NCBI RefSeq assembly: GCF_017349355.1 | Contig: NZ_JAFMPM010000006.1 | Location: 1,674,001 to 1,738,000, forward strand | Origin: Thiothrix fructosivorans | Lineage (GTDB): Bacteria; Pseudomonadota; Gammaproteobacteria; Thiotrichales; Thiotrichaceae | Direction: 5' to 3' | Length of the DNA: 64,000 bases | Shown: positions 1-64,000 of the stretch, one piece after another | How positions within the stretch are numbered: position 1 is the first letter of the stretch | How the letters are laid out: each line of letters begins with the position of its first letter | The notes under the pieces: model-generated | What the model saw: the letters and a program-made list of their open reading frames with translations, nothing else | Told to the model about the DNA's origin: nothing | Databases searched by the model: none | Made by a program: the position numbers and the translations under genes

Positions 1-878
1 TCCGTCAAATCGAAAATCGCCTCGGCATTGAACTCAGCAATCGCGGCAACTTGTTCCAGGTTACTGGAACAGCGCTTGCCGTACCGTTAACGATCAATCT
101 CTTACAAGATTTGTACCGCGAAACGACGGAAACGGTACTGACCCCCGAAAGCATCCACCTGTTTCTACAAGAAGCCAATCTCGACAAAGTACAAGCCAAT
201 ACGGGCGATGATGTACGCATCCGCACCAAGCGCGGTTACATCAAGCCCAAAGGCTTGGTGCAAAGCCAATACATCCAAAACATTCGCACTCATGATGTCA
301 CCTTCGGTATTGGCCCTGCCGGTACGGGGAAAACGTGGCTGGCGGTGGCGTGTGCGGTGGAAGCGCTGGAGCGTGATGAAGTGCGTCGTTTAGTCTTGGT
401 GCGCCCAGCGGTAGAAGCAGGCGAACGCCTTGGATTCTTGCCCGGTGATCTTTCCCAGAAAATCGATCCCTATTTGCGTCCGATGTATGACGCGTTGTAC
501 GAAATGATCGGCGTGGAAAAAGTCAATAAGCTGATCGAACGCAATGTCATTGAAGTTGCTCCGTTGGCTTACATGCGCGGGCGTACCTTGAATGATGCGT
601 TTATTTTGCTGGATGAAGCACAAAATACCACCACCGAACAGATGAAAATGTTCCTGACGCGCTTAGGGTTTGGCTCATCGGCGGTGATTACGGGGGACAT
701 TACCCAGATTGACTTGCCACGCCATCAAACCTCTGGTCTGCGCCAAGCCGCTGACATTTTGGAGGGCGTGAAAGGCATTAGCTTCAATTGGTTCAGTGGA
801 CGCGATGTCGTGCGCCACAAACTGGTACAAAAGATTGTCGCTGCCTACGAAGATTATGATCGGGAGCGCTCCGTATGA
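1..878 (+). CDS. phoH: PhoH-family ATPase (YbeZ type), 5' end outside window
   Basis: A cytoplasmic P-loop ATPase of the PhoH/YbeZ family, associated with rRNA maturation together with YbeY. The reading frame is already open at base 3 and the first visible residues ([10 protein letters not shown]) are typical of the family's N-terminal domain, so the gene starts before the window and the TTG at 51 is not its start. The Walker A motif GPAGTGKT is encoded near 313-336 and the Walker B segment ILLDEAQN near 604-627. The stop overlaps the ybeY start (ATGA), and phoH-ybeY-corC-lnt is the usual proteobacterial order. Function is inferred from the family. Confidence 0.93.
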
Positions 879-1339
879 GTTTGGAACTGGATATTCAAAA
901 CCCTGAAGATTACACCAGCATTCCCGCCGAAGCTGATTTGATGCGCTGGGCGCAAGCCGCTTGGCATGAAAACGCCGATGCGGGTGTGGTGGTACGCATT
1001 GTTAACGCAGCCGAAAGTCAGGAACTGAACCGCGCTTATCGGGACAAAGATTACCCGACGAACGTCTTGTCGTTTCCTTACGATGCGCCACCGATTCCGC
1101 TGGAAGAGGATGAAACTGAATACCTCGGTGATCTCGTCATCTGCTTGCCGGTGGTGGAGCGTGAAGCGGCGGAACAGGGCAAAACCGTTACCCAACATTG
1201 GGCACATTTACTGATACATGGCTTATTGCATTTGCAAGGTTACGACCATATAACGGATGCCGAAGCGGAGGAAATGGAGGGCTTAGAAACCGCCATGCTT
1301 GCAAAACTCGGCTTTCCAGACCCTTATCAATCACCCTAA
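875..1339 (+). CDS. ybeY: Endoribonuclease YbeY (16S rRNA maturation)
   Basis: A 154-residue protein of the YbeY/UPF0054 family, a zinc-dependent endoribonuclease for 16S rRNA 3'-end maturation and ribosome quality control. The metal site [11 protein letters not shown] is visible at about residues 114-124 and supplies the three conserved histidines. The ATG overlaps the phoH stop by four bases, which suggests translational coupling. The length is normal for the family. The next gene, corC, starts eight bases downstream. Confidence 0.95.
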
Positions 1340-1347
1340 GAGGAAAA

Positions 1348-2220
1348 ATGAAAACTGACATAGGTGACTCGCGACCTCGACCGCGATGGAAACAATGGCT
1401 AATAAAACAACTCGACCTCACTTCCCATTGTACGGAAGATTTGATGGCAGATTTACAACGGGCGAATGACAATAATCTACTGCCGGGAGAAACGGTGGGG
1501 ATGCTGCAAGGGGTGCTGGAATTTGGTGCGCTGCAAGTGCGTGACATTATGGTGCCCCGTTCACAAATCAACTTCATTTACCATGAAGACACGTTTACCC
1601 AAATTCTTGCCCGTATTGCCGAAACTGAGCATTCTCGCTATCCCGTGGTGGATGAGGATCGGGATGATTTGGTTGGTGTCTTGCTGGCGAAAGATTTGCT
1701 TAAATACACGGGGCATGAAGGCGATTTCCATATTGATGATATTATTCGTCCCGCTTTGATTGTTCCCGAAAGCCAGCGTTTGAACCGCTTACTCACTGAA
1801 TTTCGCCGCACCCGCAATCACATGGCAGTGGTCATTGACGAATATTCGGGTATTTCTGGGTTGGTAACGTTTGAAGATGTGTTGGAACAAATCGTCGGCG
1901 AAATCGACGATGAACATGATGACGAAGAAGACGTGTCCACTAACGTTGTGCCGCAAGGCGATGGACGCTTTTTGGTGGCGGCAATGACCCCGATTGATGA
2001 ATTCAATGCGATTGTGGGTACAGGTTTTGCGACGGATGAGTTCGATACCATTGCGGGTATTGTGATCAATCATTTGGGTAAAATTCCGCGTCAAGGTGAA
2101 GAAGTGACGCTTTCAGGTTGGTTATTCCGCATCGTGAACAGCGATTCGCGGCGTATTTTGCAGATGGAAGTCTTACCTGTCACGGAAAATTCCTATTCAG
2201 CGGAAGTACCTGCGTTATAA
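1348..2220 (+). CDS. corC: CorC/HlyC-type CBS-domain protein
   Basis: A 290-residue soluble protein of the CorC (YbeX) family, linked to magnesium/cobalt efflux. It has a short N-terminal region, a CBS pair (about residues 65-190, opening with IMVPRSQINF) and a C-terminal CorC_HlyC domain (about 205-285). There is no DUF21 membrane domain, as expected for CorC. The frame is open further upstream, but the ATG at 1348 has an AGAGGAAAA ribosome-binding site directly after the ybeY stop. The third gene of the phoH-ybeY-corC-lnt cluster. The precise transport role is uncertain in the family as a whole. Confidence 0.92.
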   Translation: MKTDIGDSRPRPRWKQWLIKQLDLTSHCTEDLMADLQRANDNNLLPGETVGMLQGVLEFGALQVRDIMVPRSQINFIYHEDTFTQILARIAETEHSRYPVVDEDRDDLVGVLLAKDLLKYTGHEGDFHIDDIIRPALIVPESQRLNRLLTEFRRTRNHMAVVIDEYSGISGLVTFEDVLEQIVGEIDDEHDDEEDVSTNVVPQGDGRFLVAAMTPIDEFNAIVGTGFATDEFDTIAGIVINHLGKIPRQGEEVTLSGWLFRIVNSDSRRILQMEVLPVTENSYSAEVPAL

Positions 2221-2255
2221 TCCCGCCACATTTTGCTGTGCTGGATAGAAATATA

Positions 2256-3803
2256 ATGCTGTCTTTTCGTGAACCTTTATCGAAATTCGATTACCTGCTG
2301 GCGTTGTTGGCAGGTGCGTCTATGGCGCTGGCGTTTGCGCCGTTGGAATGGCGCGTCTTCGCTTGGCTTGCCCCTGCGGTATTCTTTTGGCTCAACTTGA
2401 AACCCATGCCCTTGAAACAACGCTTGCGCTTGTCGTGGGTGTTTGGGGTGGGTTTGTTTGCCGGGGGGGCGCATTGGATTTACGTCAGTATCCACTTTTT
2501 TGGTGGGGCAAATGCCCTAATTGCGGCGTTAATGGTGGCTATTTTCGTAGTCATTATGGCGTTATTGCTGATGGTGTTTGGCTGGCTTGCGTCGTATACC
2601 GCATCTGTGTCCTTAGCGCTGCGCTTGCTGGCGGTATTCCCCGCTATTTGGGTGCTGACCGAATGGTTTCGCGGTTGGTTTCTGACCGGATTTCCGTGGT
2701 TGCAACTGGGCAGTACGCAGATTGATACATGGTTGGCAGCTTATGCACCTGTGACAGGGGTATTAGGCGTAAGCTGGTTAGTGGCGCTAGGGGCTGGCGC
2801 GGGAGTGTTAGTGCTGATGGGGACGTTACGTGAACGTGTCATAGCACTGGTTTTGGTGGGCGTAACCGTTGCAGGCGGTTTTGGTTTAGGGCAAATCCGT
2901 TGGACACAGCCTGCGGGTGAACCGCTGTTCGTCAGCATGTTGCAAGGTAATGTGGATCAGCTTACCAAGTGGTCACCGGAATTCCGTAACGAAAACATTC
3001 AAGCGTATTTGGATTTGATGGATGGCGACAAAAATCCCAACGTCGAATCCTCACATTTGGTGATTTGGCCAGAAACTGCGTTGGCAGACTTTTTCCCGCA
3101 AGCGCTGGATGTGATGTTGCCCTTGCAAGACTGGGCGCGTGAAGCCAAAGCCGATGTGTTGGTCGGTGGTTTTCACGTCAACCGCGATACAGAAGCGGTT
3201 TATAACGCGGTCATGGCAGTGGGGGGCGAGCGTGACGTGGAAAAGTCCATCGAAACGGGCGAAAACGTCTATGCCAAGCAGCATCTTGTGCCGTTTAGCG
3301 AATACATTCCCTTGTTGAAATATTTGGATTTTCTGAAAAGTATCATCAAGTTGCCGTATGATAATGTGACGGCGTGGGATGGCGGTACGAATTTAACCGT
3401 GGCAGGTCAGCCGATGCGGATTTCAGTCTGCTACGAAGATGCGTATGCGGAGGAAATGATAGCGGGTTTACCCGCCGCAACTATGCTCGTGAATGTGAGT
3501 AACGATGGTTGGTTTACCGGCTCGATTGAGCCAGCACAACACGCGGAAATTGCGCGGATGCGGGCGTTGGAAACGGGACGGTATTTGTTGCGAGCGACCA
3601 ATAACGGGGTAAGCGCGATTATCGACGACAAGGGCAAAGTAACCGCAACGGCTGCACCGCAAATGGCGACAGTGATTAGCGGTTATGCGACACCGATGCA
3701 GGGCGAAACGCCGTACATGCGCGTCGGTAATTGGTTGGTGATTTCACTGATGCTGGTGTTATTAGGCGTGTCGCTGTTAGGGTGGCGTGGTAAATTCTTG
3801 TGA
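2256..3803 (+). CDS. lnt: Apolipoprotein N-acyltransferase
   Basis: A 515-residue inner-membrane enzyme that N-acylates the terminal cysteine of lipoproteins. Several hydrophobic helices occupy the N-terminal ~215 residues, followed by a periplasmic nitrilase-type domain and a final C-terminal helix. The catalytic residues lie in recognisable motifs: Glu in VIWPETALADF, Lys in KQHLVPFSEY and Cys in SVCYEDAY. The ATG at 2256 begins the family-like MLSFREPLSKFDY; the open frame upstream overlaps corC and is not coding. Its position after corC is the standard arrangement. Confidence 0.94.
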   Translation: MLSFREPLSKFDYLLALLAGASMALAFAPLEWRVFAWLAPAVFFWLNLKPMPLKQRLRLSWVFGVGLFAGGAHWIYVSIHFFGGANALIAALMVAIFVVIMALLLMVFGWLASYTASVSLALRLLAVFPAIWVLTEWFRGWFLTGFPWLQLGSTQIDTWLAAYAPVTGVLGVSWLVALGAGAGVLVLMGTLRERVIALVLVGVTVAGGFGLGQIRWTQPAGEPLFVSMLQGNVDQLTKWSPEFRNENIQAYLDLMDGDKNPNVESSHLVIWPETALADFFPQALDVMLPLQDWAREAKADVLVGGFHVNRDTEAVYNAVMAVGGERDVEKSIETGENVYAKQHLVPFSEYIPLLKYLDFLKSIIKLPYDNVTAWDGGTNLTVAGQPMRISVCYEDAYAEEMIAGLPAATMLVNVSNDGWFTGSIEPAQHAEIARMRALETGRYLLRATNNGVSAIIDDKGKVTATAAPQMATVISGYATPMQGETPYMRVGNWLVISLMLVLLGVSLLGWRGKFL

Positions 3804-3812
3804 GGTGCTTTT

Positions 3813-4841
3813 ATGTTGAACAATACACGAATTCGTCAACTGGCTGGGGTCGCTTTGTGCCTCACGGCGGTGGCATTGCCTGCGCACGCGGGTAAAACAC
3901 TGGATACGATCAAATCACGCGGTGAGCTGGTTTGCGGGGTGAACGTGGCGCTGGCAGGTTTCTCTGCGGCAGATAGCGAAGGCAAGTGGAGCGGCTTGGA
4001 TGTGGATTACTGCAAAGCCTTAGCCGCTGCGATTCTGAGCGATGCCAACAAGGTGAAATACGTGCCGCTGAATGCACAACAGCGTTTCACGGCGCTGCAA
4101 TCGGGTGAGATCGACATTTTGTCACGCAATACGACATGGACGTTGACCCGTGATGCGTCGCTGGGGGCAAATTTCGTTGGCACGATTTATTACGATGGGC
4201 AGGGCTTTATGGTGAAGAAAGAACTGAAAATTGCCAGTGCTAAAGAACTCAATGGTGCGACAGTATGCACGCAGTCTGGCACGACCACCGAAAAGAATCT
4301 GACGGATTATGCGCGTGCTAATAAGCTCGATATTAAACCGCTGGTGTTTGAAAAAAATGAAGCCGCTACGGGCGCGTATCACAGCGGGCGTTGCGAAGCG
4401 TATACCACCGATGCGTCGGGTTTGGCGGCTGAGCGTACCATCGCGAAAAATCCTGATGAACACCTGATTTTGCCAGAAATCATTTCCAAAGAACCGTTGG
4501 GGCCGTTGGTGCGCCGTGGTGATGACGAGTTTTTTGCGATCAGCAAATGGGTGTTGAATGCGCTGATTGAGGGTGAAGAATACGGGCTTACCCAAGCCAA
4601 TTTGGATGAGAAGAAAACCAGCGATGATCCGAATATCCAGCGCATTCTCGGCACGGCTGAAGACATGGGCACGTTGCTGGGGCTGGATAAGGAGTGGGCG
4701 TACCGTGCGTTGAAAGCGACGGGCAATTACGGCGAAATCTTTGAGCGCAATGTTGGTAAGAATTCTCCCCTGAAACTGGAACGCGGCTTGAATAAGCTGT
4801 GGAATCAGGGTGGGATTTTGTACGCGCCACCGATTCGTTAA
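3813..4841 (+). CDS. aapJ: Polar amino-acid ABC transporter, substrate-binding protein
   Basis: A 342-residue periplasmic solute-binding protein of the general L-amino-acid (AapJ/BztA/YhdW) family. A signal peptide ends at about residue 26 (PAHA-GKT). The mature N-terminus carries the typical RGELVCGVN and GFSAADSEGKWSGLDVDYC segments, and cysteine pairs lie at expected places. The ATG follows GAGGTGCTTTT. The first gene of aapJ-aapQ-aapM. The substrate is inferred to be polar or acidic amino acids from the family and cannot be refined from sequence alone. Confidence 0.92.
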   Translation: MLNNTRIRQLAGVALCLTAVALPAHAGKTLDTIKSRGELVCGVNVALAGFSAADSEGKWSGLDVDYCKALAAAILSDANKVKYVPLNAQQRFTALQSGEIDILSRNTTWTLTRDASLGANFVGTIYYDGQGFMVKKELKIASAKELNGATVCTQSGTTTEKNLTDYARANKLDIKPLVFEKNEAATGAYHSGRCEAYTTDASGLAAERTIAKNPDEHLILPEIISKEPLGPLVRRGDDEFFAISKWVLNALIEGEEYGLTQANLDEKKTSDDPNIQRILGTAEDMGTLLGLDKEWAYRALKATGNYGEIFERNVGKNSPLKLERGLNKLWNQGGILYAPPIR

Positions 4842-4849
4842 CGGTGCTG

Positions 4850-5803
4850 ATGACCTTCTGGCGTAACCAAAAAATACGCGGCTGGCTATACCAGTTCGCC
4901 GCGTTATTGCTGGTGGCGTTATGCGTCGCCGTGCTGGCGGACAATACGCTGGAAAACATGCGTACCCGTGGCATTCAAAGCGGCTTCGGCTTCCTGTCGC
5001 AGCCTGCGGGCTTTGATATTAGCGAAAGCCTGTTCGGGTTTGAATCCACTCAACCTTATTGGCAAGCCTTCCTCACGGGTTTGGGCAATACCCTGAAAGT
5101 GGCGCTCATCGGCATTATCCTCACCACTATCCTCGGCGTATTGCTGGGGGTAGGGCGCTTTTCCCAGAATATTTTGATTCGTGGCTTGTGCCTGACGTAT
5201 GTGGAAATCTTCCGCAATATCCCGCTGTTGCTGCAATTGCTGATGTGGTATTTGGTGTGTGTGGAATGGTTGCCGACGGCACGGGAGGCTGAACCGTTTC
5301 TGGGCATTTACTTGACCAAAGCGGGTTTGGCATTGCCGTGGTTTGGCGATGTTCCCGTGAAAGCGGGCTTTGGGATTAAGGGCGGCGTGACCTTATCGCC
5401 GGAGTTCTTTGCGTTGCTGCTGGGGCTGACGATTTACACTGCGTCATATATTGCGGAAATTGTACGTAGTGGCATTGCGTCTGTGCCGCGTGGGCAACTG
5501 GAGGCGGCGTTGTCACTGGGCTTGAGCCGTGCGCAAACCATGCGCTTGATTCAATTGCCGCAAGCCTTGCGGGTGATTATTCCACCGTTGACCAACCAAT
5601 ATTTGAACTTGACCAAGAATTCTTCTCTGGCGGTGGCGGTGGGCTATCCTGAACTGGTGTCGATTGCGAATACGTCGATTAATCAGACGGGTAGAGCGGT
5701 GGAGTGTATCGCGGTGATCATGGCGGTTTATCTCACGTTGTCCTTGCTCACCTCGGTATTGATGAACGCTTATAACCGCCGTGCGGCGATTAAGGAGCGT
5801 TAA
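4850..5803 (+). CDS. aapQ: Amino-acid ABC transporter permease AapQ (short form)
   Basis: A 317-residue inner-membrane permease of the HisM/AapQ family. The early NRGI/TRGI-like segment (RTRGIQSGFGFL), IEIFRNIPLLLQLLMWY and the EAALSLGLSRAQ EAA loop are clear. From memory, AapQ/YhdX proteins are about 390-400 residues with two extra central helices before the GG-containing periplasmic segment. Here that central stretch is reduced to about 40 residues. The chosen ATG is eight bases after the aapJ stop; GTG at 4844 is an alternative start. Confidence 0.9.
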   Translation: MTFWRNQKIRGWLYQFAALLLVALCVAVLADNTLENMRTRGIQSGFGFLSQPAGFDISESLFGFESTQPYWQAFLTGLGNTLKVALIGIILTTILGVLLGVGRFSQNILIRGLCLTYVEIFRNIPLLLQLLMWYLVCVEWLPTAREAEPFLGIYLTKAGLALPWFGDVPVKAGFGIKGGVTLSPEFFALLLGLTIYTASYIAEIVRSGIASVPRGQLEAALSLGLSRAQTMRLIQLPQALRVIIPPLTNQYLNLTKNSSLAVAVGYPELVSIANTSINQTGRAVECIAVIMAVYLTLSLLTSVLMNAYNRRAAIKER

Positions 5804-5804
5804 A

Positions 5805-6851
5805 ATGCTGACGTGGGTACGCGCCAATCTGTTCAATAACATTTTCAACAGTGCGTTGACCCTGCTGCTGGGAACGTTATTGCTCTACGCTTTCACCCAC
5901 GCGTGGGGTTGGGGCATCAGCTACGCGGTGTGGAGTGCGGATGTTGAGCAATGTAATGCGGCGCGAGGTACGGGCGCGTGTTGGGGCGTGGTAGCGGAAA
6001 AATACCGTCCGATCATCTTCGGGCGTTACCCGTTTGCTGAGCAATGGCGACCGTTTGCGGCGACGCTGTTGTTGATGGCGTTACTGCTGGTCAGTTGCGT
6101 GCGTGTATTCTGGCAACGCTGGTTAGTGGCGTTGTGGTTGGGTGTATTAGCGGTGTTCTTCGTGCTGATGCACGGCGGCGTTTTCGGGCTGACGCAGGTG
6201 GATACCGATCAGTGGGGCGGCTTGCCGTTGACGATTGCGCTGGCATCGTTGTCGGTGGTGGGCGCATTTCCGTTAGCCGTGTTCCTCGCTTTGGGGCGTG
6301 TCTCCGCCCTGCCGGTGATTCGGACATTGAGTACGGTTTACGTGGAATTGATTCGCGGTGTGCCGCTGATTTCGGTACTGTTCATGGCATCGTTTCTGTT
6401 TCCGCTGTTCATGCCGGAAGGGATGTCGATTGATGTGCTGCTACGTGTGTTGGTGGCGATGATTCTGTTTGCGGCAGCGTATTTGGCGGAAGTGATGCGC
6501 GGTGGTTTGCAAGCCATTCCGCGTGGGCAATACGAAGCCGCCGCCTCACTAGGGCTGACGTATTGGCAGACGCAGCGCAAGATTATCCTGCCGCAAGCCT
6601 TGGCAACGGTCGTACCGGGGATCATGAATAACTTTATTTCGACCTTCAAGGACACGTCATTGGTGACGATTGTGAGCCTGTATGAACTCACGGGGTCGTT
6701 GGATATTGCGGTGAACAGTGATCCGAATTGGATGCCGTATAAGTTGGAAGGCTATCTGTTTATCGCGGCAATTTACTTCGTCTTTTGTTTCAGCCTGTCG
6801 CGCTACAGCCAGTGGGTAGAGCGACAGGTGAATCGTGGCAAAGTGCATTAA
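5805..6851 (+). CDS. aapM: Amino-acid ABC transporter permease AapM
   Basis: A 348-residue second permease subunit of the AapJQMP transporter. It has several hydrophobic helices, the conserved YVELIRGVPLISVLFMASF segment, and the EAA loop with IPRGQYEAAASLGL that contacts the ATPase. The ATG at 5805 sits behind AAGGAGCGTTAAA and directly after the aapQ stop. The family normally continues with aapP (ATPase), but the next gene is convergent and encodes an RND pump, so the ATPase must come from elsewhere. Confidence 0.91.
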   Translation: MLTWVRANLFNNIFNSALTLLLGTLLLYAFTHAWGWGISYAVWSADVEQCNAARGTGACWGVVAEKYRPIIFGRYPFAEQWRPFAATLLLMALLLVSCVRVFWQRWLVALWLGVLAVFFVLMHGGVFGLTQVDTDQWGGLPLTIALASLSVVGAFPLAVFLALGRVSALPVIRTLSTVYVELIRGVPLISVLFMASFLFPLFMPEGMSIDVLLRVLVAMILFAAAYLAEVMRGGLQAIPRGQYEAAASLGLTYWQTQRKIILPQALATVVPGIMNNFISTFKDTSLVTIVSLYELTGSLDIAVNSDPNWMPYKLEGYLFIAAIYFVFCFSLSRYSQWVERQVNRGKVH

Positions 6852-6855
6852 GGGT

Positions 6856-9800
6856 TTAGGCGTGTTTTAACTTGCCTTTGACCTTTCTGAAACCCACCAA
6901 AATATCATCAATAAACGTAAATACCGCCGGAACAACCAGCAAGCTCAGGAACGTCGAGGCAATCAAGCCACCGATTACCACAATCGCCATTGGTTGACGG
7001 AAGCTGGGGTCAGCCGCCAGACCTAATGCCGTTGGCATCATCCCCGCACCCATTGCAATCGTGGTCATCACAATCGGACGTGCCCGTTTATGGCAAGCGT
7101 CAATCAGCGCTTCAATGCGACCGCATTGATCCCGTTCCCGCGCCATGACGGCGTAATCCACCAGCAAAATCGAGTTCTTGGTCACGATCCCCATCAGCAT
7201 CAGTAAGCCAATGACCGCAGGCATCGAGAAACTCATTCCCGTGATTAACAGCGCTGCAAATGCCCCGCCGACCGACAACGGCAATGCCGTTAAAATCGTA
7301 ATCGGCTGCAAGAAATCGTGGAACAGCAGCACCAAGACGATATAAATCAGCAATACACCGATGAGCATTGCCCCGCCGAAGCCGCCGAACAGTTCCGCCA
7401 TGCGTTCCGCATCACCCGATGCTTGCTTGATTACTCCGGGGGGCAAGGTTTGCATCGACGGTAATTTATCAACTTGCGTCGTCAATTGTCCGACGGGTAA
7501 GCCGTTCAATTCCACATCAATGCTAATATTACGCATCCGGTCATAGCGAGCAAGCTGAGAGGGGCCGCTGCCCATTTCCACCGTGGCAACAGCCGACAAC
7601 GGCACTGAACCATTGCGCCCCGGAATGCGTAATTGCCGAATCGTTTCCAAGTTTTCGCGCACTGACCGTTCCAGCTCGACGCGAATCGGGATTTGGCGTT
7701 GCGGTAAATTCAGTTTTGGCAAACGTGTGGAAAAATCGCCACTAGTCGCCACACGTACCACTGCACCCAAGGCTTCCGTGGTTACACCCAGCTCGGCGGC
7801 ACGGGTGAAATTCGGAGTAATGTGGATTTCAGGGCGTTGCAAACTTGCGCCAGACACCACATTGCCAATGCCTTGCAAGGTACGCAAATCGCGTTCGGCG
7901 GCTTGGGCAGCGGTCAACAGCAAGTTGCCGTCATCGCTTGCCAACACCACCTGCATCTTATCGCCCGAACCGCCCGAACCAACCGTGAATCGCACTCCCG
8001 GCAAAGGTTTTAAGCGCGTGCGGATTTCGTTTTCCACTTCAGTTTGTTTGCGGGAACGTTCTTCGCGCGTCGTCAATTGCAAGGTTAGGGTGGCTTTGCG
8101 CACATCTGCCGCACTGCTTTCCTGCATGGGGCCAGAGCTGACACCGCCGCCGCCACCGCCTGCCAGTGTGAAGACTTTTTTCACATCCGGCATCGGCGCA
8201 AGCAATTGACGCGCTTGTTCCGCGATAGCCATCGACTCTTCCAAGGTGCTGCCCGGTTGCAATTCCAGGGCAACCGATGTCAGCGCCGTATCCGCAGGCG
8301 GCACGAACCCTTTCGGCAGCAATTGCGCGAGCATCAACGAGCCAATGAACATGGCAATCGCCAAGCCGACGGTGATGAAGCGGTGTTTCAAGCACCAACC
8401 CACCGTTTTGAGGTAAGTACGCATGATCCAGCCATCACCTTGGTCGGTTTTGGCGCTAGGTTTGTGCGGCTTGAGCATATACGCCGCCATCATTGGCGTG
8501 AGTAGCCGCGCCACCAAGAGTGAAAACACCACGGATACTGCGGCGGTGATGCCGAAAGATTCAAAGAACTTCCCCGGAATGCCGCCCATAAACGCCGTCG
8601 GCAGGAAGACCGCGACTAGCGTAAACGTGGTGGCAATAACCGCCAGCCCAATTTCATCAGCGGCTTCCATCGCGGCTTGATACGGGGTTTTGCCCATGCG
8701 CAAGTGGCGTTCAATGTTTTCCACTTCCACGATGGCATCGTCGACCAAGACCCCGACCACCAAGGCGAGGGCAAGCAAAGTGAGGATATTCAGGGAAAAA
8801 CCGAAGTAGTGCATCGCGGCAAACGTGGGAATAATTGCCAGCGGTAATGCCGCAGCGGATACAAACGTTGCCCGCCAGTCACGCAGAAACAGCAACACCA
8901 CCAGAATGGCGAGGGCTGCGCCTTCGTACAACAAGTGCATTGAGCCAGTGTAGTTGGCTTGGATGCGTTCGACGGCATTGTAGGCTTCGTCGATGTTAAC
9001 TTGCGGGTGGGCTGTACCGAAGGTTGCCAGTGCTTTACGGACTTCCTCCACGACCGCTAATTCGCTCGCGCCGCGTGTGCGGGTGATCTGGAAACCGACC
9101 ACTTCCTTGCCATTAAACAGGGCATGGGTGGAACGTTCTGCAATGGTGTCTTCGATACGGGCAATTTGGTCGAGGCGCACATGCCGCCCGTTGGACAACG
9201 GGATTTCGATGCTTGCCAATTCTTCAGCGGTTTTGACACGTCCTAAGGTACGCACGGATTGGGTACTGCCGCCGACATCGCCGCGTCCACCGGGGGCATC
9301 TTGTTGCATTTGCCCTAAACGACTGGAGACATCGGCAGAGGTAACGCCCATGCCAGCCATCAACGCGGGGTCAAGCGAAATGCGTACTTCGCGGTTGACA
9401 CCGCCGACTCGCGATACTTTGCCAACGCCTTTGATTGACATGAGCGTGCGGGTAATGTCGTTATCCACGAACCATGACAACGCTTCCTCGTCCATGTTCG
9501 GAGAGGCGACGGTGAACGTGACTAACGCTCCGCCAGCGGTGGTGACTTTGGAAACAATCGGGTCGTTCATCTGCTGTGGCAAATTGGCACGAATGGTATC
9601 CACGGCATTGCGCACTTCGTTGAGGGCGATTTCAGTGTCTTTGGCAATGTCGAATTCGGCAGCAATACTCGCGGAACTGTCGGTCAGCGTGGTGCGGATG
9701 TGTTTCAGACCCGCAATCGTGGCAAGTTGATTTTCGATCTTACGGGCCACTTCGCTTTCAAGCTGTTCAGGGTCAGCGCCTTCCAGCGTGGCATTGACGG

Positions 9801-9936
9801 TAATGGTCGGCAAGTCAATGTCGGGGAAGTTTTGGATGCCAAGGGCTTTGAAGCCTTTGACACCAAGGAAGGTCAGCAGCGCGAAGAGCAGAATCGCGGG
9901 AACGGGGTTTCGGATCGACCAAGCAGATACATTCAT
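6856..9936 (-). CDS. RND multidrug-type efflux permease (HAE1-like)
   Basis: A 1026-residue inner-membrane proton-driven exporter of the AcrB/MexB superfamily. It begins with MNVSAWSIRNPV, typical of this group, and has the twelve-helix, two large periplasmic loop layout. The proton-relay aspartate pair is visible in VVGVLVDDAIVEVENIERH (helix 4), and IVTKNSILLVDYA marks the second half. The adaptor gene lies just upstream on the same strand, three bases away. No outer-membrane TolC-like gene is adjacent. The substrate is not predictable: drug, dye, solvent or metabolite export are all possible. Confidence 0.93.
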   Translation of the reverse strand: MNVSAWSIRNPVPAILLFALLTFLGVKGFKALGIQNFPDIDLPTITVNATLEGADPEQLESEVARKIENQLATIAGLKHIRTTLTDSSASIAAEFDIAKDTEIALNEVRNAVDTIRANLPQQMNDPIVSKVTTAGGALVTFTVASPNMDEEALSWFVDNDITRTLMSIKGVGKVSRVGGVNREVRISLDPALMAGMGVTSADVSSRLGQMQQDAPGGRGDVGGSTQSVRTLGRVKTAEELASIEIPLSNGRHVRLDQIARIEDTIAERSTHALFNGKEVVGFQITRTRGASELAVVEEVRKALATFGTAHPQVNIDEAYNAVERIQANYTGSMHLLYEGAALAILVVLLFLRDWRATFVSAAALPLAIIPTFAAMHYFGFSLNILTLLALALVVGVLVDDAIVEVENIERHLRMGKTPYQAAMEAADEIGLAVIATTFTLVAVFLPTAFMGGIPGKFFESFGITAAVSVVFSLLVARLLTPMMAAYMLKPHKPSAKTDQGDGWIMRTYLKTVGWCLKHRFITVGLAIAMFIGSLMLAQLLPKGFVPPADTALTSVALELQPGSTLEESMAIAEQARQLLAPMPDVKKVFTLAGGGGGGVSSGPMQESSAADVRKATLTLQLTTREERSRKQTEVENEIRTRLKPLPGVRFTVGSGGSGDKMQVVLASDDGNLLLTAAQAAERDLRTLQGIGNVVSGASLQRPEIHITPNFTRAAELGVTTEALGAVVRVATSGDFSTRLPKLNLPQRQIPIRVELERSVRENLETIRQLRIPGRNGSVPLSAVATVEMGSGPSQLARYDRMRNISIDVELNGLPVGQLTTQVDKLPSMQTLPPGVIKQASGDAERMAELFGGFGGAMLIGVLLIYIVLVLLFHDFLQPITILTALPLSVGGAFAALLITGMSFSMPAVIGLLMLMGIVTKNSILLVDYAVMARERDQCGRIEALIDACHKRARPIVMTTIAMGAGMMPTALGLAADPSFRQPMAIVVIGGLIASTFLSLLVVPAVFTFIDDILVGFRKVKGKLKHA

Positions 9937-9938
9937 GG

Positions 9939-11057
9939 TTATGGTTTATCCCGATTGCTGGCATTCGCGGCGGCTTTATCGACGATTTGCACCGTGTCGC
10001 CGTCATTAAGGAATGCCCCACCGGTCGCTACGATGCGGGCGGCGGGGGTAATGCCCTCGAGGATTTCGACTTTGCCATCCGCTTGTCGTCCGGTTTTCAC
10101 TAAACGTTGCTGGACGCGGTTGTCCGTGCCGACTTCAAAGACGTAGCGGTTGCCGTCACGCAGGATGACAGCAGCTTGCGGAACGCCCATGGCTTTGTTT
10201 GAGCCAGTGAGAATTTCACCTTCCGCAAACATGCCTGCTTTGGCGGGGCTGTCCGGTGGCAGGCTAATGTAAACCGTGGCGTTGCGAGTATTGGCATCGA
10301 GGGTGGGGGAAACCACGCGCACTTCGCCCGTTACGCTTTCGCCAGTGGGCAGGGTGAGGTGCGCTAATTGACCTTTTTGGAGGGTGGTGGCATCGCGCCC
10401 TGCGACTTCGGCACGCCATTCGATTTTGTTTTGGCGCACGAGGCGGAATAATTCTGTGCCGGTTTGCACGACTGCGCCGAGGGTGGCAGTACGGGCGGAG
10501 ACGATACCATCATCGGGGGCAATAATGCGCGTTTGGCTGAGGCGGATTTTTTGCGCTTGCAACGCCGCTTCTTGCGCGGTGAGGTTGGCTTTGGCGGTGG
10601 CTTCACCCGTCAAATATTGGTCGATCTGTTGGGCAGGCAATGCGCCGGAGGATTTGAGGGTACGAGCACGTCCGGCATTGGTTTTGGCTTCGTCGAGGCT
10701 GGCTTGGGCTTGGGCAACGCGTGCTTCGGCTTGGGCAACATCGGCTTGCACGGCTTCAGGGGCGAGGATGGCGAGTGGCTGACCTTGCTTGACTTGATCG
10801 CCGATGTCGACCAGTAATTTGGCAATGCGTTGCCCGCTGATTTCGGAGGCAACAATGGCTTCTTGCCACGGGCTGAGGGTGCCGCTGGCGGTAATGCCGC
10901 TGTTCCAATCTGCCGCGCTGGGGTTGGTCACGGTGACGGCGAGCGCGGCTTTCGCAGCGGGGGCGGGTGCATCGGCGGCGTAAGCAAGATGGGTGAGGCT
11001 GGTGGCGAGCAACAGGGTAAGCCCCAAACGGGGAGCACGTGCGAAAATGTGTTTCAT
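9939..11057 (-). CDS. RND efflux periplasmic adaptor (membrane fusion protein)
   Basis: A 372-residue periplasmic adaptor of the AcrA/MexA family. The signal peptide ends near ...LTHLAYAAD. A split lipoyl/barrel-sandwich domain flanks a coiled-coil hairpin rich in Ala/Gln (about residues 90-170, AQAEARVAQAQASLDEA). Beta-barrel and membrane-proximal domains follow. No lipobox is seen, so it is probably soluble or anchored by the signal segment. The ATG at 11057 is preferred to the TTG at 11075, which lies inside an operator-like palindrome. It is co-transcribed with the RND permease. Confidence 0.92.
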   Translation of the reverse strand: MKHIFARAPRLGLTLLLATSLTHLAYAADAPAPAAKAALAVTVTNPSAADWNSGITASGTLSPWQEAIVASEISGQRIAKLLVDIGDQVKQGQPLAILAPEAVQADVAQAEARVAQAQASLDEAKTNAGRARTLKSSGALPAQQIDQYLTGEATAKANLTAQEAALQAQKIRLSQTRIIAPDDGIVSARTATLGAVVQTGTELFRLVRQNKIEWRAEVAGRDATTLQKGQLAHLTLPTGESVTGEVRVVSPTLDANTRNATVYISLPPDSPAKAGMFAEGEILTGSNKAMGVPQAAVILRDGNRYVFEVGTDNRVQQRLVKTGRQADGKVEILEGITPAARIVATGGAFLNDGDTVQIVDKAAANASNRDKP

Positions 11058-11061
11058 ATAA

Positions 11062-11109
11062 TGACTGCCGGTCAATTGATTGGGACGAATCTTAAATGAC
11101 CGACAGTCA
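11062..11109. promoter_or_regulatory. Paired TetR-type operator palindromes upstream of the efflux operon
   Basis: Two 13-base palindromes, TGACTGCCGGTCA (11062-11074) and TGACCGACAGTCA (11097-11109), match each other as inverted copies at 12 of 13 positions. Each is itself TGAC-N5-GTCA, and their centres are 35 bases apart. This architecture is typical of operators for TetR-family repressors of RND pumps. The first site nearly abuts the adaptor start codon. No tetR gene is in the neighbourhood, so the regulator is inferred. Confidence 0.55.
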
Positions 11110-11149
11110 GTTGTCGAGATTCAATTAGTGGAAGTGGGGTTTGCGGTCG

Positions 11150-12754
11150 TTAATGCGCATGGTAAGTCGTCATTGGGTCTAAAATTGTCGGAATTCCCTC
11201 CAACTTAACATTTGTCTTCGGATAATCCAGCGTGTAATGCAAGCCACGGCTTTCGGGGCGATTCATCGCTGAGCGGATAATCAGCCACGCGACCAGCGCA
11301 AGGTTACGCAATTCGATCAGATCACTGGTAACGCGGAAGTTGGCATAGTATTCGTCGATCTCGTGCAGCAATAATTCAATACGATTCCGCGCACGTTGCA
11401 GCCGTTTGGTGGTACGCACAATGCCCACGTAGTCCCACATAAAGCGGCGAATTTCATCCCAGTTATGCGTAATCACCACACGTTCATCTGAATCCGTCAC
11501 GCGGCTTTCATCCCAGTTGGGAATAGGCAAATCGAGCGCAGGTTCTTGCAAGCGCTGCATAATGTCTTGTGCTGCTGATTTGCCATACACCAAACATTCC
11601 AACAAGGAATTACTCGCTAGCCGATTCGCACCATGCAGCCCCGTGTAGGAGGCTTCACCAATGCAATATAGCGCATCTACGTCCGTATGCCCGTTGTGAT
11701 CAACCATCACCCCGCCGCAGGTGTAATGTGCCGCAGGCACAACCGGCACGGGTTGTTTGCTCATGTCATAGCCAAATTGTACGCAAGTGGCATACACATT
11801 CGGAAAGTGGCTGAGGATGAATTCACGCGGTTTGTGGCTAATATCGAGGTAAACGCAATCCAGCCCCAGCCGCTTCATTTCGTGGTCAATCGCTCGCGCT
11901 ACGATGTCACGCGGGGCAAGTTCAGCACGCGGGTCAAAACGGGGCATAAAACGGCTACCATCCGGCAATAATAAACGCCCACCTTCGCCGCGTACCGCTT
12001 CGGTAATCAAGCTAGATTTGGCTTGCGGGTGATACAAGCATGTTGGGTGAAATTGCATGAATTCCATATTGGCAACACGGCAACCGGCACGCCATGCCAT
12101 TGCAATGCCATCACCACTCGCGCCATCGGGGTTGCTGGTGTACAGGTAAACTTTGCTTGCACCACCCGTCGCTAATACGGTGAAACGTGCTTGCAGGGTT
12201 TGAATGCGCTTGGCTTTGCGATTGAGAACATACGCGCCAATACAGCGGTTGCTACGATGCCCTAATTTGCGGGAAGTGATTAAATCGACCGCAATGTGAT
12301 GCTCTAATAAGGTGATATTGCTACGTTGGCGCACTTGCCCCACGAGGGTGTGTTCAATCGCAGCACCACTGGCATCGGCGGCGTGCGCAATGCGGCGGTG
12401 GCTGTGTCCGCCTTCGCGGGTTAGGTGTAGGCGATTGGCATCATTTTCTTCACGGGTGAAGGGGACACCTGCATCCAACAGCCATTTGATCGAACTTGCG
12501 CCATTTTCCACCGTAAAACGCACGGCGGCTTCGTCGCATAAACCTGCGCCTGCGTTGAGGGTGTCTTCAATGTGCGAGTCCACGCTGTCGGTGGCATCCA
12601 ATACGGCTGAAATACCGCCTTGGGCGTAGACAGTGCTGCCTTCGGTGAGGACATCCTTGCTCAACACCGCAATCTTGCAGTCGTCGGGCAGGCTGAGTGC
12701 TAGGGTCAGACCAGCCGCACCACTACCGATGATTAATACATCATACATATTCAT
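11150..12754 (-). CDS. nadB: L-aspartate oxidase
   Basis: A 534-residue flavoprotein oxidising L-aspartate to iminoaspartate, the first step of de novo NAD synthesis. The FAD-binding motif IIGSGAAGL lies at the N-terminus, and [13 protein letters not shown] plus the MEFMQFHPT segment mark the succinate dehydrogenase/NadB fold. The length is close to E. coli NadB (540). The start MNMYDVL at 12754 follows AAGTGAG; the longer open frame extends into the rpoE promoter region and is not supported. It is divergent from rpoE, the common gammaproteobacterial arrangement. Confidence 0.95.
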
Positions 12755-12771
12755 CTCACTTATTCCTGTGC

Positions 12772-12798
12772 GGAATTGATCAAGTTTAACTATTCTCA
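12772..12798 (+). promoter_or_regulatory. Candidate sigma-E autoregulated promoter of rpoE
   Basis: GGAATT at 12772-12777 resembles the sigma-E -35 GGAACTT, and TCTCA at 12794-12798 fits the -10 pattern TCTNA, with a 16-base spacer. It would start transcription about 55 bases before rpoE. Autoregulation of rpoE from such a promoter is established in enteric bacteria and Pseudomonas. Its use here is inference. Confidence 0.45.
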
Positions 12799-12860
12799 TA
12801 TTGCTGTACGGCATGTAGCATATAGTCTCAGTAAGATAATAACCAAGGAGTAAGGCCCTG

Positions 12861-13436
12861 ATGGGCATGAGCCTAACCGACCTCGAACTGGTGCAACGCA
12901 TTCAGTCGGGGGATAAACGATCATTCGACGTACTGGTTTTGAAGTATCAGCACAAGGTTATCAGCCTTGTACTGCGCTATGTTCACGACCATGACACCGC
13001 TCAGGATGTGGCGCAAGAAGCCTTTATCAAAGCCTATAAAGGCTTGAAAAATTTTCGCGGCGAGAGCGCTTTTTATACATGGTTGTACCGCATTGCGATT
13101 AATACCGCGAAAAATTATTTAGTGTCGCAAAACCGCCGTTTGCCAGATACCGATATTGATGCACACGATGCGGAACAATTTGAGGGTGAATCTGCTCTAA
13201 AGGAATATGCCACTCCCGAACGTGAATTGTTGACAGCAGAGATTCAGACAGCAGTGGCGGGGGCGATTGATAATTTGCCTGAAGATTTGCGTACCGCAAT
13301 CATGTTGCGGGAGCTGGAAGGCATGAGTTACGAAGAAATTGCAGTGACAATGGATTGTCCAATAGGTACTGTACGCTCGCGGATTTTCCGGGCGCGTGAG
13401 TCGATTGACAAAATATTGAGACCCTTACTTGGCTAA
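12861..13436 (+). CDS. rpoE: RNA polymerase sigma factor RpoE (sigma-E/AlgU)
   Basis: A 191-residue extracytoplasmic-function sigma factor. Region 2 is seen in [19 protein letters not shown] and [15 protein letters not shown]. Region 4 is seen in [30 protein letters not shown], a helix-turn-helix for the GGAACTT -35 element. The start at 12861 has AAGGAG ten bases upstream; a second in-frame ATG follows two codons later. rseA, rseB, rseC and a Deg protease come next, so this is an envelope-stress sigma factor controlled by RseA. Confidence 0.96.
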
Positions 13437-13471
13437 ACCCCCGAGAGTAGTGTCTCAGGTGCAGGTGAAAT

Positions 13472-14101
13472 ATGAATACGATAAAAGAAGAACTCTTGTC
13501 GGCTTTCTTGGACGACGAGAGTGGTGACTTTGAGCGACGTCGTTTGCTCGATGAATTGAAAAAAGACGATGAATTAGGGCAAACGTTGTCACGTTATGCT
13601 TTTATGGGTGAGGCGATGCGTGCAGGTAAAGGTCAGTCAATGGGAACAGGCGTTTCATTGCTGTCGCGCATTCAGGCGGAACTGGAAGATGAACCCGCGT
13701 ACACAGCGGATAACGTAGTGCCAATGCCCACCCGCGTAACGGCGGCAGCACCTGCGGCTAATGCAGCGAATGCTGGGGCTGTTACCAAGCTGCATTCTTA
13801 CCGCTGGTTGGGGATGGGCATGGCAGCAACCGTTGCCGCAGTAGCAGTTGGCGCAATGTTGTTTGTGTCCCAACCGGAAGCCCCGACTGCGCAACTGGCA
13901 GCAGCCTTGCCAGCAACCCCCAGCAAAACCGCGACAGTCGTGGCAGATGCGGGTAATACGGATGCACGTATCCAGCAAGTGGGGCGGATTGATCCCCAAA
14001 CGCGTGACATCCTCAAGCAATACGTTTCACAGCATGTTAAATACGCATCCACCACGGTGATTGCACCTTCCATTCGGGCGGTTTCTTATGCCAATGATTA
14101 A
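13472..14101 (+). CDS. rseA: Anti-sigma-E factor RseA
   Basis: A 209-residue single-pass inner-membrane protein. The cytoplasmic N-terminus (KEELLSAFLDDESGDFE) is typical of the RseA domain that sequesters sigma-E. A hydrophobic helix lies at about residues 110-131 (GMGMAATVAAVAVGAMLFV), followed by a low-complexity Ala/Pro/Thr stretch and a short periplasmic C-terminus that RseB would bind. The gene sits between rpoE and rseB, with the rseB start inside its 3' end. Regulated proteolysis by DegS and RseP is known for the family; neither is in this window unless the downstream Deg protein fills the role. Confidence 0.93.
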   Translation: MNTIKEELLSAFLDDESGDFERRRLLDELKKDDELGQTLSRYAFMGEAMRAGKGQSMGTGVSLLSRIQAELEDEPAYTADNVVPMPTRVTAAAPAANAANAGAVTKLHSYRWLGMGMAATVAAVAVGAMLFVSQPEAPTAQLAAALPATPSKTATVVADAGNTDARIQQVGRIDPQTRDILKQYVSQHVKYASTTVIAPSIRAVSYAND

Positions 14102-14972
14102 GCACAGCGTATCCGTCGCGGTATTAGCTGCCGTACTGGGATGGTCAGCGCCGAGCATGGCGAATGAAGCGGGTGATTTGCTGGCTAAAATGCGCAGTGC
14201 GGTGCATACCCTGAATTATTCCGGCACGTTGGTGTATTCGCAGGGCAATGATCTGTCCAATTACCAGATTAGCCATACCGTGGAAAATGGGGCTGAAAAA
14301 GAAAGCGTGGTGCATTTAGCACAGGGTTCAGGAATGGAGGGCGATACCGCCGAAAGTTTTTCCTTAGCGAAACTGCAACAAGTGCAACCACAGATGGAAG
14401 AGGTCTATGCGCTGGATTTGGGCGGCAAGGATTTTGTCGCCAATCGCAACTGTCAAATCGTGGTAGCACGCCCGCGTGACAAGATGCGTTATTTGCAACG
14501 TTACTGTATTGAGCCAGAAAGCGGCATGTTGCTGAAATATTCCTTGGTGGATCGTTCACACCGTTCGGTCGAGCAGTTAATGTTTACGGCGTTGGAACTG
14601 GCAGCGGTAGCACCCGCCGATCCAGCGGCTACCCCTGCTCCTGTCGTACCCGCCGTCGCCGCGATGCCGCCTAGCACCGATTGGGTGTTTTCGACGTTGC
14701 CTGCGGGTTTCCAACAAGTGCAAGATTTGCAGCAAGCCGGTGTCAATGGGCAAGCTCCCGTGCGGCAAATTATTTTATCGGATGGCATGACTTCGGTATC
14801 GGTTTTCATTGCACCCCCCGGTGCACCCGGCATTTTGGAAAGCATTGGCTTATCGGCAGGCGCAATGAAAATTTACGCAACTGAAGTGGCACAGCACCAA
14901 GTGACTTTGGTGGGGGAAGTACCCGTAGCAACGTTACAAAGCATCGGTGCTGGATTGCAATATGTCCATTGA
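14088..14972 (+). CDS. rseB: Sigma-E regulatory protein RseB/MucB
   Basis: A 294-residue periplasmic protein that binds RseA and senses mislocalised lipoproteins or LPS. The signal peptide ends at SAPSMANEA, followed by a LolA-like N-terminal domain (LNYSGTLVYSQGNDL, an RseB signature) and a C-terminal MucB domain from about residue 195. An Ala/Pro-rich linker separates the two. ATG codons at 14088 and 14094 both overlap the rseA end; 14088 is given, and either would work. The length is slightly below E. coli RseB (318). Confidence 0.92.
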   Translation: MPMIKHSVSVAVLAAVLGWSAPSMANEAGDLLAKMRSAVHTLNYSGTLVYSQGNDLSNYQISHTVENGAEKESVVHLAQGSGMEGDTAESFSLAKLQQVQPQMEEVYALDLGGKDFVANRNCQIVVARPRDKMRYLQRYCIEPESGMLLKYSLVDRSHRSVEQLMFTALELAAVAPADPAATPAPVVPAVAAMPPSTDWVFSTLPAGFQQVQDLQQAGVNGQAPVRQIILSDGMTSVSVFIAPPGAPGILESIGLSAGAMKIYATEVAQHQVTLVGEVPVATLQSIGAGLQYVH

Positions 14973-15054
14973 GCAAGAATCCGACTTGATTAAGTTTCGG
15001 GCAAGCCCACATCATTATACTGTGCATAAAACAGCAGATAATGAGGGCAAACAG

Positions 15055-15540
15055 ATGATCGAGCAAACAGCAACGGTTGTCAGCGTTGAATCGGGTTACG
15101 CGTGGGTAATGCCACAACAAACGGTCAGTGGTTGTGGCGGATGTGCATCGAAAACGTCGTGTACGTCTACGGCTTCTCCCTTTAGTTTTATGCGCAAAGA
15201 ACCGCAGAAAATGCGGGTGTTAAACCCATCTTATGCACGACCGGGTGATGTCGTGGTGGTGGGTGTGCAAGGTGAGGCACTGGTGATGTATTCGTTATTG
15301 GCTTATATGCTGCCTTTGCTGGGCATGTTGGTGATGGCGATCATGGGGCGGGAATTAGCGGCTTTTGGTGGTATAACCAGTGAAATCGTTACCGTGTTCA
15401 GTGGGCTGCTCGGTTTGGTGGGCGGCTTACGTTTGGCTAATGTGATTGGGGCGCGTTCACTGAAGTCGCATGAATTCCAGCCGGTGATTTTACGTGGCGT
15501 TGGTCAGCCATTATTTGCTGATATGGCACATATTGCGTAA
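15055..15540 (+). CDS. rseC: SoxR-reducing / sigma-E regulator RseC
   Basis: A 161-residue inner-membrane protein of the RseC/MucC family. The N-terminal cysteine-rich segment VSGCGGCASKTSC is characteristic, followed by two transmembrane helices (about residues 82-105 and 110-130). The ATG at 15055 gives MIEQTATVV, which aligns with the E. coli RseC start. An alternative ATG at 14962 would overlap rseB and add a polar extension with no counterpart I recall. In E. coli RseC works with the Rsx complex to reduce SoxR. The fourth gene of the rpoE operon. Confidence 0.9.
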   Translation: MIEQTATVVSVESGYAWVMPQQTVSGCGGCASKTSCTSTASPFSFMRKEPQKMRVLNPSYARPGDVVVVGVQGEALVMYSLLAYMLPLLGMLVMAIMGRELAAFGGITSEIVTVFSGLLGLVGGLRLANVIGARSLKSHEFQPVILRGVGQPLFADMAHIA

Positions 15541-15577
15541 GGTACACGGCTTCTATTTTTAAAGTGAGAGCTGTTCC

Positions 15578-16684
15578 ATGTTGATGCGGTGGCTGCGGGC
15601 AATGGCGCTTGCCGGTGTTCCTTTATCAGCAGGAACGGCTTTTGCGCATAACCTGCCTCAATTTACCGAACTGGTTAAAAGAAATAGCCCAGCCGTGGTG
15701 AATATCAGTACCAAACAAAGTATTTCCCCACGGGAGATGCTACTTGAATCCCTGCAATCCCCTGAAACTGATGAAGTATTCGATGCGCTGATGAGGCGTT
15801 TTCTGGAGCGTGATGGCGCTGGCAATGGTGGTCAACCCTTCGATTTCGACAGCAAATCGCGTGGTTCAGGCTTCATCTATTCCGATGATGGCTACATCGT
15901 CACCAATCACCATGTCGTACTCGGCGCAACCGACATCAAGGTGGCGTTAAATGATGGGCGTGAATTGCCCGCGCAATTGATTGGCAGCGACGAGCGTACC
16001 GATGTTGCTGTCTTGAAAGTCATCGCCAATGATTTACCCGTTTTGAAAATGGGGGAGTCCGACAAGCTGGAAGTGGGCGAATGGGTGTTGGCGATTGGTT
16101 CGCCGTTCGGGTTTGATCATAGCGCCACCGCTGGGATCGTTAGCGCGAAAGGGCGTAGCTTGCCGGATGAGAACTACGTGCCGTTTATCCAAACCGATGT
16201 GGCGATTAACCCCGGCAATTCTGGGGGGCCGCTGTTCAACTTAGCGGGTGAAGTGGTCGGTATTAACTCACAGATCTACAGCCGTTCCGGTGGTTTCATG
16301 GGCGTTTCCTTTGCGATTCCAATTGACGTTGCACAAGGCGTGATCGAGCAATTGAAGCGCAAAGGCTCGGTATCACGCGGTTGGCTGGGCGTTTACGTAC
16401 AAGCAATCGACACGAAGTTGGCACAATCTTTCAATATGGCTAAGCCCGAAGGCGCATTAGTGGCAGAGGTTATGCCTGATGGCCCCGCCGCTGGCATGTT
16501 GAATCAAGGTGATGTGATCCTACGCTTTGATGATAAGCCCGTTGAAAATTCCGCTGCCTTGCCGTTGCTTGTCGGCAGTACCGCTATTGGTAAAACGGTG
16601 GAATTGGCGGTTTTACGCGCTGGCAAATACAAAGCCGTGTCGCTGACATTGACAGAATTACCTAGCCCAAATGCAAGAGAGTGA
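15578..16684 (+). CDS. Deg/HtrA-family periplasmic serine protease with one PDZ domain
   Basis: A 368-residue trypsin-like periplasmic protease in the position of mucD. The signal peptide ends near AFAHN. The catalytic triad is visible: His112 in TNHHVV, Asp142 in RTDVAVL and Ser215 in GNSGGPL. A single PDZ domain spans about residues 265-355. MucD/DegP proteins from memory have about 470 residues and two PDZ domains, so this one lacks PDZ2. It could act as a sigma-E controlled chaperone-protease or, given one PDZ, in a DegS-like role, although its cleavable-type signal argues against a DegS anchor. Confidence 0.9.
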   Translation: MLMRWLRAMALAGVPLSAGTAFAHNLPQFTELVKRNSPAVVNISTKQSISPREMLLESLQSPETDEVFDALMRRFLERDGAGNGGQPFDFDSKSRGSGFIYSDDGYIVTNHHVVLGATDIKVALNDGRELPAQLIGSDERTDVAVLKVIANDLPVLKMGESDKLEVGEWVLAIGSPFGFDHSATAGIVSAKGRSLPDENYVPFIQTDVAINPGNSGGPLFNLAGEVVGINSQIYSRSGGFMGVSFAIPIDVAQGVIEQLKRKGSVSRGWLGVYVQAIDTKLAQSFNMAKPEGALVAEVMPDGPAAGMLNQGDVILRFDDKPVENSAALPLLVGSTAIGKTVELAVLRAGKYKAVSLTLTELPSPNARE

Positions 16685-16928
16685 AGCAAAAACCCATCTG
16701 ACCGTGTATTATCGCGTGGGCTGTCATCTCTGTGATGAGATGATAGCCCTTTTGTGTGAGTTTCAGGATGAGTTGAAATTCACCTTCGGGCTGGTAGACA
16801 TCGACGCGGATGCAGAATTGAAAGTGCGTTTTAATGCGGATGTCCCAGTAGTGGCGTGGGGAGAGCGGATTTTGTTCTGGCATTTCCTCGATGAAGCGAT
16901 TTTGAGGCAAGCATTACAGCATGGGTGA
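16671..16928 (+). CDS. Glutaredoxin-family small protein
   Basis: An 85-residue thioredoxin-fold protein of the glutaredoxin-like (DUF836-type) family. The redox motif CHLC is in [11 protein letters not shown] at the N-terminus, and a cis-Pro segment (DVPVVAW) follows at about residue 60. It overlaps the protease gene by 14 bases and lepA by 8 bases, so all three are likely translated from one message. The substrate is unknown. A similar small glutaredoxin gene is often found before lepA in gammaproteobacteria. Confidence 0.85.
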
Positions 16929-18726
16929 GGCGAACAAAAATATCCGCAACTTTTCGATCATTGCGCATATTGACCACGGTAAATCGACATTATCTGACCG
17001 TTTTATCCAATATTGCGGCGGTTTGGAACAGCGGGAAATGGAAGCACAAGTGCTGGATTCGATGGATCTGGAACGTGAGCGCGGCATTACCATCAAGGCG
17101 CAAAGCGTCTCGCTGGATTACAAAGCGCGTAATGGCGAAACCTACCATTTAAACTTCATCGACACACCGGGGCATGTGGACTTTTCCTATGAAGTCTCGC
17201 GTTCCCTCTCCGCTTGTGATGGCGCATTGCTGGTAGTGGATGCGTCGCAAGGTGTTGAAGCGCAAAGTGTTGCTAACTGCTACACCGCGATTGACCTGAA
17301 TCTGGAAGTTGTCCCCGTCCTCAATAAAATTGACCTGCCAGCGGCTGACCCTGATCGCGTGTGCCAGGAAATTGAAGACATTATCGGCATTGATGCGTCG
17401 GAAGCGATTCACGTCAGTGCCAAGAGCGGTATTGGGATTGAAGACCTGCTCGAACAATTGGTGCAACGCATTCCGCCACCCGTGGGTGACCCTGATGCAC
17501 CGTTGAAAGCCTTAATCATCGACTCATGGTTCGACAATTACCTCGGTGTGGTGGTGTTAGTGCGGGTAATTGATGGTGAAATCCGCAAGAAAATGAAAAT
17601 CCGCTTCATGTCCAGCGGGCGTGATTTCCAAGTCGAACGTGTCGGCGTATATACCCCGAAAATGAAAGATTTGGACGTGTTGCGAGCGGGTGAAGTGGGC
17701 TTTATGATTTCCGGCATCAAGGAAATCGCCGTCGCAAAAGTGGGCGATACGCTTACGGATGCGCAACGTCCTGCTACAGTTCCGTTGCAAGGCTTTAAGG
17801 AAATCCAGCCGCGTGTTTTCGCCGGTTTATTCCCGATTGAATCGGATCAGTACGAAAACTTGCGTGACGCGCTGTCCAAGTTGAAATTGAACGATTCCGC
17901 ACTGTTCTATGAGCCAGAAACCTCGCAAGCCTTGGGCTTCGGTTTCCGTTGCGGCTTCTTGGGCATGTTGCACATGGAAATTGTGCAAGAGCGTTTAGAA
18001 CGCGAATACAACCTCGATCTAATTTCCACCGCGCCCACGGTTATTTACGAAGTTGTCTTGACCAATGGCGAGAAAAGTTTCATCCACAGCCCGTCTGAAT
18101 TGCCACCGATTAATAAGTTGGCGGAAATCCGTGAGCCGATCATTGTGGGGACGATTCTCGTGCCGCAAGAGTACGTGGGCAACGTGATTACCTTGTGCAT
18201 GGAAAAGCGCGGGATGCAGAAAAACATGCAGTACATGGGCAACCAAGTATCGCTGACGTTTGAATTGCCGCTGGCAGAAGTGGTGATGGACTTTTTTGAC
18301 CGCCTGAAATCGTGCAGCCGTGGTTACGCCTCGTTTGACTACGCGATGGATCGTTTTGAGCCTGCACCGATGGTACGCGTCGATGTGTTGGTGAATGGTG
18401 AAAAAGTGGATGCACTGGCACTGATGATTCACCGCGACTTCGCGCAGTCACGCGGGCGCATGTTAGTGGAAAAGATGAAAGACCTGATTCCGCGTCAGAT
18501 GTACGAAGTGGCGATTCAGGCAGCTATCGGCAGCAATATTATTGCCCGCAGCACGGTAAAAGCGATGCGCAAAGACGTGACCGCGAAATGCTACGGCGGT
18601 GACGTGAGCCGTAAGCGCAAGTTGCTGGAAAAGCAAAAAGAAGGCAAAAAACGCATGAAGCAAGTTGGTAGTGTGGAAATTCCACAAGAAGCCTTCCTTG
18701 CTGTGCTAAAAGTTAGCGACAAGTAA
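16921..18726 (+). CDS. lepA: Elongation factor 4 (LepA)
   Basis: A 601-residue ribosomal translocase-like GTPase. G1 (AHIDHGKST), G3 (DTPGH) and G4 (NKID) motifs are present, and the EF-G-like domains are followed by the LepA-specific C-terminal domain ([14 protein letters not shown]). Length and domain content are normal. It begins inside the glutaredoxin gene and is followed after 19 bases by lepB, the conserved lepA-lepB pair. Confidence 0.97.
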
Positions 18727-18745
18727 AACGTATAAGGACAGGGAC

Positions 18746-19504
18746 ATGGATTTTGATCTGGAATTTTGGCTAGTCATCGCCACAGCGATAACTGGCGTCA
18801 TTTGGTTGCTGTATACCCTGATAACGGGTAAAAAAGCCGAGGGCGAAGAGCCAATGTTGGTGGAATATGCACGTTCGTTTTTCCCTGTGTTATTAGCGGT
18901 ATTGTTCTTGCGCTCATTTGTGGCTGAGCCGTTCCGTATTCCCTCCGGTTCGATGTTGCCGACGCTGGAAATTGGCGATTTTATTTTGGTGAATAAGTTT
19001 GCCTACGGGCTGCGTTTGCCGGTGCTACATAGCAAAGTGCTGGAAATTGGCGATCCGCAACGTGGCGATGTGGTGGTTTTCCGTTTCCCTGATAACCCAG
19101 AAATTGATTACATTAAGCGGCTGATTGGTGTGCCGGGTGATGTGGTGAGCTGGAATGATAAAACCTTGACCGTGAATGGGGTGGAATTAAACCGTACTTT
19201 GGTTGGTGATTATGTACGCCCTGATCAGAAAACCCCACCCTCAATTCGTCTGAAAGAGGATTTGCTGGGTGTGCCGCATGATATATTGGTGACGCAAGGA
19301 CGCATGGGACCCACTGGCTCAGTGACCGTACCGCAAGGTCATTATTTCATGATGGGTGATAACCGTGACAACAGTAACGATGGGCGTATGTGGGGTTTAG
19401 TTCCCGAAGCGAACGTGGTTGGCAAAGCGACGTTGGTGTGGATGCACATGAACTTTGGCGGTGATGGCTTCAATTTCTCGCGGATCGGTAACAAAATGCA
19501 GTAG
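18746..19504 (+). CDS. lepB: Signal peptidase I
   Basis: A 252-residue inner-membrane protease that removes signal peptides of secreted proteins. Two N-terminal hydrophobic segments (about residues 5-28 and 44-58) precede the periplasmic domain. The catalytic dyad is Ser69 in IPSGSMLPTL and Lys124 in DYIKRLIGVPGD, and the MMGDNRDNSNDGR box is present. The preceding gene is lepA and the following one encodes a DUF4845 protein, as in many gammaproteobacteria. Confidence 0.96.
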   Translation: MDFDLEFWLVIATAITGVIWLLYTLITGKKAEGEEPMLVEYARSFFPVLLAVLFLRSFVAEPFRIPSGSMLPTLEIGDFILVNKFAYGLRLPVLHSKVLEIGDPQRGDVVVFRFPDNPEIDYIKRLIGVPGDVVSWNDKTLTVNGVELNRTLVGDYVRPDQKTPPSIRLKEDLLGVPHDILVTQGRMGPTGSVTVPQGHYFMMGDNRDNSNDGRMWGLVPEANVVGKATLVWMHMNFGGDGFNFSRIGNKMQ

Positions 19505-19564
19505 GTTTCGGCTACGCTTAGCCAACAACTGAATTAAGTAATCAATAACAATAAAGGTGATGTG

Positions 19565-19945
19565 ATGCGTAAGCAGCAAGGTGCGACGTTTTTAACGTGG
19601 GTCGCAGGCGCGGGTGTGGTGATTTTTGTGTTCATCAGCGCCATAAAAATCTTTCCCGTGTACCTAGAGTTTTACACGGTGCGCTCCTTGGTTGACCGTG
19701 TGGCGCAAGAGTCTGCGGCGAATACCACGACGCAACAAATTCGCCGGAAGGTGGATGATTTTATGATTGTAAACAGTCTGGATTCCTTTTCAGCCAATGA
19801 CTTTAAAGTGGTGCAGGTGGAAGGCAAGAACAATGTTCGCGCCCTTGAGATATACTACGAGGTGCGTAAGCATTGGGTTGCCAATATTGATTTTCTGATG
19901 ACCTTTAACTATTCCAAAGAGCTGGGAGCGGCTAGCGATACTTGA
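19565..19945 (+). CDS. DUF4845 membrane protein
   Basis: A 126-residue protein of the DUF4845 family, regularly found between lepB and rnc. One N-terminal transmembrane helix (GATFLTWVAGAGVVIFVFIS) is followed by a pseudopilin-like periplasmic domain (IRRKVDDFMIVN). The ATG at 19565 follows AAAGGTGATGTG; GTG at 19562 is also in frame. The stop overlaps the TTG start of rnc. The function is unknown. Confidence 0.85.
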   Translation: MRKQQGATFLTWVAGAGVVIFVFISAIKIFPVYLEFYTVRSLVDRVAQESAANTTTQQIRRKVDDFMIVNSLDSFSANDFKVVQVEGKNNVRALEIYYEVRKHWVANIDFLMTFNYSKELGAASDT

Positions 19946-20607
19946 ACAAATTGACCAAGCTACTGGGTAGCGAATTGATGGCGACGGATACGTTTGTTCG
20001 CGCCATCACCCACCGCAGTGCGGAAGGGAAGCATAATGAGCGCATGGAGTTTCTTGGTGATAGCGTGCTTGGGCTAATTATCACCACGGAGCTTTATCAG
20101 CGAATGCCACGCGCCAGCGAAGGCTATTTAAGCCGTTTGCGTGCTTCACTGGTGAATGAAAATGCGCTTGCCGGGATTGCGGTGGAACTCACCATTGGTG
20201 ATTTTTTGCGCTTAGGGTCGGGCGAGCTGAAGAGCGGTGGTTTCCGGCGCAAATCCATTATTGCGGATGCGTTTGAAGCAATTGTCGGCTGCATTTACTT
20301 GGAGCAGGGCATGGAGGTCGCGAAAAAGTTTGTGCTGACAGCCTACGGCGACCGCTTGGATAATTTGCCTGCGGAAGACACGCTCAAAGACCCTAAAAGC
20401 CGCTTGCAAGAATTCCTGCAATCACGCGGGCATGAGTTGCCTGACTACACCCTGATTGATACGCAAGGCGAAGCGCATCGCCAAACCTTCACGGCAGAAT
20501 GCGTTATCCCCAAACTCAATATCCGCACCACCGGCACTTCTGGTAGCCGCCGCAAGGCAGAGCAAGAAGCCGCCGGACTCGCATTTCAACAGGTAACAGC
20601 CCAATGA
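19942..20607 (+). CDS. rnc: Ribonuclease III
   Basis: A 221-residue double-strand-specific endoribonuclease for rRNA and mRNA processing. The signature NERMEFLGDSVLGL lies near residue 32, and a second acidic site (ADAFEAIVGCIY) follows. A C-terminal dsRNA-binding domain runs from about residue 150 to the end (SGSRRKAEQEAA). TTG at 19942 is the only start that keeps the full family N-terminus, and it overlaps the upstream stop (TTGA). The first ATG is about 12 codons later and would cut helix 1. rnc-era-recO is the conserved order. Confidence 0.95.
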   Translation: MNKLTKLLGSELMATDTFVRAITHRSAEGKHNERMEFLGDSVLGLIITTELYQRMPRASEGYLSRLRASLVNENALAGIAVELTIGDFLRLGSGELKSGGFRRKSIIADAFEAIVGCIYLEQGMEVAKKFVLTAYGDRLDNLPAEDTLKDPKSRLQEFLQSRGHELPDYTLIDTQGEAHRQTFTAECVIPKLNIRTTGTSGSRRKAEQEAAGLAFQQVTAQ

Positions 20608-21509
20608 CCGACGCTACCCCTTCTACCCAACGTTGCGGCTATGTCGCCATTGTTGGTCGCCCGAACGTGGGCAAATCCACGCTGATGAACTTGTTGATTG
20701 GCTTCAAAGTGTCCGCCACGGCGAATAAGCCGCAAACCACGCGCCACAGCATTCGTGGCATCCTGACCGAAGATGATTACCAGATTATTTTCGTGGATAC
20801 GCCGGGGATTCACCGCACTTCCAAGAGTTTGCTGAATAAAACGATCAACCTCGAAGCCGTTGCCGCGTTGGAAGGCGTGGATGCGGTGGTGATGATGGTG
20901 GAATCGCTGAAGTGGCAAGATGAGGATGACTTGGTATTGCAACGCCTTGGGCATGTCACTTGCCCGGTCTATTTGGTCGCCAATAAAGTCGATCGCTTAG
21001 AGAAAAAAGAACGTCTGCTGACGTGGTTGCCGGAAGTATTGAAGAAATACCCATTCACCGAAGTTTTCCCGCTGTCTGCCACCAAAGGTACAAACACGCA
21101 ACAGCTTAAAGCGGCACTGGTGAAAGTCATGCCGCATCAAGATTGGGTGTATGCCGAAGATGATGTGACTGACCAATCCACGCGTTTCATTTGCGGTGAG
21201 CTGATTCGCGAACAATTGATGACGTATTTGTATCAGGAAATGCCGTATTCCACCGCGATTGAAATCGAAACCTTTGAAGAAAAGCCGAAACTCACCGAAA
21301 TTAACGCGGTGATTTGGGTGAGCCGTGAAAATCAGAAAGGCATCGTCATCGGGCATAGGGGTGAAGCGCTCAAACGCATCGGCAGCTCGGCACGCATTGC
21401 ACTGGAAGCATTCCTTGAACGCAAAGTCATGCTGAAGTTGTGGGTGCGGGTCGAAGAAAATTGGGAAAACAGCCCACGTCACCTGCAAAGTTTGGGGATT
21501 TCAACCTGA
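20604..21509 (+). CDS. era: GTPase Era
   Basis: A 301-residue GTPase needed for 30S subunit assembly. G1 is GRPNVGKST, G3 is DTPGIHR and G4 is NKVD. The C-terminal KH domain shows KGIVIGHRGEALKRIGSSAR, which binds the 16S rRNA 3' end. The ATG overlaps the rnc stop by four bases. Normal length. Confidence 0.97.
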   Translation: MTDATPSTQRCGYVAIVGRPNVGKSTLMNLLIGFKVSATANKPQTTRHSIRGILTEDDYQIIFVDTPGIHRTSKSLLNKTINLEAVAALEGVDAVVMMVESLKWQDEDDLVLQRLGHVTCPVYLVANKVDRLEKKERLLTWLPEVLKKYPFTEVFPLSATKGTNTQQLKAALVKVMPHQDWVYAEDDVTDQSTRFICGELIREQLMTYLYQEMPYSTAIEIETFEEKPKLTEINAVIWVSRENQKGIVIGHRGEALKRIGSSARIALEAFLERKVMLKLWVRVEENWENSPRHLQSLGIST

Positions 21510-22198
21510 GTGTTGCGGCACTTTCGCCCACCTTTATCCTGCGGCGTAACCCCTACCGCGATACCAGCTTATTGCTGGATATGTTTACCCGCGATGCGGG
21601 CAAAATAACTTGCGTGGCCAAATTCGGTCAAGGCAAGGGGACGCGTTCCAAAGGAATGCTCGAACCTTTCCGCCAACTCGAAGCCAGTTGGACGGGTAGG
21701 GGCGAAGTGTTTACCCTGTTCAATGCCGAAGAAAAACGCCGTTTTCCGCTGAAAGCTGCCGGATTGATTAGGGCTGTGTATGCCAACGAATTGCTGCTGC
21801 GGGCATTGTGGCAACACCAGCCGCAGCCGGAATTATTCACCCAATACCAGCAAACGCTATTTCGCCTCGAAAATTCCGCCGACATATTGGCATTGCCGTT
21901 GTTTGAACTGGACGTGCTGGCAGGTGCAGGCTATGTTCTGAACCTATGGCACGATGATGCGGAGGGGCATGACATTGACCCTGTGATGCGTTACCGTTTC
22001 CGCCCCGACCACGGTTTGTGTGCGGATGCGGGAGAAGGCAAAGGTGTACCGATTTCCGGTAACTTGCTCATCGCGTTGCGCGAACCCGAAGTGATGAATC
22101 CCGACCAGCGGTTGGAATTGCGCCATACCCTTGATTACTTGATCCAGATGTTGCTGAAAGGCAAAACCTTGAATGCGAGAAAATTGTTCCATGAATAA
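21461..22198 (+). CDS. recO: DNA repair protein RecO
   Basis: A recombination mediator (RecFOR pathway) of about 240 residues. The N-terminal OB fold shows the family pattern ([20 protein letters not shown]), followed by a helical domain. The start is not settled. No ATG lies near the expected N-terminus; GTG at 21440, TTG at 21461 (behind GAAGAAAA) and CTG at 21505, which overlaps the era stop, are all in frame. TTG 21461 is given as a compromise. The first two overlap the end of era. Confidence 0.9.
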
Positions 22199-22925
22199 GA
22201 TCGAACTCGGTGTCAATATTGACCACATCGCCACCTTGCGCCAAGCGCGTGGTACGGCTTACCCTGATTTGCTGGAAGCGGTGCGTCTTGTGGAAGACGC
22301 TGGCGCACACGCCATCACCATCCATTTGCGCGAAGATCGCCGCCATATTCAGGACGCGGATGTCTACGCGATTCGCCAAATGTGTACCCGCCGTTTGAAT
22401 CTGGAACTGGCAGCTACCGATGAAATGGTCGGCATTGCTTGTGACGTATTGCCGAATGATGCGTGTGTCGTCCCCGAAAAGCGCGAAGAGCTGACCACTG
22501 AAGGTGGTTTGGATATTATCGGGCAGTTTGAGCGCGTGCGCAGCGTAACCCAGCGCTTGAATGCGGCGAATATCCGCGTATCGCTGTTTATTGAGCCGGA
22601 TATTGAGCAAATTCGCCGCGTGCCGGACATTGGCGCACCGGTGATTGAATTGCACACGGGTACGTATGCGAATGCCACGGGCGAAGCGAAACAGCGTGAA
22701 CTGAACCGCATTCGTGAAGCGACCGATTTCGCACACAGCCTTGGCATTCAGGTCAACGCAGGGCATGGGTTGGATTATCACAATACCCAAGCCATTGCGG
22801 CGATTGCCAATATCCGCGAACTTAATATCGGGCATTCGATGGTGGCGCGGGCGGTGTTTGTCGGTATCCGTCAAGCGACTGTGGAAATGTTGGCGTTAAT
22901 GCAAGCAGCCAGAGCGGGTGCATGA
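22191..22925 (+). CDS. pdxJ: Pyridoxine 5'-phosphate synthase
   Basis: A 244-residue TIM-barrel enzyme making pyridoxine 5'-phosphate from 1-deoxyxylulose 5-phosphate and 3-amino-2-oxopropyl phosphate. The N-terminus [17 protein letters not shown], the HLREDRRHI segment and the [10 protein letters not shown] phosphate loop are diagnostic. The ATG at 22191 overlaps the recO stop, and the three-base register gives MNKIELGV. It is followed by acpS with a four-base overlap. Confidence 0.96.
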
Positions 22926-23302
22926 CGATCCTCGGCATTGGCACAGACATCGTGGAAATCGCCCGCCTTGCAGCCACCCTGCAACGCCACCCTGAACGTT
23001 TTCCCGAACGCATCCTACACCCCAACGAACGCGCACGTTTCGCCAACCAAGCCAACCCCGCCGCATGGCTGGCGAAACGCTTCGCCACCAAAGAAGCCCT
23101 TGCTAAAGCCCTCGGCACAGGCATTGGCAAAGAAGTGCGCTTGCAAGAAATCGAAACCACCCACGACCCACGCGGCAAACCGCTGCTGCAATTGCACGGC
23201 GTGACACTGGCAACAGCGACAGCAATGGGCGTAACCTCGTGCCAGCTTTCCGTCGCTGACGAGCGCACCCACGCTCTTGCGTTTGTGATCGTGTCGAATT
23301 AA
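22922..23302 (+). CDS. acpS: Holo-[acyl-carrier-protein] synthase
   Basis: A 126-residue phosphopantetheinyl transferase that activates acyl carrier protein. The metal/CoA motifs GIGTDIVEI and [14 protein letters not shown] are intact. The start overlaps the pdxJ stop (ATGA). The last gene of the lepA-to-acpS cluster; transcription probably ends in the 65 bases downstream, though no clear hairpin is seen there. Confidence 0.96.
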
Positions 23303-23367
23303 ACCCAACCTTACGAGCCAAATCCCTATACCCTGTCAGTCTTACTTGTTGTTGGTTGATAGATAAA

Positions 23368-24027
23368 ATGCCATTGCCACTGCGCGTGCGTTACCAAACC
23401 GTTGAGTTTGGTAAGACCGATATTCACCTCTGTACACTCCGTGACCGGCAAGAGTTTAGCGACCCCGACCAAGTAGCTCACGACCTCGGTATTTTTTCTG
23501 CCCAGTGGTCGCTGTTTGGGGTGGTGTGGCCTTCCAGCTTGGTGTTGGCGCATCACGTTTGCGATTACCAAACTGACGGCAAGCGCATTTTGGAAATTGG
23601 CTGTGGCATGGCGTTATCCAGCCTATTGCTCAATCACCAACACGCTGATATTACCGCCACGGATTATCACCCTGAGGTAGCGTTTTTTCTGCAACGCAAT
23701 ACGCTGCTGAATCATGGCGCGGTGATTCCGTTTGAACGGGCGGATTGGGCGGCAGAAACCAATACGCTGGGGCAATTTGATTTGATCATTGGCAGTGACC
23801 TTTTGTACGAAGATCAACACATCAAGCAGTTGGCGGGATTTATTGAGAAGTGCGCGAAACCGACGTGTGAAGTGATTATTATCGACCCAGGGCGCGGGCG
23901 TAAAAATAAACTTAGCCTACAAATGGATCAGTATGGCTTTTCCAATACCCAACGTAAGCCCATCCATACCGACTACCTTGAGCAGCCGTTCAAGGGGTAT
24001 ATTCTAACGTTTCGGCGCGATGCTTGA
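23368..24027 (+). CDS. SAM-dependent methyltransferase (Methyltransf_16 type)
   Basis: A 219-residue class I methyltransferase, probably of the protein-lysine or lysine-like PF10294 group. The SAM-binding motif [14 protein letters not shown] and the acidic residue in ATDYHPEV are clear, and [13 protein letters not shown] is the post-motif typical of this subfamily. The ATG at 23368 is preferred to the TTG at 23356. Its last 24 bases overlap the convergent histidine kinase gene. The target is unknown. Confidence 0.82.
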
Positions 24028-25827
24028 CGGTTTTGCACACCACTTGTGCAATTCTGCCGCTAAGGTGGGCGTATCCAGCGGCTTACCCAGATGCCCGTTC
24101 ATGCCTGCTTTCAAGCATTCGGCAATGTCGGTAGACATCGTGTTGGCGGTTAAGGCAATGACCGGAATTAACGGGTTGCGTACTGCTGCCATATTGGCGT
24201 GAACGCTGCTCCTGCGTATATGGCGGCAGGCTTCCAGACCGTCACATTCAGGCATTTGCACATCCATTAGCACTAGCGCGTAGTCAGCATCAATCAAGTG
24301 TTGGATCGCTTGCTTGCCATTTTCGACCAAATCCACCTGGTTTAGCCCCAAGGTTTCCAGCATGGCTTGCGCGATTATCTGGTTGATGGGGTTGTCTTCC
24401 GCCAGTAAGATGCGGCAATTAGAGTCAAGCAGTGCATCATCCGCTGGCAGGGCTTCGGTAGGGATGCTAGGGGGTGTGGGTGTCGCTACTTGATAAGGAA
24501 TTTCAAACCAGAAACACGAACCGTGTCCCTCTTCACTGTGCATCCCAATGTCACCCTGCATCAGGCTGACCAACTGCTTAGAAATCGCCAAGCCTAGCCC
24601 TGTGCCGCCGTATTTGCGCGCAGTAGACGATTCCATTTGTTGGAAGCTGTTGAACAACAAGGGCTGTTTGTCCACTGGAATGCCAATGCCCGTATCGTTA
24701 ATTTCAAAGCGTAACCGTTCACTGTCCTCGGTGAGCTTAATCGTCAGCGTAATTTCGCCTGCTGGGGTAAATTTGATGGCATTGCCGATTAAATTGAGTA
24801 ACACCTGTTGCGTGCGGATCTCATCACCGAGCAAATAAGGCGCGATGTCTGCACTAATGTTGATGGTGAATGCCAGCTCCTTTTCCTTGGCGCGGATCTC
24901 TAGCAAATGCTGTAAATGCGCCACCATGTCGTGCAGTGGATAGCTGGTCAGTTCCAGCGCCATCTTGCCTGCTTCAATCTTGGAAAAATCCAGCAGATCA
25001 TTCAATAGCGCCAGTAGCGTTTTGCCACTGCGGCAAATCAGGGAAACATATTGCTGCTGTTCCACCGTATTCACCAATGGGGTGAGCAATTCGCTTGCGC
25101 CCAGAATGCCATTCATCGGTGTGCGCAATTCATGGCTCATGTTCGCTAGAAATTGGCTTTTGGCTTGGTTGGCGATTTCAGCGGCTTCTTTGGCGTGTGC
25201 CAGTTTGGCGGCTTGCTGTTCCAGCAAATCATTCTTGTACAGGAGCTGGTAGTAGTCACGATGGAGGCTCTTGCCAAAGGTTTGGGTGACAATGCTGAAC
25301 AAGAGTAACGATAGGGCGACGGTATAGGTGCTGGTCGTACCCATGTGTAAGAGCACAGCGATCTGCGGCACAATCATGATATTGACGTAGGTGATAAACA
25401 GCGGGTTGTGGGGTGCAAGGCTGGTGGTTGTGCCAACACACAGCATTAACAAGGGCAGCAGTATGATTGTTCCTTGTTCGTCTAGCCCAATATGCACGAG
25501 TCCCCAAGCGGTGAATAGTGTCCAGACACTGGCGGAGATTATCAGGTTGATGCCGAGCAGAAATCGCGCCCTATCGGGCTGCGCCTTGTAGTGGGTAGGA
25601 AACTGTTTCAACAATAATAAGCGTATGCTGCCTAGAATCAGCATTAACAGGCCAATACCGTAAACGAGGGTGGGGTTGTGCTGAACAATATCCGTGCCCA
25701 ACACCACTACGCCCCAACTAATCATGTAAGGGAACACACCATTGATCGAGCGGCCGCTCAGGTCATAGTCGCTTTGGACACGCATGGCAGCAGAGACGGG
25801 GACGTTTCCTACGGATACAGAATTCAC
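24004..25827 (-). CDS. Hybrid sensor histidine kinase / response regulator
   Basis: A 607-residue membrane-bound hybrid kinase. About six hydrophobic segments fill residues 30-185 with little periplasmic sequence, so it may sense the membrane or a small ligand. A coiled-coil linker precedes HisKA with His232 in [12 protein letters not shown]. An HATPase_c domain follows (N box [11 protein letters not shown] boxes DTGIGIP and GGTGLGLAI). A receiver domain has phospho-acceptor Asp522 in [12 protein letters not shown]. No Hpt domain or separate regulator gene is nearby. The GTG at 25827 has GGAAG upstream; ATG at 25785 is an alternative. The signal is unknown. Confidence 0.88.
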
Positions 25828-25969
25828 GCGACTTCCGGTTATTTTTATGATGAGTGGTATGACGTTACCGCATTGCTGCTTAACGTCAAGTCAAATCCGC
25901 CAGTAGGTAGCGAATCCGTGGGATGGCTGGTAAGCTCTTCGTATCGACACACAATAAAGAGCGCCAGAC

Positions 25970-26863
25970 ATGCATTACCCCACCATCGAAGATTTCATCG
26001 GCAATACCCCGCTAGTCCGTTTACAACGCCTGCTCGGTGATACCACCAATACGCTTCTGGTCAAACTGGAAGGCAATAACCCCGCCGGATCAGTGAAGGA
26101 TCGTCCCGCTTTGTCGATGATTCAACGTGCTGAAGAGCGCGGCGACATCAAACCGGGTGACACCCTGATCGAAGCTACCAGCGGCAATACTGGCATCGCG
26201 CTGGCAATGGCAGCAGCGATCAAGGGTTACAAAATGGTGCTGATCATGCCCGAAACCATGAGTGCCGAACGTCGCGCTTCCATGAAAGCTTACGGTGCAG
26301 AGCTGATCCTCGTCAGCAAAGCGGCGAGCATGGAGGGAGCGCGTGATCTTGCCATGCAGATGGAGCGTGACGGCAAAGGTAAGTTACTGAATCAATTTGC
26401 CAATGAAGATAATCCTTATGCTCATTTTCATTCCACTGGCCCAGAAATTTGGCGTGATACGCACGGGCAAGTCACACATTTCGTGAGCAGTATGGGTACG
26501 ACAGGCACGATCATGGGCACAGGGCGTTTCCTCAAATCCAAGAATCCTGAGGTGCAAATCGTGGGTGTACAGCCTGCAACACAAACCGACCAGATTCCGG
26601 GGATTCGGCGCTGGACACCGGAGTATTTGCCGGAAATTTTTCACCGTGATGAAGTCGACCGTGAAATGGATATGAGCCAGCCGGAAGCAGAAGACACCAT
26701 GCGGCGATTGGCATCGGAAGAGGGCATCTTCTGTGGGGTGTCATCGGGCGGAGCAGTGGCGGCGGCATTGCGGCTTTCCAAAGAAGTCGAGAATGCGACC
26801 ATTGTGGCGATTATTTGTGATCGTGGGGATCGTTATATTTCTACTGGCGTGTTTCCTGCCTAA
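25970..26863 (+). CDS. cysM: Cysteine synthase B
   Basis: A 297-residue PLP enzyme of the O-acetylserine sulfhydrylase family. The PLP lysine is in NNPAGSVKDRPA, the substrate loop is ATSGNTGIALA, and the phosphate-binding glycines are in MGTTGTIMGTG. The start MHYPTIEDFIGNTPLVRL and the length match CysM rather than CysK, suggesting use of thiosulfate as well as sulfide. That would suit a sulfur oxidiser, but the preference is family knowledge and not proven here. The IS66 element begins 34 bases downstream. Confidence 0.94.
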   Translation: MHYPTIEDFIGNTPLVRLQRLLGDTTNTLLVKLEGNNPAGSVKDRPALSMIQRAEERGDIKPGDTLIEATSGNTGIALAMAAAIKGYKMVLIMPETMSAERRASMKAYGAELILVSKAASMEGARDLAMQMERDGKGKLLNQFANEDNPYAHFHSTGPEIWRDTHGQVTHFVSSMGTTGTIMGTGRFLKSKNPEVQIVGVQPATQTDQIPGIRRWTPEYLPEIFHRDEVDREMDMSQPEAEDTMRRLASEEGIFCGVSSGGAVAAALRLSKEVENATIVAIICDRGDRYISTGVFPA

Positions 26864-26896
26864 GCAAGTTCCCAACACTAACATATGTATCTACAG

Positions 26897-28547
26897 GTAA
26901 ATAATCAGTAATTGATCACATCCCCACCCCTTGCGGTAAAGCGGGCAGGGCAAAGCCAGCGCGGGCAGCGGTAATAACACTGGCAAGATAAGCCAAGGCA
27001 GACTGTCCACGTTTGCGGCAAGTACCGATGATGCTGGCCAGCATGGCAAACGCACGGCTCCCCGTAGCACTCTTTGTGCCATGGTTGGTTTTGCGCAGGA
27101 TCACCCAATGGCGCAACGCCCGCTCAGCCTCATTATTGGTCAAGGGAAGCCACGGGTGGTCAAGGATTCGGAAAATGGCATCCCAATCATTGATGAACTC
27201 TTTCGCCAGTGCCGCCGTCTTGTCATGGGCAGATACGGCATGGATCAAGCATAATGCCCTGAATTCCAGGAGTTTTGCCTGATGGCGTTGACGGATCACG
27301 TCGGTTTGCGTCCCCACCGTGCCGCCTGCTGCCCGCCAAGCGTAAATGTCGTCCTGTAATACCCTCAGCCAAGCGAGGGTGAAGTTGCCAAACGTCCGCC
27401 CGTCTTTGTCCAGTGATTCTGCCAGCCCACGGGCTTTGCGGATCAGGTGCGCCCAGCAACGCAAGCGTTTGGGGTGGTGGCGGTAAGCGGCATAGCCATC
27501 ACTCATCAGCCAGCCCCCAAAGTGGGGGCTAATCACGTTGTCGAGCATTTCAATGGTGCGCTGCCCTACGTAGAAACAAACGCTGAGGGTGGTGACGAAT
27601 GTCCATAGCCACAGGGCTTCGCCACGCTCTTTCCAAGAGGTTTCATCAATATACAGCACCCCGCCGTCAGCGGTGGCTTCTGCCAACAGCCCTTCCACCA
27701 AGGCATCTTCCAATGGAGAAGCACTCGCGGCTGCTTCCTCAAAACATTGCTGCAACACCCCGACACTTAGGGGAATGCCCAACACCTCCCGCAACAGTTC
27801 TTGTGTGCCACGCAGTGACAAGCGTGAGCGCAGCCGTAGGTGGACAATAAGTGCCGCCAGATTGCCCCCAATCAGCCGCCACTCGCCCACATCAACCTCC
27901 GGGTATAACGGGTCGGGAGCTTGGCGATGCGGGATATGGCGGCTCACATGACCGCAGGTGCATACGCTATCGTGAAGGTGGTGGCGGGTGGTGATGACGG
28001 TCAGTCCGGGGTTCCCATCCGTGCCAAACTGGATGTCCACACTGTCATAGGCGGTATAAATACGGGAGACAGCCGCATCCAGGGACCTGCCACAGGCTTC
28101 ACATCGGCTGGGGTAATGGTGTTCGTCTGCATTGATGGGCGGATGCCATACCCGACCATAACCCGGTGCGCCGGGTTGTTTACCCGCTTTGCGTTTGGCT
28201 GGTTGGGCTGGCTTTGTGCCCGCCACAGCTTCTGGTTCCGGGGTTGGCTTTCCTCTGGCTGCACCCACCCCTTCTGTTTCGGGCAAAGCCACCGTTTTGG
28301 GTGACGTTTCCCACGGGAAACCGCTGCTGGGTGGTTTGGAGGAGTTGTTGGAGTTTTGGTTGATCTGTTCCCGCGCTTCTTTCAGGTCATGCAACAACTT
28401 GGTCGACAGGTGCAGCAGTTCCTCCGGCGTGAGCTTGGCAAGGTACTGGCTGTTAAGCTGTTTGAGGCTGTGGTCTTTCAGTTGTTGGGTCATCGGGGGA
28501 GTGTCGCAAATTTAGTGCGTTTGGGTAAGGGGGGACTGTTCAGTTAC
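26897..28547 (-). mobile_element. IS66-family insertion element (single-gene, ISBst12-like)
   Basis: An element of about 1.65 kb holding one transposase gene and no tnpA/tnpB accessory genes, the layout of the ISBst12 subgroup. Candidate imperfect terminal repeats are GTAAATAATCAGT at 26897 and GTAACTGAACAGT on the minus strand from 28547, identical at 10 of 13 positions. The eight bases outside each end differ, so no target duplication is visible. The ends are therefore provisional. The right end lies seven bases before the start codon of the next gene. Confidence 0.7.
26916..28493 (-). CDS. IS66-family transposase
   Basis: A 525-residue DDE transposase. The N-terminal leucine-rich coiled coil and Asn/Pro-rich segment (NSNNSSKPPSSGFPWE) are typical, followed by a Cys/His zinc-binding region (ACGRSLDA and CTCGHVSRH) and the catalytic core. 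Likely DDE residues lie in YIDETSW, LMSDGYAAY and NNEAERALR. The frame is intact with no stop or shift, so the element may be active or recently active. It is the only gene in the element. Confidence 0.93.
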   Translation of the reverse strand: MTQQLKDHSLKQLNSQYLAKLTPEELLHLSTKLLHDLKEAREQINQNSNNSSKPPSSGFPWETSPKTVALPETEGVGAARGKPTPEPEAVAGTKPAQPAKRKAGKQPGAPGYGRVWHPPINADEHHYPSRCEACGRSLDAAVSRIYTAYDSVDIQFGTDGNPGLTVITTRHHLHDSVCTCGHVSRHIPHRQAPDPLYPEVDVGEWRLIGGNLAALIVHLRLRSRLSLRGTQELLREVLGIPLSVGVLQQCFEEAAASASPLEDALVEGLLAEATADGGVLYIDETSWKERGEALWLWTFVTTLSVCFYVGQRTIEMLDNVISPHFGGWLMSDGYAAYRHHPKRLRCWAHLIRKARGLAESLDKDGRTFGNFTLAWLRVLQDDIYAWRAAGGTVGTQTDVIRQRHQAKLLEFRALCLIHAVSAHDKTAALAKEFINDWDAIFRILDHPWLPLTNNEAERALRHWVILRKTNHGTKSATGSRAFAMLASIIGTCRKRGQSALAYLASVITAARAGFALPALPQGVGM

Positions 28548-28554
28548 AATAATC

Positions 28555-29163
28555 ATGGCTGACATCCGTCCCGCATTGCAAAGTTTGCGTGAACTTGCCC
28601 CGAATTCTTTCATTTTTGAGAAGAGTGATGCGCTACCGGGCTTTTTGTGTGACAACATGGTGGCTCGTTTCGAGCAAAATCGTGCGGATCAATACGCAGG
28701 ACGCATCGGGCAAGACATGGGTAGCAACCAAAGTGTGAAGAAAACCACGGATATTTTTGTCAGTGGTGATGACAAATCGCATTGGAAGGATGTGGATAAT
28801 AATCTACACCGTTCCCTTGCTCTCGCGTTACGTGAATTCCGTGAAGTTTTTCCGTATTTTAATGGTCCATTCAAAGACATGGGTTATAACCTGCAACGCT
28901 ACCAAGCGGGTGAGTATTACCACTGGCATATTGATGGTGGTAGCCATCAATTTGCCATGCGCCAACTGGTGGCATTGTGGTATTTGAATGATGTGCCGGT
29001 TGAAGCGGGTGGTTCTACCGATTTCTTATTCCAGAATATCAGCGTGCAGCCCGAAAAAGGCAAGTTGGTCTTGTTCCCGCCGTTTTGGACACATGAACAC
29101 CGCGCTGGTTTGATGAAGTCTGGCGTGAAGTACATTGCCACCACTTGGGTCGTGTTTAGCTGA
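28555..29163 (+). CDS. 2-oxoglutarate/Fe(II) oxygenase (prolyl-hydroxylase type)
   Basis: A 202-residue protein with a double-stranded beta-helix of the prolyl 4-hydroxylase/2OG-Fe(II) superfamily. The iron ligands fit HWHIDGG (His and Asp) and THEHRAG (distal His), and the 2-oxoglutarate-binding basic residue would follow in SGVKYI. There is no Shine-Dalgarno before the ATG at 28555, because the sequence there is the end of the IS66 element. The native 5' region was probably lost or displaced. The substrate is unknown; hydroxylation of protein or small-molecule targets are both possible. Confidence 0.82.
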   Translation: MADIRPALQSLRELAPNSFIFEKSDALPGFLCDNMVARFEQNRADQYAGRIGQDMGSNQSVKKTTDIFVSGDDKSHWKDVDNNLHRSLALALREFREVFPYFNGPFKDMGYNLQRYQAGEYYHWHIDGGSHQFAMRQLVALWYLNDVPVEAGGSTDFLFQNISVQPEKGKLVLFPPFWTHEHRAGLMKSGVKYIATTWVVFS

Positions 29164-29473
29164 AATCATGTCCCGTCATATCGCCTTCGGTATTGAGGTG
29201 AACTTCACGTATTTGCGGCATCCGCTTCAGGATGTAAGCTGCCATCAAGGTGCCGCTTTTCTGGTTGCCGTTCGACAGCGCCGTCAAGATTTTATCGGCG
29301 ACGATCTGGCAACGCTGTTCCCGATCGGGTTTAGCTACCCATGTCCGGCTCATTTGGTAGCCTTTGTCCATGTCTTGATCCATCTGCGCGAAAAAGTCCT
29401 CGCCTTCTACCACCATAAAATCCGGTACGTCAATATCGCGGGTGGTGTCGTTGATTTGTATCCGTAATTGCAT
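29156..29473 (-). CDS. Conserved-looking small protein of unknown function
   Basis: A 105-residue, charged, soluble protein I do not recognise. It begins MQLRIQINDTTRDIDVPDF and contains the central acidic stretch QMDQDMDKGYQMSRTW, with no signal peptide, cysteine motif or membrane helix. The ATG at 29473 follows AAAGAG. Its 3' end overlaps the convergent oxygenase gene by eight bases, and on its other side the second oxygenase starts 65 bases away, divergently. Codon use and a clean start support a real gene, and the two flanking oxygenases suggest a related role, but no function can be assigned. Confidence 0.7.
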   Translation of the reverse strand: MQLRIQINDTTRDIDVPDFMVVEGEDFFAQMDQDMDKGYQMSRTWVAKPDREQRCQIVADKILTALSNGNQKSGTLMAAYILKRMPQIREVHLNTEGDMTGHDFS

Positions 29474-29538
29474 CACTCTTTAACCTATTGCCTATCTCGT
29501 GGGCAGATTACCCGATTCCATCCCTGAAAGGAAATGCC

Positions 29539-30207
29539 ATGCTATTACTGATTAAAAACGTGCTCGATCCTCAACGCATCAAGGAAGTACAGGAATTACT
29601 AGCCACGGGTGAATTCGTCGATGGGCGATTTTCGGCAGGTGGGGAAGCGGCTAAAGTGAAATACAATCAGGAGCTTTCCCCCAATAGCCCGTTGCAACGC
29701 CGTTTGAATGCCATGGTGATGTCACCGCTAGTGCAACACCCTGAATATCAAGCGGCGGTCTTACCGTTGCGGGTGGCTACGGCGTTTTATGCGCGTTATT
29801 TGCCGGGGATGACTTATGGTTTTCACGTGGATGATCCGGTGATGGGGCCTATGTCAGGGCGGTATCGCACCGATGTTTCCACCACGGTCTTTCTCAACGA
29901 TGACTACGAAGGCGGTGAAATTGTCATCCGTACCGTTTATGGGGAAGAAAAAATACGCGGGGAAGCGGGCGACGCGGTTGTGTATGATTCCGGTAGTTGG
30001 CACAAAGTGGCTGAAGTGACCAAAGGTTTCCGGTTGGTAGCGGTAACGTGGGCGCAGAGCTTGGTGAAAGACCCGCAGCAGCGTGAATTACTCTACCAAT
30101 TGGCAAAAGCCCGTGAGGGCGTGATGGAAAAGCTGCCACAGTCCGTAGAGGCTGCCAGCATTAGTACTGTGCACATTAATTTGTTGCGGATGTGGAGCGA
30201 AGTGTAA
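29539..30207 (+). CDS. PKHD-type Fe(II)-dependent hydroxylase (PiuC/YbiX-like)
   Basis: A 222-residue 2-oxoglutarate/Fe(II) hydroxylase of the PiuC/YbiX family, often linked to siderophore or iron use. Iron ligands are in FHVDDPVMG (HxD) and SGSWHKVAEV (distal His), with FRLVAV following for 2-oxoglutarate. MLLLIKNVLDP is the family N-terminus. The ATG at 29539 has AAAGGAAATGCC upstream; the open frame from 29488 is not supported. It is the second such enzyme within 1.7 kb. No siderophore receptor gene is adjacent. Confidence 0.88.
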   Translation: MLLLIKNVLDPQRIKEVQELLATGEFVDGRFSAGGEAAKVKYNQELSPNSPLQRRLNAMVMSPLVQHPEYQAAVLPLRVATAFYARYLPGMTYGFHVDDPVMGPMSGRYRTDVSTTVFLNDDYEGGEIVIRTVYGEEKIRGEAGDAVVYDSGSWHKVAEVTKGFRLVAVTWAQSLVKDPQQRELLYQLAKAREGVMEKLPQSVEAASISTVHINLLRMWSEV

Positions 30208-30208
30208 C

Positions 30209-30232
30209 GCTCAGTGAAATACACCACTGAGC
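30209..30232 (+). terminator. Stem-loop after the PKHD hydroxylase gene
   Basis: A perfect eight-base stem GCTCAGTG/CACTGAGC with an eight-base loop begins two bases after the stop. No T-tract follows, so it may protect the 3' end or terminate only weakly. Confidence 0.4.
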
Positions 30233-30332
30233 CGAAAAATCTTATTCTTCGTCCAAGATAGGCTTGGTAATCGCTTGATTTGAGTGCAAAACAGAGGGGG
30301 ATGTATGTAAGTGCAGCTACAAGGAGTTTTGC

Positions 30333-31247
30333 ATGGCGCAACTGCTGGTAAAAAAATCGTCTTGGTGGGAATTTAATGCGAAGCAAGCCATTATTTGGTT
30401 GCCTGTTGCTGCGGTGCAAGCCAGTACGTTGGCGGGGCTAGGGTATTTCTATCACCGCCTGAATGCGCTGGAGGCGCTGCCCGCTGTTCCGCCGCAGCCT
30501 TTGCTGGCAAATACCTTGCAAGATGTTGCGCCACCTACCCCTACAGTACGCACCAGTCGTATTCCACCACCCTTGCCGCCGATGCCAGCTCCAATCCCCG
30601 TGGCGTTGCAGGTAACGCTGGCAAGCTCTGCAACACAGGATGTGATGCGAGTGGGACAAGATTTTTCGACAGCCGAGAAGCCCGCCGTTACCAAGCTGCC
30701 CAAACCCGCCGTTAAAAACAAAACAACCGATGCGAGCAAAGAGCGCGTTAGTAAAAAGAACGTGCAGGATGCCGTTATGGAAACCACGTTCGTCAGCCTA
30801 GACCCTACTGCCGAGGCTAACCTTGCGGCATTACCTGCTCCGGCTGATCTTGAAACTGCTGCCAATGCCGATATGGCGGCAGTCGTTATTGAGCCTGTGC
30901 CTGATGCTACCATTGCCGTAGATTCAGAAATTGTGCCCCATCGCACTGCGCCTGTGGGCGTATCGAAATGGGTGTATTTAGGCGAGTTGCGGGATTACGG
31001 TTGGCATGGGCAGAAACTGCGTATTCCATCGGATAGCGGTTTGCCGGAAGAGGGCGGTACATACCACACCCAGCAAATTCACGGTTTATACGATGAACCG
31101 CACGGTCGTCGCGTGATGGGCGGTTTTCAGTTGGGCGATACCGTCACGGTGCAAAAAGTGCGTCAGGAAGATAATGGCGGTGTTTGGGCTGAAGTGCGCA
31201 AAGTGCGTTCGGTAGGCAAGCCCGGCTGCGTAACGTGTACTCAGTAG
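30333..31247 (+). CDS. Membrane-anchored protein of unknown function, C-terminal CxxC
   Basis: A 304-residue protein I do not recognise. A short cytoplasmic N-terminus is followed by one transmembrane helix (about residues 19-40) and a long Pro/Ala/Thr-rich linker (about 45-205). A compact C-terminal domain (about 208-304) starts at VSKWVYLGEL and ends with a CVTC pair two residues from the terminus. The layout suggests a periplasmic domain held on a flexible tether, as in peptidoglycan- or secretion-associated proteins. ACAAGGAG precedes the ATG. A strong terminator follows. A SPOR- or GspC-like role is conceivable but no diagnostic motif is seen. Confidence 0.72.
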   Translation: MAQLLVKKSSWWEFNAKQAIIWLPVAAVQASTLAGLGYFYHRLNALEALPAVPPQPLLANTLQDVAPPTPTVRTSRIPPPLPPMPAPIPVALQVTLASSATQDVMRVGQDFSTAEKPAVTKLPKPAVKNKTTDASKERVSKKNVQDAVMETTFVSLDPTAEANLAALPAPADLETAANADMAAVVIEPVPDATIAVDSEIVPHRTAPVGVSKWVYLGELRDYGWHGQKLRIPSDSGLPEEGGTYHTQQIHGLYDEPHGRRVMGGFQLGDTVTVQKVRQEDNGGVWAEVRKVRSVGKPGCVTCTQ

Positions 31248-31271
31248 AACGCTGAAGCCATGATCGCCATT

Positions 31272-31300
31272 AAAAAAAGCCGCTCTACAGCGGCTTTTTA
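31272..31300. terminator. Bidirectional intrinsic terminator
   Basis: The sequence pairs AAAAAGCCGCT with AGCGGCTTTTT around a four-base loop (CTAC). A-tract and T-tract flanks let it act on both the plus-strand 304-residue gene and the minus-strand 63-residue gene. Confidence 0.85.
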
Positions 31301-31319
31301 GTATCTGAAGCTTTGCAGC

Positions 31320-31511
31320 TTATTTCCAGAAATTCGCTTCTTTAGAAGCCATTTCGCGGACTTCGTTAGCCAGTTCCTGATAACGTTCACGGTAAGATTT
31401 CCACTCACCAACGTAGTACTCCTCAGCACTGAATGCGCCTGATTGCTCATAAGCAGTGAATTTTGCCTGCATTTCAATCATTTCGCTGATCAGCTCTTGC
31501 TTAGTGCTCAT
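31320..31511 (-). CDS. Small acidic helical protein of unknown function
   Basis: A 63-residue soluble protein, rich in Glu and aromatic residues and probably all alpha-helical (KQELISEMIEMQAKFTAYE; ELANEVREMASKEANFW). The ATG at 31511 sits about eight bases after a GAGG-like site; the frame open upstream is not supported. It lies between two terminators, so it is probably transcribed alone. It stands next to the cysteine-free DsrC paralogue in a sulfur-oxidation neighbourhood, but I know no function. Confidence 0.65.
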   Translation of the reverse strand: MSTKQELISEMIEMQAKFTAYEQSGAFSAEEYYVGEWKSYRERYQELANEVREMASKEANFWK

Positions 31512-31566
31512 GTCCGATGCCTCTTTAAAATTAACCAAATCCTGACAACAGGATAAACGGATTCCG

Positions 31567-31589
31567 GTAAAAGGGGGAATACCCCCTTT
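31567..31589 (-). terminator. Intrinsic terminator after the DsrC paralogue
   Basis: On the minus strand AAAGGGGG, a four-base loop and CCCCCTTT are followed by another T. This GC-rich hairpin lies 11 bases after the stop of the DsrC-like gene and should end the minus-strand cluster. Confidence 0.75.
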
Positions 31590-31599
31590 CGGGTAGAAA

Positions 31600-31944
31600 T
31601 CAATAGCCGCCTTTACGGTTAGTGGCTGGCAGGCCAGCGACTTTCAGACCTTGCTTGCTGGGTGCACGTGGGAACAGGGTGTACATGTCTTTACTTGTCA
31701 GCTTTTTGTCGCCCCACTGATCAGCCATTGCTTTCTGGATGATGCGTTCCATTGGCTGCGTGCCGCCGTTGTTGATGTATTGATCGCGCAAATAGTTGAT
31801 CACATCCCAATGACGCTCGCTCAATTCGCCAATGCCTTCTTCAACAGCAATAACTTTAGCAACTTCTTCGTTCCAATCGTTGAGGTCTACCAGATAACCT
31901 GCTTCGGTGGTTTCGATGGTTGTGCCGTTTACTTCGTAAGCCAT
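31600..31944 (-). CDS. DsrC/TusE-family protein lacking the functional cysteines
   Basis: A 114-residue paralogue of DsrC. The fold is clear: GYLVDLNDWNEEVAKVIA, RHWDVINYLRDQY and the C-terminal arm starting KQGLKVAGLP align with DsrC at 37824-38159. Both cysteines that carry sulfur in DsrC are absent (the arm ends in ATNRKGGY), and there is no cysteine anywhere in the protein. It therefore cannot form the DsrC trisulfide. Cysteine-lacking DsrC relatives are thought to be regulatory or binding proteins (some are called RspA). A TATAAT box lies 58 bases upstream. Confidence 0.85.
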   Translation of the reverse strand: MAYEVNGTTIETTEAGYLVDLNDWNEEVAKVIAVEEGIGELSERHWDVINYLRDQYINNGGTQPMERIIQKAMADQWGDKKLTSKDMYTLFPRAPSKQGLKVAGLPATNRKGGY

Positions 31945-32001
31945 GTTTAATTCCTCATGCAAAAGTGAATGTAGCCATTCGATGAAATTCTTGACCGCAA
32001 A

Positions 32002-32007
32002 ATTATA
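32002..32007 (-). promoter_or_regulatory. Candidate -10 box upstream of the DsrC paralogue
   Basis: A perfect TATAAT on the minus strand lies in the 118-base gap between the Cas6-like and DsrC-like genes. No good -35 is visible at 17 bases, so promoter activity is uncertain. Confidence 0.3.
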
Positions 32008-32062
32008 CGAAAAAGCAGTACGCCTCCCATTCCTCAAAAGGGATAGGGGGAAAGGTGCGTGA

Positions 32063-32698
32063 CTATTCCGTTGGTTTCAGGGTTTTAATGCCTTTGTGCG
32101 GCATAAACAGCCCGCAACCCAGCTTACGCCCATCGCCTAAGCCGTATTGCTGCAAGCGAATAGACGGGTCACTGTCCAAATCCGCCAACATCAAGTGACG
32201 GGTGTGTAACACACCTTGCGGGGTACGCAGTGCGTGACTTTTGCCGCATAGCATCTTTTTCACCTTGAAATCCGCTACCCGTTTTACTTCTGCTGCCATG
32301 CGTTGCAGGAAGCTGTTTTCGTCTTCCGCCTCATCTGATAATACGTAACGCGCAAAAATCACCGAGGTGTGTACGAAAGGCTTTTCCTTCATGTCCCGCA
32401 AGCCGACCGCGTAGCCGTTCACATCCAGCGTTGTGCCAGACAGTGCTTGTGTTTCAGGGATTCGTGATTTGGGAATGCGTAAAAACATCCGCGTGCGCCG
32501 TGACGGCAACAGGAATTGGTTGCTCGCATCATCGGGGCGTTCCCAGCCATTACCGCTTTCGGCAACGTGGATGGGGTGGACTCCAGTAACGATTTCATCG
32601 GCAAACCAAGGCAGGGCTTGCTGGATGGCTTGTGCCAGATCCCACGCATGATCCAGCGGCAATTGCTTGCACGAAATGGCGAAACTCACGTCCAGCAC
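32063..32698 (-). CDS. Stand-alone Cas6/Cmx6-like protein (type I-MYXAN style)
   Basis: A 211-residue protein (from GTG 32698) resembling the Cas6/Cmx6 family of CRISPR RNA endoribonucleases. The remembered family pattern LPLDHAWDLAQAIQQALPWF, then GVHPIHVAES, SRRTRMFLRIP and LMLADLDSDPSIRLQQ is present, and the glycine-rich RAMP loop GLGDGRKLGCGLFMPHKG closes the chain. No CRISPR repeats or other cas genes are in the window. The true start may be ATA at 32752. That codon adds IFWQEDEDK, fits the family N-terminus as I remember it, and has GAGG at normal spacing; GTG 32698 has no ribosome-binding site. It follows a TauD-like gene and a 65-residue gene. Confidence 0.78.
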   Translation of the reverse strand: MLDVSFAISCKQLPLDHAWDLAQAIQQALPWFADEIVTGVHPIHVAESGNGWERPDDASNQFLLPSRRTRMFLRIPKSRIPETQALSGTTLDVNGYAVGLRDMKEKPFVHTSVIFARYVLSDEAEDENSFLQRMAAEVKRVADFKVKKMLCGKSHALRTPQGVLHTRHLMLADLDSDPSIRLQQYGLGDGRKLGCGLFMPHKGIKTLKPTE

Positions 32699-32757
32699 GT
32701 CATCGGGTGCTTGATAGGGGAGGGTTTTATCCTCGTCTTCCTGCCAAAATATCGTGC

Positions 32758-32955
32758 TTACCTCGCCGACGAAAAAGTGATTTCCAACTGGTCGTACCAG
32801 TCTTCCGGGCGGTCTTTGTAGCCGGGGGGCTCAATATCAATCTGGAAAAAGATCGAGCCAGTTTCCAACGCGCGTTGTTGCACGATTTGCTTTAGCTCCT
32901 CGAAATTGCTGATCTTGTCGCCGTCTACCATCAAAATTTGGCTTAAACTGAGCAT
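32758..32955 (-). CDS. Small protein of unknown function between TauD-like and Cas6-like genes
   Basis: A 65-residue protein (MLSLSQILMVDGDKI...) with no signal peptide, helix or cysteine. An AAGGAG ribosome-binding site stands before the ATG, which overlaps the stop of the TauD-like gene by 13 bases. Its own stop lies five bases before the possible ATA start of the Cas6-like gene. The tight packing argues for a real gene translated as part of this operon. I do not recognise the family. Confidence 0.72.
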   Translation of the reverse strand: MLSLSQILMVDGDKISNFEELKQIVQQRALETGSIFFQIDIEPPGYKDRPEDWYDQLEITFSSAR

Positions 32956-33848
32956 ATTGTCTCCTTAGGTTCTTTAACCCGATCAAAATAACGTCCACGG
33001 TATAGTAGGCGGGTTTGTGTCGGGTCGTCGCTGTCTTTAAATGCGGTGCGGTTGTGCAGCACGTTGTTGCACAACAAGCCTTCGCCTGCCTGTAATGTGT
33101 ACCTTATTTTGTAAGGTGAGTCCTGTTGCCATAAATTCAATAGGAAATCGGCGGCTTCGCGTGTCATGGGGTCATCACGCCAGATCACATTGCGCTGGCG
33201 GGCAGAATAGCGCATGTGCAAATGACCCGCAGTGGTGACGCTAAACACGGGGCCGGATTGTTCGGGGCGAATGATTTCCCCGTTCAATATGTTGGCAGGA
33301 ATCGTGAAGGCATTCGGGTGCATCAAAGCGTGGATATAATCGGGGTTAGCATCACGCAATAAAATGTAGGCAATTTCATGATCCATCAACCAGCTTTCAC
33401 CGCCTTCGAGTGCGGGTTGGGCGCAATGCAACAACATGCCGTGAATTTGCTCTTCGGGCAGGTTGTAATAGCCGTCGGTATGCCAGCTTAGCGGTTTATT
33501 GGTGTAGGGAATGTAATCGTGCTGCCCCGCGTGCGAAGTAACGTGCAAAGAAGTGAGGCTATCTTCATCCGCGCACAAATTGCTATCCAACCGAAACAAG
33601 CCCACTTTGTGTCCTAAACGGTGTACGTGACGCTTGCTGCGCACGTCGCCTTGCGCAAAATGGTACAGCGCGAGATTGTGTTCGCGGCAAATCTGTTGAA
33701 GTTGCGCTATTTCGGTGTCGCTGGGGTTTTCTGGGTCTTCAATCGTGACGAACAAGAATTCTGGCAGTAAAGGGTAAGCCGATAATTTTTTGTTGCGCCA
33801 TGCTTGATAGGTATTTAACTCATTGAGATTAAAAGGAGAGTTGTACAT
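32943..33848 (-). CDS. TauD/TfdA-family 2-oxoglutarate oxygenase
   Basis: A 301-residue 2-oxoglutarate/Fe(II) oxygenase of the TauD/TfdA superfamily. The HxD iron ligands lie in LSWHTDGYYNLP, the distal histidine in NNVLHNRTAF and the 2-oxoglutarate arginine in TRLLYRGRYFDRV. TauD itself releases sulfite from taurine, which would suit a sulfur oxidiser, but this protein lacks adjacent taurine transporter genes and may act on something else. The first gene of a minus-strand cluster that diverges from the dsr operon across a 321-base gap. Confidence 0.85.
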   Translation of the reverse strand: MYNSPFNLNELNTYQAWRNKKLSAYPLLPEFLFVTIEDPENPSDTEIAQLQQICREHNLALYHFAQGDVRSKRHVHRLGHKVGLFRLDSNLCADEDSLTSLHVTSHAGQHDYIPYTNKPLSWHTDGYYNLPEEQIHGMLLHCAQPALEGGESWLMDHEIAYILLRDANPDYIHALMHPNAFTIPANILNGEIIRPEQSGPVFSVTTAGHLHMRYSARQRNVIWRDDPMTREAADFLLNLWQQDSPYKIRYTLQAGEGLLCNNVLHNRTAFKDSDDPTQTRLLYRGRYFDRVKEPKETICSV

Positions 33849-34169
33849 CTTATAGACCTCGACAAAGACCGATAATCACTATAGCTATTTGCAATATTAA
33901 AAAATCCGAATATGCTATTGTACTGCTGCAAGTGGACTATTTTTGATTATGTTGAGGGTCTATCCCCTTCGAGATATGCCCCGGTTTCAAGCAACACCCC
34001 ATGGGTGAGATTCTTTGTTAGGGATATGACGCATACACTTAGCCCACTCGCAAATAGAGCGAAACTACGTTACGCGACCCGTTTTTGATTTGACATTCCC
34101 CTTGGCTTTTAGGTTGTAGAGCTGGTCAAGAGGAAACGCCATTGCAATCGTTTTACTGAGGAGGCAGGT
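33849..34169. other. Divergent intergenic region between the TauD-like cluster and dsrA
   Basis: A 321-base gap without a gene. The left half is AT-rich, and a CCCATGGG palindrome lies at 33998-34005. TTGACA at 34090-34095 with TTGTAG or TGTAGA about 18-19 bases later is a weak promoter candidate for dsrA. GAGGAGG precedes the dsrA start. Both operons must take their promoters from here. Confidence 0.6.
34090..34120 (+). promoter_or_regulatory. Candidate dsr promoter
   Basis: A TTGACA -35 box at 34090-34095 is followed after 18-19 bases by TTGTAG/TGTAGA, a poor -10. The 5' leader would be about 45 bases. Tentative. Confidence 0.3.
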
Positions 34170-35471
34170 ATGGCAACGAACAATTATCCAACGCCGATGC
34201 TGGATGTACTGGAAGAAGGCCCATGGCCTAGCTTCATCAGCGGTTTCAAGAAACTGCGTGATGAGCATCCAGATGAGCGCATCCGCAACGTTATCAACGG
34301 CCTGATGGGTCAGTTGGAGCATTCTTACGAAACCAAAATGGGCTACTGGAAAGGTGGTACTATTTCTGTCTTCGGTTACGGCGGCGGCATCATCCCGCGC
34401 TTCTCTGAAGTCGGTCACATGTTCCCGGAATCCAAAGAATTCCACACCCTGCGTGTACAGCCACCGGCTGGTAACTACTACACCACCGACATGCTGCGCC
34501 AATTGGCGGATAGCTGGGAAAAATGGGGTTCCGGCCTGCAAACGTTCCACGGTCAAACCGGCAACATCATGTTTATCGGTGCGAACAGCGTCAACTTCCA
34601 ACACTTCTTTGATGAAATCAACGAATACGGTTGGGACTTGGGTGGTGCAGGCCCTTGCGTGCGTACCGGTATGTCTTGCGTTGGTGCAGCACGTTGCGAA
34701 ATGTCCAACTGTAACGAACACGCGATCCATCGCCGTCTGATGAATAACTTCACGGATGACGTGCATCGCCCGGCTCTGCCTTACAAGTTCAAATTCAAAA
34801 TTTCTGGCTGCCCGAACGACTGCCAGAACGCGATTGAACGTGCGGACTTCGCCGTTATCGGTACTTGGCGTGATGACATGAAAGTCAACCAAGAAGCCGT
34901 TAAAGAAATGATCATGAAGAAAGCCAAAGAAATTGGCAAAGAAGGTGATCGTTCTGCGGGTCGTCAATACATGTTCGACAACGTAATCAGCCGCTGCCCA
35001 ACGCAAGCGATCAAGCTGAACGATGATGACACCATTACGGTTGATAACAGCAACTGTGTACGTTGTATGCACTGCCTGAACGTTATGCCCAAAGCGCTGC
35101 AAGTCGGTGATGACAAAGGCGTAACTGTTTTGATCGGTGGTAAGCGTACTCTGAAAATCGGCGACTTGATGGGTATCGTCACGATCCCATTCATGAAGCT
35201 GGATACTGAAGAAGATTACGAGCGCATCGTTGAATTGGCTGCTTCCATCATCGACTTCTGGGCTGAAAATGGTCTGGAACACGAACGTTGCGGCGAAATG
35301 ATTGAGCGTATCGGTCTGGTGAACTTCCTCGAAGGTATCGGTATCGACCCAGATCCAAACATGATCAAGCAACCACGTAACGTTTCTTACGTGCGTACTG
35401 ACGGTTGGGACGAAGCTGCTGAAGCTTGGTTTAACCGTAAGCGCGAAGAGAAAATGGCTGCTGCTGCCTAA
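34170..35471 (+). CDS. dsrA: Dissimilatory sulfite reductase, alpha subunit (reverse type)
   Basis: A 433-residue cytoplasmic subunit of siroheme sulfite reductase, here expected to oxidise sulfur carried by DsrC to sulfite. The siroheme-[4Fe-4S] ligands are in CVGAARCEMSNC and SGCPNDCQNA, and a ferredoxin insert follows (SRCPTQAIKL, CVRCMHCLNVMP). It starts with GAGGAGGCAGGT before the ATG. Leucine codons are mostly CTG and GGT/CGT dominate, unlike the TTG-rich genes around it, which points to strong expression. The assignment to the oxidative (reverse) branch rests on the dsrEFH and dsrL genes that follow. Confidence 0.97.
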   Translation: MATNNYPTPMLDVLEEGPWPSFISGFKKLRDEHPDERIRNVINGLMGQLEHSYETKMGYWKGGTISVFGYGGGIIPRFSEVGHMFPESKEFHTLRVQPPAGNYYTTDMLRQLADSWEKWGSGLQTFHGQTGNIMFIGANSVNFQHFFDEINEYGWDLGGAGPCVRTGMSCVGAARCEMSNCNEHAIHRRLMNNFTDDVHRPALPYKFKFKISGCPNDCQNAIERADFAVIGTWRDDMKVNQEAVKEMIMKKAKEIGKEGDRSAGRQYMFDNVISRCPTQAIKLNDDDTITVDNSNCVRCMHCLNVMPKALQVGDDKGVTVLIGGKRTLKIGDLMGIVTIPFMKLDTEEDYERIVELAASIIDFWAENGLEHERCGEMIERIGLVNFLEGIGIDPDPNMIKQPRNVSYVRTDGWDEAAEAWFNRKREEKMAAAA

Positions 35472-35554
35472 GACGGCACTTCGCAACAGGGCAGTGTTTA
35501 ACCCTGCCTTGTTGCCCAGATTATTGATAAATTTGAGTTTGACGGAGGCTTCAC

Positions 35555-36631
35555 ATGGCCGCACCAGAAATGCGCGATCCTATTGAATCTGGATGCCCGG
35601 ATGGTTTCCAGTACATGCACCCAGTTATGCGCCGTAACTTCGGCCTGTGGGCATATCACGAAGACCCACGCCCAGGCGTTTTGGTTCACGTTTCCAAAAC
35701 TGGCGAAAAAGTTTGGACAGTTCGTGCCGGTACTCAACGTATCCTCGACGTGTTCACCCTGCGTAAGCTGATGGACATCGGCGATACTTATGGCGAAGGT
35801 TATGTTCACTTCACCATTCGTTCTAATATCGAATTCCAAGTAGCGGATGGCGCGAAAGTCGAACCACTGGTAAAAGCATTGGAAGATGCTGGTTTCCCAG
35901 TCGGTGGTACACGTAACTCTGTTACTTCACTGTCTCATACTCAAGGTTGGTTGCACTGCGACATTCCGGGTACTGACGCATCCGGCGTTGTGAAAGCGAT
36001 GATGGATGAGTTGCTGCCTGAGTTTAAAGCATGGAACATGCCTAACCGCGTACATATCACCACTTCTTGCTGCCAGATCAACTGCGGCGGTCAAGGTGAC
36101 ATCGCGATCAACGTTCAACACACCAAGCCACCCAAAATCAACCACGCGCTGGTTGGTAATGTGTGCGAACGTCCAACAGTTGTAGCTCGTTGCCCGGTAG
36201 CGGCGATTCGCCCTGCAATGGTTGACGGCAAGCCTTCCTTGGAAGTTGATGAGAAGAAGTGCATTTGCTGTGGTGCTTGCTACCCGCCATGCCCGCCAAT
36301 GCAAATCAACGACCACGAAGCTACCCAGTTGGCTGTTTGGATCGGTGGTAATCACTCCAACGCACGTGGCAAGCCTACTTTCCAACGTTTGGTTGCAGCG
36401 GGTATCCCGAACAACCCACCACGTTGGCCTGAAGCGACTGCGATCGTTAAGAAAATTCTGGAATGCTACAAAGCTGGCGCGAAAGATTGGGAGCGTATCA
36501 ACGAGTGGGTTGAACGTATCGGCTGGCCGCGTTTCTTTGAAGTCACTGGTTTGCCATTCACGAAGTACCACATCGACAACTGGCGTGGTGCGCGTGCGAA
36601 CCTGAACTCTTCAACGCACATCCGCTTCTGA
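35555..36631 (+). CDS. dsrB: Dissimilatory sulfite reductase, beta subunit (reverse type)
   Basis: A 358-residue partner of DsrA in the alpha2-beta2 sulfite reductase. The siroheme-[4Fe-4S] cluster region shows TTSCCQINCGGQGDIA, and a ferredoxin domain carries CICCGACYPPCPPMQIN. The ACGGAGG ribosome-binding site is strong. It is separated from dsrA by 83 bases with no promoter evident. The siroheme in this pair sits in the DsrB subunit in studied enzymes. Confidence 0.97.
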   Translation: MAAPEMRDPIESGCPDGFQYMHPVMRRNFGLWAYHEDPRPGVLVHVSKTGEKVWTVRAGTQRILDVFTLRKLMDIGDTYGEGYVHFTIRSNIEFQVADGAKVEPLVKALEDAGFPVGGTRNSVTSLSHTQGWLHCDIPGTDASGVVKAMMDELLPEFKAWNMPNRVHITTSCCQINCGGQGDIAINVQHTKPPKINHALVGNVCERPTVVARCPVAAIRPAMVDGKPSLEVDEKKCICCGACYPPCPPMQINDHEATQLAVWIGGNHSNARGKPTFQRLVAAGIPNNPPRWPEATAIVKKILECYKAGAKDWERINEWVERIGWPRFFEVTGLPFTKYHIDNWRGARANLNSSTHIRF

Positions 36632-36659
36632 TCGACAACGGTACGAGGAATAGCACGGA

Positions 36660-37052
36660 ATGAAATACACAATTATGGTTAACGAAGGCCCGTATCAGCA
36701 CCAGTCTGCTGATACTGCCTTGCAGTTCACCCGTGCCGCGCTGGAGAAGGGACACGAGATTTTCCGTGTTTTCTTCTACCACGACGGCGTAAACAACGGC
36801 ACACGTCTGAGTGTGCCACCGGCTGATGACCGTCTGATCCAGAAATCTTGGTCAGAACTGGCTGAAAAGCACGGCTTGGACTTGGTTATCTGTATCGCAG
36901 CGGCACAACGTCGCGGCTTGATGGATGCCGATGAAGCGAAACGTCAAGGTTTGGATGCTAACAACATTGCCCCCGGTTTCCGTATTTCGGGCTTGGGTCA
37001 GTTGGTTGAAGGCGGTATCCAGTCTGATCGTTTAGTCGTGTTTGGCGATTAA
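36660..37052 (+). CDS. dsrE: Sulfurtransferase subunit DsrE
   Basis: A 130-residue subunit of the DsrEFH complex, which passes sulfur to DsrC. The active cysteine is Cys78 in VICIAAAQRRG, matching the sulfur-binding cysteine known in Allochromatium DsrE. dsrEFH occurs in sulfur oxidisers and not in sulfate reducers, so this marks the oxidative pathway. The end of the gene is 13 bases before dsrF. Confidence 0.96.
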   Translation: MKYTIMVNEGPYQHQSADTALQFTRAALEKGHEIFRVFFYHDGVNNGTRLSVPPADDRLIQKSWSELAEKHGLDLVICIAAAQRRGLMDADEAKRQGLDANNIAPGFRISGLGQLVEGGIQSDRLVVFGD

Positions 37053-37065
37053 GGAGCTGAAGAAA

Positions 37066-37470
37066 ATGTCTACAAAGAATTTTTTGTTTGTCAATCGTAA
37101 AGCTCCTTACGGCACAGTCTATGCACTGGAAGCCTTGGAAGTCGTACTGATTTCCGCAGCGTTTGAGCAAAATGTTAGTTTGGCATTCATCGACGACGGT
37201 GTTTACCAAATTACCAAAGGCCAAAACAGCAAAGCAACTGGCATGAAGAATTTCTCGCCGACGTTCCGTGCGCTGGGCGACTACGACATTACCAAGTTGT
37301 ACGTTTCCATTGAGTCTTTGGCAGAGCGTGGCCTGACGGTTGATGACCTGATGGAACTCACTTACGAAGATGCTGACGACGATTACGCTGAAAAGCCTTC
37401 CATCATTTTGGTCAACCGCGAGGAAATGGCTGCCATGATGACAGAGCAAGAAGTAATCTTAAGTTTCTAA
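37066..37470 (+). CDS. dsrF: Sulfurtransferase subunit DsrF
   Basis: A 134-residue DsrE-fold protein of the DsrEFH hexamer. NFLFVNRKAPYGTVYALEALE is the family start; the frame open upstream overlaps dsrE and adds only MAIKELKK. No cysteine is found in this copy, as expected for the structural subunit. AAGGAGCTGAAGAAA precedes the ATG. Confidence 0.95.
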   Translation: MSTKNFLFVNRKAPYGTVYALEALEVVLISAAFEQNVSLAFIDDGVYQITKGQNSKATGMKNFSPTFRALGDYDITKLYVSIESLAERGLTVDDLMELTYEDADDDYAEKPSIILVNREEMAAMMTEQEVILSF

Positions 37471-37486
37471 GCGGAGGATTTTGAAA

Positions 37487-37792
37487 ATGGCTATGTTACA
37501 TATTGTCAACAAGTCCCCGTTTGAACGTGTGGCTTTTGATAGCTGCCTTGCTCATGCAAGTGCAGGCGACTCGATTTTGATGATTGAAGATGCGGTAGTC
37601 GGAGCAGTCGATGGGTCAAGCTTTTCTGGTAAAGTAAAGGCTGCGATGTCCGATAAGACAGTGTATGTGTTAGGTGCAGACCTAGCCGCACGCGGTTTGG
37701 AAGGCAAAGCAATGGATGGGATTGTGAGCGTGGATTACGCAGGTTTTGTAGACCTGACGGCAAATAACGACACCACCCAAAGCTGGCTGTAA
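37487..37792 (+). CDS. dsrH: Sulfurtransferase subunit DsrH
   Basis: A 101-residue subunit of DsrEFH, related to TusB. Cys20 in FDSCLAHA is the conserved cysteine of the family. The ATG at 37487 follows GCGGAGGATTTTGAAA; TTG at 37481 is in frame but unlikely. The next gene, dsrC, is the sulfur acceptor. Confidence 0.95.
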   Translation: MAMLHIVNKSPFERVAFDSCLAHASAGDSILMIEDAVVGAVDGSSFSGKVKAAMSDKTVYVLGADLAARGLEGKAMDGIVSVDYAGFVDLTANNDTTQSWL

Positions 37793-37823
37793 GTTTTAAC
37801 ATTTTTTGACAGGAGGCCACACA

Positions 37824-38159
37824 ATGGCATCAATTAACGTTGGCGGCAAAGACATCGCGCTGGACGAAGAAGGCTATCTGGAAAACCTGAACGACTGGAC
37901 TCCAGAAGTTGCAGAAGTTCTGGCTAAAGGCGAAGACGTAACTCTGACTTCTGAACACTGGGAAATCCTGAATTTCCTGCGTGAATACTACGAAGAATAT
38001 CAAATCGCTCCAGCGGTTCGCGTTCTGACTAAAGCAGTTGGTAAGCGTTTGGGTGCTGATAAAGGTAACTCCAAGTACCTGTACAGCCTGTTCCCATACG
38101 GCCCTGGCAAACAAGCTTGTAAATACGGCGGTCTGCCTAAACCAACTGGTTGCGTATAA
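37824..38159 (+). CDS. dsrC: Sulfur carrier protein DsrC
   Basis: A 111-residue sulfur carrier. The flexible C-terminal arm ends KQACKYGGLPKPTGCV with the two redox cysteines at residues 99 and 110, the pattern that defines true DsrC. It accepts sulfur from DsrEFH and is substrate for DsrAB and DsrMKJOP. CAGGAGGCCACACA precedes the ATG. A strong hairpin 39 bases downstream probably raises the level of this gene's message relative to dsrMKLJOP. Confidence 0.97.
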   Translation: MASINVGGKDIALDEEGYLENLNDWTPEVAEVLAKGEDVTLTSEHWEILNFLREYYEEYQIAPAVRVLTKAVGKRLGADKGNSKYLYSLFPYGPGKQACKYGGLPKPTGCV

Positions 38160-38197
38160 TTATTACGTCACTAGTTAGGTCGTAAGACGCGAAGATT

Positions 38198-38222
38198 GCT
38201 CCGGTTCGCCGGAGCCTCTTCT
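38198..38222 (+). terminator. Stem-loop between dsrC and dsrM
   Basis: A perfect seven-base stem GCTCCGG/CCGGAGC closes a TTCG tetraloop, a very stable RNA fold, followed by CTCTTCTT rather than a full T-tract. It may end or attenuate transcription, or protect the 3' end of the dsrABEFHC message. Confidence 0.65.
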
Positions 38223-38279
38223 TAAGCCCTGTTGTTGACAGGTTTTCAGAAGAGAGACTAATGACTTCAGGAGTACGCA

Positions 38280-39047
38280 GTGACATTCGTAAGTATCCTT
38301 TACGGACTGTTGTTTTGGGCGGCAACGTTGATTTTGATTGGCGGTGTGGCTGTAAAAGTCCGTCAATATTGGAACACCCCAGCCCCATTGAAGATTCCGA
38401 CTACACCCGCGCCCATTACGCAGGGCGGTGTTGTATGGCGTATGTTCCGTGAAGTGGTGTTTTTCCAGAGCTTGTTTCGTTCAAATAAAACCTTGTGGTT
38501 GTTTGCGTTCCTGTTCCACATCTCTTTGTGGTTGGTATTGATTCGCCATAGCCGTTATTTCGTGGGCATGAATGATTTGTTGGTGTTCTTGCAGCCGTTT
38601 GGTCGTTATGCAGGTTTCACAATGGTATTGGGTTTGGCTGGCTTGTGGGCGCGTCGTTTCCTTGTGGATCGTGTGCGTTACATTTCTGCGCCGTCTGACC
38701 ATTTGATGCTGGCGCTGCTGATTGCCATCGGTATGAGCGGTTTGATGATGAGTTTTGTGACGCACACTGATGTGACACAAGTGAAAGCATTTTTTGGTGG
38801 CATGTTAACCTTCGGGTTCTTTGGTGAAGCCGGTCTGCCTGCCGAACCGATTGTATTGGTGCATTTGTTGTTGGTGGCATTGCTGATGATCATTTTCCCG
38901 ATCAGTAAGTTAATGCACGCTCCGGGTATCTTTTTCAGCCCGACTCGTAACCAAGTGGATAACCCGCGTGAAAAACGCCATGTATCCGGCTGGGCATTGG
39001 AACTGGAACGTCAAGGTAAAAACTACCTCGACGAACTGAAGAAATAA
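38280..39047 (+). CDS. dsrM: DsrM, membrane cytochrome b-type subunit
   Basis: A 255-residue inner-membrane protein of the NarI-like family that binds two b-type hemes and passes electrons between quinone and DsrK. Five to six helices are visible, with histidines in LFAFLFHISLW and LLIRHSRY-like segments. The start is GTG at 38280 with CAGGAG seven bases upstream. The ATG nearest upstream is out of frame. The first gene after the dsrC hairpin. Confidence 0.94.
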   Translation: MTFVSILYGLLFWAATLILIGGVAVKVRQYWNTPAPLKIPTTPAPITQGGVVWRMFREVVFFQSLFRSNKTLWLFAFLFHISLWLVLIRHSRYFVGMNDLLVFLQPFGRYAGFTMVLGLAGLWARRFLVDRVRYISAPSDHLMLALLIAIGMSGLMMSFVTHTDVTQVKAFFGGMLTFGFFGEAGLPAEPIVLVHLLLVALLMIIFPISKLMHAPGIFFSPTRNQVDNPREKRHVSGWALELERQGKNYLDELKK

Positions 39048-39059
39048 GAGGTAAGCACC

Positions 39060-40616
39060 GTGGCTGATTACGAAGTTCCAAAGTTGACGGGTGAAGGGTA
39101 CTGCGATGTTCCGGCAGTACGTGATGATGTGATGAAGGGCAAAGGTCCGTACATTGCGAAACCCGACTTTCAGACAGCATTGCATTTTCCGGCAGATTTC
39201 GACGCAGCAGGCTCGTTAGTTCCTAACTGGAAAGAACGCGCACTCGACAAAATGGCGGATTTGAAAGGCCGTTACCGTTCGCTGCAAGTGTTCTTGGATA
39301 TTTGCGTCAAATGTGGCGCGTGTACCGACAAGTGCCATTACTTCATTGGTACGTCTGACGCTAAAAATATGCCCGTGGCACGTCAGGATTTGTTGCGTAA
39401 AGTTTATCGCCGTTACTTCACGTTTGCGGGTAAATATTTCCCCAAACTGGTCGGTGCAACCGACCTGACCGAAGAAGTGTTGGCTGACTGGTATAACTAT
39501 TATCACCAGTGCTCACAGTGCCGTCGTTGTTCCGTGTTCTGTCCTTATGGCATTGATACGGCTGAAATTTCAATGGCAGCGCGTGAAATTCTTGACCACG
39601 TTGGTTACGGTCAGAAGTATTGTAACGAGATTATCGGCAAGGTCTTTAAGATCGGTAATAACCTCGGTTTGCCAGGCCCGGCACTGTTCGATACGGTGGA
39701 AGGTTTGGAAGAAGACGTTGAGATGGATACCGGCATTAAAGTCCGTTTCCCGCTCGATGAAGACGGCGCGGAAGTGTTGTTGGTAACGCCATCAGCAGAC
39801 TTCTTTGCTGAACCGCATATCGACGGCTTAATTGGTTACGCGAAAGTGTTCCACGAAACCGGCGTGACGTGGACGATGAGTACCATCGCGTCAGAAGCGG
39901 GTAACTTCGGCATGTTCATCGGTTCTTATGAAACCATGCGCCGGGTTTCTTTGCGGGTTCGTGAAGCCGCGATCAAGCATAAGGTTAAGCGTATTGTGTT
40001 CGGGGAATGCGGTCACGCATGGCGCGTGGCGTACAGCTTCCTGAATACCTTGGCTGGGCCGTTTGATTTCTTGGATCAGCGTTACCCGATTCCACAGCAC
40101 ATTCTGGAATTTACGTGGAGTCATATCCAAGCCGGTAACTTGCAAATCGACAAGACCGAAAATGACGACAAAGTGTTGACCTTCCACGACTCGTGCAACG
40201 TGGCGCGTGGTAGCCGGATGGGTGATTACCCCGGTGGTCAGTTCGACATTCCACGTAACGTCATTCGTGCGGTGTGTAACAACTTTGTGGATATGCCAGC
40301 CGATACCATCCATGACGCGACCTTCTGTTGCGGTGGCGGTGGCGGTTTGTTGACCGATGACTTGATGGAAATTCGCGTGAAAGGCATTCAGCCGCGTGCG
40401 GAAGCCCTTAAGCACGTCACTACGCACAATGGTGTGACGCACATGGCAGCGATTTGCGCGATTTGCAAATCACAGTTTACGAAAGTGTTGCCGTACTACG
40501 GTTTCACGATGGATCAAATTGTTAGTGTTCACCAGTTGGTGAGTAACGCGCTTGTCCTGCAACGGCAAGTGTCCGTGCAGGCACGTCCCGACGACGAAGA
40601 CGGCGACGAAGACTAA
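39060..40616 (+). CDS. dsrK: DsrK, HdrD-like iron-sulfur subunit
   Basis: A 518-residue cytoplasmic subunit of DsrMKJOP, related to heterodisulfide reductase HdrD. Two [4Fe-4S] sites are at CVKCGACTDKC and CSQCRRCSVFCP. CCG-type cysteine motifs lie in FHDSCNVARGSR and FCCGGGGGLL and would host the catalytic cluster that acts on the DsrC disulfide or trisulfide. GTG start at 39060 behind AGAGGTAAGC. Confidence 0.95.
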   Translation: MADYEVPKLTGEGYCDVPAVRDDVMKGKGPYIAKPDFQTALHFPADFDAAGSLVPNWKERALDKMADLKGRYRSLQVFLDICVKCGACTDKCHYFIGTSDAKNMPVARQDLLRKVYRRYFTFAGKYFPKLVGATDLTEEVLADWYNYYHQCSQCRRCSVFCPYGIDTAEISMAAREILDHVGYGQKYCNEIIGKVFKIGNNLGLPGPALFDTVEGLEEDVEMDTGIKVRFPLDEDGAEVLLVTPSADFFAEPHIDGLIGYAKVFHETGVTWTMSTIASEAGNFGMFIGSYETMRRVSLRVREAAIKHKVKRIVFGECGHAWRVAYSFLNTLAGPFDFLDQRYPIPQHILEFTWSHIQAGNLQIDKTENDDKVLTFHDSCNVARGSRMGDYPGGQFDIPRNVIRAVCNNFVDMPADTIHDATFCCGGGGGLLTDDLMEIRVKGIQPRAEALKHVTTHNGVTHMAAICAICKSQFTKVLPYYGFTMDQIVSVHQLVSNALVLQRQVSVQARPDDEDGDED

Positions 40617-40642
40617 TTACGACATTTATTGAGGAGATAGGC

Positions 40643-42604
40643 ATGGCAACCGCAGCTCACGACAGCAAGCTTTCAGGTCAAGGTCACACGTACCGTCGTT
40701 TTAAAGACGGTGATCACGAGTGGGGTAATATGCACGACAGTATTTTCGTGCAGGATACTAGCCACAAGTGCCCTACCTATATTCACAAAACGCCACCTTG
40801 CCAAGGTAGCTGCCCATCGGGTGAAGACATCCGTGGTTGGTTGCAAATCGTGCGTGGCATTGAGAAGCCACCTGTTGGTATGACCATGCAGGAATATGCT
40901 TTCCGCCGTTCCACCAACGCTAACCCGTTCCCATCCATGATGGGTCGTGTTTGCCCAGCACCTTGCCAAACAGGCTGTAACCGTAACGATGTTGACGATT
41001 TCGTCGGCATTAACTCGGTTGAACAGTACATCGGTGACAGCGCGATTGCGGCTGGTTTCAAATTTGAAGCACCGGCTGAATTGAGTGGCAAGAAAGTCGC
41101 TATCGTCGGTGGTGGTCCTGCGGGTATGGCGGCTGCGTACCAGTTGCGTCGCATGGGTCATGCTTCTACCGTGTATGAACAACACCCTGAATTGGGCGGC
41201 ATGATGCGCTACGGTATTCCGGGCTATCGCGTACCGCGTGACAAGCTGGGTGCAGAAATGCAACGTATCATCGACATGGGTGACATCACCATCAAGTGCA
41301 ACACCACTGTCGGCAAAGATGTAACCATTGAAACACTGGAAAGCGATTTCGACGCAATCCTGTGGACGGTTGGTTGCTGGAATGGTCGTGGCTTGTTCGT
41401 TGACAAATTTGCTGAAACGCCAAACTGCGTGTCTGCGGTTGACTTCCTCGAAGCCTATAACAAGGGCACGATGAAATACACTGCGCCTCGCGTGGTGTGC
41501 GTGGGTGGTGGTGATACCTCCATCGACGTGGTTTCCGTATCACGCCGTATCGGTACACTGGCGAACTACGCTGAAAATGCGGAAGATGCTGCGACTGGCA
41601 AATTGGTTCACGGTGAAGTCGGTGAGAAAGCTGCTCCTGCCGTTACCCTGACCACCTTGTTCCCGCTGGATCAAATGACCGCTGCGGAACACGAAGTACA
41701 GGACGCACTGAAAGAAGGCGTTACCATCCTGACAGAAGTGATGCCAACTGAAATCGTTTTCGGTGCGGATGGTCGTGCGATTGGTCTGAAAGTGGTTGAG
41801 TGCGTGATGAAAGGCAATATGCCTGTCGCGAAAGAAGGCGGCAAAGAAACCATCATCGAAGCCGACATCATTGTTTCTGCGATCGGTCAGTTCGGTAAAC
41901 TGGACGGTATCGAAGCCCTGAACAACGGTCGTAACCAAATCAATGCCGACGCGTTGTATCAAGTACCGGGTAAGCCTGGTCACTTCGCCGCTGGTGACGC
42001 GGTACGTCCGCATTTGCTGACGACTGCGATTGGTCAAGCATCGATTGCGTCTGAAACCATCAATCAGTACTTGCGTGCGGAAGAGCTGAAAAAGCGTCCT
42101 AAAGTCGATAAGCACCACTTCGACCTGATGGAAAAACTGCATGAAGCCGGTTTAGACCCAGCAGGTTATGAAGACAGCCGTGCGGAAGACATGCGTGGTA
42201 CAGACGGTGCGAAATACGCTGTCCACAACTACGATGACCGTTCTAAAAACGTGATTGTGCCTTCCAAAGATTTGTTCTTGGGGCACTTCAATACCGTAGC
42301 ACGTAACCTGCGTACTGAAGACGTGCCAACGGCTGAAGAAGTACTGGGTCACTTTGCAGAGCGCATGAACCCACTGGCAGAAGCCGATGCGGTTAACGAA
42401 GCCAAGCGTTGCATGAGCTGCGGTATGTGCTTCGAATGCGACAACTGCGTTATTTACTGCCCGCAAACTGCCGTTTACCGCGTGCCTAAGAAACAGGCGA
42501 CACTGGGTCGTTATGTTGCAACCGATTACTCCAAATGTATCGGCTGCCATATCTGCGCAGACGTTTGCCCAACTGGGTACATCGAAATGGGTCTGGGCGA
42601 ATAA
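40643..42604 (+). CDS. dsrL: DsrL, iron-sulfur flavoprotein NAD(P)H oxidoreductase
   Basis: A 653-residue cytoplasmic oxidoreductase related to the glutamate synthase small subunit. N-terminal Fe-S ligands (PPCQGSCPSGEDI, CPAPCQTGC) precede an FAD-binding site (VAIVGGGPAGMAAAY) and a NAD(P) site (CVGGGDTSIDV). Two C-terminal [4Fe-4S] sites are CMSCGMCFECDNC and CIGCHICADVCP. DsrL is known to couple reverse DsrAB to NAD(P). It sits between dsrK and dsrJ as in Allochromatium. Confidence 0.96.
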   Translation: MATAAHDSKLSGQGHTYRRFKDGDHEWGNMHDSIFVQDTSHKCPTYIHKTPPCQGSCPSGEDIRGWLQIVRGIEKPPVGMTMQEYAFRRSTNANPFPSMMGRVCPAPCQTGCNRNDVDDFVGINSVEQYIGDSAIAAGFKFEAPAELSGKKVAIVGGGPAGMAAAYQLRRMGHASTVYEQHPELGGMMRYGIPGYRVPRDKLGAEMQRIIDMGDITIKCNTTVGKDVTIETLESDFDAILWTVGCWNGRGLFVDKFAETPNCVSAVDFLEAYNKGTMKYTAPRVVCVGGGDTSIDVVSVSRRIGTLANYAENAEDAATGKLVHGEVGEKAAPAVTLTTLFPLDQMTAAEHEVQDALKEGVTILTEVMPTEIVFGADGRAIGLKVVECVMKGNMPVAKEGGKETIIEADIIVSAIGQFGKLDGIEALNNGRNQINADALYQVPGKPGHFAAGDAVRPHLLTTAIGQASIASETINQYLRAEELKKRPKVDKHHFDLMEKLHEAGLDPAGYEDSRAEDMRGTDGAKYAVHNYDDRSKNVIVPSKDLFLGHFNTVARNLRTEDVPTAEEVLGHFAERMNPLAEADAVNEAKRCMSCGMCFECDNCVIYCPQTAVYRVPKKQATLGRYVATDYSKCIGCHICADVCPTGYIEMGLGE

Positions 42605-42642
42605 GCGTCCTTTCCATGAGTGCAGGCTCGACAGGAATCAGC

Positions 42643-43161
42643 ATGACTAGCAAGTTTTCAAGCGTATTTCTGGCAGCAACGTTGGCTTTTGCCACGCTGT
42701 TGGCAGGTTGTAGCAAAGCCCCTACGGAGGCTGACCTCAACCTTGCCACAGCAAAAGCAAAGGCTGATCAGTGTGTTGAACCAGAAAGTGTTATCCGTAC
42801 CAAACACATGGATCTGCTCATGCATCAGCGTGACGCGACCATGATTGAAGGTATCCGTACCAAACAGCACAGTCTGAAAGAGTGCATTAATTGCCACGTT
42901 TCCACGACTAAGCAAGACGGTACGCCTTTGCATTACGGTGACAAGGAACATTTTTGTACCACCTGCCATGCGGCGGTGGGGCAGAAAATTGACTGCTTCC
43001 AATGTCATGCTGACCGTCCGCAAACGGACGACCCTAATTATCAGCACACAGTTGGTAGCACCGCAGGTCATCACTTTACGCAGGGTGTAACGGCGGCAGC
43101 AGCACCGACAGCGGCTGAAGTTCAAATGGTGACGCAACCACAACAAGGAGCTGCGAAATGA
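42643..43161 (+). CDS. dsrJ: DsrJ, periplasmic triheme c-type cytochrome
   Basis: A 172-residue periplasmic cytochrome of DsrMKJOP. Three heme c sites CINCH, CTTCH and CFQCH are present. An N-terminal signal ends at TLLAGC, which looks like a lipobox, so the protein may be lipid-anchored. A further cysteine in DQCVEPE is a candidate for the unusual His/Cys heme ligand known for DsrJ. The ATG at 42643 is chosen over 42616 because AGGAATCAGC precedes it. The end overlaps dsrO by four bases. Confidence 0.93.
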   Translation: MTSKFSSVFLAATLAFATLLAGCSKAPTEADLNLATAKAKADQCVEPESVIRTKHMDLLMHQRDATMIEGIRTKQHSLKECINCHVSTTKQDGTPLHYGDKEHFCTTCHAAVGQKIDCFQCHADRPQTDDPNYQHTVGSTAGHHFTQGVTAAAAPTAAEVQMVTQPQQGAAK

Positions 43162-43910
43162 ATCAGAACCGTGTTGATGAATACCGTCGCAATTTTATGA
43201 CAACCTTGGGTGGTGTTGCGGCAGTTGCTGCGGTTGTCCCCAGTTTTGTCTTGCAAACCGCACACGCCGCTGGCGAAGTTGCCGCAAAACCCGTTGATCA
43301 AGCTGTTACTAATGCCAAGCGTTGGGGCATGTTGATTGACGTGACCAAACTCACCGATGGTGGTGCAGGCATGGTTGCTGCGTGCAAAAAAGAACACGGT
43401 TGGGGCGATGAAGCCCATTCCGCCGACACCCAAAAAGCGCATTGGGCGCGAGTGGTGAAAGTCACGGATAAATTGACCCAAAACAGTTTCAGCTTGCCGG
43501 TCATGTGCCAGCATTGCGAAAACCCGCCGTGCGTCGATGTTTGCCCGACAGGTGCATCCATGAAACGGGCGGATGGGATTGTGCAAGTCAACAAGCACAT
43601 CTGTATCGGTTGCCGTTATTGCATGATGGCTTGCCCGTACAAAGCGCGTAGCTTTGTGCATGAAGCCTTGCAAGATCAAAAGCCTCATTCCCCACGGGGC
43701 ATGGGTACGGTGGAATCCTGCAATATGTGTGTTCACCGCATTGACGCAGGCAAGTTGCCTGCGTGTGTGGAAGCCGCACCGGATGCTGTGATTTTCGGCG
43801 ATTTGAATGACCCGAACAGCGCAGTCAGCCAAGCGATGAAAACCATCGGTGGCAAGCAAATCCGTGCCGATCTCGGTTTGAACACTGGCGTGCGTTACCA
43901 CGGCATCTAA
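43158..43910 (+). CDS. dsrO: DsrO, periplasmic iron-sulfur protein (Tat substrate)
   Basis: A 250-residue ferredoxin-like periplasmic subunit. A twin-arginine signal (YRRNFMTTLGG) at the N-terminus is followed by a hydrophobic stretch and AHAAG. Cysteine groups CQHCENPPCVDVCP, CIGCRYCMMACP and CNMCVHRIDAGKLPAC would bind [4Fe-4S] clusters. It links DsrJ to DsrP. Start overlaps dsrJ (ATGA). Confidence 0.94.
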   Translation: MNQNRVDEYRRNFMTTLGGVAAVAAVVPSFVLQTAHAAGEVAAKPVDQAVTNAKRWGMLIDVTKLTDGGAGMVAACKKEHGWGDEAHSADTQKAHWARVVKVTDKLTQNSFSLPVMCQHCENPPCVDVCPTGASMKRADGIVQVNKHICIGCRYCMMACPYKARSFVHEALQDQKPHSPRGMGTVESCNMCVHRIDAGKLPACVEAAPDAVIFGDLNDPNSAVSQAMKTIGGKQIRADLGLNTGVRYHGI

Positions 43911-43930
43911 CGGAAAGGACGTAAACAGCA

Positions 43931-45139
43931 ATGGCTAGTCAAGCAATCATTTTCCGCGAAACCAAAGACAGCAAGGGTTTTTATATCCTGCTGGCGGTTT
44001 TGGGTGCATTCCTCGCGCTGGGTGCGCTGGCGTTTTTCCACGCTGAACATCATGGGCATCATGTTACTGGCATGACTAACCAAGTTGTTTGGGGGCTGCC
44101 ACACGTTTTTGCGATTGGTTTGATCGTCGCAGCATCGGGTGCATTGAACGTTGGTTCAATCGGTACGGTATTCGGCAAGAAAATCTATCAACCAATGGGG
44201 CGTTTGTCGGCATTGCTGGCGATTTCGTTGCTGGTCGGTGGTTTGATCGTGCTGGTGTTGGACTTGGGGCATCCTGATCGTTTGATCGTTGCCATGACCA
44301 CCTATAACTTTAAGTCGATCTTCGCGTGGAACATCATTCTGTATAACGGTTTCTTGGCGTTATCAGCGGTGTATATCTGGACAATGATGGATCGTAAGGT
44401 CAAGAAGTTTTACAAGTTGGCAGGGGTTGCGGCATTTACATGGCGTTTGATCCTGACCACTGGTACGGGTTCAATCTTCGGTTTCTTGGTGGCGCGTGAT
44501 TTCTATAACTCTGCGGTGATGGCTCCGTTGTTTATCGTGATGTCCTTTGCAATGGGTTTGGCGGTTTTCATTCTGGTGCTGCACTTCGCGTATACATGGA
44601 CAGGTCGTCCGTTGGGTGATGTGGTGATGAATCGCTTGCGTTACTTGTTGGCAGTGTTCATCGGTGGTGTATTGTTGCTGGAAGGTGCGCGTCATTTCAC
44701 CGGTTTGTACATTGCACAGAAAGCGGGTGTGGAAAACTTCATTCTGTTCGACGGCGGTATCTACACGCAGTTGTTCTGGGTCGGTCAGATCATGTTGGGT
44801 AGTTTGCTGCCTTTGTCGCTGATTTTCTGCCGCAAGTTGGCGAATAATCGCGTAGCGTTATTGCTTGCGGCGCTGTTTACTATCGTCGGTGGCTTTGCGC
44901 AACTGTATGTGATTTTGATTGGTGGGCAAGCGTATCCATTGGTTTTATTCCCCGGTGCTGAAGTTTCCAGTGATTTCTTTGACGGTGTGATTAATGCGTA
45001 TGAGCCAAGTATCTGGGAGTTGATGCTGGGTCTGGGTGGTGTAGCACTTACGTTGTTCATGGTGACGATTGGCGTGAAAGTATTGCGCTTCCTGCCGGAT
45101 TCCTTGTCGGATGCGGTGGCTGATCCGCACAGCAAGTAA
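43931..45139 (+). CDS. dsrP: DsrP, NrfD-family membrane subunit
   Basis: A 402-residue, about ten-helix inner-membrane protein of the NrfD/PsrC family, the second quinone-interacting subunit of DsrMKJOP. The segments LVLDLGHPDRL and FAWNIILYNGF are typical of the family. GGAAAGGACG lies upstream of the ATG. It is the last dsr gene here; the following gene shares one base with its stop but carries a hairpin at its own start. Confidence 0.95.
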   Translation: MASQAIIFRETKDSKGFYILLAVLGAFLALGALAFFHAEHHGHHVTGMTNQVVWGLPHVFAIGLIVAASGALNVGSIGTVFGKKIYQPMGRLSALLAISLLVGGLIVLVLDLGHPDRLIVAMTTYNFKSIFAWNIILYNGFLALSAVYIWTMMDRKVKKFYKLAGVAAFTWRLILTTGTGSIFGFLVARDFYNSAVMAPLFIVMSFAMGLAVFILVLHFAYTWTGRPLGDVVMNRLRYLLAVFIGGVLLLEGARHFTGLYIAQKAGVENFILFDGGIYTQLFWVGQIMLGSLLPLSLIFCRKLANNRVALLLAALFTIVGGFAQLYVILIGGQAYPLVLFPGAEVSSDFFDGVINAYEPSIWELMLGLGGVALTLFMVTIGVKVLRFLPDSLSDAVADPHSK

Positions 45140-45921
45140 TGGTTGTGTGCTTGAATCTTAAGAAAACCGGCCTCGTGCCGGTTTTCCTGTTATGGCTCTT
45201 TTATTTAACGGCTTGTTCGCCGTCGTTAGAGCAGCAGCTTGATCACCTGAAACTGCCTGCCGCGACCACGCAGCTTTTGCTGGTGACGACGCTTGATTGG
45301 GAGACTTCGACCGCTTCCCTGCAAAGGCTGGAAAAGCGTGATAGGCATTGGCGGCTTGTTGGCGATAGTATTCCGGTTAGGGTGGGGCGTAACGGTCTCG
45401 GTTGGGGTGTCGGTCTGCATGTCGATGGTCTTTTGGGTGTGCAAAAAATAGAGGGTGATGGTAAAGCCCCAGCGGGTGTTTTTCCGCTCGGTACGGTGTT
45501 TGGTTACGCTGATAGCCCGCCACTTGGGGTGAAAATGCCGTATCGGGCGGCTGGTGAGCGTGACTATTTCATTGATGCGGTGGATTCGCCCGATTACAAC
45601 CGCTGGCGCAGTATCCCGCTGATGCAGACCAATGACCCCAAGCAATACTGGCATTCGTTCGAGCGGATGCTTCGTGACGACCACCAGTACGAACTTGGCA
45701 TGATTGTCGGGCACAACTTATTCCCCACCACAGTGGGGCGGGGGAGTGCTATTTTTCTGCATGTTTGGTTGAATGCTGAAACCGCGACATCAGGCTGTAC
45801 GGCAATGGCAAAAGCAGATTTATTGAGCGTTTTGAAATGGTTAAAACCAACCGCTAACCCGCTGTTGCTACAAGCTCCAGCGGATCAGGTAGCAGGTTTA
45901 CGCTTTCCAGAAGCTCAATAA
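45139..45921 (+). CDS. L,D-transpeptidase-family lipoprotein (YkuD domain)
   Basis: A protein of up to 260 residues with a YkuD-type catalytic domain. The active-site pattern is GSAIFLHVW, then ATSGCTAM, with His and Cys at the expected places. A lipoprotein signal ends at YLTAC-SPS. ATG 45139 shares a base with the dsrP stop. TTG 45151 would give MNLKKTGLVPVF, a neater signal, and lies nearer the family shape. The 3' end overlaps a convergent gene by 24 bases. It is a peptidoglycan cross-linking or lipoprotein-attaching enzyme by family, unrelated to Dsr. Confidence 0.85.
   Translation: MVVCLNLKKTGLVPVFLLWLFYLTACSPSLEQQLDHLKLPAATTQLLLVTTLDWETSTASLQRLEKRDRHWRLVGDSIPVRVGRNGLGWGVGLHVDGLLGVQKIEGDGKAPAGVFPLGTVFGYADSPPLGVKMPYRAAGERDYFIDAVDSPDYNRWRSIPLMQTNDPKQYWHSFERMLRDDHQYELGMIVGHNLFPTTVGRGSAIFLHVWLNAETATSGCTAMAKADLLSVLKWLKPTANPLLLQAPADQVAGLRFPEAQ
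45163..45185 (+). terminator. Terminator-like hairpin inside the lipoprotein signal sequence
   Basis: AAAACCGGC pairs perfectly with GCCGGTTTT around a five-base loop, starting 23 bases after the dsrP stop. The T-tract is only four bases. It is coding DNA for the downstream signal peptide and may at the same time attenuate the dsr transcript. Confidence 0.6.
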
Positions 45922-46590
45922 GCTATTGGTTTGTTCGAGTAAGTAATTTTTGCGCCAGTGATCTTGCCCCACCGTTTTTAGCAGTTGTTCCAATTGCCGT
46001 AGACAGGCGCTCTGCCGCTTTTTATCGCGTTGCGCCCAGTCTTTAAGCAAGGAGAGCAATGAGTTGTCGAGATCAAGGTCGAGATAAATGGGTTTGGCAT
46101 ATTCTTGCAAAATGCGTTCAAACACCGCTTGCTGACGTTCTACGGGTAATACGCTGTAACATTCCCATAACGTGGTGCAAGAGGTACGCATCAAGGTGTA
46201 GATGTGCTCGTCAGGGTCTTCCATTCGGTCTGCTAAAGTAGGCAGATCGCTGATGACGGCTAGGCATAAGTCAGTGGTTTCGCGTGTGGGTGTGGTTGCC
46301 TTGCGGGCGACCCCTAACATTTTACGGATGGCATCGGTTAGGTGTTGGGCGCTAGCCGCATGAATATAGCCCTCAGCATTGGCGTGGCGTTGCATCATAT
46401 CCGTCAGCATTTGCCGGTACTTGGGTTCGGCAGGTTCATCGCTACCGAGCAAGTCCGCAAAGCAAATCAGCAGGGTATCGCGGAAATCGGCATCCTGTAG
46501 CGCTTTTTCCAGCACAAAAGCGTGCAGTTGCTGGTGAGAAAGCTGCTGAAGAATATATTCGATTTGCCCTTGACGTGTGGTGGGTTTCAA
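45898..46590 (-). CDS. Protein of unknown function downstream of yhbY
   Basis: A 230-residue, largely helical, cytoplasmic-looking protein I do not recognise. It has no signal peptide or membrane helix; a lone DLDLDNSLLSLLKDW segment and Leu/Gln-rich stretches are the main features. The only usable start is TTG at 46590, the codon directly after the yhbY stop and in the same frame, so translation is probably coupled or the two are joined by readthrough. Its 3' end overlaps the lipoprotein gene by 24 bases. Confidence 0.68.
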   Translation of the reverse strand: MKPTTRQGQIEYILQQLSHQQLHAFVLEKALQDADFRDTLLICFADLLGSDEPAEPKYRQMLTDMMQRHANAEGYIHAASAQHLTDAIRKMLGVARKATTPTRETTDLCLAVISDLPTLADRMEDPDEHIYTLMRTSCTTLWECYSVLPVERQQAVFERILQEYAKPIYLDLDLDNSLLSLLKDWAQRDKKRQSACLRQLEQLLKTVGQDHWRKNYLLEQTNSLLSFWKA

Positions 46591-46893
46591 TCAGAACGCC
46601 TGTTCTTTGAGAATATCGGGGCGGTCTGTATTGCGGCGATACAGGACAGCCACATTGCCGACGCGTTGAATTAACTGAGATTGGCTGTATTGGATAATTT
46701 GTTCAATCATTTCATCGCGCAAATCACGATCGCCAACGCTCAATTTGATTTTAATCAGTTGGTGATGTTCCAGTGCAATCGTGATCTCTTCCAGTACAGT
46801 CGGTTTTAGCCCATGCTGACCGATCAGGACAACAGGATTCAGGGCATGTGCACGGCTACGCAGTCGCTTTTTCTGTGTTTCAATCAATTCCAT
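46591..46893 (-). CDS. yhbY: YhbY-family RNA-binding protein (CRM domain)
   Basis: A 100-residue protein with a single CRM domain, associated with 50S ribosomal subunit assembly. ALNPVVLIGQHGLKPTVL and ALEHHQLIKIKL are diagnostic. The ATG at 46893 (MELIETQKKRLRSRAH) is preferred; the long upstream extension runs into rlmE antisense. The length is that of E. coli YhbY. Divergent from rlmE, the usual arrangement. Confidence 0.93.
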   Translation of the reverse strand: MELIETQKKRLRSRAHALNPVVLIGQHGLKPTVLEEITIALEHHQLIKIKLSVGDRDLRDEMIEQIIQYSQSQLIQRVGNVAVLYRRNTDRPDILKEQAF

Positions 46894-46938
46894 GATACGC
46901 TTCCTAAATTGATGAAGTGTAATGAGTGAAACGTTAGC

Positions 46939-47559
46939 ATGGCAAGAAGCAAAAGCAGTCAAAAGTGGCTGAGCGAGCATTTTAGTGATGAATATGTGAA
47001 AAAAGCGCAAACAGATGGTTATCGTTCGCGTGCAGTTTATAAGTTGCAGGAAATTCAGGAGCGTGATCGCATTCTGCAACAGGGCATGAAAGTAGTCGAT
47101 TTGGGTGCAGCTCCCGGTGGTTGGAGTCAGTATGCAACCAAACTTATCGGCTCGAAAGGGCGTATTGTAGCAAGTGATATTTTGCCCTTAGACCCGTTGC
47201 CATTTGTGGAATTTGTGTTGGGTGATTTCCGCGAGGAAACGGTATTAGCCGAGATCTTGAATTTACTCGGCGGTGAAAAAGCAGATCTTGTTATTTCGGA
47301 TATGGCCCCCAATATGAGTGGTGTTGATGCTGTCGACCAACCCCGTGCCGTTTATCTGTGTGAGCTTGCATTGGACATGGCGCGACAGGTACTTAAGCCG
47401 GGTGGCGCATTTCTTGTGAAGCTTTTCCAAGGCGCAGGGTCTGAAGCGTATATTCGCGAGGTGCGCAACAGTTTTAACACCGTAAAAATACGAAAACCGG
47501 CTGCATCAAGACCGCGTAGTCGGGAGGTTTATGTATTAGCACAAGGTTTTGTGTTGTAA
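46939..47559 (+). CDS. rlmE: 23S rRNA 2'-O-methyltransferase RlmE (FtsJ)
   Basis: A 206-residue enzyme that methylates U2552 of 23S rRNA at the 2'-O position. The SAM motif [15 protein letters not shown] and the catalytic K-D-K-E pattern (Lys near RSRAVYKL, Asp in [10 protein letters not shown], Lys in FLVKLFQG and Glu in SREVY) are visible. 54 bases before ftsH, its usual neighbour. Confidence 0.96.
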
Positions 47560-47613
47560 TATCATCATGAGGTGTTACGACCGTATGACACTGGTTGATA
47601 GTGGAGAAGTCAC

Positions 47614-49554
47614 TTGAACGATTTAACTAAAAATTTGCTGATTTGGGCTGTGATTGCATTCGTCTTGATTGCAGTGTTCAGCAAATTCAGTGTGCCAGCG
47701 CAACCCACCGCAGCGTTGCCGTATTCGGATTTTCTCACGAATGTCCATAATGGCGCGGTGAAAGAAGTGGATATTAAAGGGCAGAAGATTATTGGTGTGG
47801 ATAGCAACAATAGTCGGTTTGTTACGTATAGCCCACCAAATGATGCCAAGCTGGTCGATGATCTGGTGTCTAACAAGGTGAAGTTCCAAGCATCGCCGCC
47901 GGAAGAGCGCGGGATTATTTGGGATATTATCATTAGCTGGGTACCTTTCCTGCTGATCATTGGGCTGTGGATCTACATCATGCGCCAAATGCAGGGCGGT
48001 GGTGGTGGTCGTGGAGCCATGTCGTTTGGCAAAAGCCGCGCTCGCATGATGACCGAAGATCAGGTGAAGGTGAACTTCAATGATGTGGCGGGTTGCGATG
48101 AAGCCAAGGAAGAAGTGGGCGAACTCGTCGAATTCTTGCGCGATCCGGGCAAATTCCAGAAGCTGGGTGGCAAGATTCCACGTGGCGTGCTGATGGTGGG
48201 TTCACCGGGTACAGGTAAAACCCTGCTGGCAAAAGCCATTGCGGGTGAAGCGAAAGTACCCTTCTTCAGTATTTCCGGTTCGGACTTCGTAGAAATGTTT
48301 GTGGGGGTGGGTGCATCCCGTGTCCGTGATATGTTTGAACAAGCCAAGAAACACGCCCCTTGCATTATTTTCATCGACGAGATTGATGCGGTGGGTCGTC
48401 AGCGTGGTGCAGGTGTGGGCGGTGGTCACGATGAGCGCGAACAAACCCTGAATCAATTGCTGGTGGAAATGGACGGCTTTGAAGGCAACGAAGGTATCAT
48501 TGTCATTGCTGCGACTAACCGCCCTGACGTATTGGATGCGGCATTATTGCGCCCTGGTCGTTTCGACCGCCAAGTCGTTGTGCCTTTGCCTGATGTACGT
48601 GGTCGTGAGCAAATCCTCAAAGTCCACATGCGTAAAGTACCGTTGGGTGATGACGTGAAAGCAACTTTGATTGCACGCGGTACACCCGGTTTCTCTGGCG
48701 CTGATTTGGCTAACTTGGTCAACGAAGCAGCCTTGTTTGCGGCACGTTCTAACAAGCGTACTGTCGATATGGCTGAGTTTGAAAAAGCCAAAGACAAGAT
48801 CATGATGGGTGCTGAGCGCAAGTCAATGGTCATGAAAGACGCGGAAAAGCTGGCAACGGCTTACCACGAAGCGGGTCATGCGATTGTTGGCTTGACTGTT
48901 CCTGAACACGATCCCGTTTATAAAGTCAGCATTATTCCGCGTGGTCGTGCTTTGGGCGTGACGATGTTTTTGCCAGAAGAAGACCGTTACAGTAGCAGTA
49001 AGAAACGTCTAGAGAGTCAAATTTCTACTCTATACGGTGGTCGTATTGCTGAAGAATTGATCTATGGGTTTGAAGGCGTGACCACGGGAGCTTCCAGCGA
49101 CATTGAGCGTGCCACCAGCATTGCGCGTAGCATGGTCACGAAATGGGGTTTATCGAGTCGCATGGGGCCGCTGGCTTATTCTGAAGATGAGGGCGAAGTC
49201 TTTTTAGGGCGCTCAGTCACACAGCATAAGCATGTGTCGGATGAAACTGCCCATGCGATTGATGGCGAAATCCGTGAAGTCATTGACCGTAATTATAGCC
49301 GTGCTAAACAGATACTCACTGATAAAATGAGCATTCTGCACGCTATGGCACAAGCCTTGATGAAATATGAAACGATTGATCGTCCACAGTTAGAAGCATT
49401 AATGCGCGGTGAAATTCCACCGCCGCCTGCTGACTGGACTGATGATGATTCATCGTCAGGTGGTCACGGGTCTTCCACCAAAACGCCACCGAGTACGGGG
49501 AAGAACAGTGGCTCAGATAATAGTGCGATAGGTGGTGCTGCCAGTTCTCACTGA
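47614..49554 (+). CDS. ftsH: ATP-dependent zinc metalloprotease FtsH
   Basis: A 646-residue inner-membrane AAA+ protease for membrane quality control. Two N-terminal helices flank a periplasmic domain. The AAA motor has Walker A GSPGTGKT, Walker [12 protein letters not shown] and the SRH (RPGRFDRQV). The zinc site is HEAGH. The C-terminal tail (about 40 residues) is Ser/Gly/Thr-rich. TTG at 47614 is the start, preceded by GTGGAGAAG, and gives the family-like [11 protein letters not shown]. Confidence 0.96.
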
Positions 49555-49579
49555 AGGTACTGAACAATAGTAAAGCATT

Positions 49580-49611
49580 AAGGCGCGGCGTTAGTTCCGC
49601 GCCTTTTCTTT
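49580..49611 (+). terminator. Intrinsic terminator after ftsH
   Basis: AAGGCGCGG pairs with CCGCGCCTT around an eight-base loop and is followed by a T-rich run (TTCTTTT). It lies in the 69-base ftsH-folP gap and would separate the two transcripts. Confidence 0.8.
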
Positions 49612-49623
49612 TGGAGTGAGCTG

Positions 49624-50439
49624 ATGGCGTGGCAATACCCTAAATCTACTGTGCAAGTGATGGGCATCTTGAATGTTACTCCCGATTCTTTTTCGGATGG
49701 CGGATCATTTCAGGAACAGGATGCTGCCTTGCACCGTGTGGAGAAAATGCTAGCGGAAGGTGTCGATATTATTGATATTGGAGGGGAGTCGACGCGACCC
49801 GGTGCGCAGGCCGTGTCGGAGCAAGCCGAATTGGAGCGCGTCGTGCCAGTGATTGAGGCTATTCGCGCCCGTTTTGCTGTGCCACTCTCCATTGATACCA
49901 GCAAGCCAGCAGTGATGCAGGCAGCCATCACCGCTGGTGCAGATTTAGTGAATGATGTGTGTGCTTTGCAAGCAGAGGGTGCTTTAAATGTGTGTGCGTC
50001 ATTAGATGTGCCGATTTGCTTAATGCACATGCAAGGGCAACCGCGCACCATGCAGCAAGCCCCGCAGTATCACGATGTGGTGCAAGACGTTAGCCAGTTT
50101 TTTGCAGCACGTATCGCGGCTTGTGAGGCGGCAGGTATTGTGCGTTCACGCTTAATTCTTGACCCCGGCTTCGGATTCGGTAAAACTTTACAGCATAATA
50201 TTGATCTATTGCGACGCTTAGATGAATTTTCCGTGTTAGGTTTGCCTATACTGGTCGGGCTGTCACGTAAATCCATGATTGGCGCCGTATTAGATCATCG
50301 CCCTGTTGAAGGGCGTTTGCACGGTAGTGTGGCTGGCGCTGTCATTGCTGCAATGAACGGTGCAAGTATTGTCAGAGTACATGACGTTGGGGCAACAGTC
50401 GATGCGATCAAATTGGTCAATGCTGTTGCGAATCAATAA
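49624..50439 (+). CDS. folP: Dihydropteroate synthase
   Basis: A 271-residue TIM-barrel enzyme making dihydropteroate from p-aminobenzoate and pterin pyrophosphate, the sulfonamide target. GILNVTPDSFSDGG, GGESTRPGA and DPGFGFGKT are the conserved substrate segments. GGAGTGAGCTG precedes the ATG. folP-glmM is a common pair. Confidence 0.96.
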   Translation: MAWQYPKSTVQVMGILNVTPDSFSDGGSFQEQDAALHRVEKMLAEGVDIIDIGGESTRPGAQAVSEQAELERVVPVIEAIRARFAVPLSIDTSKPAVMQAAITAGADLVNDVCALQAEGALNVCASLDVPICLMHMQGQPRTMQQAPQYHDVVQDVSQFFAARIAACEAAGIVRSRLILDPGFGFGKTLQHNIDLLRRLDEFSVLGLPILVGLSRKSMIGAVLDHRPVEGRLHGSVAGAVIAAMNGASIVRVHDVGATVDAIKLVNAVANQ

Positions 50440-50461
50440 AATAGTGAGGTTTTAAGGGCTA

Positions 50462-51796
50462 ATGGCAAGAAAATATTTCGGTACAGATGGTATTCGCGGC
50501 AAGATCGGTCGTTACCCCATGACACCTGATTTTGTGTTGAAACTGGGTTGGGCAGCAGGCAAGGTGCTGGCGAGTAACGGGCATCCGTTGGTGTTGATTG
50601 GGAAAGACACGCGTATTTCTGGCTATATGTTGGAATCTGCGCTGCAAGCGGGTTTAGTGGCGGCGGGGGTGAATATCCGTTTGCTAGGACCGATGCCAAC
50701 GCCTGCCGTGGCTTATTTGACACGGGCGTTCCGCGCGTCTGCCGGTATCGTGATCAGTGCTTCCCATAACCCTTACGATGACAACGGCGTGAAGTTTTTC
50801 TCCGGTGATGGCACGAAATTGCCTGATGAGGTCGAGGAAGAAATCGAGCGTTGGCTGGATATGGACTTCAAAACGGTTTCGTCCGACGAGCTGGGTAAAG
50901 TGGAACGAGCGAAAGATGCCGCAGGGCGTTACATCGAGTTTTGTAAACGCGCCTTGCCCAACACCGTTTCGCTGAAGGGGCTGCGTATCGTAGTTGATTG
51001 CGCGAATGGGGCGACCTACCACGTTGCCCCGGATGTATTCAGCGAATTAGGCGCAGAAGTGATTGCGATCGGCAATAAACCGGATGGCATCAATATCAAC
51101 GAAGCGTGTGGCGCAACCCATGTGGATGCGTTATGCGAAGCGGTATTGCGTTACCGTGCTGACGTAGGGATTGCGTTGGATGGCGATGGTGATCGCCTGA
51201 TCATGGTGGATGAACGCGGCGATAGCGTGGATGGCGATGAAATACTGGCAATTATTGCGCATCATCGTCATAGCGAAGGCAAGTTGCAGGGTGGCGTAGT
51301 CGGCACGTTAATGAGCAATCTTGGCTTGGAAAAATCCATTCAAAAGCTAGATGTGCCGTTCTATCGTGCTAAAGTCGGCGACCGTTACGTGATCGAGCAA
51401 ATGAGCCAGCACGGTTGTGATTTGGGTGGTGAGTCATCCGGTCATATTATTGTGCGTAATTTCATTACGACTGGTGATGGCATTATTGCGGCGTTGCAAG
51501 TGTTACGTGCTATGCGCATGACGACTCAGCCGTTGCACGAGCTGAAAAACGTCATGACCAAGTATCCGCAAACCTTGATCAATGTCCCGACTAAGCAAAA
51601 AATTAATCTGAATGAATCGGTCGCGATTCAATTGGCGGTGCATCAAGTGGAACAGCAACTCGGCAACCGTGGACGTGTTTTATTAAGAGCCTCCGGTACT
51701 GAGCCGCTGATCCGCGTGATGGTCGAGGGTGAAGATGCGCAGGAAACCGCTGTTTTGGCAGAAGAAATTGCCAGCGCAGTGCGTGCTGCGGCTTGA
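50462..51796 (+). CDS. glmM: Phosphoglucosamine mutase
   Basis: A 444-residue enzyme converting glucosamine-6-phosphate to glucosamine-1-phosphate for UDP-GlcNAc. The phosphoserine is Ser101 in [12 protein letters not shown], the metal loop is [11 protein letters not shown], and the sugar-binding GGESSGH and phosphate-binding [12 protein letters not shown] loops are intact. 22 bases after folP. Normal length. Confidence 0.96.
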
Positions 51797-51872
51797 CCTG
51801 CCCAGAATGAAGATTGATTTCCAAGGATTATGCAGGTAATCTTTCGCCCTTGCTTGAAAGAGAGGTGGAGTT

Positions 51873-52625
51873 ATGCGTCAAAAATTGGTTGCAGGTAACT
51901 GGAAACTAAATGGTTCAAAGACGAGTATCGAGTCTTTGATGGGTGGTATTTTGGCAGGGCTGAAAAGCATGGATAATGTGGCAGTGGCGGTTTGTCCTCC
52001 TTATGTCTACATTCCCATGACGCAAGGACTGGTGGCTGGAAGTCCTATTGGTTTGGGTTCTCAGGATATTGCGGATCAAGACGCAGGTGCTTTTACTGGC
52101 GAAGTCTCGGGTGCGATGCTGAAAGAGTTCGGCTGTACTTACGCGATTGTGGGTCACTCTGAGCGCCGTGCAATTTACGGCGAACAGGATGCCGATACGG
52201 CGCGTAAGTTTGCGGCGGCACGTAAGCAGGGTATCAAGCCTATTTTGTGTGTGGGTGAAACGCTGGATGAGCGTGAAGCAGGCATTACCGAGGCGGTGGT
52301 TGCTCGCCAATTAGATGCAGTGATTGCGTTGGAAGGTGTGGAAGCACTGACCGATGGCGTGATTGCTTACGAACCTGTTTGGGCGATTGGTACGGGTAAA
52401 ACCGCTAGCCCCCAGCAAGCGCAAGATGTTCATGCGTTTATTCGGGGCAAACTGGCAGCACTGAATGAAGCAGTGGCTGCAAAAGTACAAATTTTATATG
52501 GTGGCAGCGTCAAAGGCGCGAATGCTGCTGAATTGTTTGCAATGCCGGATATTGACGGTGGCTTGATCGGTGGTGCAGCATTGGATGCACAAGAGTTCTT
52601 AGCCATTTGTAGAGCCGGAAATTAA
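51873..52625 (+). CDS. tpiA: Triosephosphate isomerase
   Basis: A 250-residue glycolytic TIM barrel. KLNGSK carries the catalytic Lys, VGHSERR the His and [12 protein letters not shown] the Glu, with the phosphate loop LYGGSVKG near the end. AGAGAGGTGGAGTT precedes the ATG. Followed by secG, as in many proteobacteria. Confidence 0.96.
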
Positions 52626-52641
52626 GGTTAATAAAAACGCT

Positions 52642-53103
52642 ATGTTATACAATGTCTTGTTGATCGTGTTGATCGTTGTTTCTGTTGCCATGATTGTGTT
52701 GATTTTAATGCAACAGGGTAAAGGTGCGGATGCGGGGGCTGCGTTTGGTAGCGGCGCGTCAGGGACGGTGTTTGGCTCGCAAGGTTCAGCCAATTTCCTA
52801 AGCCGTACCACGGGGATTCTGGCGACAATGTTCTTCTTGGTGGCATTGGCATTAGCGTTTCTTGCATCCGGTCGTACCATTGAATCCGGTAGCATTATGG
52901 GTTCAGCAGCACCTGCTGCGACGAAAACGGAAGTAACGCCTCCAGTCGCCGTACCCACTAGTGATGTGCCACCTGCACCCGTAGCGGCTGGTAACGCTGC
53001 CAGTGATGTTCCGCCCGCACCAGCGGCAAAAACAGAAGAGAAACCGGCGGTTGATGAGAAAAACCCAATAGAGAGTGAAAAACCCGTGCAAGAAAAGAAA
53101 TAG
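52642..53103 (+). CDS. secG: Preprotein translocase subunit SecG
   Basis: A 153-residue SecYEG subunit with two helices (about residues 4-22 and 52-72) and the typical [15 protein letters not shown] loop between. The C-terminal ~70 residues are rich in Pro, Ala, Lys and Glu and of low complexity, longer than the E. coli protein (110 residues). The tail is a common variable feature. Confidence 0.94.
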
Positions 53104-53127
53104 TAGGGTATCATTCGCGCCTGCTTT

Positions 53128-53212
53128 GCCGACGTGGTGGAATTGGTAGACACGCTATCTTGAGGGGGTAGTGGCGCAAGCTGTACCGGTTCGAGTCCGG
53201 TCGTCGGTACCA
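53128..53212 (+). tRNA. tRNA-Leu (anticodon GAG)
   Basis: The acceptor stem GCCGACG pairs with CGTCGGT, followed by A and an encoded CCA. The anticodon arm is CTATC-TTGAGGG-GGTAG with anticodon GAG. The long variable arm and the TTCGAGTCC T-loop are typical of leucine tRNAs. Position between secG and nuoA is the usual gammaproteobacterial one. Confidence 0.95.
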
Positions 53213-53216
53213 TATA

Positions 53217-53251
53217 GAAAAAGCCTATCATCGTAAGATGATGGGCTTTTT
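53217..53251 (+). terminator. Intrinsic terminator after tRNA-Leu
   Basis: A stem of about 15 bases (AAAAAGCC...TCATC with GATGA...GGCTTTTT) with a GTAA tetraloop and one mismatch ends in a T-run. It begins five bases after the tRNA 3' end and isolates the tRNA from nuoA. Confidence 0.85.
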
Positions 53252-53437
53252 GCTTTTCAGCCTAATTCTTGCTAAAACCTGACAATACCCACTTTGGGGA
53301 ATTAATCTGTGATTCATGCACCGTTATATTCGACTGCATAACGAAATAGTGGTACAAACAATGTGTGTTTGGAATCACTCATCACAGACAGCCGAGTGGT
53401 TTGGAGAGAACACTACGGTTTGCACCAGGAGTTTAGT

Positions 53438-53794
53438 ATGCTAGGAGAATACCTACCCATTCTCGTTTTTCTGGCAGTCGGTTTTGGCTTAGCAGTGGTA
53501 TTGCTAAGCTTGGGGTTGCTTGCAGGCCCACGCCGACCGGACGCAGAAAAAGATTCGCCGTTTGAGTGCGGCTTCCCCGCGTTTGAAGATTCTCGTATCA
53601 AGTTTGATGTGCGCTATTATTTGGTAGCGATCCTCTTCATCATCTTCGATCTTGAAATTGCCTTTCTGTTCCCTTGGGCGGTGGTGCTCGACACCATTGG
53701 CGTGCCCGGCATTGTTGCAATGGGCATTTTCCTGACTATCCTCATAGTTGGTTTTATCTACGAGTGGAAGAAAGGGGCATTGGAATGGGAGTAG
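53438..53794 (+). CDS. nuoA: NADH-quinone oxidoreductase subunit A
   Basis: A 118-residue membrane subunit of complex I. Three helices and the conserved PFECGF and [15 protein letters not shown] segments identify it. ATG at 53438 follows CCAGGAGTTTAGT. The 186 bases before it, after the terminator, must hold the nuo promoter; I see no strong consensus there. Confidence 0.95.
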
Positions 53795-54261
53795 AAGGAA
53801 TTCTCGAAAAAGGCTTCGTGACCACGACAGCCGATGCGCTGATCAACTGGGCGCGTACCGGCTCGTTGTGGCCGATGACCTTTGGTCTGGCGTGCTGTGC
53901 GGTCGAAATGATGCACGCAGGGGCTTCACGTTACGATTTAGACCGTTTCGGTATTGTATTCCGCCCAAGCCCGCGCCAATCCGACGTGATGATCGTGGCG
54001 GGCACGCTAACCAACAAAATGGCACCGGCTTTGCGTAAGGTCTATGATCAAATGGCAGAGCCGCGCTGGGTTATTTCGATGGGGTCTTGCGCGAATGGCG
54101 GTGGCTACTATCATTATTCCTATGCGGTGGTGCGTGGTTGTGACCGTATCGTACCTGTCGATATTTACGTGCCCGGTTGCCCTCCCACTGCGGAAGCCCT
54201 GCTGTATGGAATTATCCAGTTGCAGAACAAGATTCGTCGAACTAACACGATAGCGCGGTAA
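53785..54261 (+). CDS. nuoB: NADH-quinone oxidoreductase subunit B
   Basis: A 158-residue peripheral subunit carrying the terminal [4Fe-4S] cluster N2. The ligands are in [24 protein letters not shown] and [11 protein letters not shown]. The start overlaps the nuoA stop by 10 bases. nuoC follows after three bases. Confidence 0.96.
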
Positions 54262-54264
54262 TTC

Positions 54265-54978
54265 ATGGCTGTATCACTCGAATTCATCAAGGATTATCTC
54301 CAAGAGGAGCTTGGTGACAAATTGTCATCAGCAGTGCTTGCGGTAGGGGAGCTGACGCTGGATGTGCCAGCCAGCCAGTGGTTGGAAGTCTGCCGTTTTT
54401 TGCGACACGATGACATGCTGGATTGCGCCCAGTTGACTGATCTGTGTGGCGTGGATTACCTCACTTATGGCGATGCGGAATGGGATGTTACCACCGCTTC
54501 CCGTAGTGGCTTCAGTCGTGCGGTACAGGCAGGTGAAGCTGATCCGTTTGATTTTGGTGAGCAAGACGGTGAATCTGCGTTTGCTGGTAAGCGTTTTGCA
54601 GTGGTGATTCATTTGTTGTCGGTGAGTCGCAATATACGCATTCGGGTACGCACGCGCTGTGATGATAACGATTTTCCAGTTATCCCCTCATTGGTTGAAG
54701 TGTGGAGTTCTGCGAATTGGTATGAACGTGAAGCCTTTGATTTGTTTGGGATCATGTTTGCTGGGCATCCTGATTTGCGCCGTATTTTGACCGATTATGG
54801 CTTCGTTGGGCATCCCTTCCGTAAAGATTTCCCACTGATTGGGCATGTGGAAATGCGTTATGACGCCGCACAAAAGCGCGTGATTTATGAGCCAGTGTCC
54901 ATTGAAGCACGAATATTGGTGCCACGCACGATCCGTGCTGACCAGCATTTTTTCCCTGCCGTGGAGCGTGAAGACTAA
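54265..54978 (+). CDS. nuoC: NADH-quinone oxidoreductase subunit C
   Basis: A 237-residue peripheral subunit, a separate gene rather than the E. coli nuoCD fusion. [13 protein letters not shown] and HPFRKDFPL are the family signatures. The stop overlaps the nuoD ATG (TAATG). No strong ribosome-binding site is seen, suggesting coupling to nuoB. Confidence 0.95.
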
Positions 54979-56231
54979 TGCCTGAAATTCGCAATTTTAC
55001 GCTGAACTTTGGTCCGGCTCACCCCGCAGCGCATGGTGTGTTGCGTCTGGTGCTGGAAATGGATGGGGAAACCATCGTTCGTGCTGACCCGCACATTGGC
55101 TTGTTGCACCGTGGCACGGAAAAGCTGGCAGAGAGCAAACCGTATAACCAAAGCATCGGTTACATGGATCGTCTTGATTATGTGTCGATGATGTGCAACG
55201 AACACGGTTACGTGCTGGCGATTGAGAAGCTGCTGGGGATTACCCCGCCAGAACGTGCGCTCTACATTCGCACCATGTTCGACGAAATCACCCGTATTCT
55301 CAATCACTTGCTGTGGATTGGCGCACACGCGCTGGACGTGGGGGCAATGACCATGTTCCTGTACGCCTTCCGTGAACGCGAAGACTTAATGGATGCGTAT
55401 GAAGCCGTATCTGGCGCACGTTTGCACGCGACATATTACCGTCCAGGCGGCGTTTACCGCGATTTGCCGGATGTGATGCCGCAATTCCTGCCGAACCGTT
55501 TCCGCACCGAAGCCGAAGCTAAGCGTTTAAACGCGAACCGTGGTGGCTCGTTGCTGGACTTCTTGGAAGATTTCACTAACCGCTTCCCCGGTTATGTGGA
55601 TGAATACGAAACGCTGCTGACCGACAACCGCATCTGGAAACAGCGTCTTGTCGGTATCGGTGTTGTGTCGCCGGAACGCGCTCTGCAACTAGGGTTTAGT
55701 GGTGCAATGCTGCGCGGTTCGGGTGTGGAATGGGATTTGCGTAAGAAGCAACCGTATGCGGCTTACGACAAGATGGACTTCGATATTCCCGTGGGTGTGC
55801 AGGGCGATAGCTACGACCGCTATTTGGTGAGGGTCGAAGAAATGCGCCAATCCAACCGCATTATTCAGCAGTGCATCCAATGGTTGCGCGTTAATCCCGG
55901 AGCGGTGATGTTGGAAGACAGCAAAGTTGCTCCACCCAAACGCGGTGAGATGAAGCAGGACATGGAGGCTTTGATCCAACACTTCAAGTTGATGACCGAA
56001 GGCTATTGCTTGCCAGAAGGTGAGGCGTATGCCGCTGTTGAACACCCTAAAGGTGAATTTGGCTGCTATATTGTGTCAGACGGTGCGAACAAGCCATACC
56101 GTTTGAAAGTGCGTGCGCCGGGGTTTGCGCATTTGTCCGCGCTGGATGAGATGACCAAAGGTCATATGCTGGCGGATGTGGTGGCGATTATCGGTACACA
56201 AGATATTGTTTTCGGGGAGGTTGACCGTTGA
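54978..56231 (+). CDS. nuoD: NADH-quinone oxidoreductase subunit D
   Basis: A 417-residue quinone-site subunit, homologous to the [NiFe] hydrogenase large subunit. [18 protein letters not shown] at the start and [12 protein letters not shown] are typical, and the C-terminus [12 protein letters not shown] is intact. Overlaps nuoC by one base and nuoE by one base. Confidence 0.96.
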
Positions 56232-56752
56232 TGACTGAACATCCTATTACGATGCTCAAGCGTAAAAGCGACTTGCTCAACCACCACGAGCGTGCAGAGA
56301 TTGATAGTTGGCTGGCGCGTTATCCGGCGGATAAAAAGCAATCGGCATTGCTGGCAGCGTTACGCGCTGTGATGCACGAAGACCATTATTTATCCCGCGA
56401 AAAAATGGATGCGGTGGCTGACTATCTCGGTCTGCCCGAAATTGCCGTGTATGAAGTGGCTAGCTTTTATTCCATGTACGAAATGGATGCCAAAGCGGCG
56501 GCAAAATACAGCATTTCGATTTGTACCAATGTCTCCTGCATGTTGTGTGGTTCTGACGGTATTCTGGAACACATCGAAAGCAAACTTGGTATCAAATTGG
56601 GCGAATCCACACCAGATGGCAAGTTCTTCCTCAAAGTCGAAGAGGAATGCCTCGCCGCGTGCAGCAGTGCGCCGATGATGCAAGTCAATCATGTATATCA
56701 CACCCATCTCACCTCTGAAAAAGTGGATGAGATTTTGGACGGACTGGAGTAA
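56231..56752 (+). CDS. nuoE: NADH-quinone oxidoreductase subunit E
   Basis: A 173-residue thioredoxin-fold subunit with the [2Fe-2S] cluster N1a. Ligands are in [10 protein letters not shown] and [12 protein letters not shown]. The ATG at 56231 overlaps the nuoD stop; a TTG three bases earlier is in frame but weaker. nuoF starts four bases after the stop. Confidence 0.95.
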
Positions 56753-56756
56753 GCGT

Positions 56757-58037
56757 ATGGCAAATCAAGTCTGTTTTATTACAACCCAATTTGGCGACCA
56801 AGCCCACACGCTGGAAAGCTACTTAAAAGTCGGTGGCTATCAAGCATGGCGTAAAATCCTTGCCGAAAAAACCCCAGCCGTTGAAGTGATTGAAGAAATC
56901 AAAGATTCCGGTTTGCGCGGACGCGGTGGTGCAGGCTTCCCTACTGGTATGAAGTGGAGTTTTATGCCACGCGATATGCCGGGGCAAAAATACATCGTCT
57001 GCAACTCGGACGAATCTGAGCCGGGTACGTGCAAAGATCGTGACATTTTGCGTTTTAACCCGCACGCATTGGTCGAGGGCATGGCGATTGCGGGATATAG
57101 CATTGGAGCAACCGTCGGCTACAATTATATGCGTGGCGAATTCATGGATGAGCCGTTCATCCATTTCGAGCAAGCGGTGAAAGAAGCCTACGAACTCGGT
57201 TTGCTGGGCAAAAATATTCAAGGGTCGGGTGTTGATTTCGACCTGTATGGCACACTCGGTGCAGGGGCGTATGTGTGCGGTGAAGAGACCGCGCTGCTGG
57301 AGTCGTTGGAAGGCAAAAAAGGTCAGCCGCGTTTCAAGCCACCCTTTCCCGCGAGTTTCGGGCTATACGGTCGCCCGACCACGATTAATAACACCGAAAC
57401 ACTGTCGTCGATTCCGGTCATTATGCGCAATGGTGGTAAGTGGTTCGCGGATCTTGGGGTCAAAAATGCGGGTGGCGAAAAGTTATTTTCCATGTCCGGG
57501 CATTTAAATAAACCGGGTAATTTTGAGATTCCAATGGGGACACCGTTTCCCGAATTGCTGGCAATGGCGGGCGGTGTGCGTAATGGACACAAGCTCAAAG
57601 CGGTGATTCCGGGTGGCTCTTCCGTCCCCGTGTTGCCGGGTGAGTTGATGATGGGGTTGACGATGGATTACGACACCATCGCTAAAGCAGGCTCTTACCT
57701 CGGTTCGGGCGCGGTCATTGTGATGGATGAGACCACCGATATGGTCAAAGTATTGCAACGCATTTCACGCTTTTATTTCTCCGAATCCTGTGGTCAATGT
57801 ACGCCTTGCCGTGAAGGTACGGGTTGGTTGTACCGCATGTTGACCCGTATCGTAGAAGGCAAAGGCAAACTGGAAGACGTGACGCGGTTGGAAGAGATTT
57901 CCCACAATATCGAAGGTCGTTCCATTTGTGCGCTCGGTGAAGCTGCCGCAATGCCCGTGTGGAGTTTCGTGAAGCATTTCCGTGCAGAATTTGAATACTA
58001 CGTCGAGCACGGACGCAGCATGGTGGGGCGAGGATAA
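56757..58037 (+). CDS. nuoF: NADH-quinone oxidoreductase subunit F
   Basis: A 426-residue subunit binding NADH, FMN and cluster N3. [13 protein letters not shown] and the [16 protein letters not shown] segment form the flavin site, and [13 protein letters not shown] binds the [4Fe-4S] cluster. ATG at 56757 begins MANQVCF; the longer frame overlaps nuoE and is unlikely. Confidence 0.96.
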
Positions 58038-58040
58038 ATC

Positions 58041-60338
58041 ATGGCAGAAGAATTCGTCACAATTGAAATTAATGACCAGCCAGTTCAGGCTCGCAAAGGT
58101 GCGATGCTGATTGAAGTGGCTGATAAACACGGGGTGGTTATTCCGCGTTTCTGTTACCACAAAAAGCTGTCGGTCGCGGCAAACTGCCGGATGTGCTTGG
58201 TGGAAATGGAGAAATCTTTCAAAGTTGTCCCTGCATGTGCAACCCCCGTTAATGCGGGGATGAAATTCTGGACGCGCTCCGAAAAGGCTAAAAATGCCCA
58301 GAAAGCCATCATGGAATTCCTGCTGATCAATCACCCGCTGGATTGCCCAATTTGCGATCAGGGTGGTGAGTGCGAATTGCAGGATGTGTCGGTCGGTTAT
58401 GGCAGCACCAAATCGCAATACGCCGAAATCAAGCGTGTCGTGCAAGATAAAGACATTGGGGCGCTGATTGAAACGGAAATGACCCGCTGTATTCAATGTA
58501 CCCGCTGTGTACGTTTCGGTGATGAAATCGCTGGGATGCGTGAAATGGGTGGGGTAGGGCGTGGCGACCGTTTGGAAATTGGCACGTATATTGAGAAAAC
58601 GCTCAAGTCCGAACTCTCCGGTAATGTCATCGACCTTTGCCCAGTAGGCGCATTAACGGCAAAACCTTCCCGTTACAAAGCACGCGCTTGGGAATTACAG
58701 GCACACGATGCCATTGCTCCGCACGATTGCGTTGGTTCTCACCTTCAGGTGCATACCTTCCGCAAGGAAGTGGTGCGTGCAGTGCCGCGTGAAAACGATG
58801 CTATTAATGAATGTTGGATTTCTGACCGCGACCGTTTCAGTTACCAAGGTATTGCCAGTGCTGACCGGCTTACCAAGCCGATGCTTAAGCGTGATGGACA
58901 TTGGTACGAAGCCAGTTGGCAACAAGCCTTAGAGGCGACGGCAGAAATTTTACGGGCGGCTGATCCGGCACGCACGGGCGCATTGGCAAATGCGACATCT
59001 ACTGTGGAAGAGTTGTATTTGTTCCAGCGCTTGATGCGTGGTTTGAATATCCGCAACATTGATCACCGTTTACGTCAGACGGATTTCAGTGATCAGAATG
59101 CTGCGCCAATTTGCCCATCATTGGGAATGCCTATTGCACAATTGGAACAGCAAAACGCTGTTTTTCTGATCGGCTCTAACGTGCGCCAAGAGCAGCCGTT
59201 ACTGAATCACCGCCTTCGTAAAGCGGTACTCAAGGGTGCGCAAGTGATGGCGTTGAACCCGCGTGCATTTACTTTCAACTATACCGTGACACAACAAGCC
59301 GTTGCGCCAGTGGAGATGTTGCAAGCCCTGCAAGCGATTGTTAATGATCCCGACAATGGCGTGATGGCGACGCTGAAACAGGCAGAACATGCCACGGTTT
59401 TACTGGGCAATGTTGCCAATCAGCATCCTGATTTTGCCGCATTACGTGCCTTAGCTTACCGTATTGCGCAACAAACGGGTGCTACCTTCGGTTATTTGGT
59501 GGAAAGTGCTAACTCAGTGGGTGCATGGGTGGCAGGTGTTGTGCCACACCGCTTGTCTGCTGGGCGTGAACTGAAGCAGCCGGGTGTGCCTGTCGGCGAA
59601 TTTCTGAATGAAAATACCCGCACGTTTGTGTTGCTGAACACCGAATTGGCAGATTTTGGCAATCCGCAGCAGGCGGTGCAGGCGTTGACGGCGGCGCAAA
59701 ATGTGATCGTGATTGCGCCATTCGCTGATGAGACTACTCGCCAGTATGCTACGGTGTTGCTGCCCGGTTCAACGTTTGCGGAAACCTCTGGCACATTCTG
59801 CAATGTGGCAGGTCAGTGGCAATCTTTCAAAGGAACGACTGAGCCACCGGGTGAAGCGCGTCCCACTTGGAAAGTATTGCGTGTTCTCGGTAATAGTGTC
59901 GGTGTGCCTGAATTTGACTGGGTGGCGACTGAAGAAATCGTTGCTGAGTTGCACTTGGAATTGGATGGCGTCGAGACGTGCAGTAATGCGTACAGCGCAG
60001 AGGGTAAGGATGTATTGCATAAGCCCTTTTCTGCTGACGGTTTCCAACGTATTGGTGACGTAGAAATGTATCGTGTTGACCCGCTGGTACGTCGTGCCAA
60101 AGCCCTGCAAGCCATGATGCCAACAGCAGAGGTGCATTTGAATCCGCAGGATGCCGCTAGCATGGGTATTGCGGCGGGTGATGCGGTGAAAGTGTCGCAA
60201 GGTGCTGCTGCTGTCACGCTGCCAGCACAACTGGATGAGGGTATTCCCGTCGGTTGTGTGGGTGTGCAGTCCGGTCTTGAGGTATCCAATGTATTGGGTG
60301 CAGCTTTTGGTTCGCTTCAGATAGCAAAGGCAGGGTAG
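58041..60338 (+). CDS. nuoG: NADH-quinone oxidoreductase subunit G
   Basis: A 765-residue subunit with an N-terminal [2Fe-2S] domain (CRMCLVEM), [4Fe-4S] sites ([13 protein letters not shown] and [13 protein letters not shown]) and a molybdopterin-oxidoreductase-like domain from about residue 215. It is shorter than E. coli NuoG (about 900), as in most non-enteric bacteria. Three bases after nuoF. Confidence 0.95.
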
Positions 60339-60342
60339 GGGA

Positions 60343-61413
60343 ATGATGGAAATACTCGCAAATTTCTTCGGCGCATTCCTCCCAGTGTGGATGGTCACGT
60401 TGCTGCTCATTCTGATCAAAGTCGTAGCGATTGTGTTGCCACTGATCCTGCTGGTAGCGTATGCGACTTACGCCGAACGCAAAATCATCGGTTTCATGCA
60501 GGTGCGCGTAGGGCCAAATCGGGTCGGTTTCAAAGGCTTGTTACAGCCGTTTGCGGATATGTTCAAGCTGATTTTCAAGGAAATTGTTGTTCCTGCGAAA
60601 TCCAACCGCTTCTTGTTTTTGATTGCGCCATTGTTGGCAATGGGGCCTGCGTTTGCGGCTTGGGCGGTGATTCCGTTCAGTGATGGCATGGTTCTGGCGG
60701 ATGTGAATGCTGGGCTATTGTTCTTGCTGGCACTGACTTCCTTGGGGATTTACGGGGTCATTATTGCGGGTTGGGCATCGAATTCTAAGTATGCGCAATT
60801 GAGTGCAATGCGCCTTGGGGCGCAGATGGTGTCGTATGAAATTGCGATGGGATTCGCGCTGGTTGGGGTGCTGATGGCATCGGGCAGTTTGAATCTGGGC
60901 GATATTGTGCGGGCGCAATCGGGTAGCGTGTTTAGCTGGTTTGTGTGGCCGTTGTTTGGTTTGTTCGTGGTGTATTTTATTTCCGGTGTGGCAGAAACCA
61001 ACCGTGCGCCGTTTGACGTGGCGGAAGGTGAATCTGAGATCGTAGCGGGTTTCCATGTGGAATATTCCGGCATGGCATTCTCGATTTTCTTCCTCGCGGA
61101 ATACGCCAATATGTGGCTGATTGCCGCGCTGACTTCATTGCTGTTTTTGGGTGGGTGGTTGTCACCGTTCCAAGGGCTGACGTTTTTGACGGATACGCCG
61201 GTGATCGGGCTGTTCTTTGGGGATGGTATTCACTGGTTATTGCTGAAGGCATCGTTCTTCATGCTGCTGTTCTTTTGGTTTCGCGCCACGTTCCCGCGTT
61301 ACCGTTATGACCAAATCATGCGCTTGGGGTGGAAGATTCTGATCCCAGTGACACTGGTGTGGATTTTTGCGGAAGGTCTGGCGATTGCGCTGGGCTGGAA
61401 ACCGTGGCTGTAA
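60343..61413 (+). CDS. nuoH: NADH-quinone oxidoreductase subunit H
   Basis: A 356-residue membrane subunit at the quinone tunnel, with about eight helices. [20 protein letters not shown] and [16 protein letters not shown] are signature segments. ATG codons at 60343 and 60346 are both possible. Four bases after nuoG. Confidence 0.96.
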
Positions 61414-61423
61414 GGAGGCTGAT

Positions 61424-61915
61424 ATGAGTTTCAATTGGAAACATTATTTCAAGACATTCAGCCTGCAAGAGTTGCTGCAAGGCATGGGCGTGACGGGAAA
61501 ATATTTCTTCGAGCGCAAAATCACTATCCAATATCCAGAAGAGAAAACGCCGATTTCCAACCGTTTTCGTGGGCATCACGCACTGCGGCGTTACCCGAAT
61601 GGTGAAGAACGTTGCATTGCCTGCAAGCTGTGCGAAGCGGTTTGCCCTGCACTGGCAATCACGATTGATTTAGAAGAGCGTCCCGACGGCACACGCCGTA
61701 CCACGCGCTACGACATAGACATGTTTAAGTGCATTTACTGCGGTTTCTGTGAAGAAGCCTGTCCGGTGGATGCGATTGTGGAAACGAATATTTTCGAGTA
61801 TCACTTTGAAAATCGTGGTGAAAATATTCAGACCAAAGAGAAACTGCTGGCAATTGGCGATAAGCACGAAGCTGAAATCGCTCAAATGAAAGCAGCCGAT
61901 GCAGCGTACCGTTAA
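61424..61915 (+). CDS. nuoI: NADH-quinone oxidoreductase subunit I
   Basis: A 163-residue ferredoxin-like subunit carrying clusters N6a and N6b. The two motifs are [16 protein letters not shown] and [19 protein letters not shown] at 61424 follows AAGGAGGCTGAT and begins [12 protein letters not shown]. nuoJ follows after a short gap. Confidence 0.96.
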
Positions 61916-61936
61916 GGCTTGGGAGATAGTGCAAGC

Positions 61937-62536
61937 ATGATATTCGAGCAGATTATCTTTTACCTGTTTTCCGCCGTATTAATCGCAGCGGCGGTGGGTA
62001 TGGTGACGGTGCGTAACCCCGTGTATGCGGCGTTGTGCTTGATTCTGAGCTTTTTCACCAGTGCCGCATTGTGGTTGCTGTTGGAGGCGGAATTCCTTGG
62101 ACTGGTACTGGTGTTAGTGTACGTTGGGGCGGTGATGGTGCTGTTCCTCTTCGTTATTATGATGCTGGATTTGAACACAGACCCGTTGAAAGAAGGTTTT
62201 GCGAAGTACGCGCCGGTCGGTTTCGGGGTTGCTGCGGTGATTGCAGTAGAAATGATCATGGTGTTGCAGAGTGCACCCTTCCAGATTGCTGCGCCGACAG
62301 TGCCAGCGCCGGAAAACAATACCGAAGCTTTGGGTATGATCTTGTATACCGACTATGTGTACCCGTTTGAAATCGCTGCGGTGATTTTGGTGGTGGCGAT
62401 TATGGCGGCGATTGTGCTGACCTTGCGGCGTCGCCCTGATTCGCGCAAACAAGACATTAGCCAACAGGTGCAGGTGAAACGTGCAGACCGGGTACGTCTG
62501 GTGAAGATGAAATCTGAAACGAAGGAGCAAGCATGA
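61937..62536 (+). CDS. nuoJ: NADH-quinone oxidoreductase subunit J
   Basis: A 199-residue membrane subunit with five helices and the conserved [17 protein letters not shown] segment. ATG at 61937 has GGGAGA twelve bases upstream; TTG at 61919 is in frame. The C-terminal tail is positively charged. The stop overlaps nuoK (ATGA). Confidence 0.94.
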
Positions 62537-62838
62537 TCCCTTTGTCGCATTTCCTGATCGTGGCAGCAGTGCTGTTTGCGATCAGCATCGCTGGCATGAT
62601 TATCAACCGTAAGAATGTGCTGATTCTATTGATGTGTGTCGAGATGATGTTGCTGGCGGTGAACCTGAACTTCGTGGCGTTTTCCCATTACTTGGGGGAT
62701 ATGGCGGGGCAGGTGTTTGTATTCTTTATCCTGACGGTGGCCGCAGCAGAAGCGGCGATTGGTCTCGCGATTTTGGTGGTTTTGTTCCGTAATCGGCGCA
62801 CGATCAATGTCGAACAACTTGATGCAATGAGGGGGTAA
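62533..62838 (+). CDS. nuoK: NADH-quinone oxidoreductase subunit K
   Basis: A 101-residue membrane subunit with three helices, including the conserved glutamates in [16 protein letters not shown] and [12 protein letters not shown], part of the proton path. The start overlaps nuoJ by four bases, and nuoL begins three bases after its stop. Confidence 0.96.
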
Positions 62839-62841
62839 GCG

Positions 62842-64000
62842 ATGGAAGCGATCTATTTAGCGATTCCGCTTGCGCCGTTGTTCGGGGCGATTGCAGCGGG
62901 GCTGTTTGGGAAAAAGATTGGGCGTGCCGGTGCGCATTGGGTCACGATTTTGGGCGTGGCGGTGGCGTTTTTGCTGTCGGTTTATGTTGCTTATGATGTG
63001 ATGGGCAATGGCAATACGTATAACGGCACGGTATATACGTGGGCAATGATTGCGGACATTCGTTTTGAAGTCGGCTTTATGCTCGATAACCTCAGTACTA
63101 TGATGCTGCTGGTGGTGACGTTTGTTTCGTTGATGGTGCATATCTATACCGTTGGCTACATGGCGGAAGATCCTGGTTATCAACGATTCTTCAGCTATAT
63201 TTCCTTGTTTACGTTCTCGATGCTGATGCTGGTTATGAGCAACAACTTTTTGCAGTTGTTCTTTGGCTGGGAAGCGGTGGGTTTGGTCTCGTACTTGTTG
63301 ATTGGTTTCTGGTTTAAAAAGGAAACCGCCATTTTTGCCAATATGAAGGCGTTTTTGGTGAACCGTGTCGGTGACTTTGGATTTTTGCTGGGTATTGCCG
63401 CAATTCTGATGTATTGCGGGACGTTGGATTATGTCCAGACATTTTCTAATATGAATGGCATCTCCGGTGGTGGTATGCCGATTATTTCAGATATTGAGTG
63501 GCATGTTCCCACCGTTATTGCGATTTTATTATTCATTGGGGCAATGGGTAAATCGGCACAAGTACCTTTACATGTTTGGTTGCCAGATTCAATGGAAGGG
63601 CCTACCCCGATTTCAGCACTGATCCATGCTGCGACGATGGTAACAGCAGGCATTTTCATGGTGGCGCGTATGTCACCGATTTTTGAATTGTCTGAAACCG
63701 CCCTGAACTTTATTTTAATCATTGGTGCAACGACCGCGTTCTTTATGGGCTTGATCGGTATTGTGCAGAATGACATTAAGCGTGTCGTGGCGTATTCCAC
63801 GCTGTCGCAGCTCGGCTATATGACGGTGGCATTGGGTGCGTCGGCGTATTCAGCAGGTGTTTTCCATTTGATGACGCACGCATTCTTTAAGGCGTTGCTG
63901 TTCTTGGCGGCGGGTTCAGTCATTATGGCGATGCACCATGAGCAAGACATTCGCAAGATGGGCGGCTTGAAGAAGTACATGCCTATCACGTATTGGACTT
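62842..64000 (+). CDS. nuoL: NADH-quinone oxidoreductase subunit L (3' end outside window)
   Basis: The first 386 residues of the proton-pumping antiporter-like subunit, running off the window. MEAIYLAIPLAPLFGA is the typical start, and FFGWEAVGLVSYLLIGFW and LPDSMEGPTPISALIHAATMV are the key conserved segments. GGGGGTAAGCG lies before the ATG. No frame interruption is seen. Confidence 0.95.
   Translation, partial: MEAIYLAIPLAPLFGAIAAGLFGKKIGRAGAHWVTILGVAVAFLLSVYVAYDVMGNGNTYNGTVYTWAMIADIRFEVGFMLDNLSTMMLLVVTFVSLMVHIYTVGYMAEDPGYQRFFSYISLFTFSMLMLVMSNNFLQLFFGWEAVGLVSYLLIGFWFKKETAIFANMKAFLVNRVGDFGFLLGIAAILMYCGTLDYVQTFSNMNGISGGGMPIISDIEWHVPTVIAILLFIGAMGKSAQVPLHVWLPDSMEGPTPISALIHAATMVTAGIFMVARMSPIFELSETALNFILIIGATTAFFMGLIGIVQNDIKRVVAYSTLSQLGYMTVALGASAYSAGVFHLMTHAFFKALLFLAAGSVIMAMHHEQDIRKMGGLKKYMPITYWT

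Follow-up and report, generated by a model that had tools for sequence, protein, structure and literature searches.

We found that a Cas6-like gene near the middle of the 64-kb window (the whole stretch of DNA analyzed here) sits beside dsrA and faces away from it. We take it to be a member of a distinct Cas6 subfamily, independent of CRISPR, whose genes are accessory to the reverse-Dsr sulfur-oxidation locus in Gammaproteobacteria and whose proteins probably act on RNA; we give this reading as a whole a probability of about 0.6. Its parts differ in strength. The protein almost certainly serves the dsr system; judging from its sequence, it would probably act on RNA; and the RNA in question may be a transcript of the dsr regulon, although we put that at somewhat under even odds. 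We observed that the protein is homologous to Cas6 and forms a separate clade and that its gene co-occurs almost completely with dsrA, is linked to it in a fixed divergent orientation, is independent of cas1, is under purifying selection and has a dyad in common with dsrA. Counted against the reading are the lack of a universal cis hairpin, an Rfam scan that returned tRNA only, an Asn at a key position of the solved relative 8fcj_B, and the genomes in which dsrA lies on another contig (27) or far away (2).

The Cas6-like gene, stop included, occupies positions 32063..32752 on the minus strand (229 codons from an ATA at 32752), with a DH motif at residues 34-35 and a Gly-rich loop near the C terminus. 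The start codon is ATA here (32750-32752) but ATG in the close relatives L002-L015, and the next in-frame start, a GTG, would remove 18 residues, including the conserved N-terminal motif. The ATA is either a weak start or a sequence error. Upstream on the same strand lie s65 (32758..32955), a conserved 65-aa protein of no known family according to its ORF, Pfam/NCBIfam searches and alignment, and a 301-aa TauD-like 2-oxoglutarate dioxygenase (32943..33848; PF02668, E=1.4e-19). Downstream, again on the minus strand, are the DsrC paralogue DsrC2 (31600..31944; PF04358, E=8.6e-35) and s63 (31320..31511), a conserved 63-aa protein of no known family, defined by its ORF and alignment. dsrA (34170..35471, plus strand; ORF and dsrA model) is divergent from this cluster. 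The neighbors given in the initial annotation, a TauD-like oxygenase, a small protein and a DsrC paralogue all facing away from dsrA, were thus correctly recognized. In an alignment of 121 different s65 sequences, S5, P43, P50, W53 and F61 were present in all 121. DsrC2 is a DsrC/TusE family member by both Pfam and NCBIfam and lacks the C-terminal Cys, ending in RKGGY instead of a Cys-bearing arm; DsrC-type proteins of this kind go by the name RspA.

The Cas6-like protein matched PF09559 over residues 21-220 (E=6e-54; 183.4 bits against a cutoff of 26.7) and TIGR02807, cas6_cmx6 (103.3 bits against a cutoff of 98.85), and six Cas6-type PADLOC models matched it as well. A profile comparison with eight plasmid Cas6/Cmx6 proteins gave a probability of 99.9 and an E value of 8.5e-35, and the only solved relative found by sequence was 8fcj_B (E=9.4e-25, profile positions 16-219). 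These searches agree with the Cas6/Cmx6 assignment first made by eye, for which the absence of a Cas6 match by profile had been named as the contrary outcome and did not occur. The Gly-rich loop reported near the C terminus is also there (GLGDGRKLGCGLF).

To judge which residues are kept, we aligned 90 members with less than 85% mutual identity, all 90 of which matched TIGR02807 at an E value of 0.001 or below. W3, G69, W70, R86, R92, E145, G170 and G214 were invariant, H35 was kept in 89 of the 90, and the Gly-rich loop was near-invariant. In a second alignment of 13 rows, 8 of them dsr-linked members and five of them cyanobacterial plasmid Cas6/Cmx6 proteins, D34, H35, L39, R92, S197, Q201, G204, G206, G214 and F216 were common to every row, so that the three glycines of the C-terminal Gly-rich loop (G204, G206 and G214) are shared by all 13. 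Extra features of the dsr-linked members are a W-x-E motif at the N terminus, the insert SGNGW and a tail with PHK; two deep members (those of G602 and G629) retain the DH motif and the PHK tail, with the NGW missing from their insert. In a tree of 43 rows, 35 dsr-family rows split from 8 plasmid rows at support 100/99, with G602 and G629 deepest among the former.

The gene is under purifying selection: dN/dS was 0.05 to 0.18 in the 14 computable pairs among 21 from the window's genus, with many dS values above 1. Pairwise distances of the Cas6-like protein correlated with those of DsrA (0.67, 80 loci) and of the TauD-like protein (0.76, 70 loci), compared with 0.79 for DsrA and DsrB. A scan of genome contigs returned at least 578 relatives among at least 587 pattern matches, and among the best 80 of these relatives, 77 were assigned to Gammaproteobacteria and 3 had no class. 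The viral contigs gave 37 pattern matches and no relative. One genome, G020, has two copies (L020 and L067), the sole such case among 57 relatives. The second copy is 44% identical and may reflect contamination or transfer, since the tree groups it with the G260 and G358 copies.

We then looked across 369 genomes, many of them drafts, drawn evenly from the class Gammaproteobacteria. The Cas6-like gene and dsrA occurred together in 111, the gene alone in 7, dsrA alone in 8 and neither in 243 (Fisher p ~1e-74, a value made too low by the relatedness of the genomes). The limit for dsrA (E<1e-30) was chosen post hoc, where the list passes from dsrA fragments to dsrB cross-matches, and gave 119 genomes; a curated cutoff gave 112. 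Cas6-like matches likewise came from 119 genomes, and leaving out G311 as a chance match (E=3.5e-4, 26% identity, a piece of an 804-codon frame with no cluster genes in the surrounding 10 kb) left 118; with G311 counted, the table reads 111/8/8/242. Where the assembly had no more than 10 contigs, the gene and dsrA were each present in 20 genomes, and these were the same 20. A search of other dsr-carrying genomes for the gene and its neighbors, which the initial annotation had proposed, therefore found them conserved with dsr rather than with CRISPR (111/7/8/243, against p=0.08 for cas1).

Most exceptions to this co-occurrence were contigs breaking beside dsrA. Of the seven gene-only genomes, one has a dsrB fragment (G102), one has a piece of dsrA adjoining the gene at a contig start (G351), and in four the contig terminates on the dsrA side (G127, G161, G220 and G350). 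The seventh, G333, is unexplained: its 7.4-kb contig has no dsrA on that side, and this 91%-complete draft has no dsrB match. On the dsrA-only side, the contig ends inside dsrA or at most about 650 nt from its start in L212, L215, L217, L218 and L219, and just beyond tauD in L213. L214 and L216 have no cluster in the upstream sequence seen (1.75 kb and about 7.7 kb), and their drafts are 88% and 86% complete.

Linkage was close and its orientation fixed. dsrA lay within 6 kb on the same contig in 82 of the 118 gene-carrying genomes, and all 82 pairs were divergent. In the remainder, dsrA was on the same contig at 41 and 517 kb (two genomes), on other contigs (27) or not found (7). The usual order has dsrA pointing one way and tauD, s65, sometimes a further gene, the Cas6-like gene, DsrC2 and s63 pointing the other. 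Among 210 loci, some of which overlap or are truncated where a contig stops, DsrC2 follows the Cas6-like gene in 151 and s65 directly precedes it in 131. The further gene, of about 235 aa, had no Pfam or NCBIfam match and was present at 35 of 205 loci (e.g., L037:785-1489), where it separates s65 from the Cas6-like gene. An additional sample of 259 genomes, of which the 23 shown all belong to the same class, gave three matches: the window's own genome, G602 and G629. In the latter two, dsrA is divergent beside the Cas6-like gene, followed by DsrC2 and, further on, tauD, so the pattern of linkage to dsr is repeated on a deep branch.

The spacer between tauD and dsrA contains a dyad of the type TATCCC-N4-GGGATA (33961..33976, no strand assigned). 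It scored at least 9.5 of 12 in 68 of 70 non-redundant dsrA-tauD spacers, the same spacers from which it was defined, and the motif finder scored 1118 on them against 608 on shuffled spacers. The exceptions were L078 and L102, whose spacers are 129 and 144 nt long. We also considered the dyad as an RNA hairpin and rejected this idea: over the 68 spacers, pairing was about what independent columns predict (44 observed versus 40.6 expected, 48 versus 44.0, and 54 versus 55.4). Since its pairs do not covary beyond independence, the dyad reads as a DNA site.

Copies of the dyad occurred upstream of s63 in 24 of 56 cases (1.8% in shuffles) and, less frequently, upstream of DsrC2 (16 of 99; 1.0% in shuffles); the imperfect copies in the window are at 31580..31595 and 32030..32045, respectively, neither with an assigned strand. 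At two mismatches, the dyad matched within the window no more than by chance (3 versus 2.85). The exact pattern TAYCYCNNNNGRGRTA was found at three places in the 4.36-Mb genome, and a reversed control at none. One site is the dsrA-tauD spacer, another lies 37 nt before a 378-aa ORF (L223:1501-1516), and the third is inside an ORF (L224). The 378-aa ORF, which by eye we take to resemble TrpD2/YbiB, is a possible regulon member. A second conserved element, CACCCCATnGGTrGGGTT, lies at about 33995-34014, 18 to 37 nt further toward dsrA. Its 24/29 and 19/34 pairs exceeded expectation (54 versus 33.9 and 46 versus 34.4) but its 23/30 pair did not (28 versus 29.4), so no continuous stem is evident, though some structure may be present. 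The dyad and the second element are likely to be binding sites of a putative dsr regulator.

The initial annotation had suggested the dsrC-dsrM hairpin as an RNA substrate. The spacer (38160..38279, plus strand) does fold into a stable hairpin, and the hairpin was strong in most of 77 such spacers. It was missing in L078, L102, L103 and L070, all four of which keep the Cas6-like gene, and as a general substrate it fails. The dsrA-dsrB spacer (35472-35554) also folds into a strong hairpin. Against simple shuffles, 70% of dsrC-dsrM and 53% of dsrA-dsrB spacers of at least 30 nt folded with z below -2 (the full sets comprise 79 and 81 spacers), and the others were short or unstructured. We rejected both hairpins as a general target, being frequent and not universal; perhaps they are mRNA stabilizers or attenuators. 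By the same shuffles, neither the cas6-dsrC2 spacers (median z -0.41, 18% below -2) nor the dsrC2-s63 spacers (median z -1.6, 46% below -2) had a general structure. An Rfam scan detected only tRNA genes, one in the window and four in L104 among 8 loci. Spacer folding found no cis hairpin common to all loci; the target, if it is RNA, would act in trans or be recognized by features beyond these scans.

The failure to find a cis substrate is consistent with the alternative that survives best, a Cas6-fold protein that no longer cuts RNA and either partners with DsrC2 or the Dsr proteins or only binds RNA. We consider this unlikely but a serious contender. Several observations favor it: DsrC2 adjoins the gene at most of the loci, and the subfamily's own motifs, the N-terminal W, the SGNGW of the insert and the PHK of the tail, hint at a partner. 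In addition, 8fcj_B has an Asn at the position of H35, so Cas6 relatives can dispense with a His of this type. The near-complete retention of H35 and the Gly-rich loop across the 90 members argues against it. According to passages of two papers, most active Cas6 proteins, with exceptions, use the His that follows the first strand for catalysis, and the Gly-rich loop is a common mark of Cas6 (PMC3150331, PMC3945376). By analogy of position, H35 may be catalytic in the dsr-linked protein, and we infer, in agreement with the role first proposed for it, that the protein may bind RNA, cut it and act in regulation.

Next in order is the idea that the target is tRNA and that the Cas6-like protein, with DsrC2, links the handling of tRNA to the supply of sulfur. 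DsrEFH and DsrC are related to the TusBCD and TusE tRNA-thiolation relay, DsrC2 matches the TusE/DsrC model, and a target in trans would fit the lack of a universal cis hairpin. The absence of a C-terminal Cys from DsrC2 speaks against the idea, which we regard as rather improbable.

A role in trans, processing the CRISPR RNA of arrays located elsewhere in the genome, ranks third and is very improbable. Within the window, the initial annotation was right that there is neither an array nor another cas gene: a scan for direct repeats with copies up to 300 nt apart found only 7 two-copy families, and when 70 ORFs were compared with PADLOC at 1e-5, only the Cas6-like ORF matched Cas6 models. A generic PADLOC 2OG model labeled CAS-associated matched two window ORFs, probably those at 28555-29160(+) and 29488-30204(+), which resemble 2OG-type oxygenases. 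The broader phrase "no CRISPR" holds for the window and not for the genome, which has five cas1 matches elsewhere, the nearest among those listed being on the same contig about 313 kb from the window edge. "Stand-alone" is therefore valid for the locus only. These cas1 genes and the family name Cas6/Cmx6 favor processing in trans. Against it, cas1 showed no clear association with the gene (51 of 118 genomes with it versus 85 of 251 without, p=0.08). The gene is not always found with CRISPR, the outcome that had been named as contrary, since 67 of the 118 carriers have no cas1 match. Five small genomes (G074, G143, G176, G289 and G384; 1.0 to 1.1 Mb in four cases and 1.4 Mb in the fifth) carry the gene and lack cas1, and the dsr-linked clade is separate from the plasmid CRISPR Cas6 proteins. 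Among 215 sequences totaling 2.35 Mb, a set that counts the window and overlapping copies, we found no array; two repeat flags were rejected on inspection, one lying inside a long ORF (L099) and one being a tandem repeat without differing spacers (L186). A near-constant dsr neighbor, present with or without CRISPR, points to an RNA-related job in sulfur metabolism.

The last alternative, a dsr neighbor with no functional link, draws on the fact that position alone does not prove function and merits hardly any weight, given that the gene is kept in small genomes and when unlinked to dsrA, has low dN/dS and shares an operator with dsrA, and that, in a single genus belonging to the window's family, the gene and dsr are both present in G032 and both absent from G021 and G026.

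We therefore return to the CRISPR-independent accessory gene of the dsr locus as our preferred explanation. The conserved DH motif and Gly-rich loop suggest that the protein keeps Cas6-type binding of hairpin RNA and probably cleavage, and together with DsrC2 it might tune the dsr regulon after transcription. More tentatively, a Cas6-type RNA endonuclease may have become fixed, outside immunity, in a central energy-metabolism regulon of sulfur-oxidizing Gammaproteobacteria, where it would cut or guard a specific hairpin RNA with a DsrC-like sensor and so couple RNA processing to the state of the sulfur relay; we lean slightly against this fuller version.

Cas6 is catalogued with CRISPR, a label that database names carry over to a large family seemingly unrelated to CRISPR. 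If our reading is right, a Cas6 lineage works in ordinary cell regulation, which bears on the reuse or origin of Cas6; a sulfur pathway that has been studied well gains an overlooked gene cluster and operator; and in a sulfur oxidizer an isolated Cas6 annotation is no sign of CRISPR. Among the papers listed in searches of open-licence literature, none linked Cas6 with dsr. A term search of the main text of a history of Dsr sulfur oxidation gave no mention of CRISPR or Cas6 (PMC11406059). Passages on cas6 in PMC10952691, PMC7540712, PMC5944118 and PMC5728499 concern CRISPR systems, and those on CRISPR-Cas exaptation in PMC6452270 discuss it without a dsr-linked Cas6 case.

Among known systems, dsrR and dsrS are likewise non-core genes of the oxidative dsr locus but are not Cas6-like; a passage of PMC11406059 describes DsrR as regulatory. 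The DsrC/TusE family includes the partner gene DsrC2, not the Cas6-like protein itself, and a DsrC paralogue of Allochromatium vinosum, Alvin_1508, is described in part of PMC11267869 as falling together with dsr genes on pyrite. The type I-B CRISPR-associated Cas6 of PDB 8fcj is a sequence relative, but it works with Cas proteins and has Asn at H35. The 8fcj Cas6 belongs to a CRISPR-associated transposon.

The closest comparison is with type I-MYXAN Cas6/Cmx6, for example, that of the Synechocystis sp. PCC 6714 plasmid pSYLB. The usual type I-MYXAN setting, an array with cas3, cas5, cas7 and cas8 neighbors, was absent from the 64-kb window, to which our cas scan was confined. Plasmid Cas6/Cmx6 genes adjoin cas3 and cas8-type genes in seven of eight plasmids. 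The exception, a Gloeobacter plasmid gene (L204:3974-4762), is another Cas6 outside a CRISPR context: its neighbors are a PAPS-reductase-family gene and a cupin gene, and the 8.6 kb of sequence contains no further cas gene. The type I-MYXAN and dsr-linked proteins match the same TIGR02807/PF09559 model and have in common the DH motif, R92 and the Gly-rich loop over about 190 aligned columns, at 20 to 23% identity. The plasmid proteins have no W motif at the N terminus, no SGNGW insert and no PHK tail, and they form a clade separate from the dsr-linked members.
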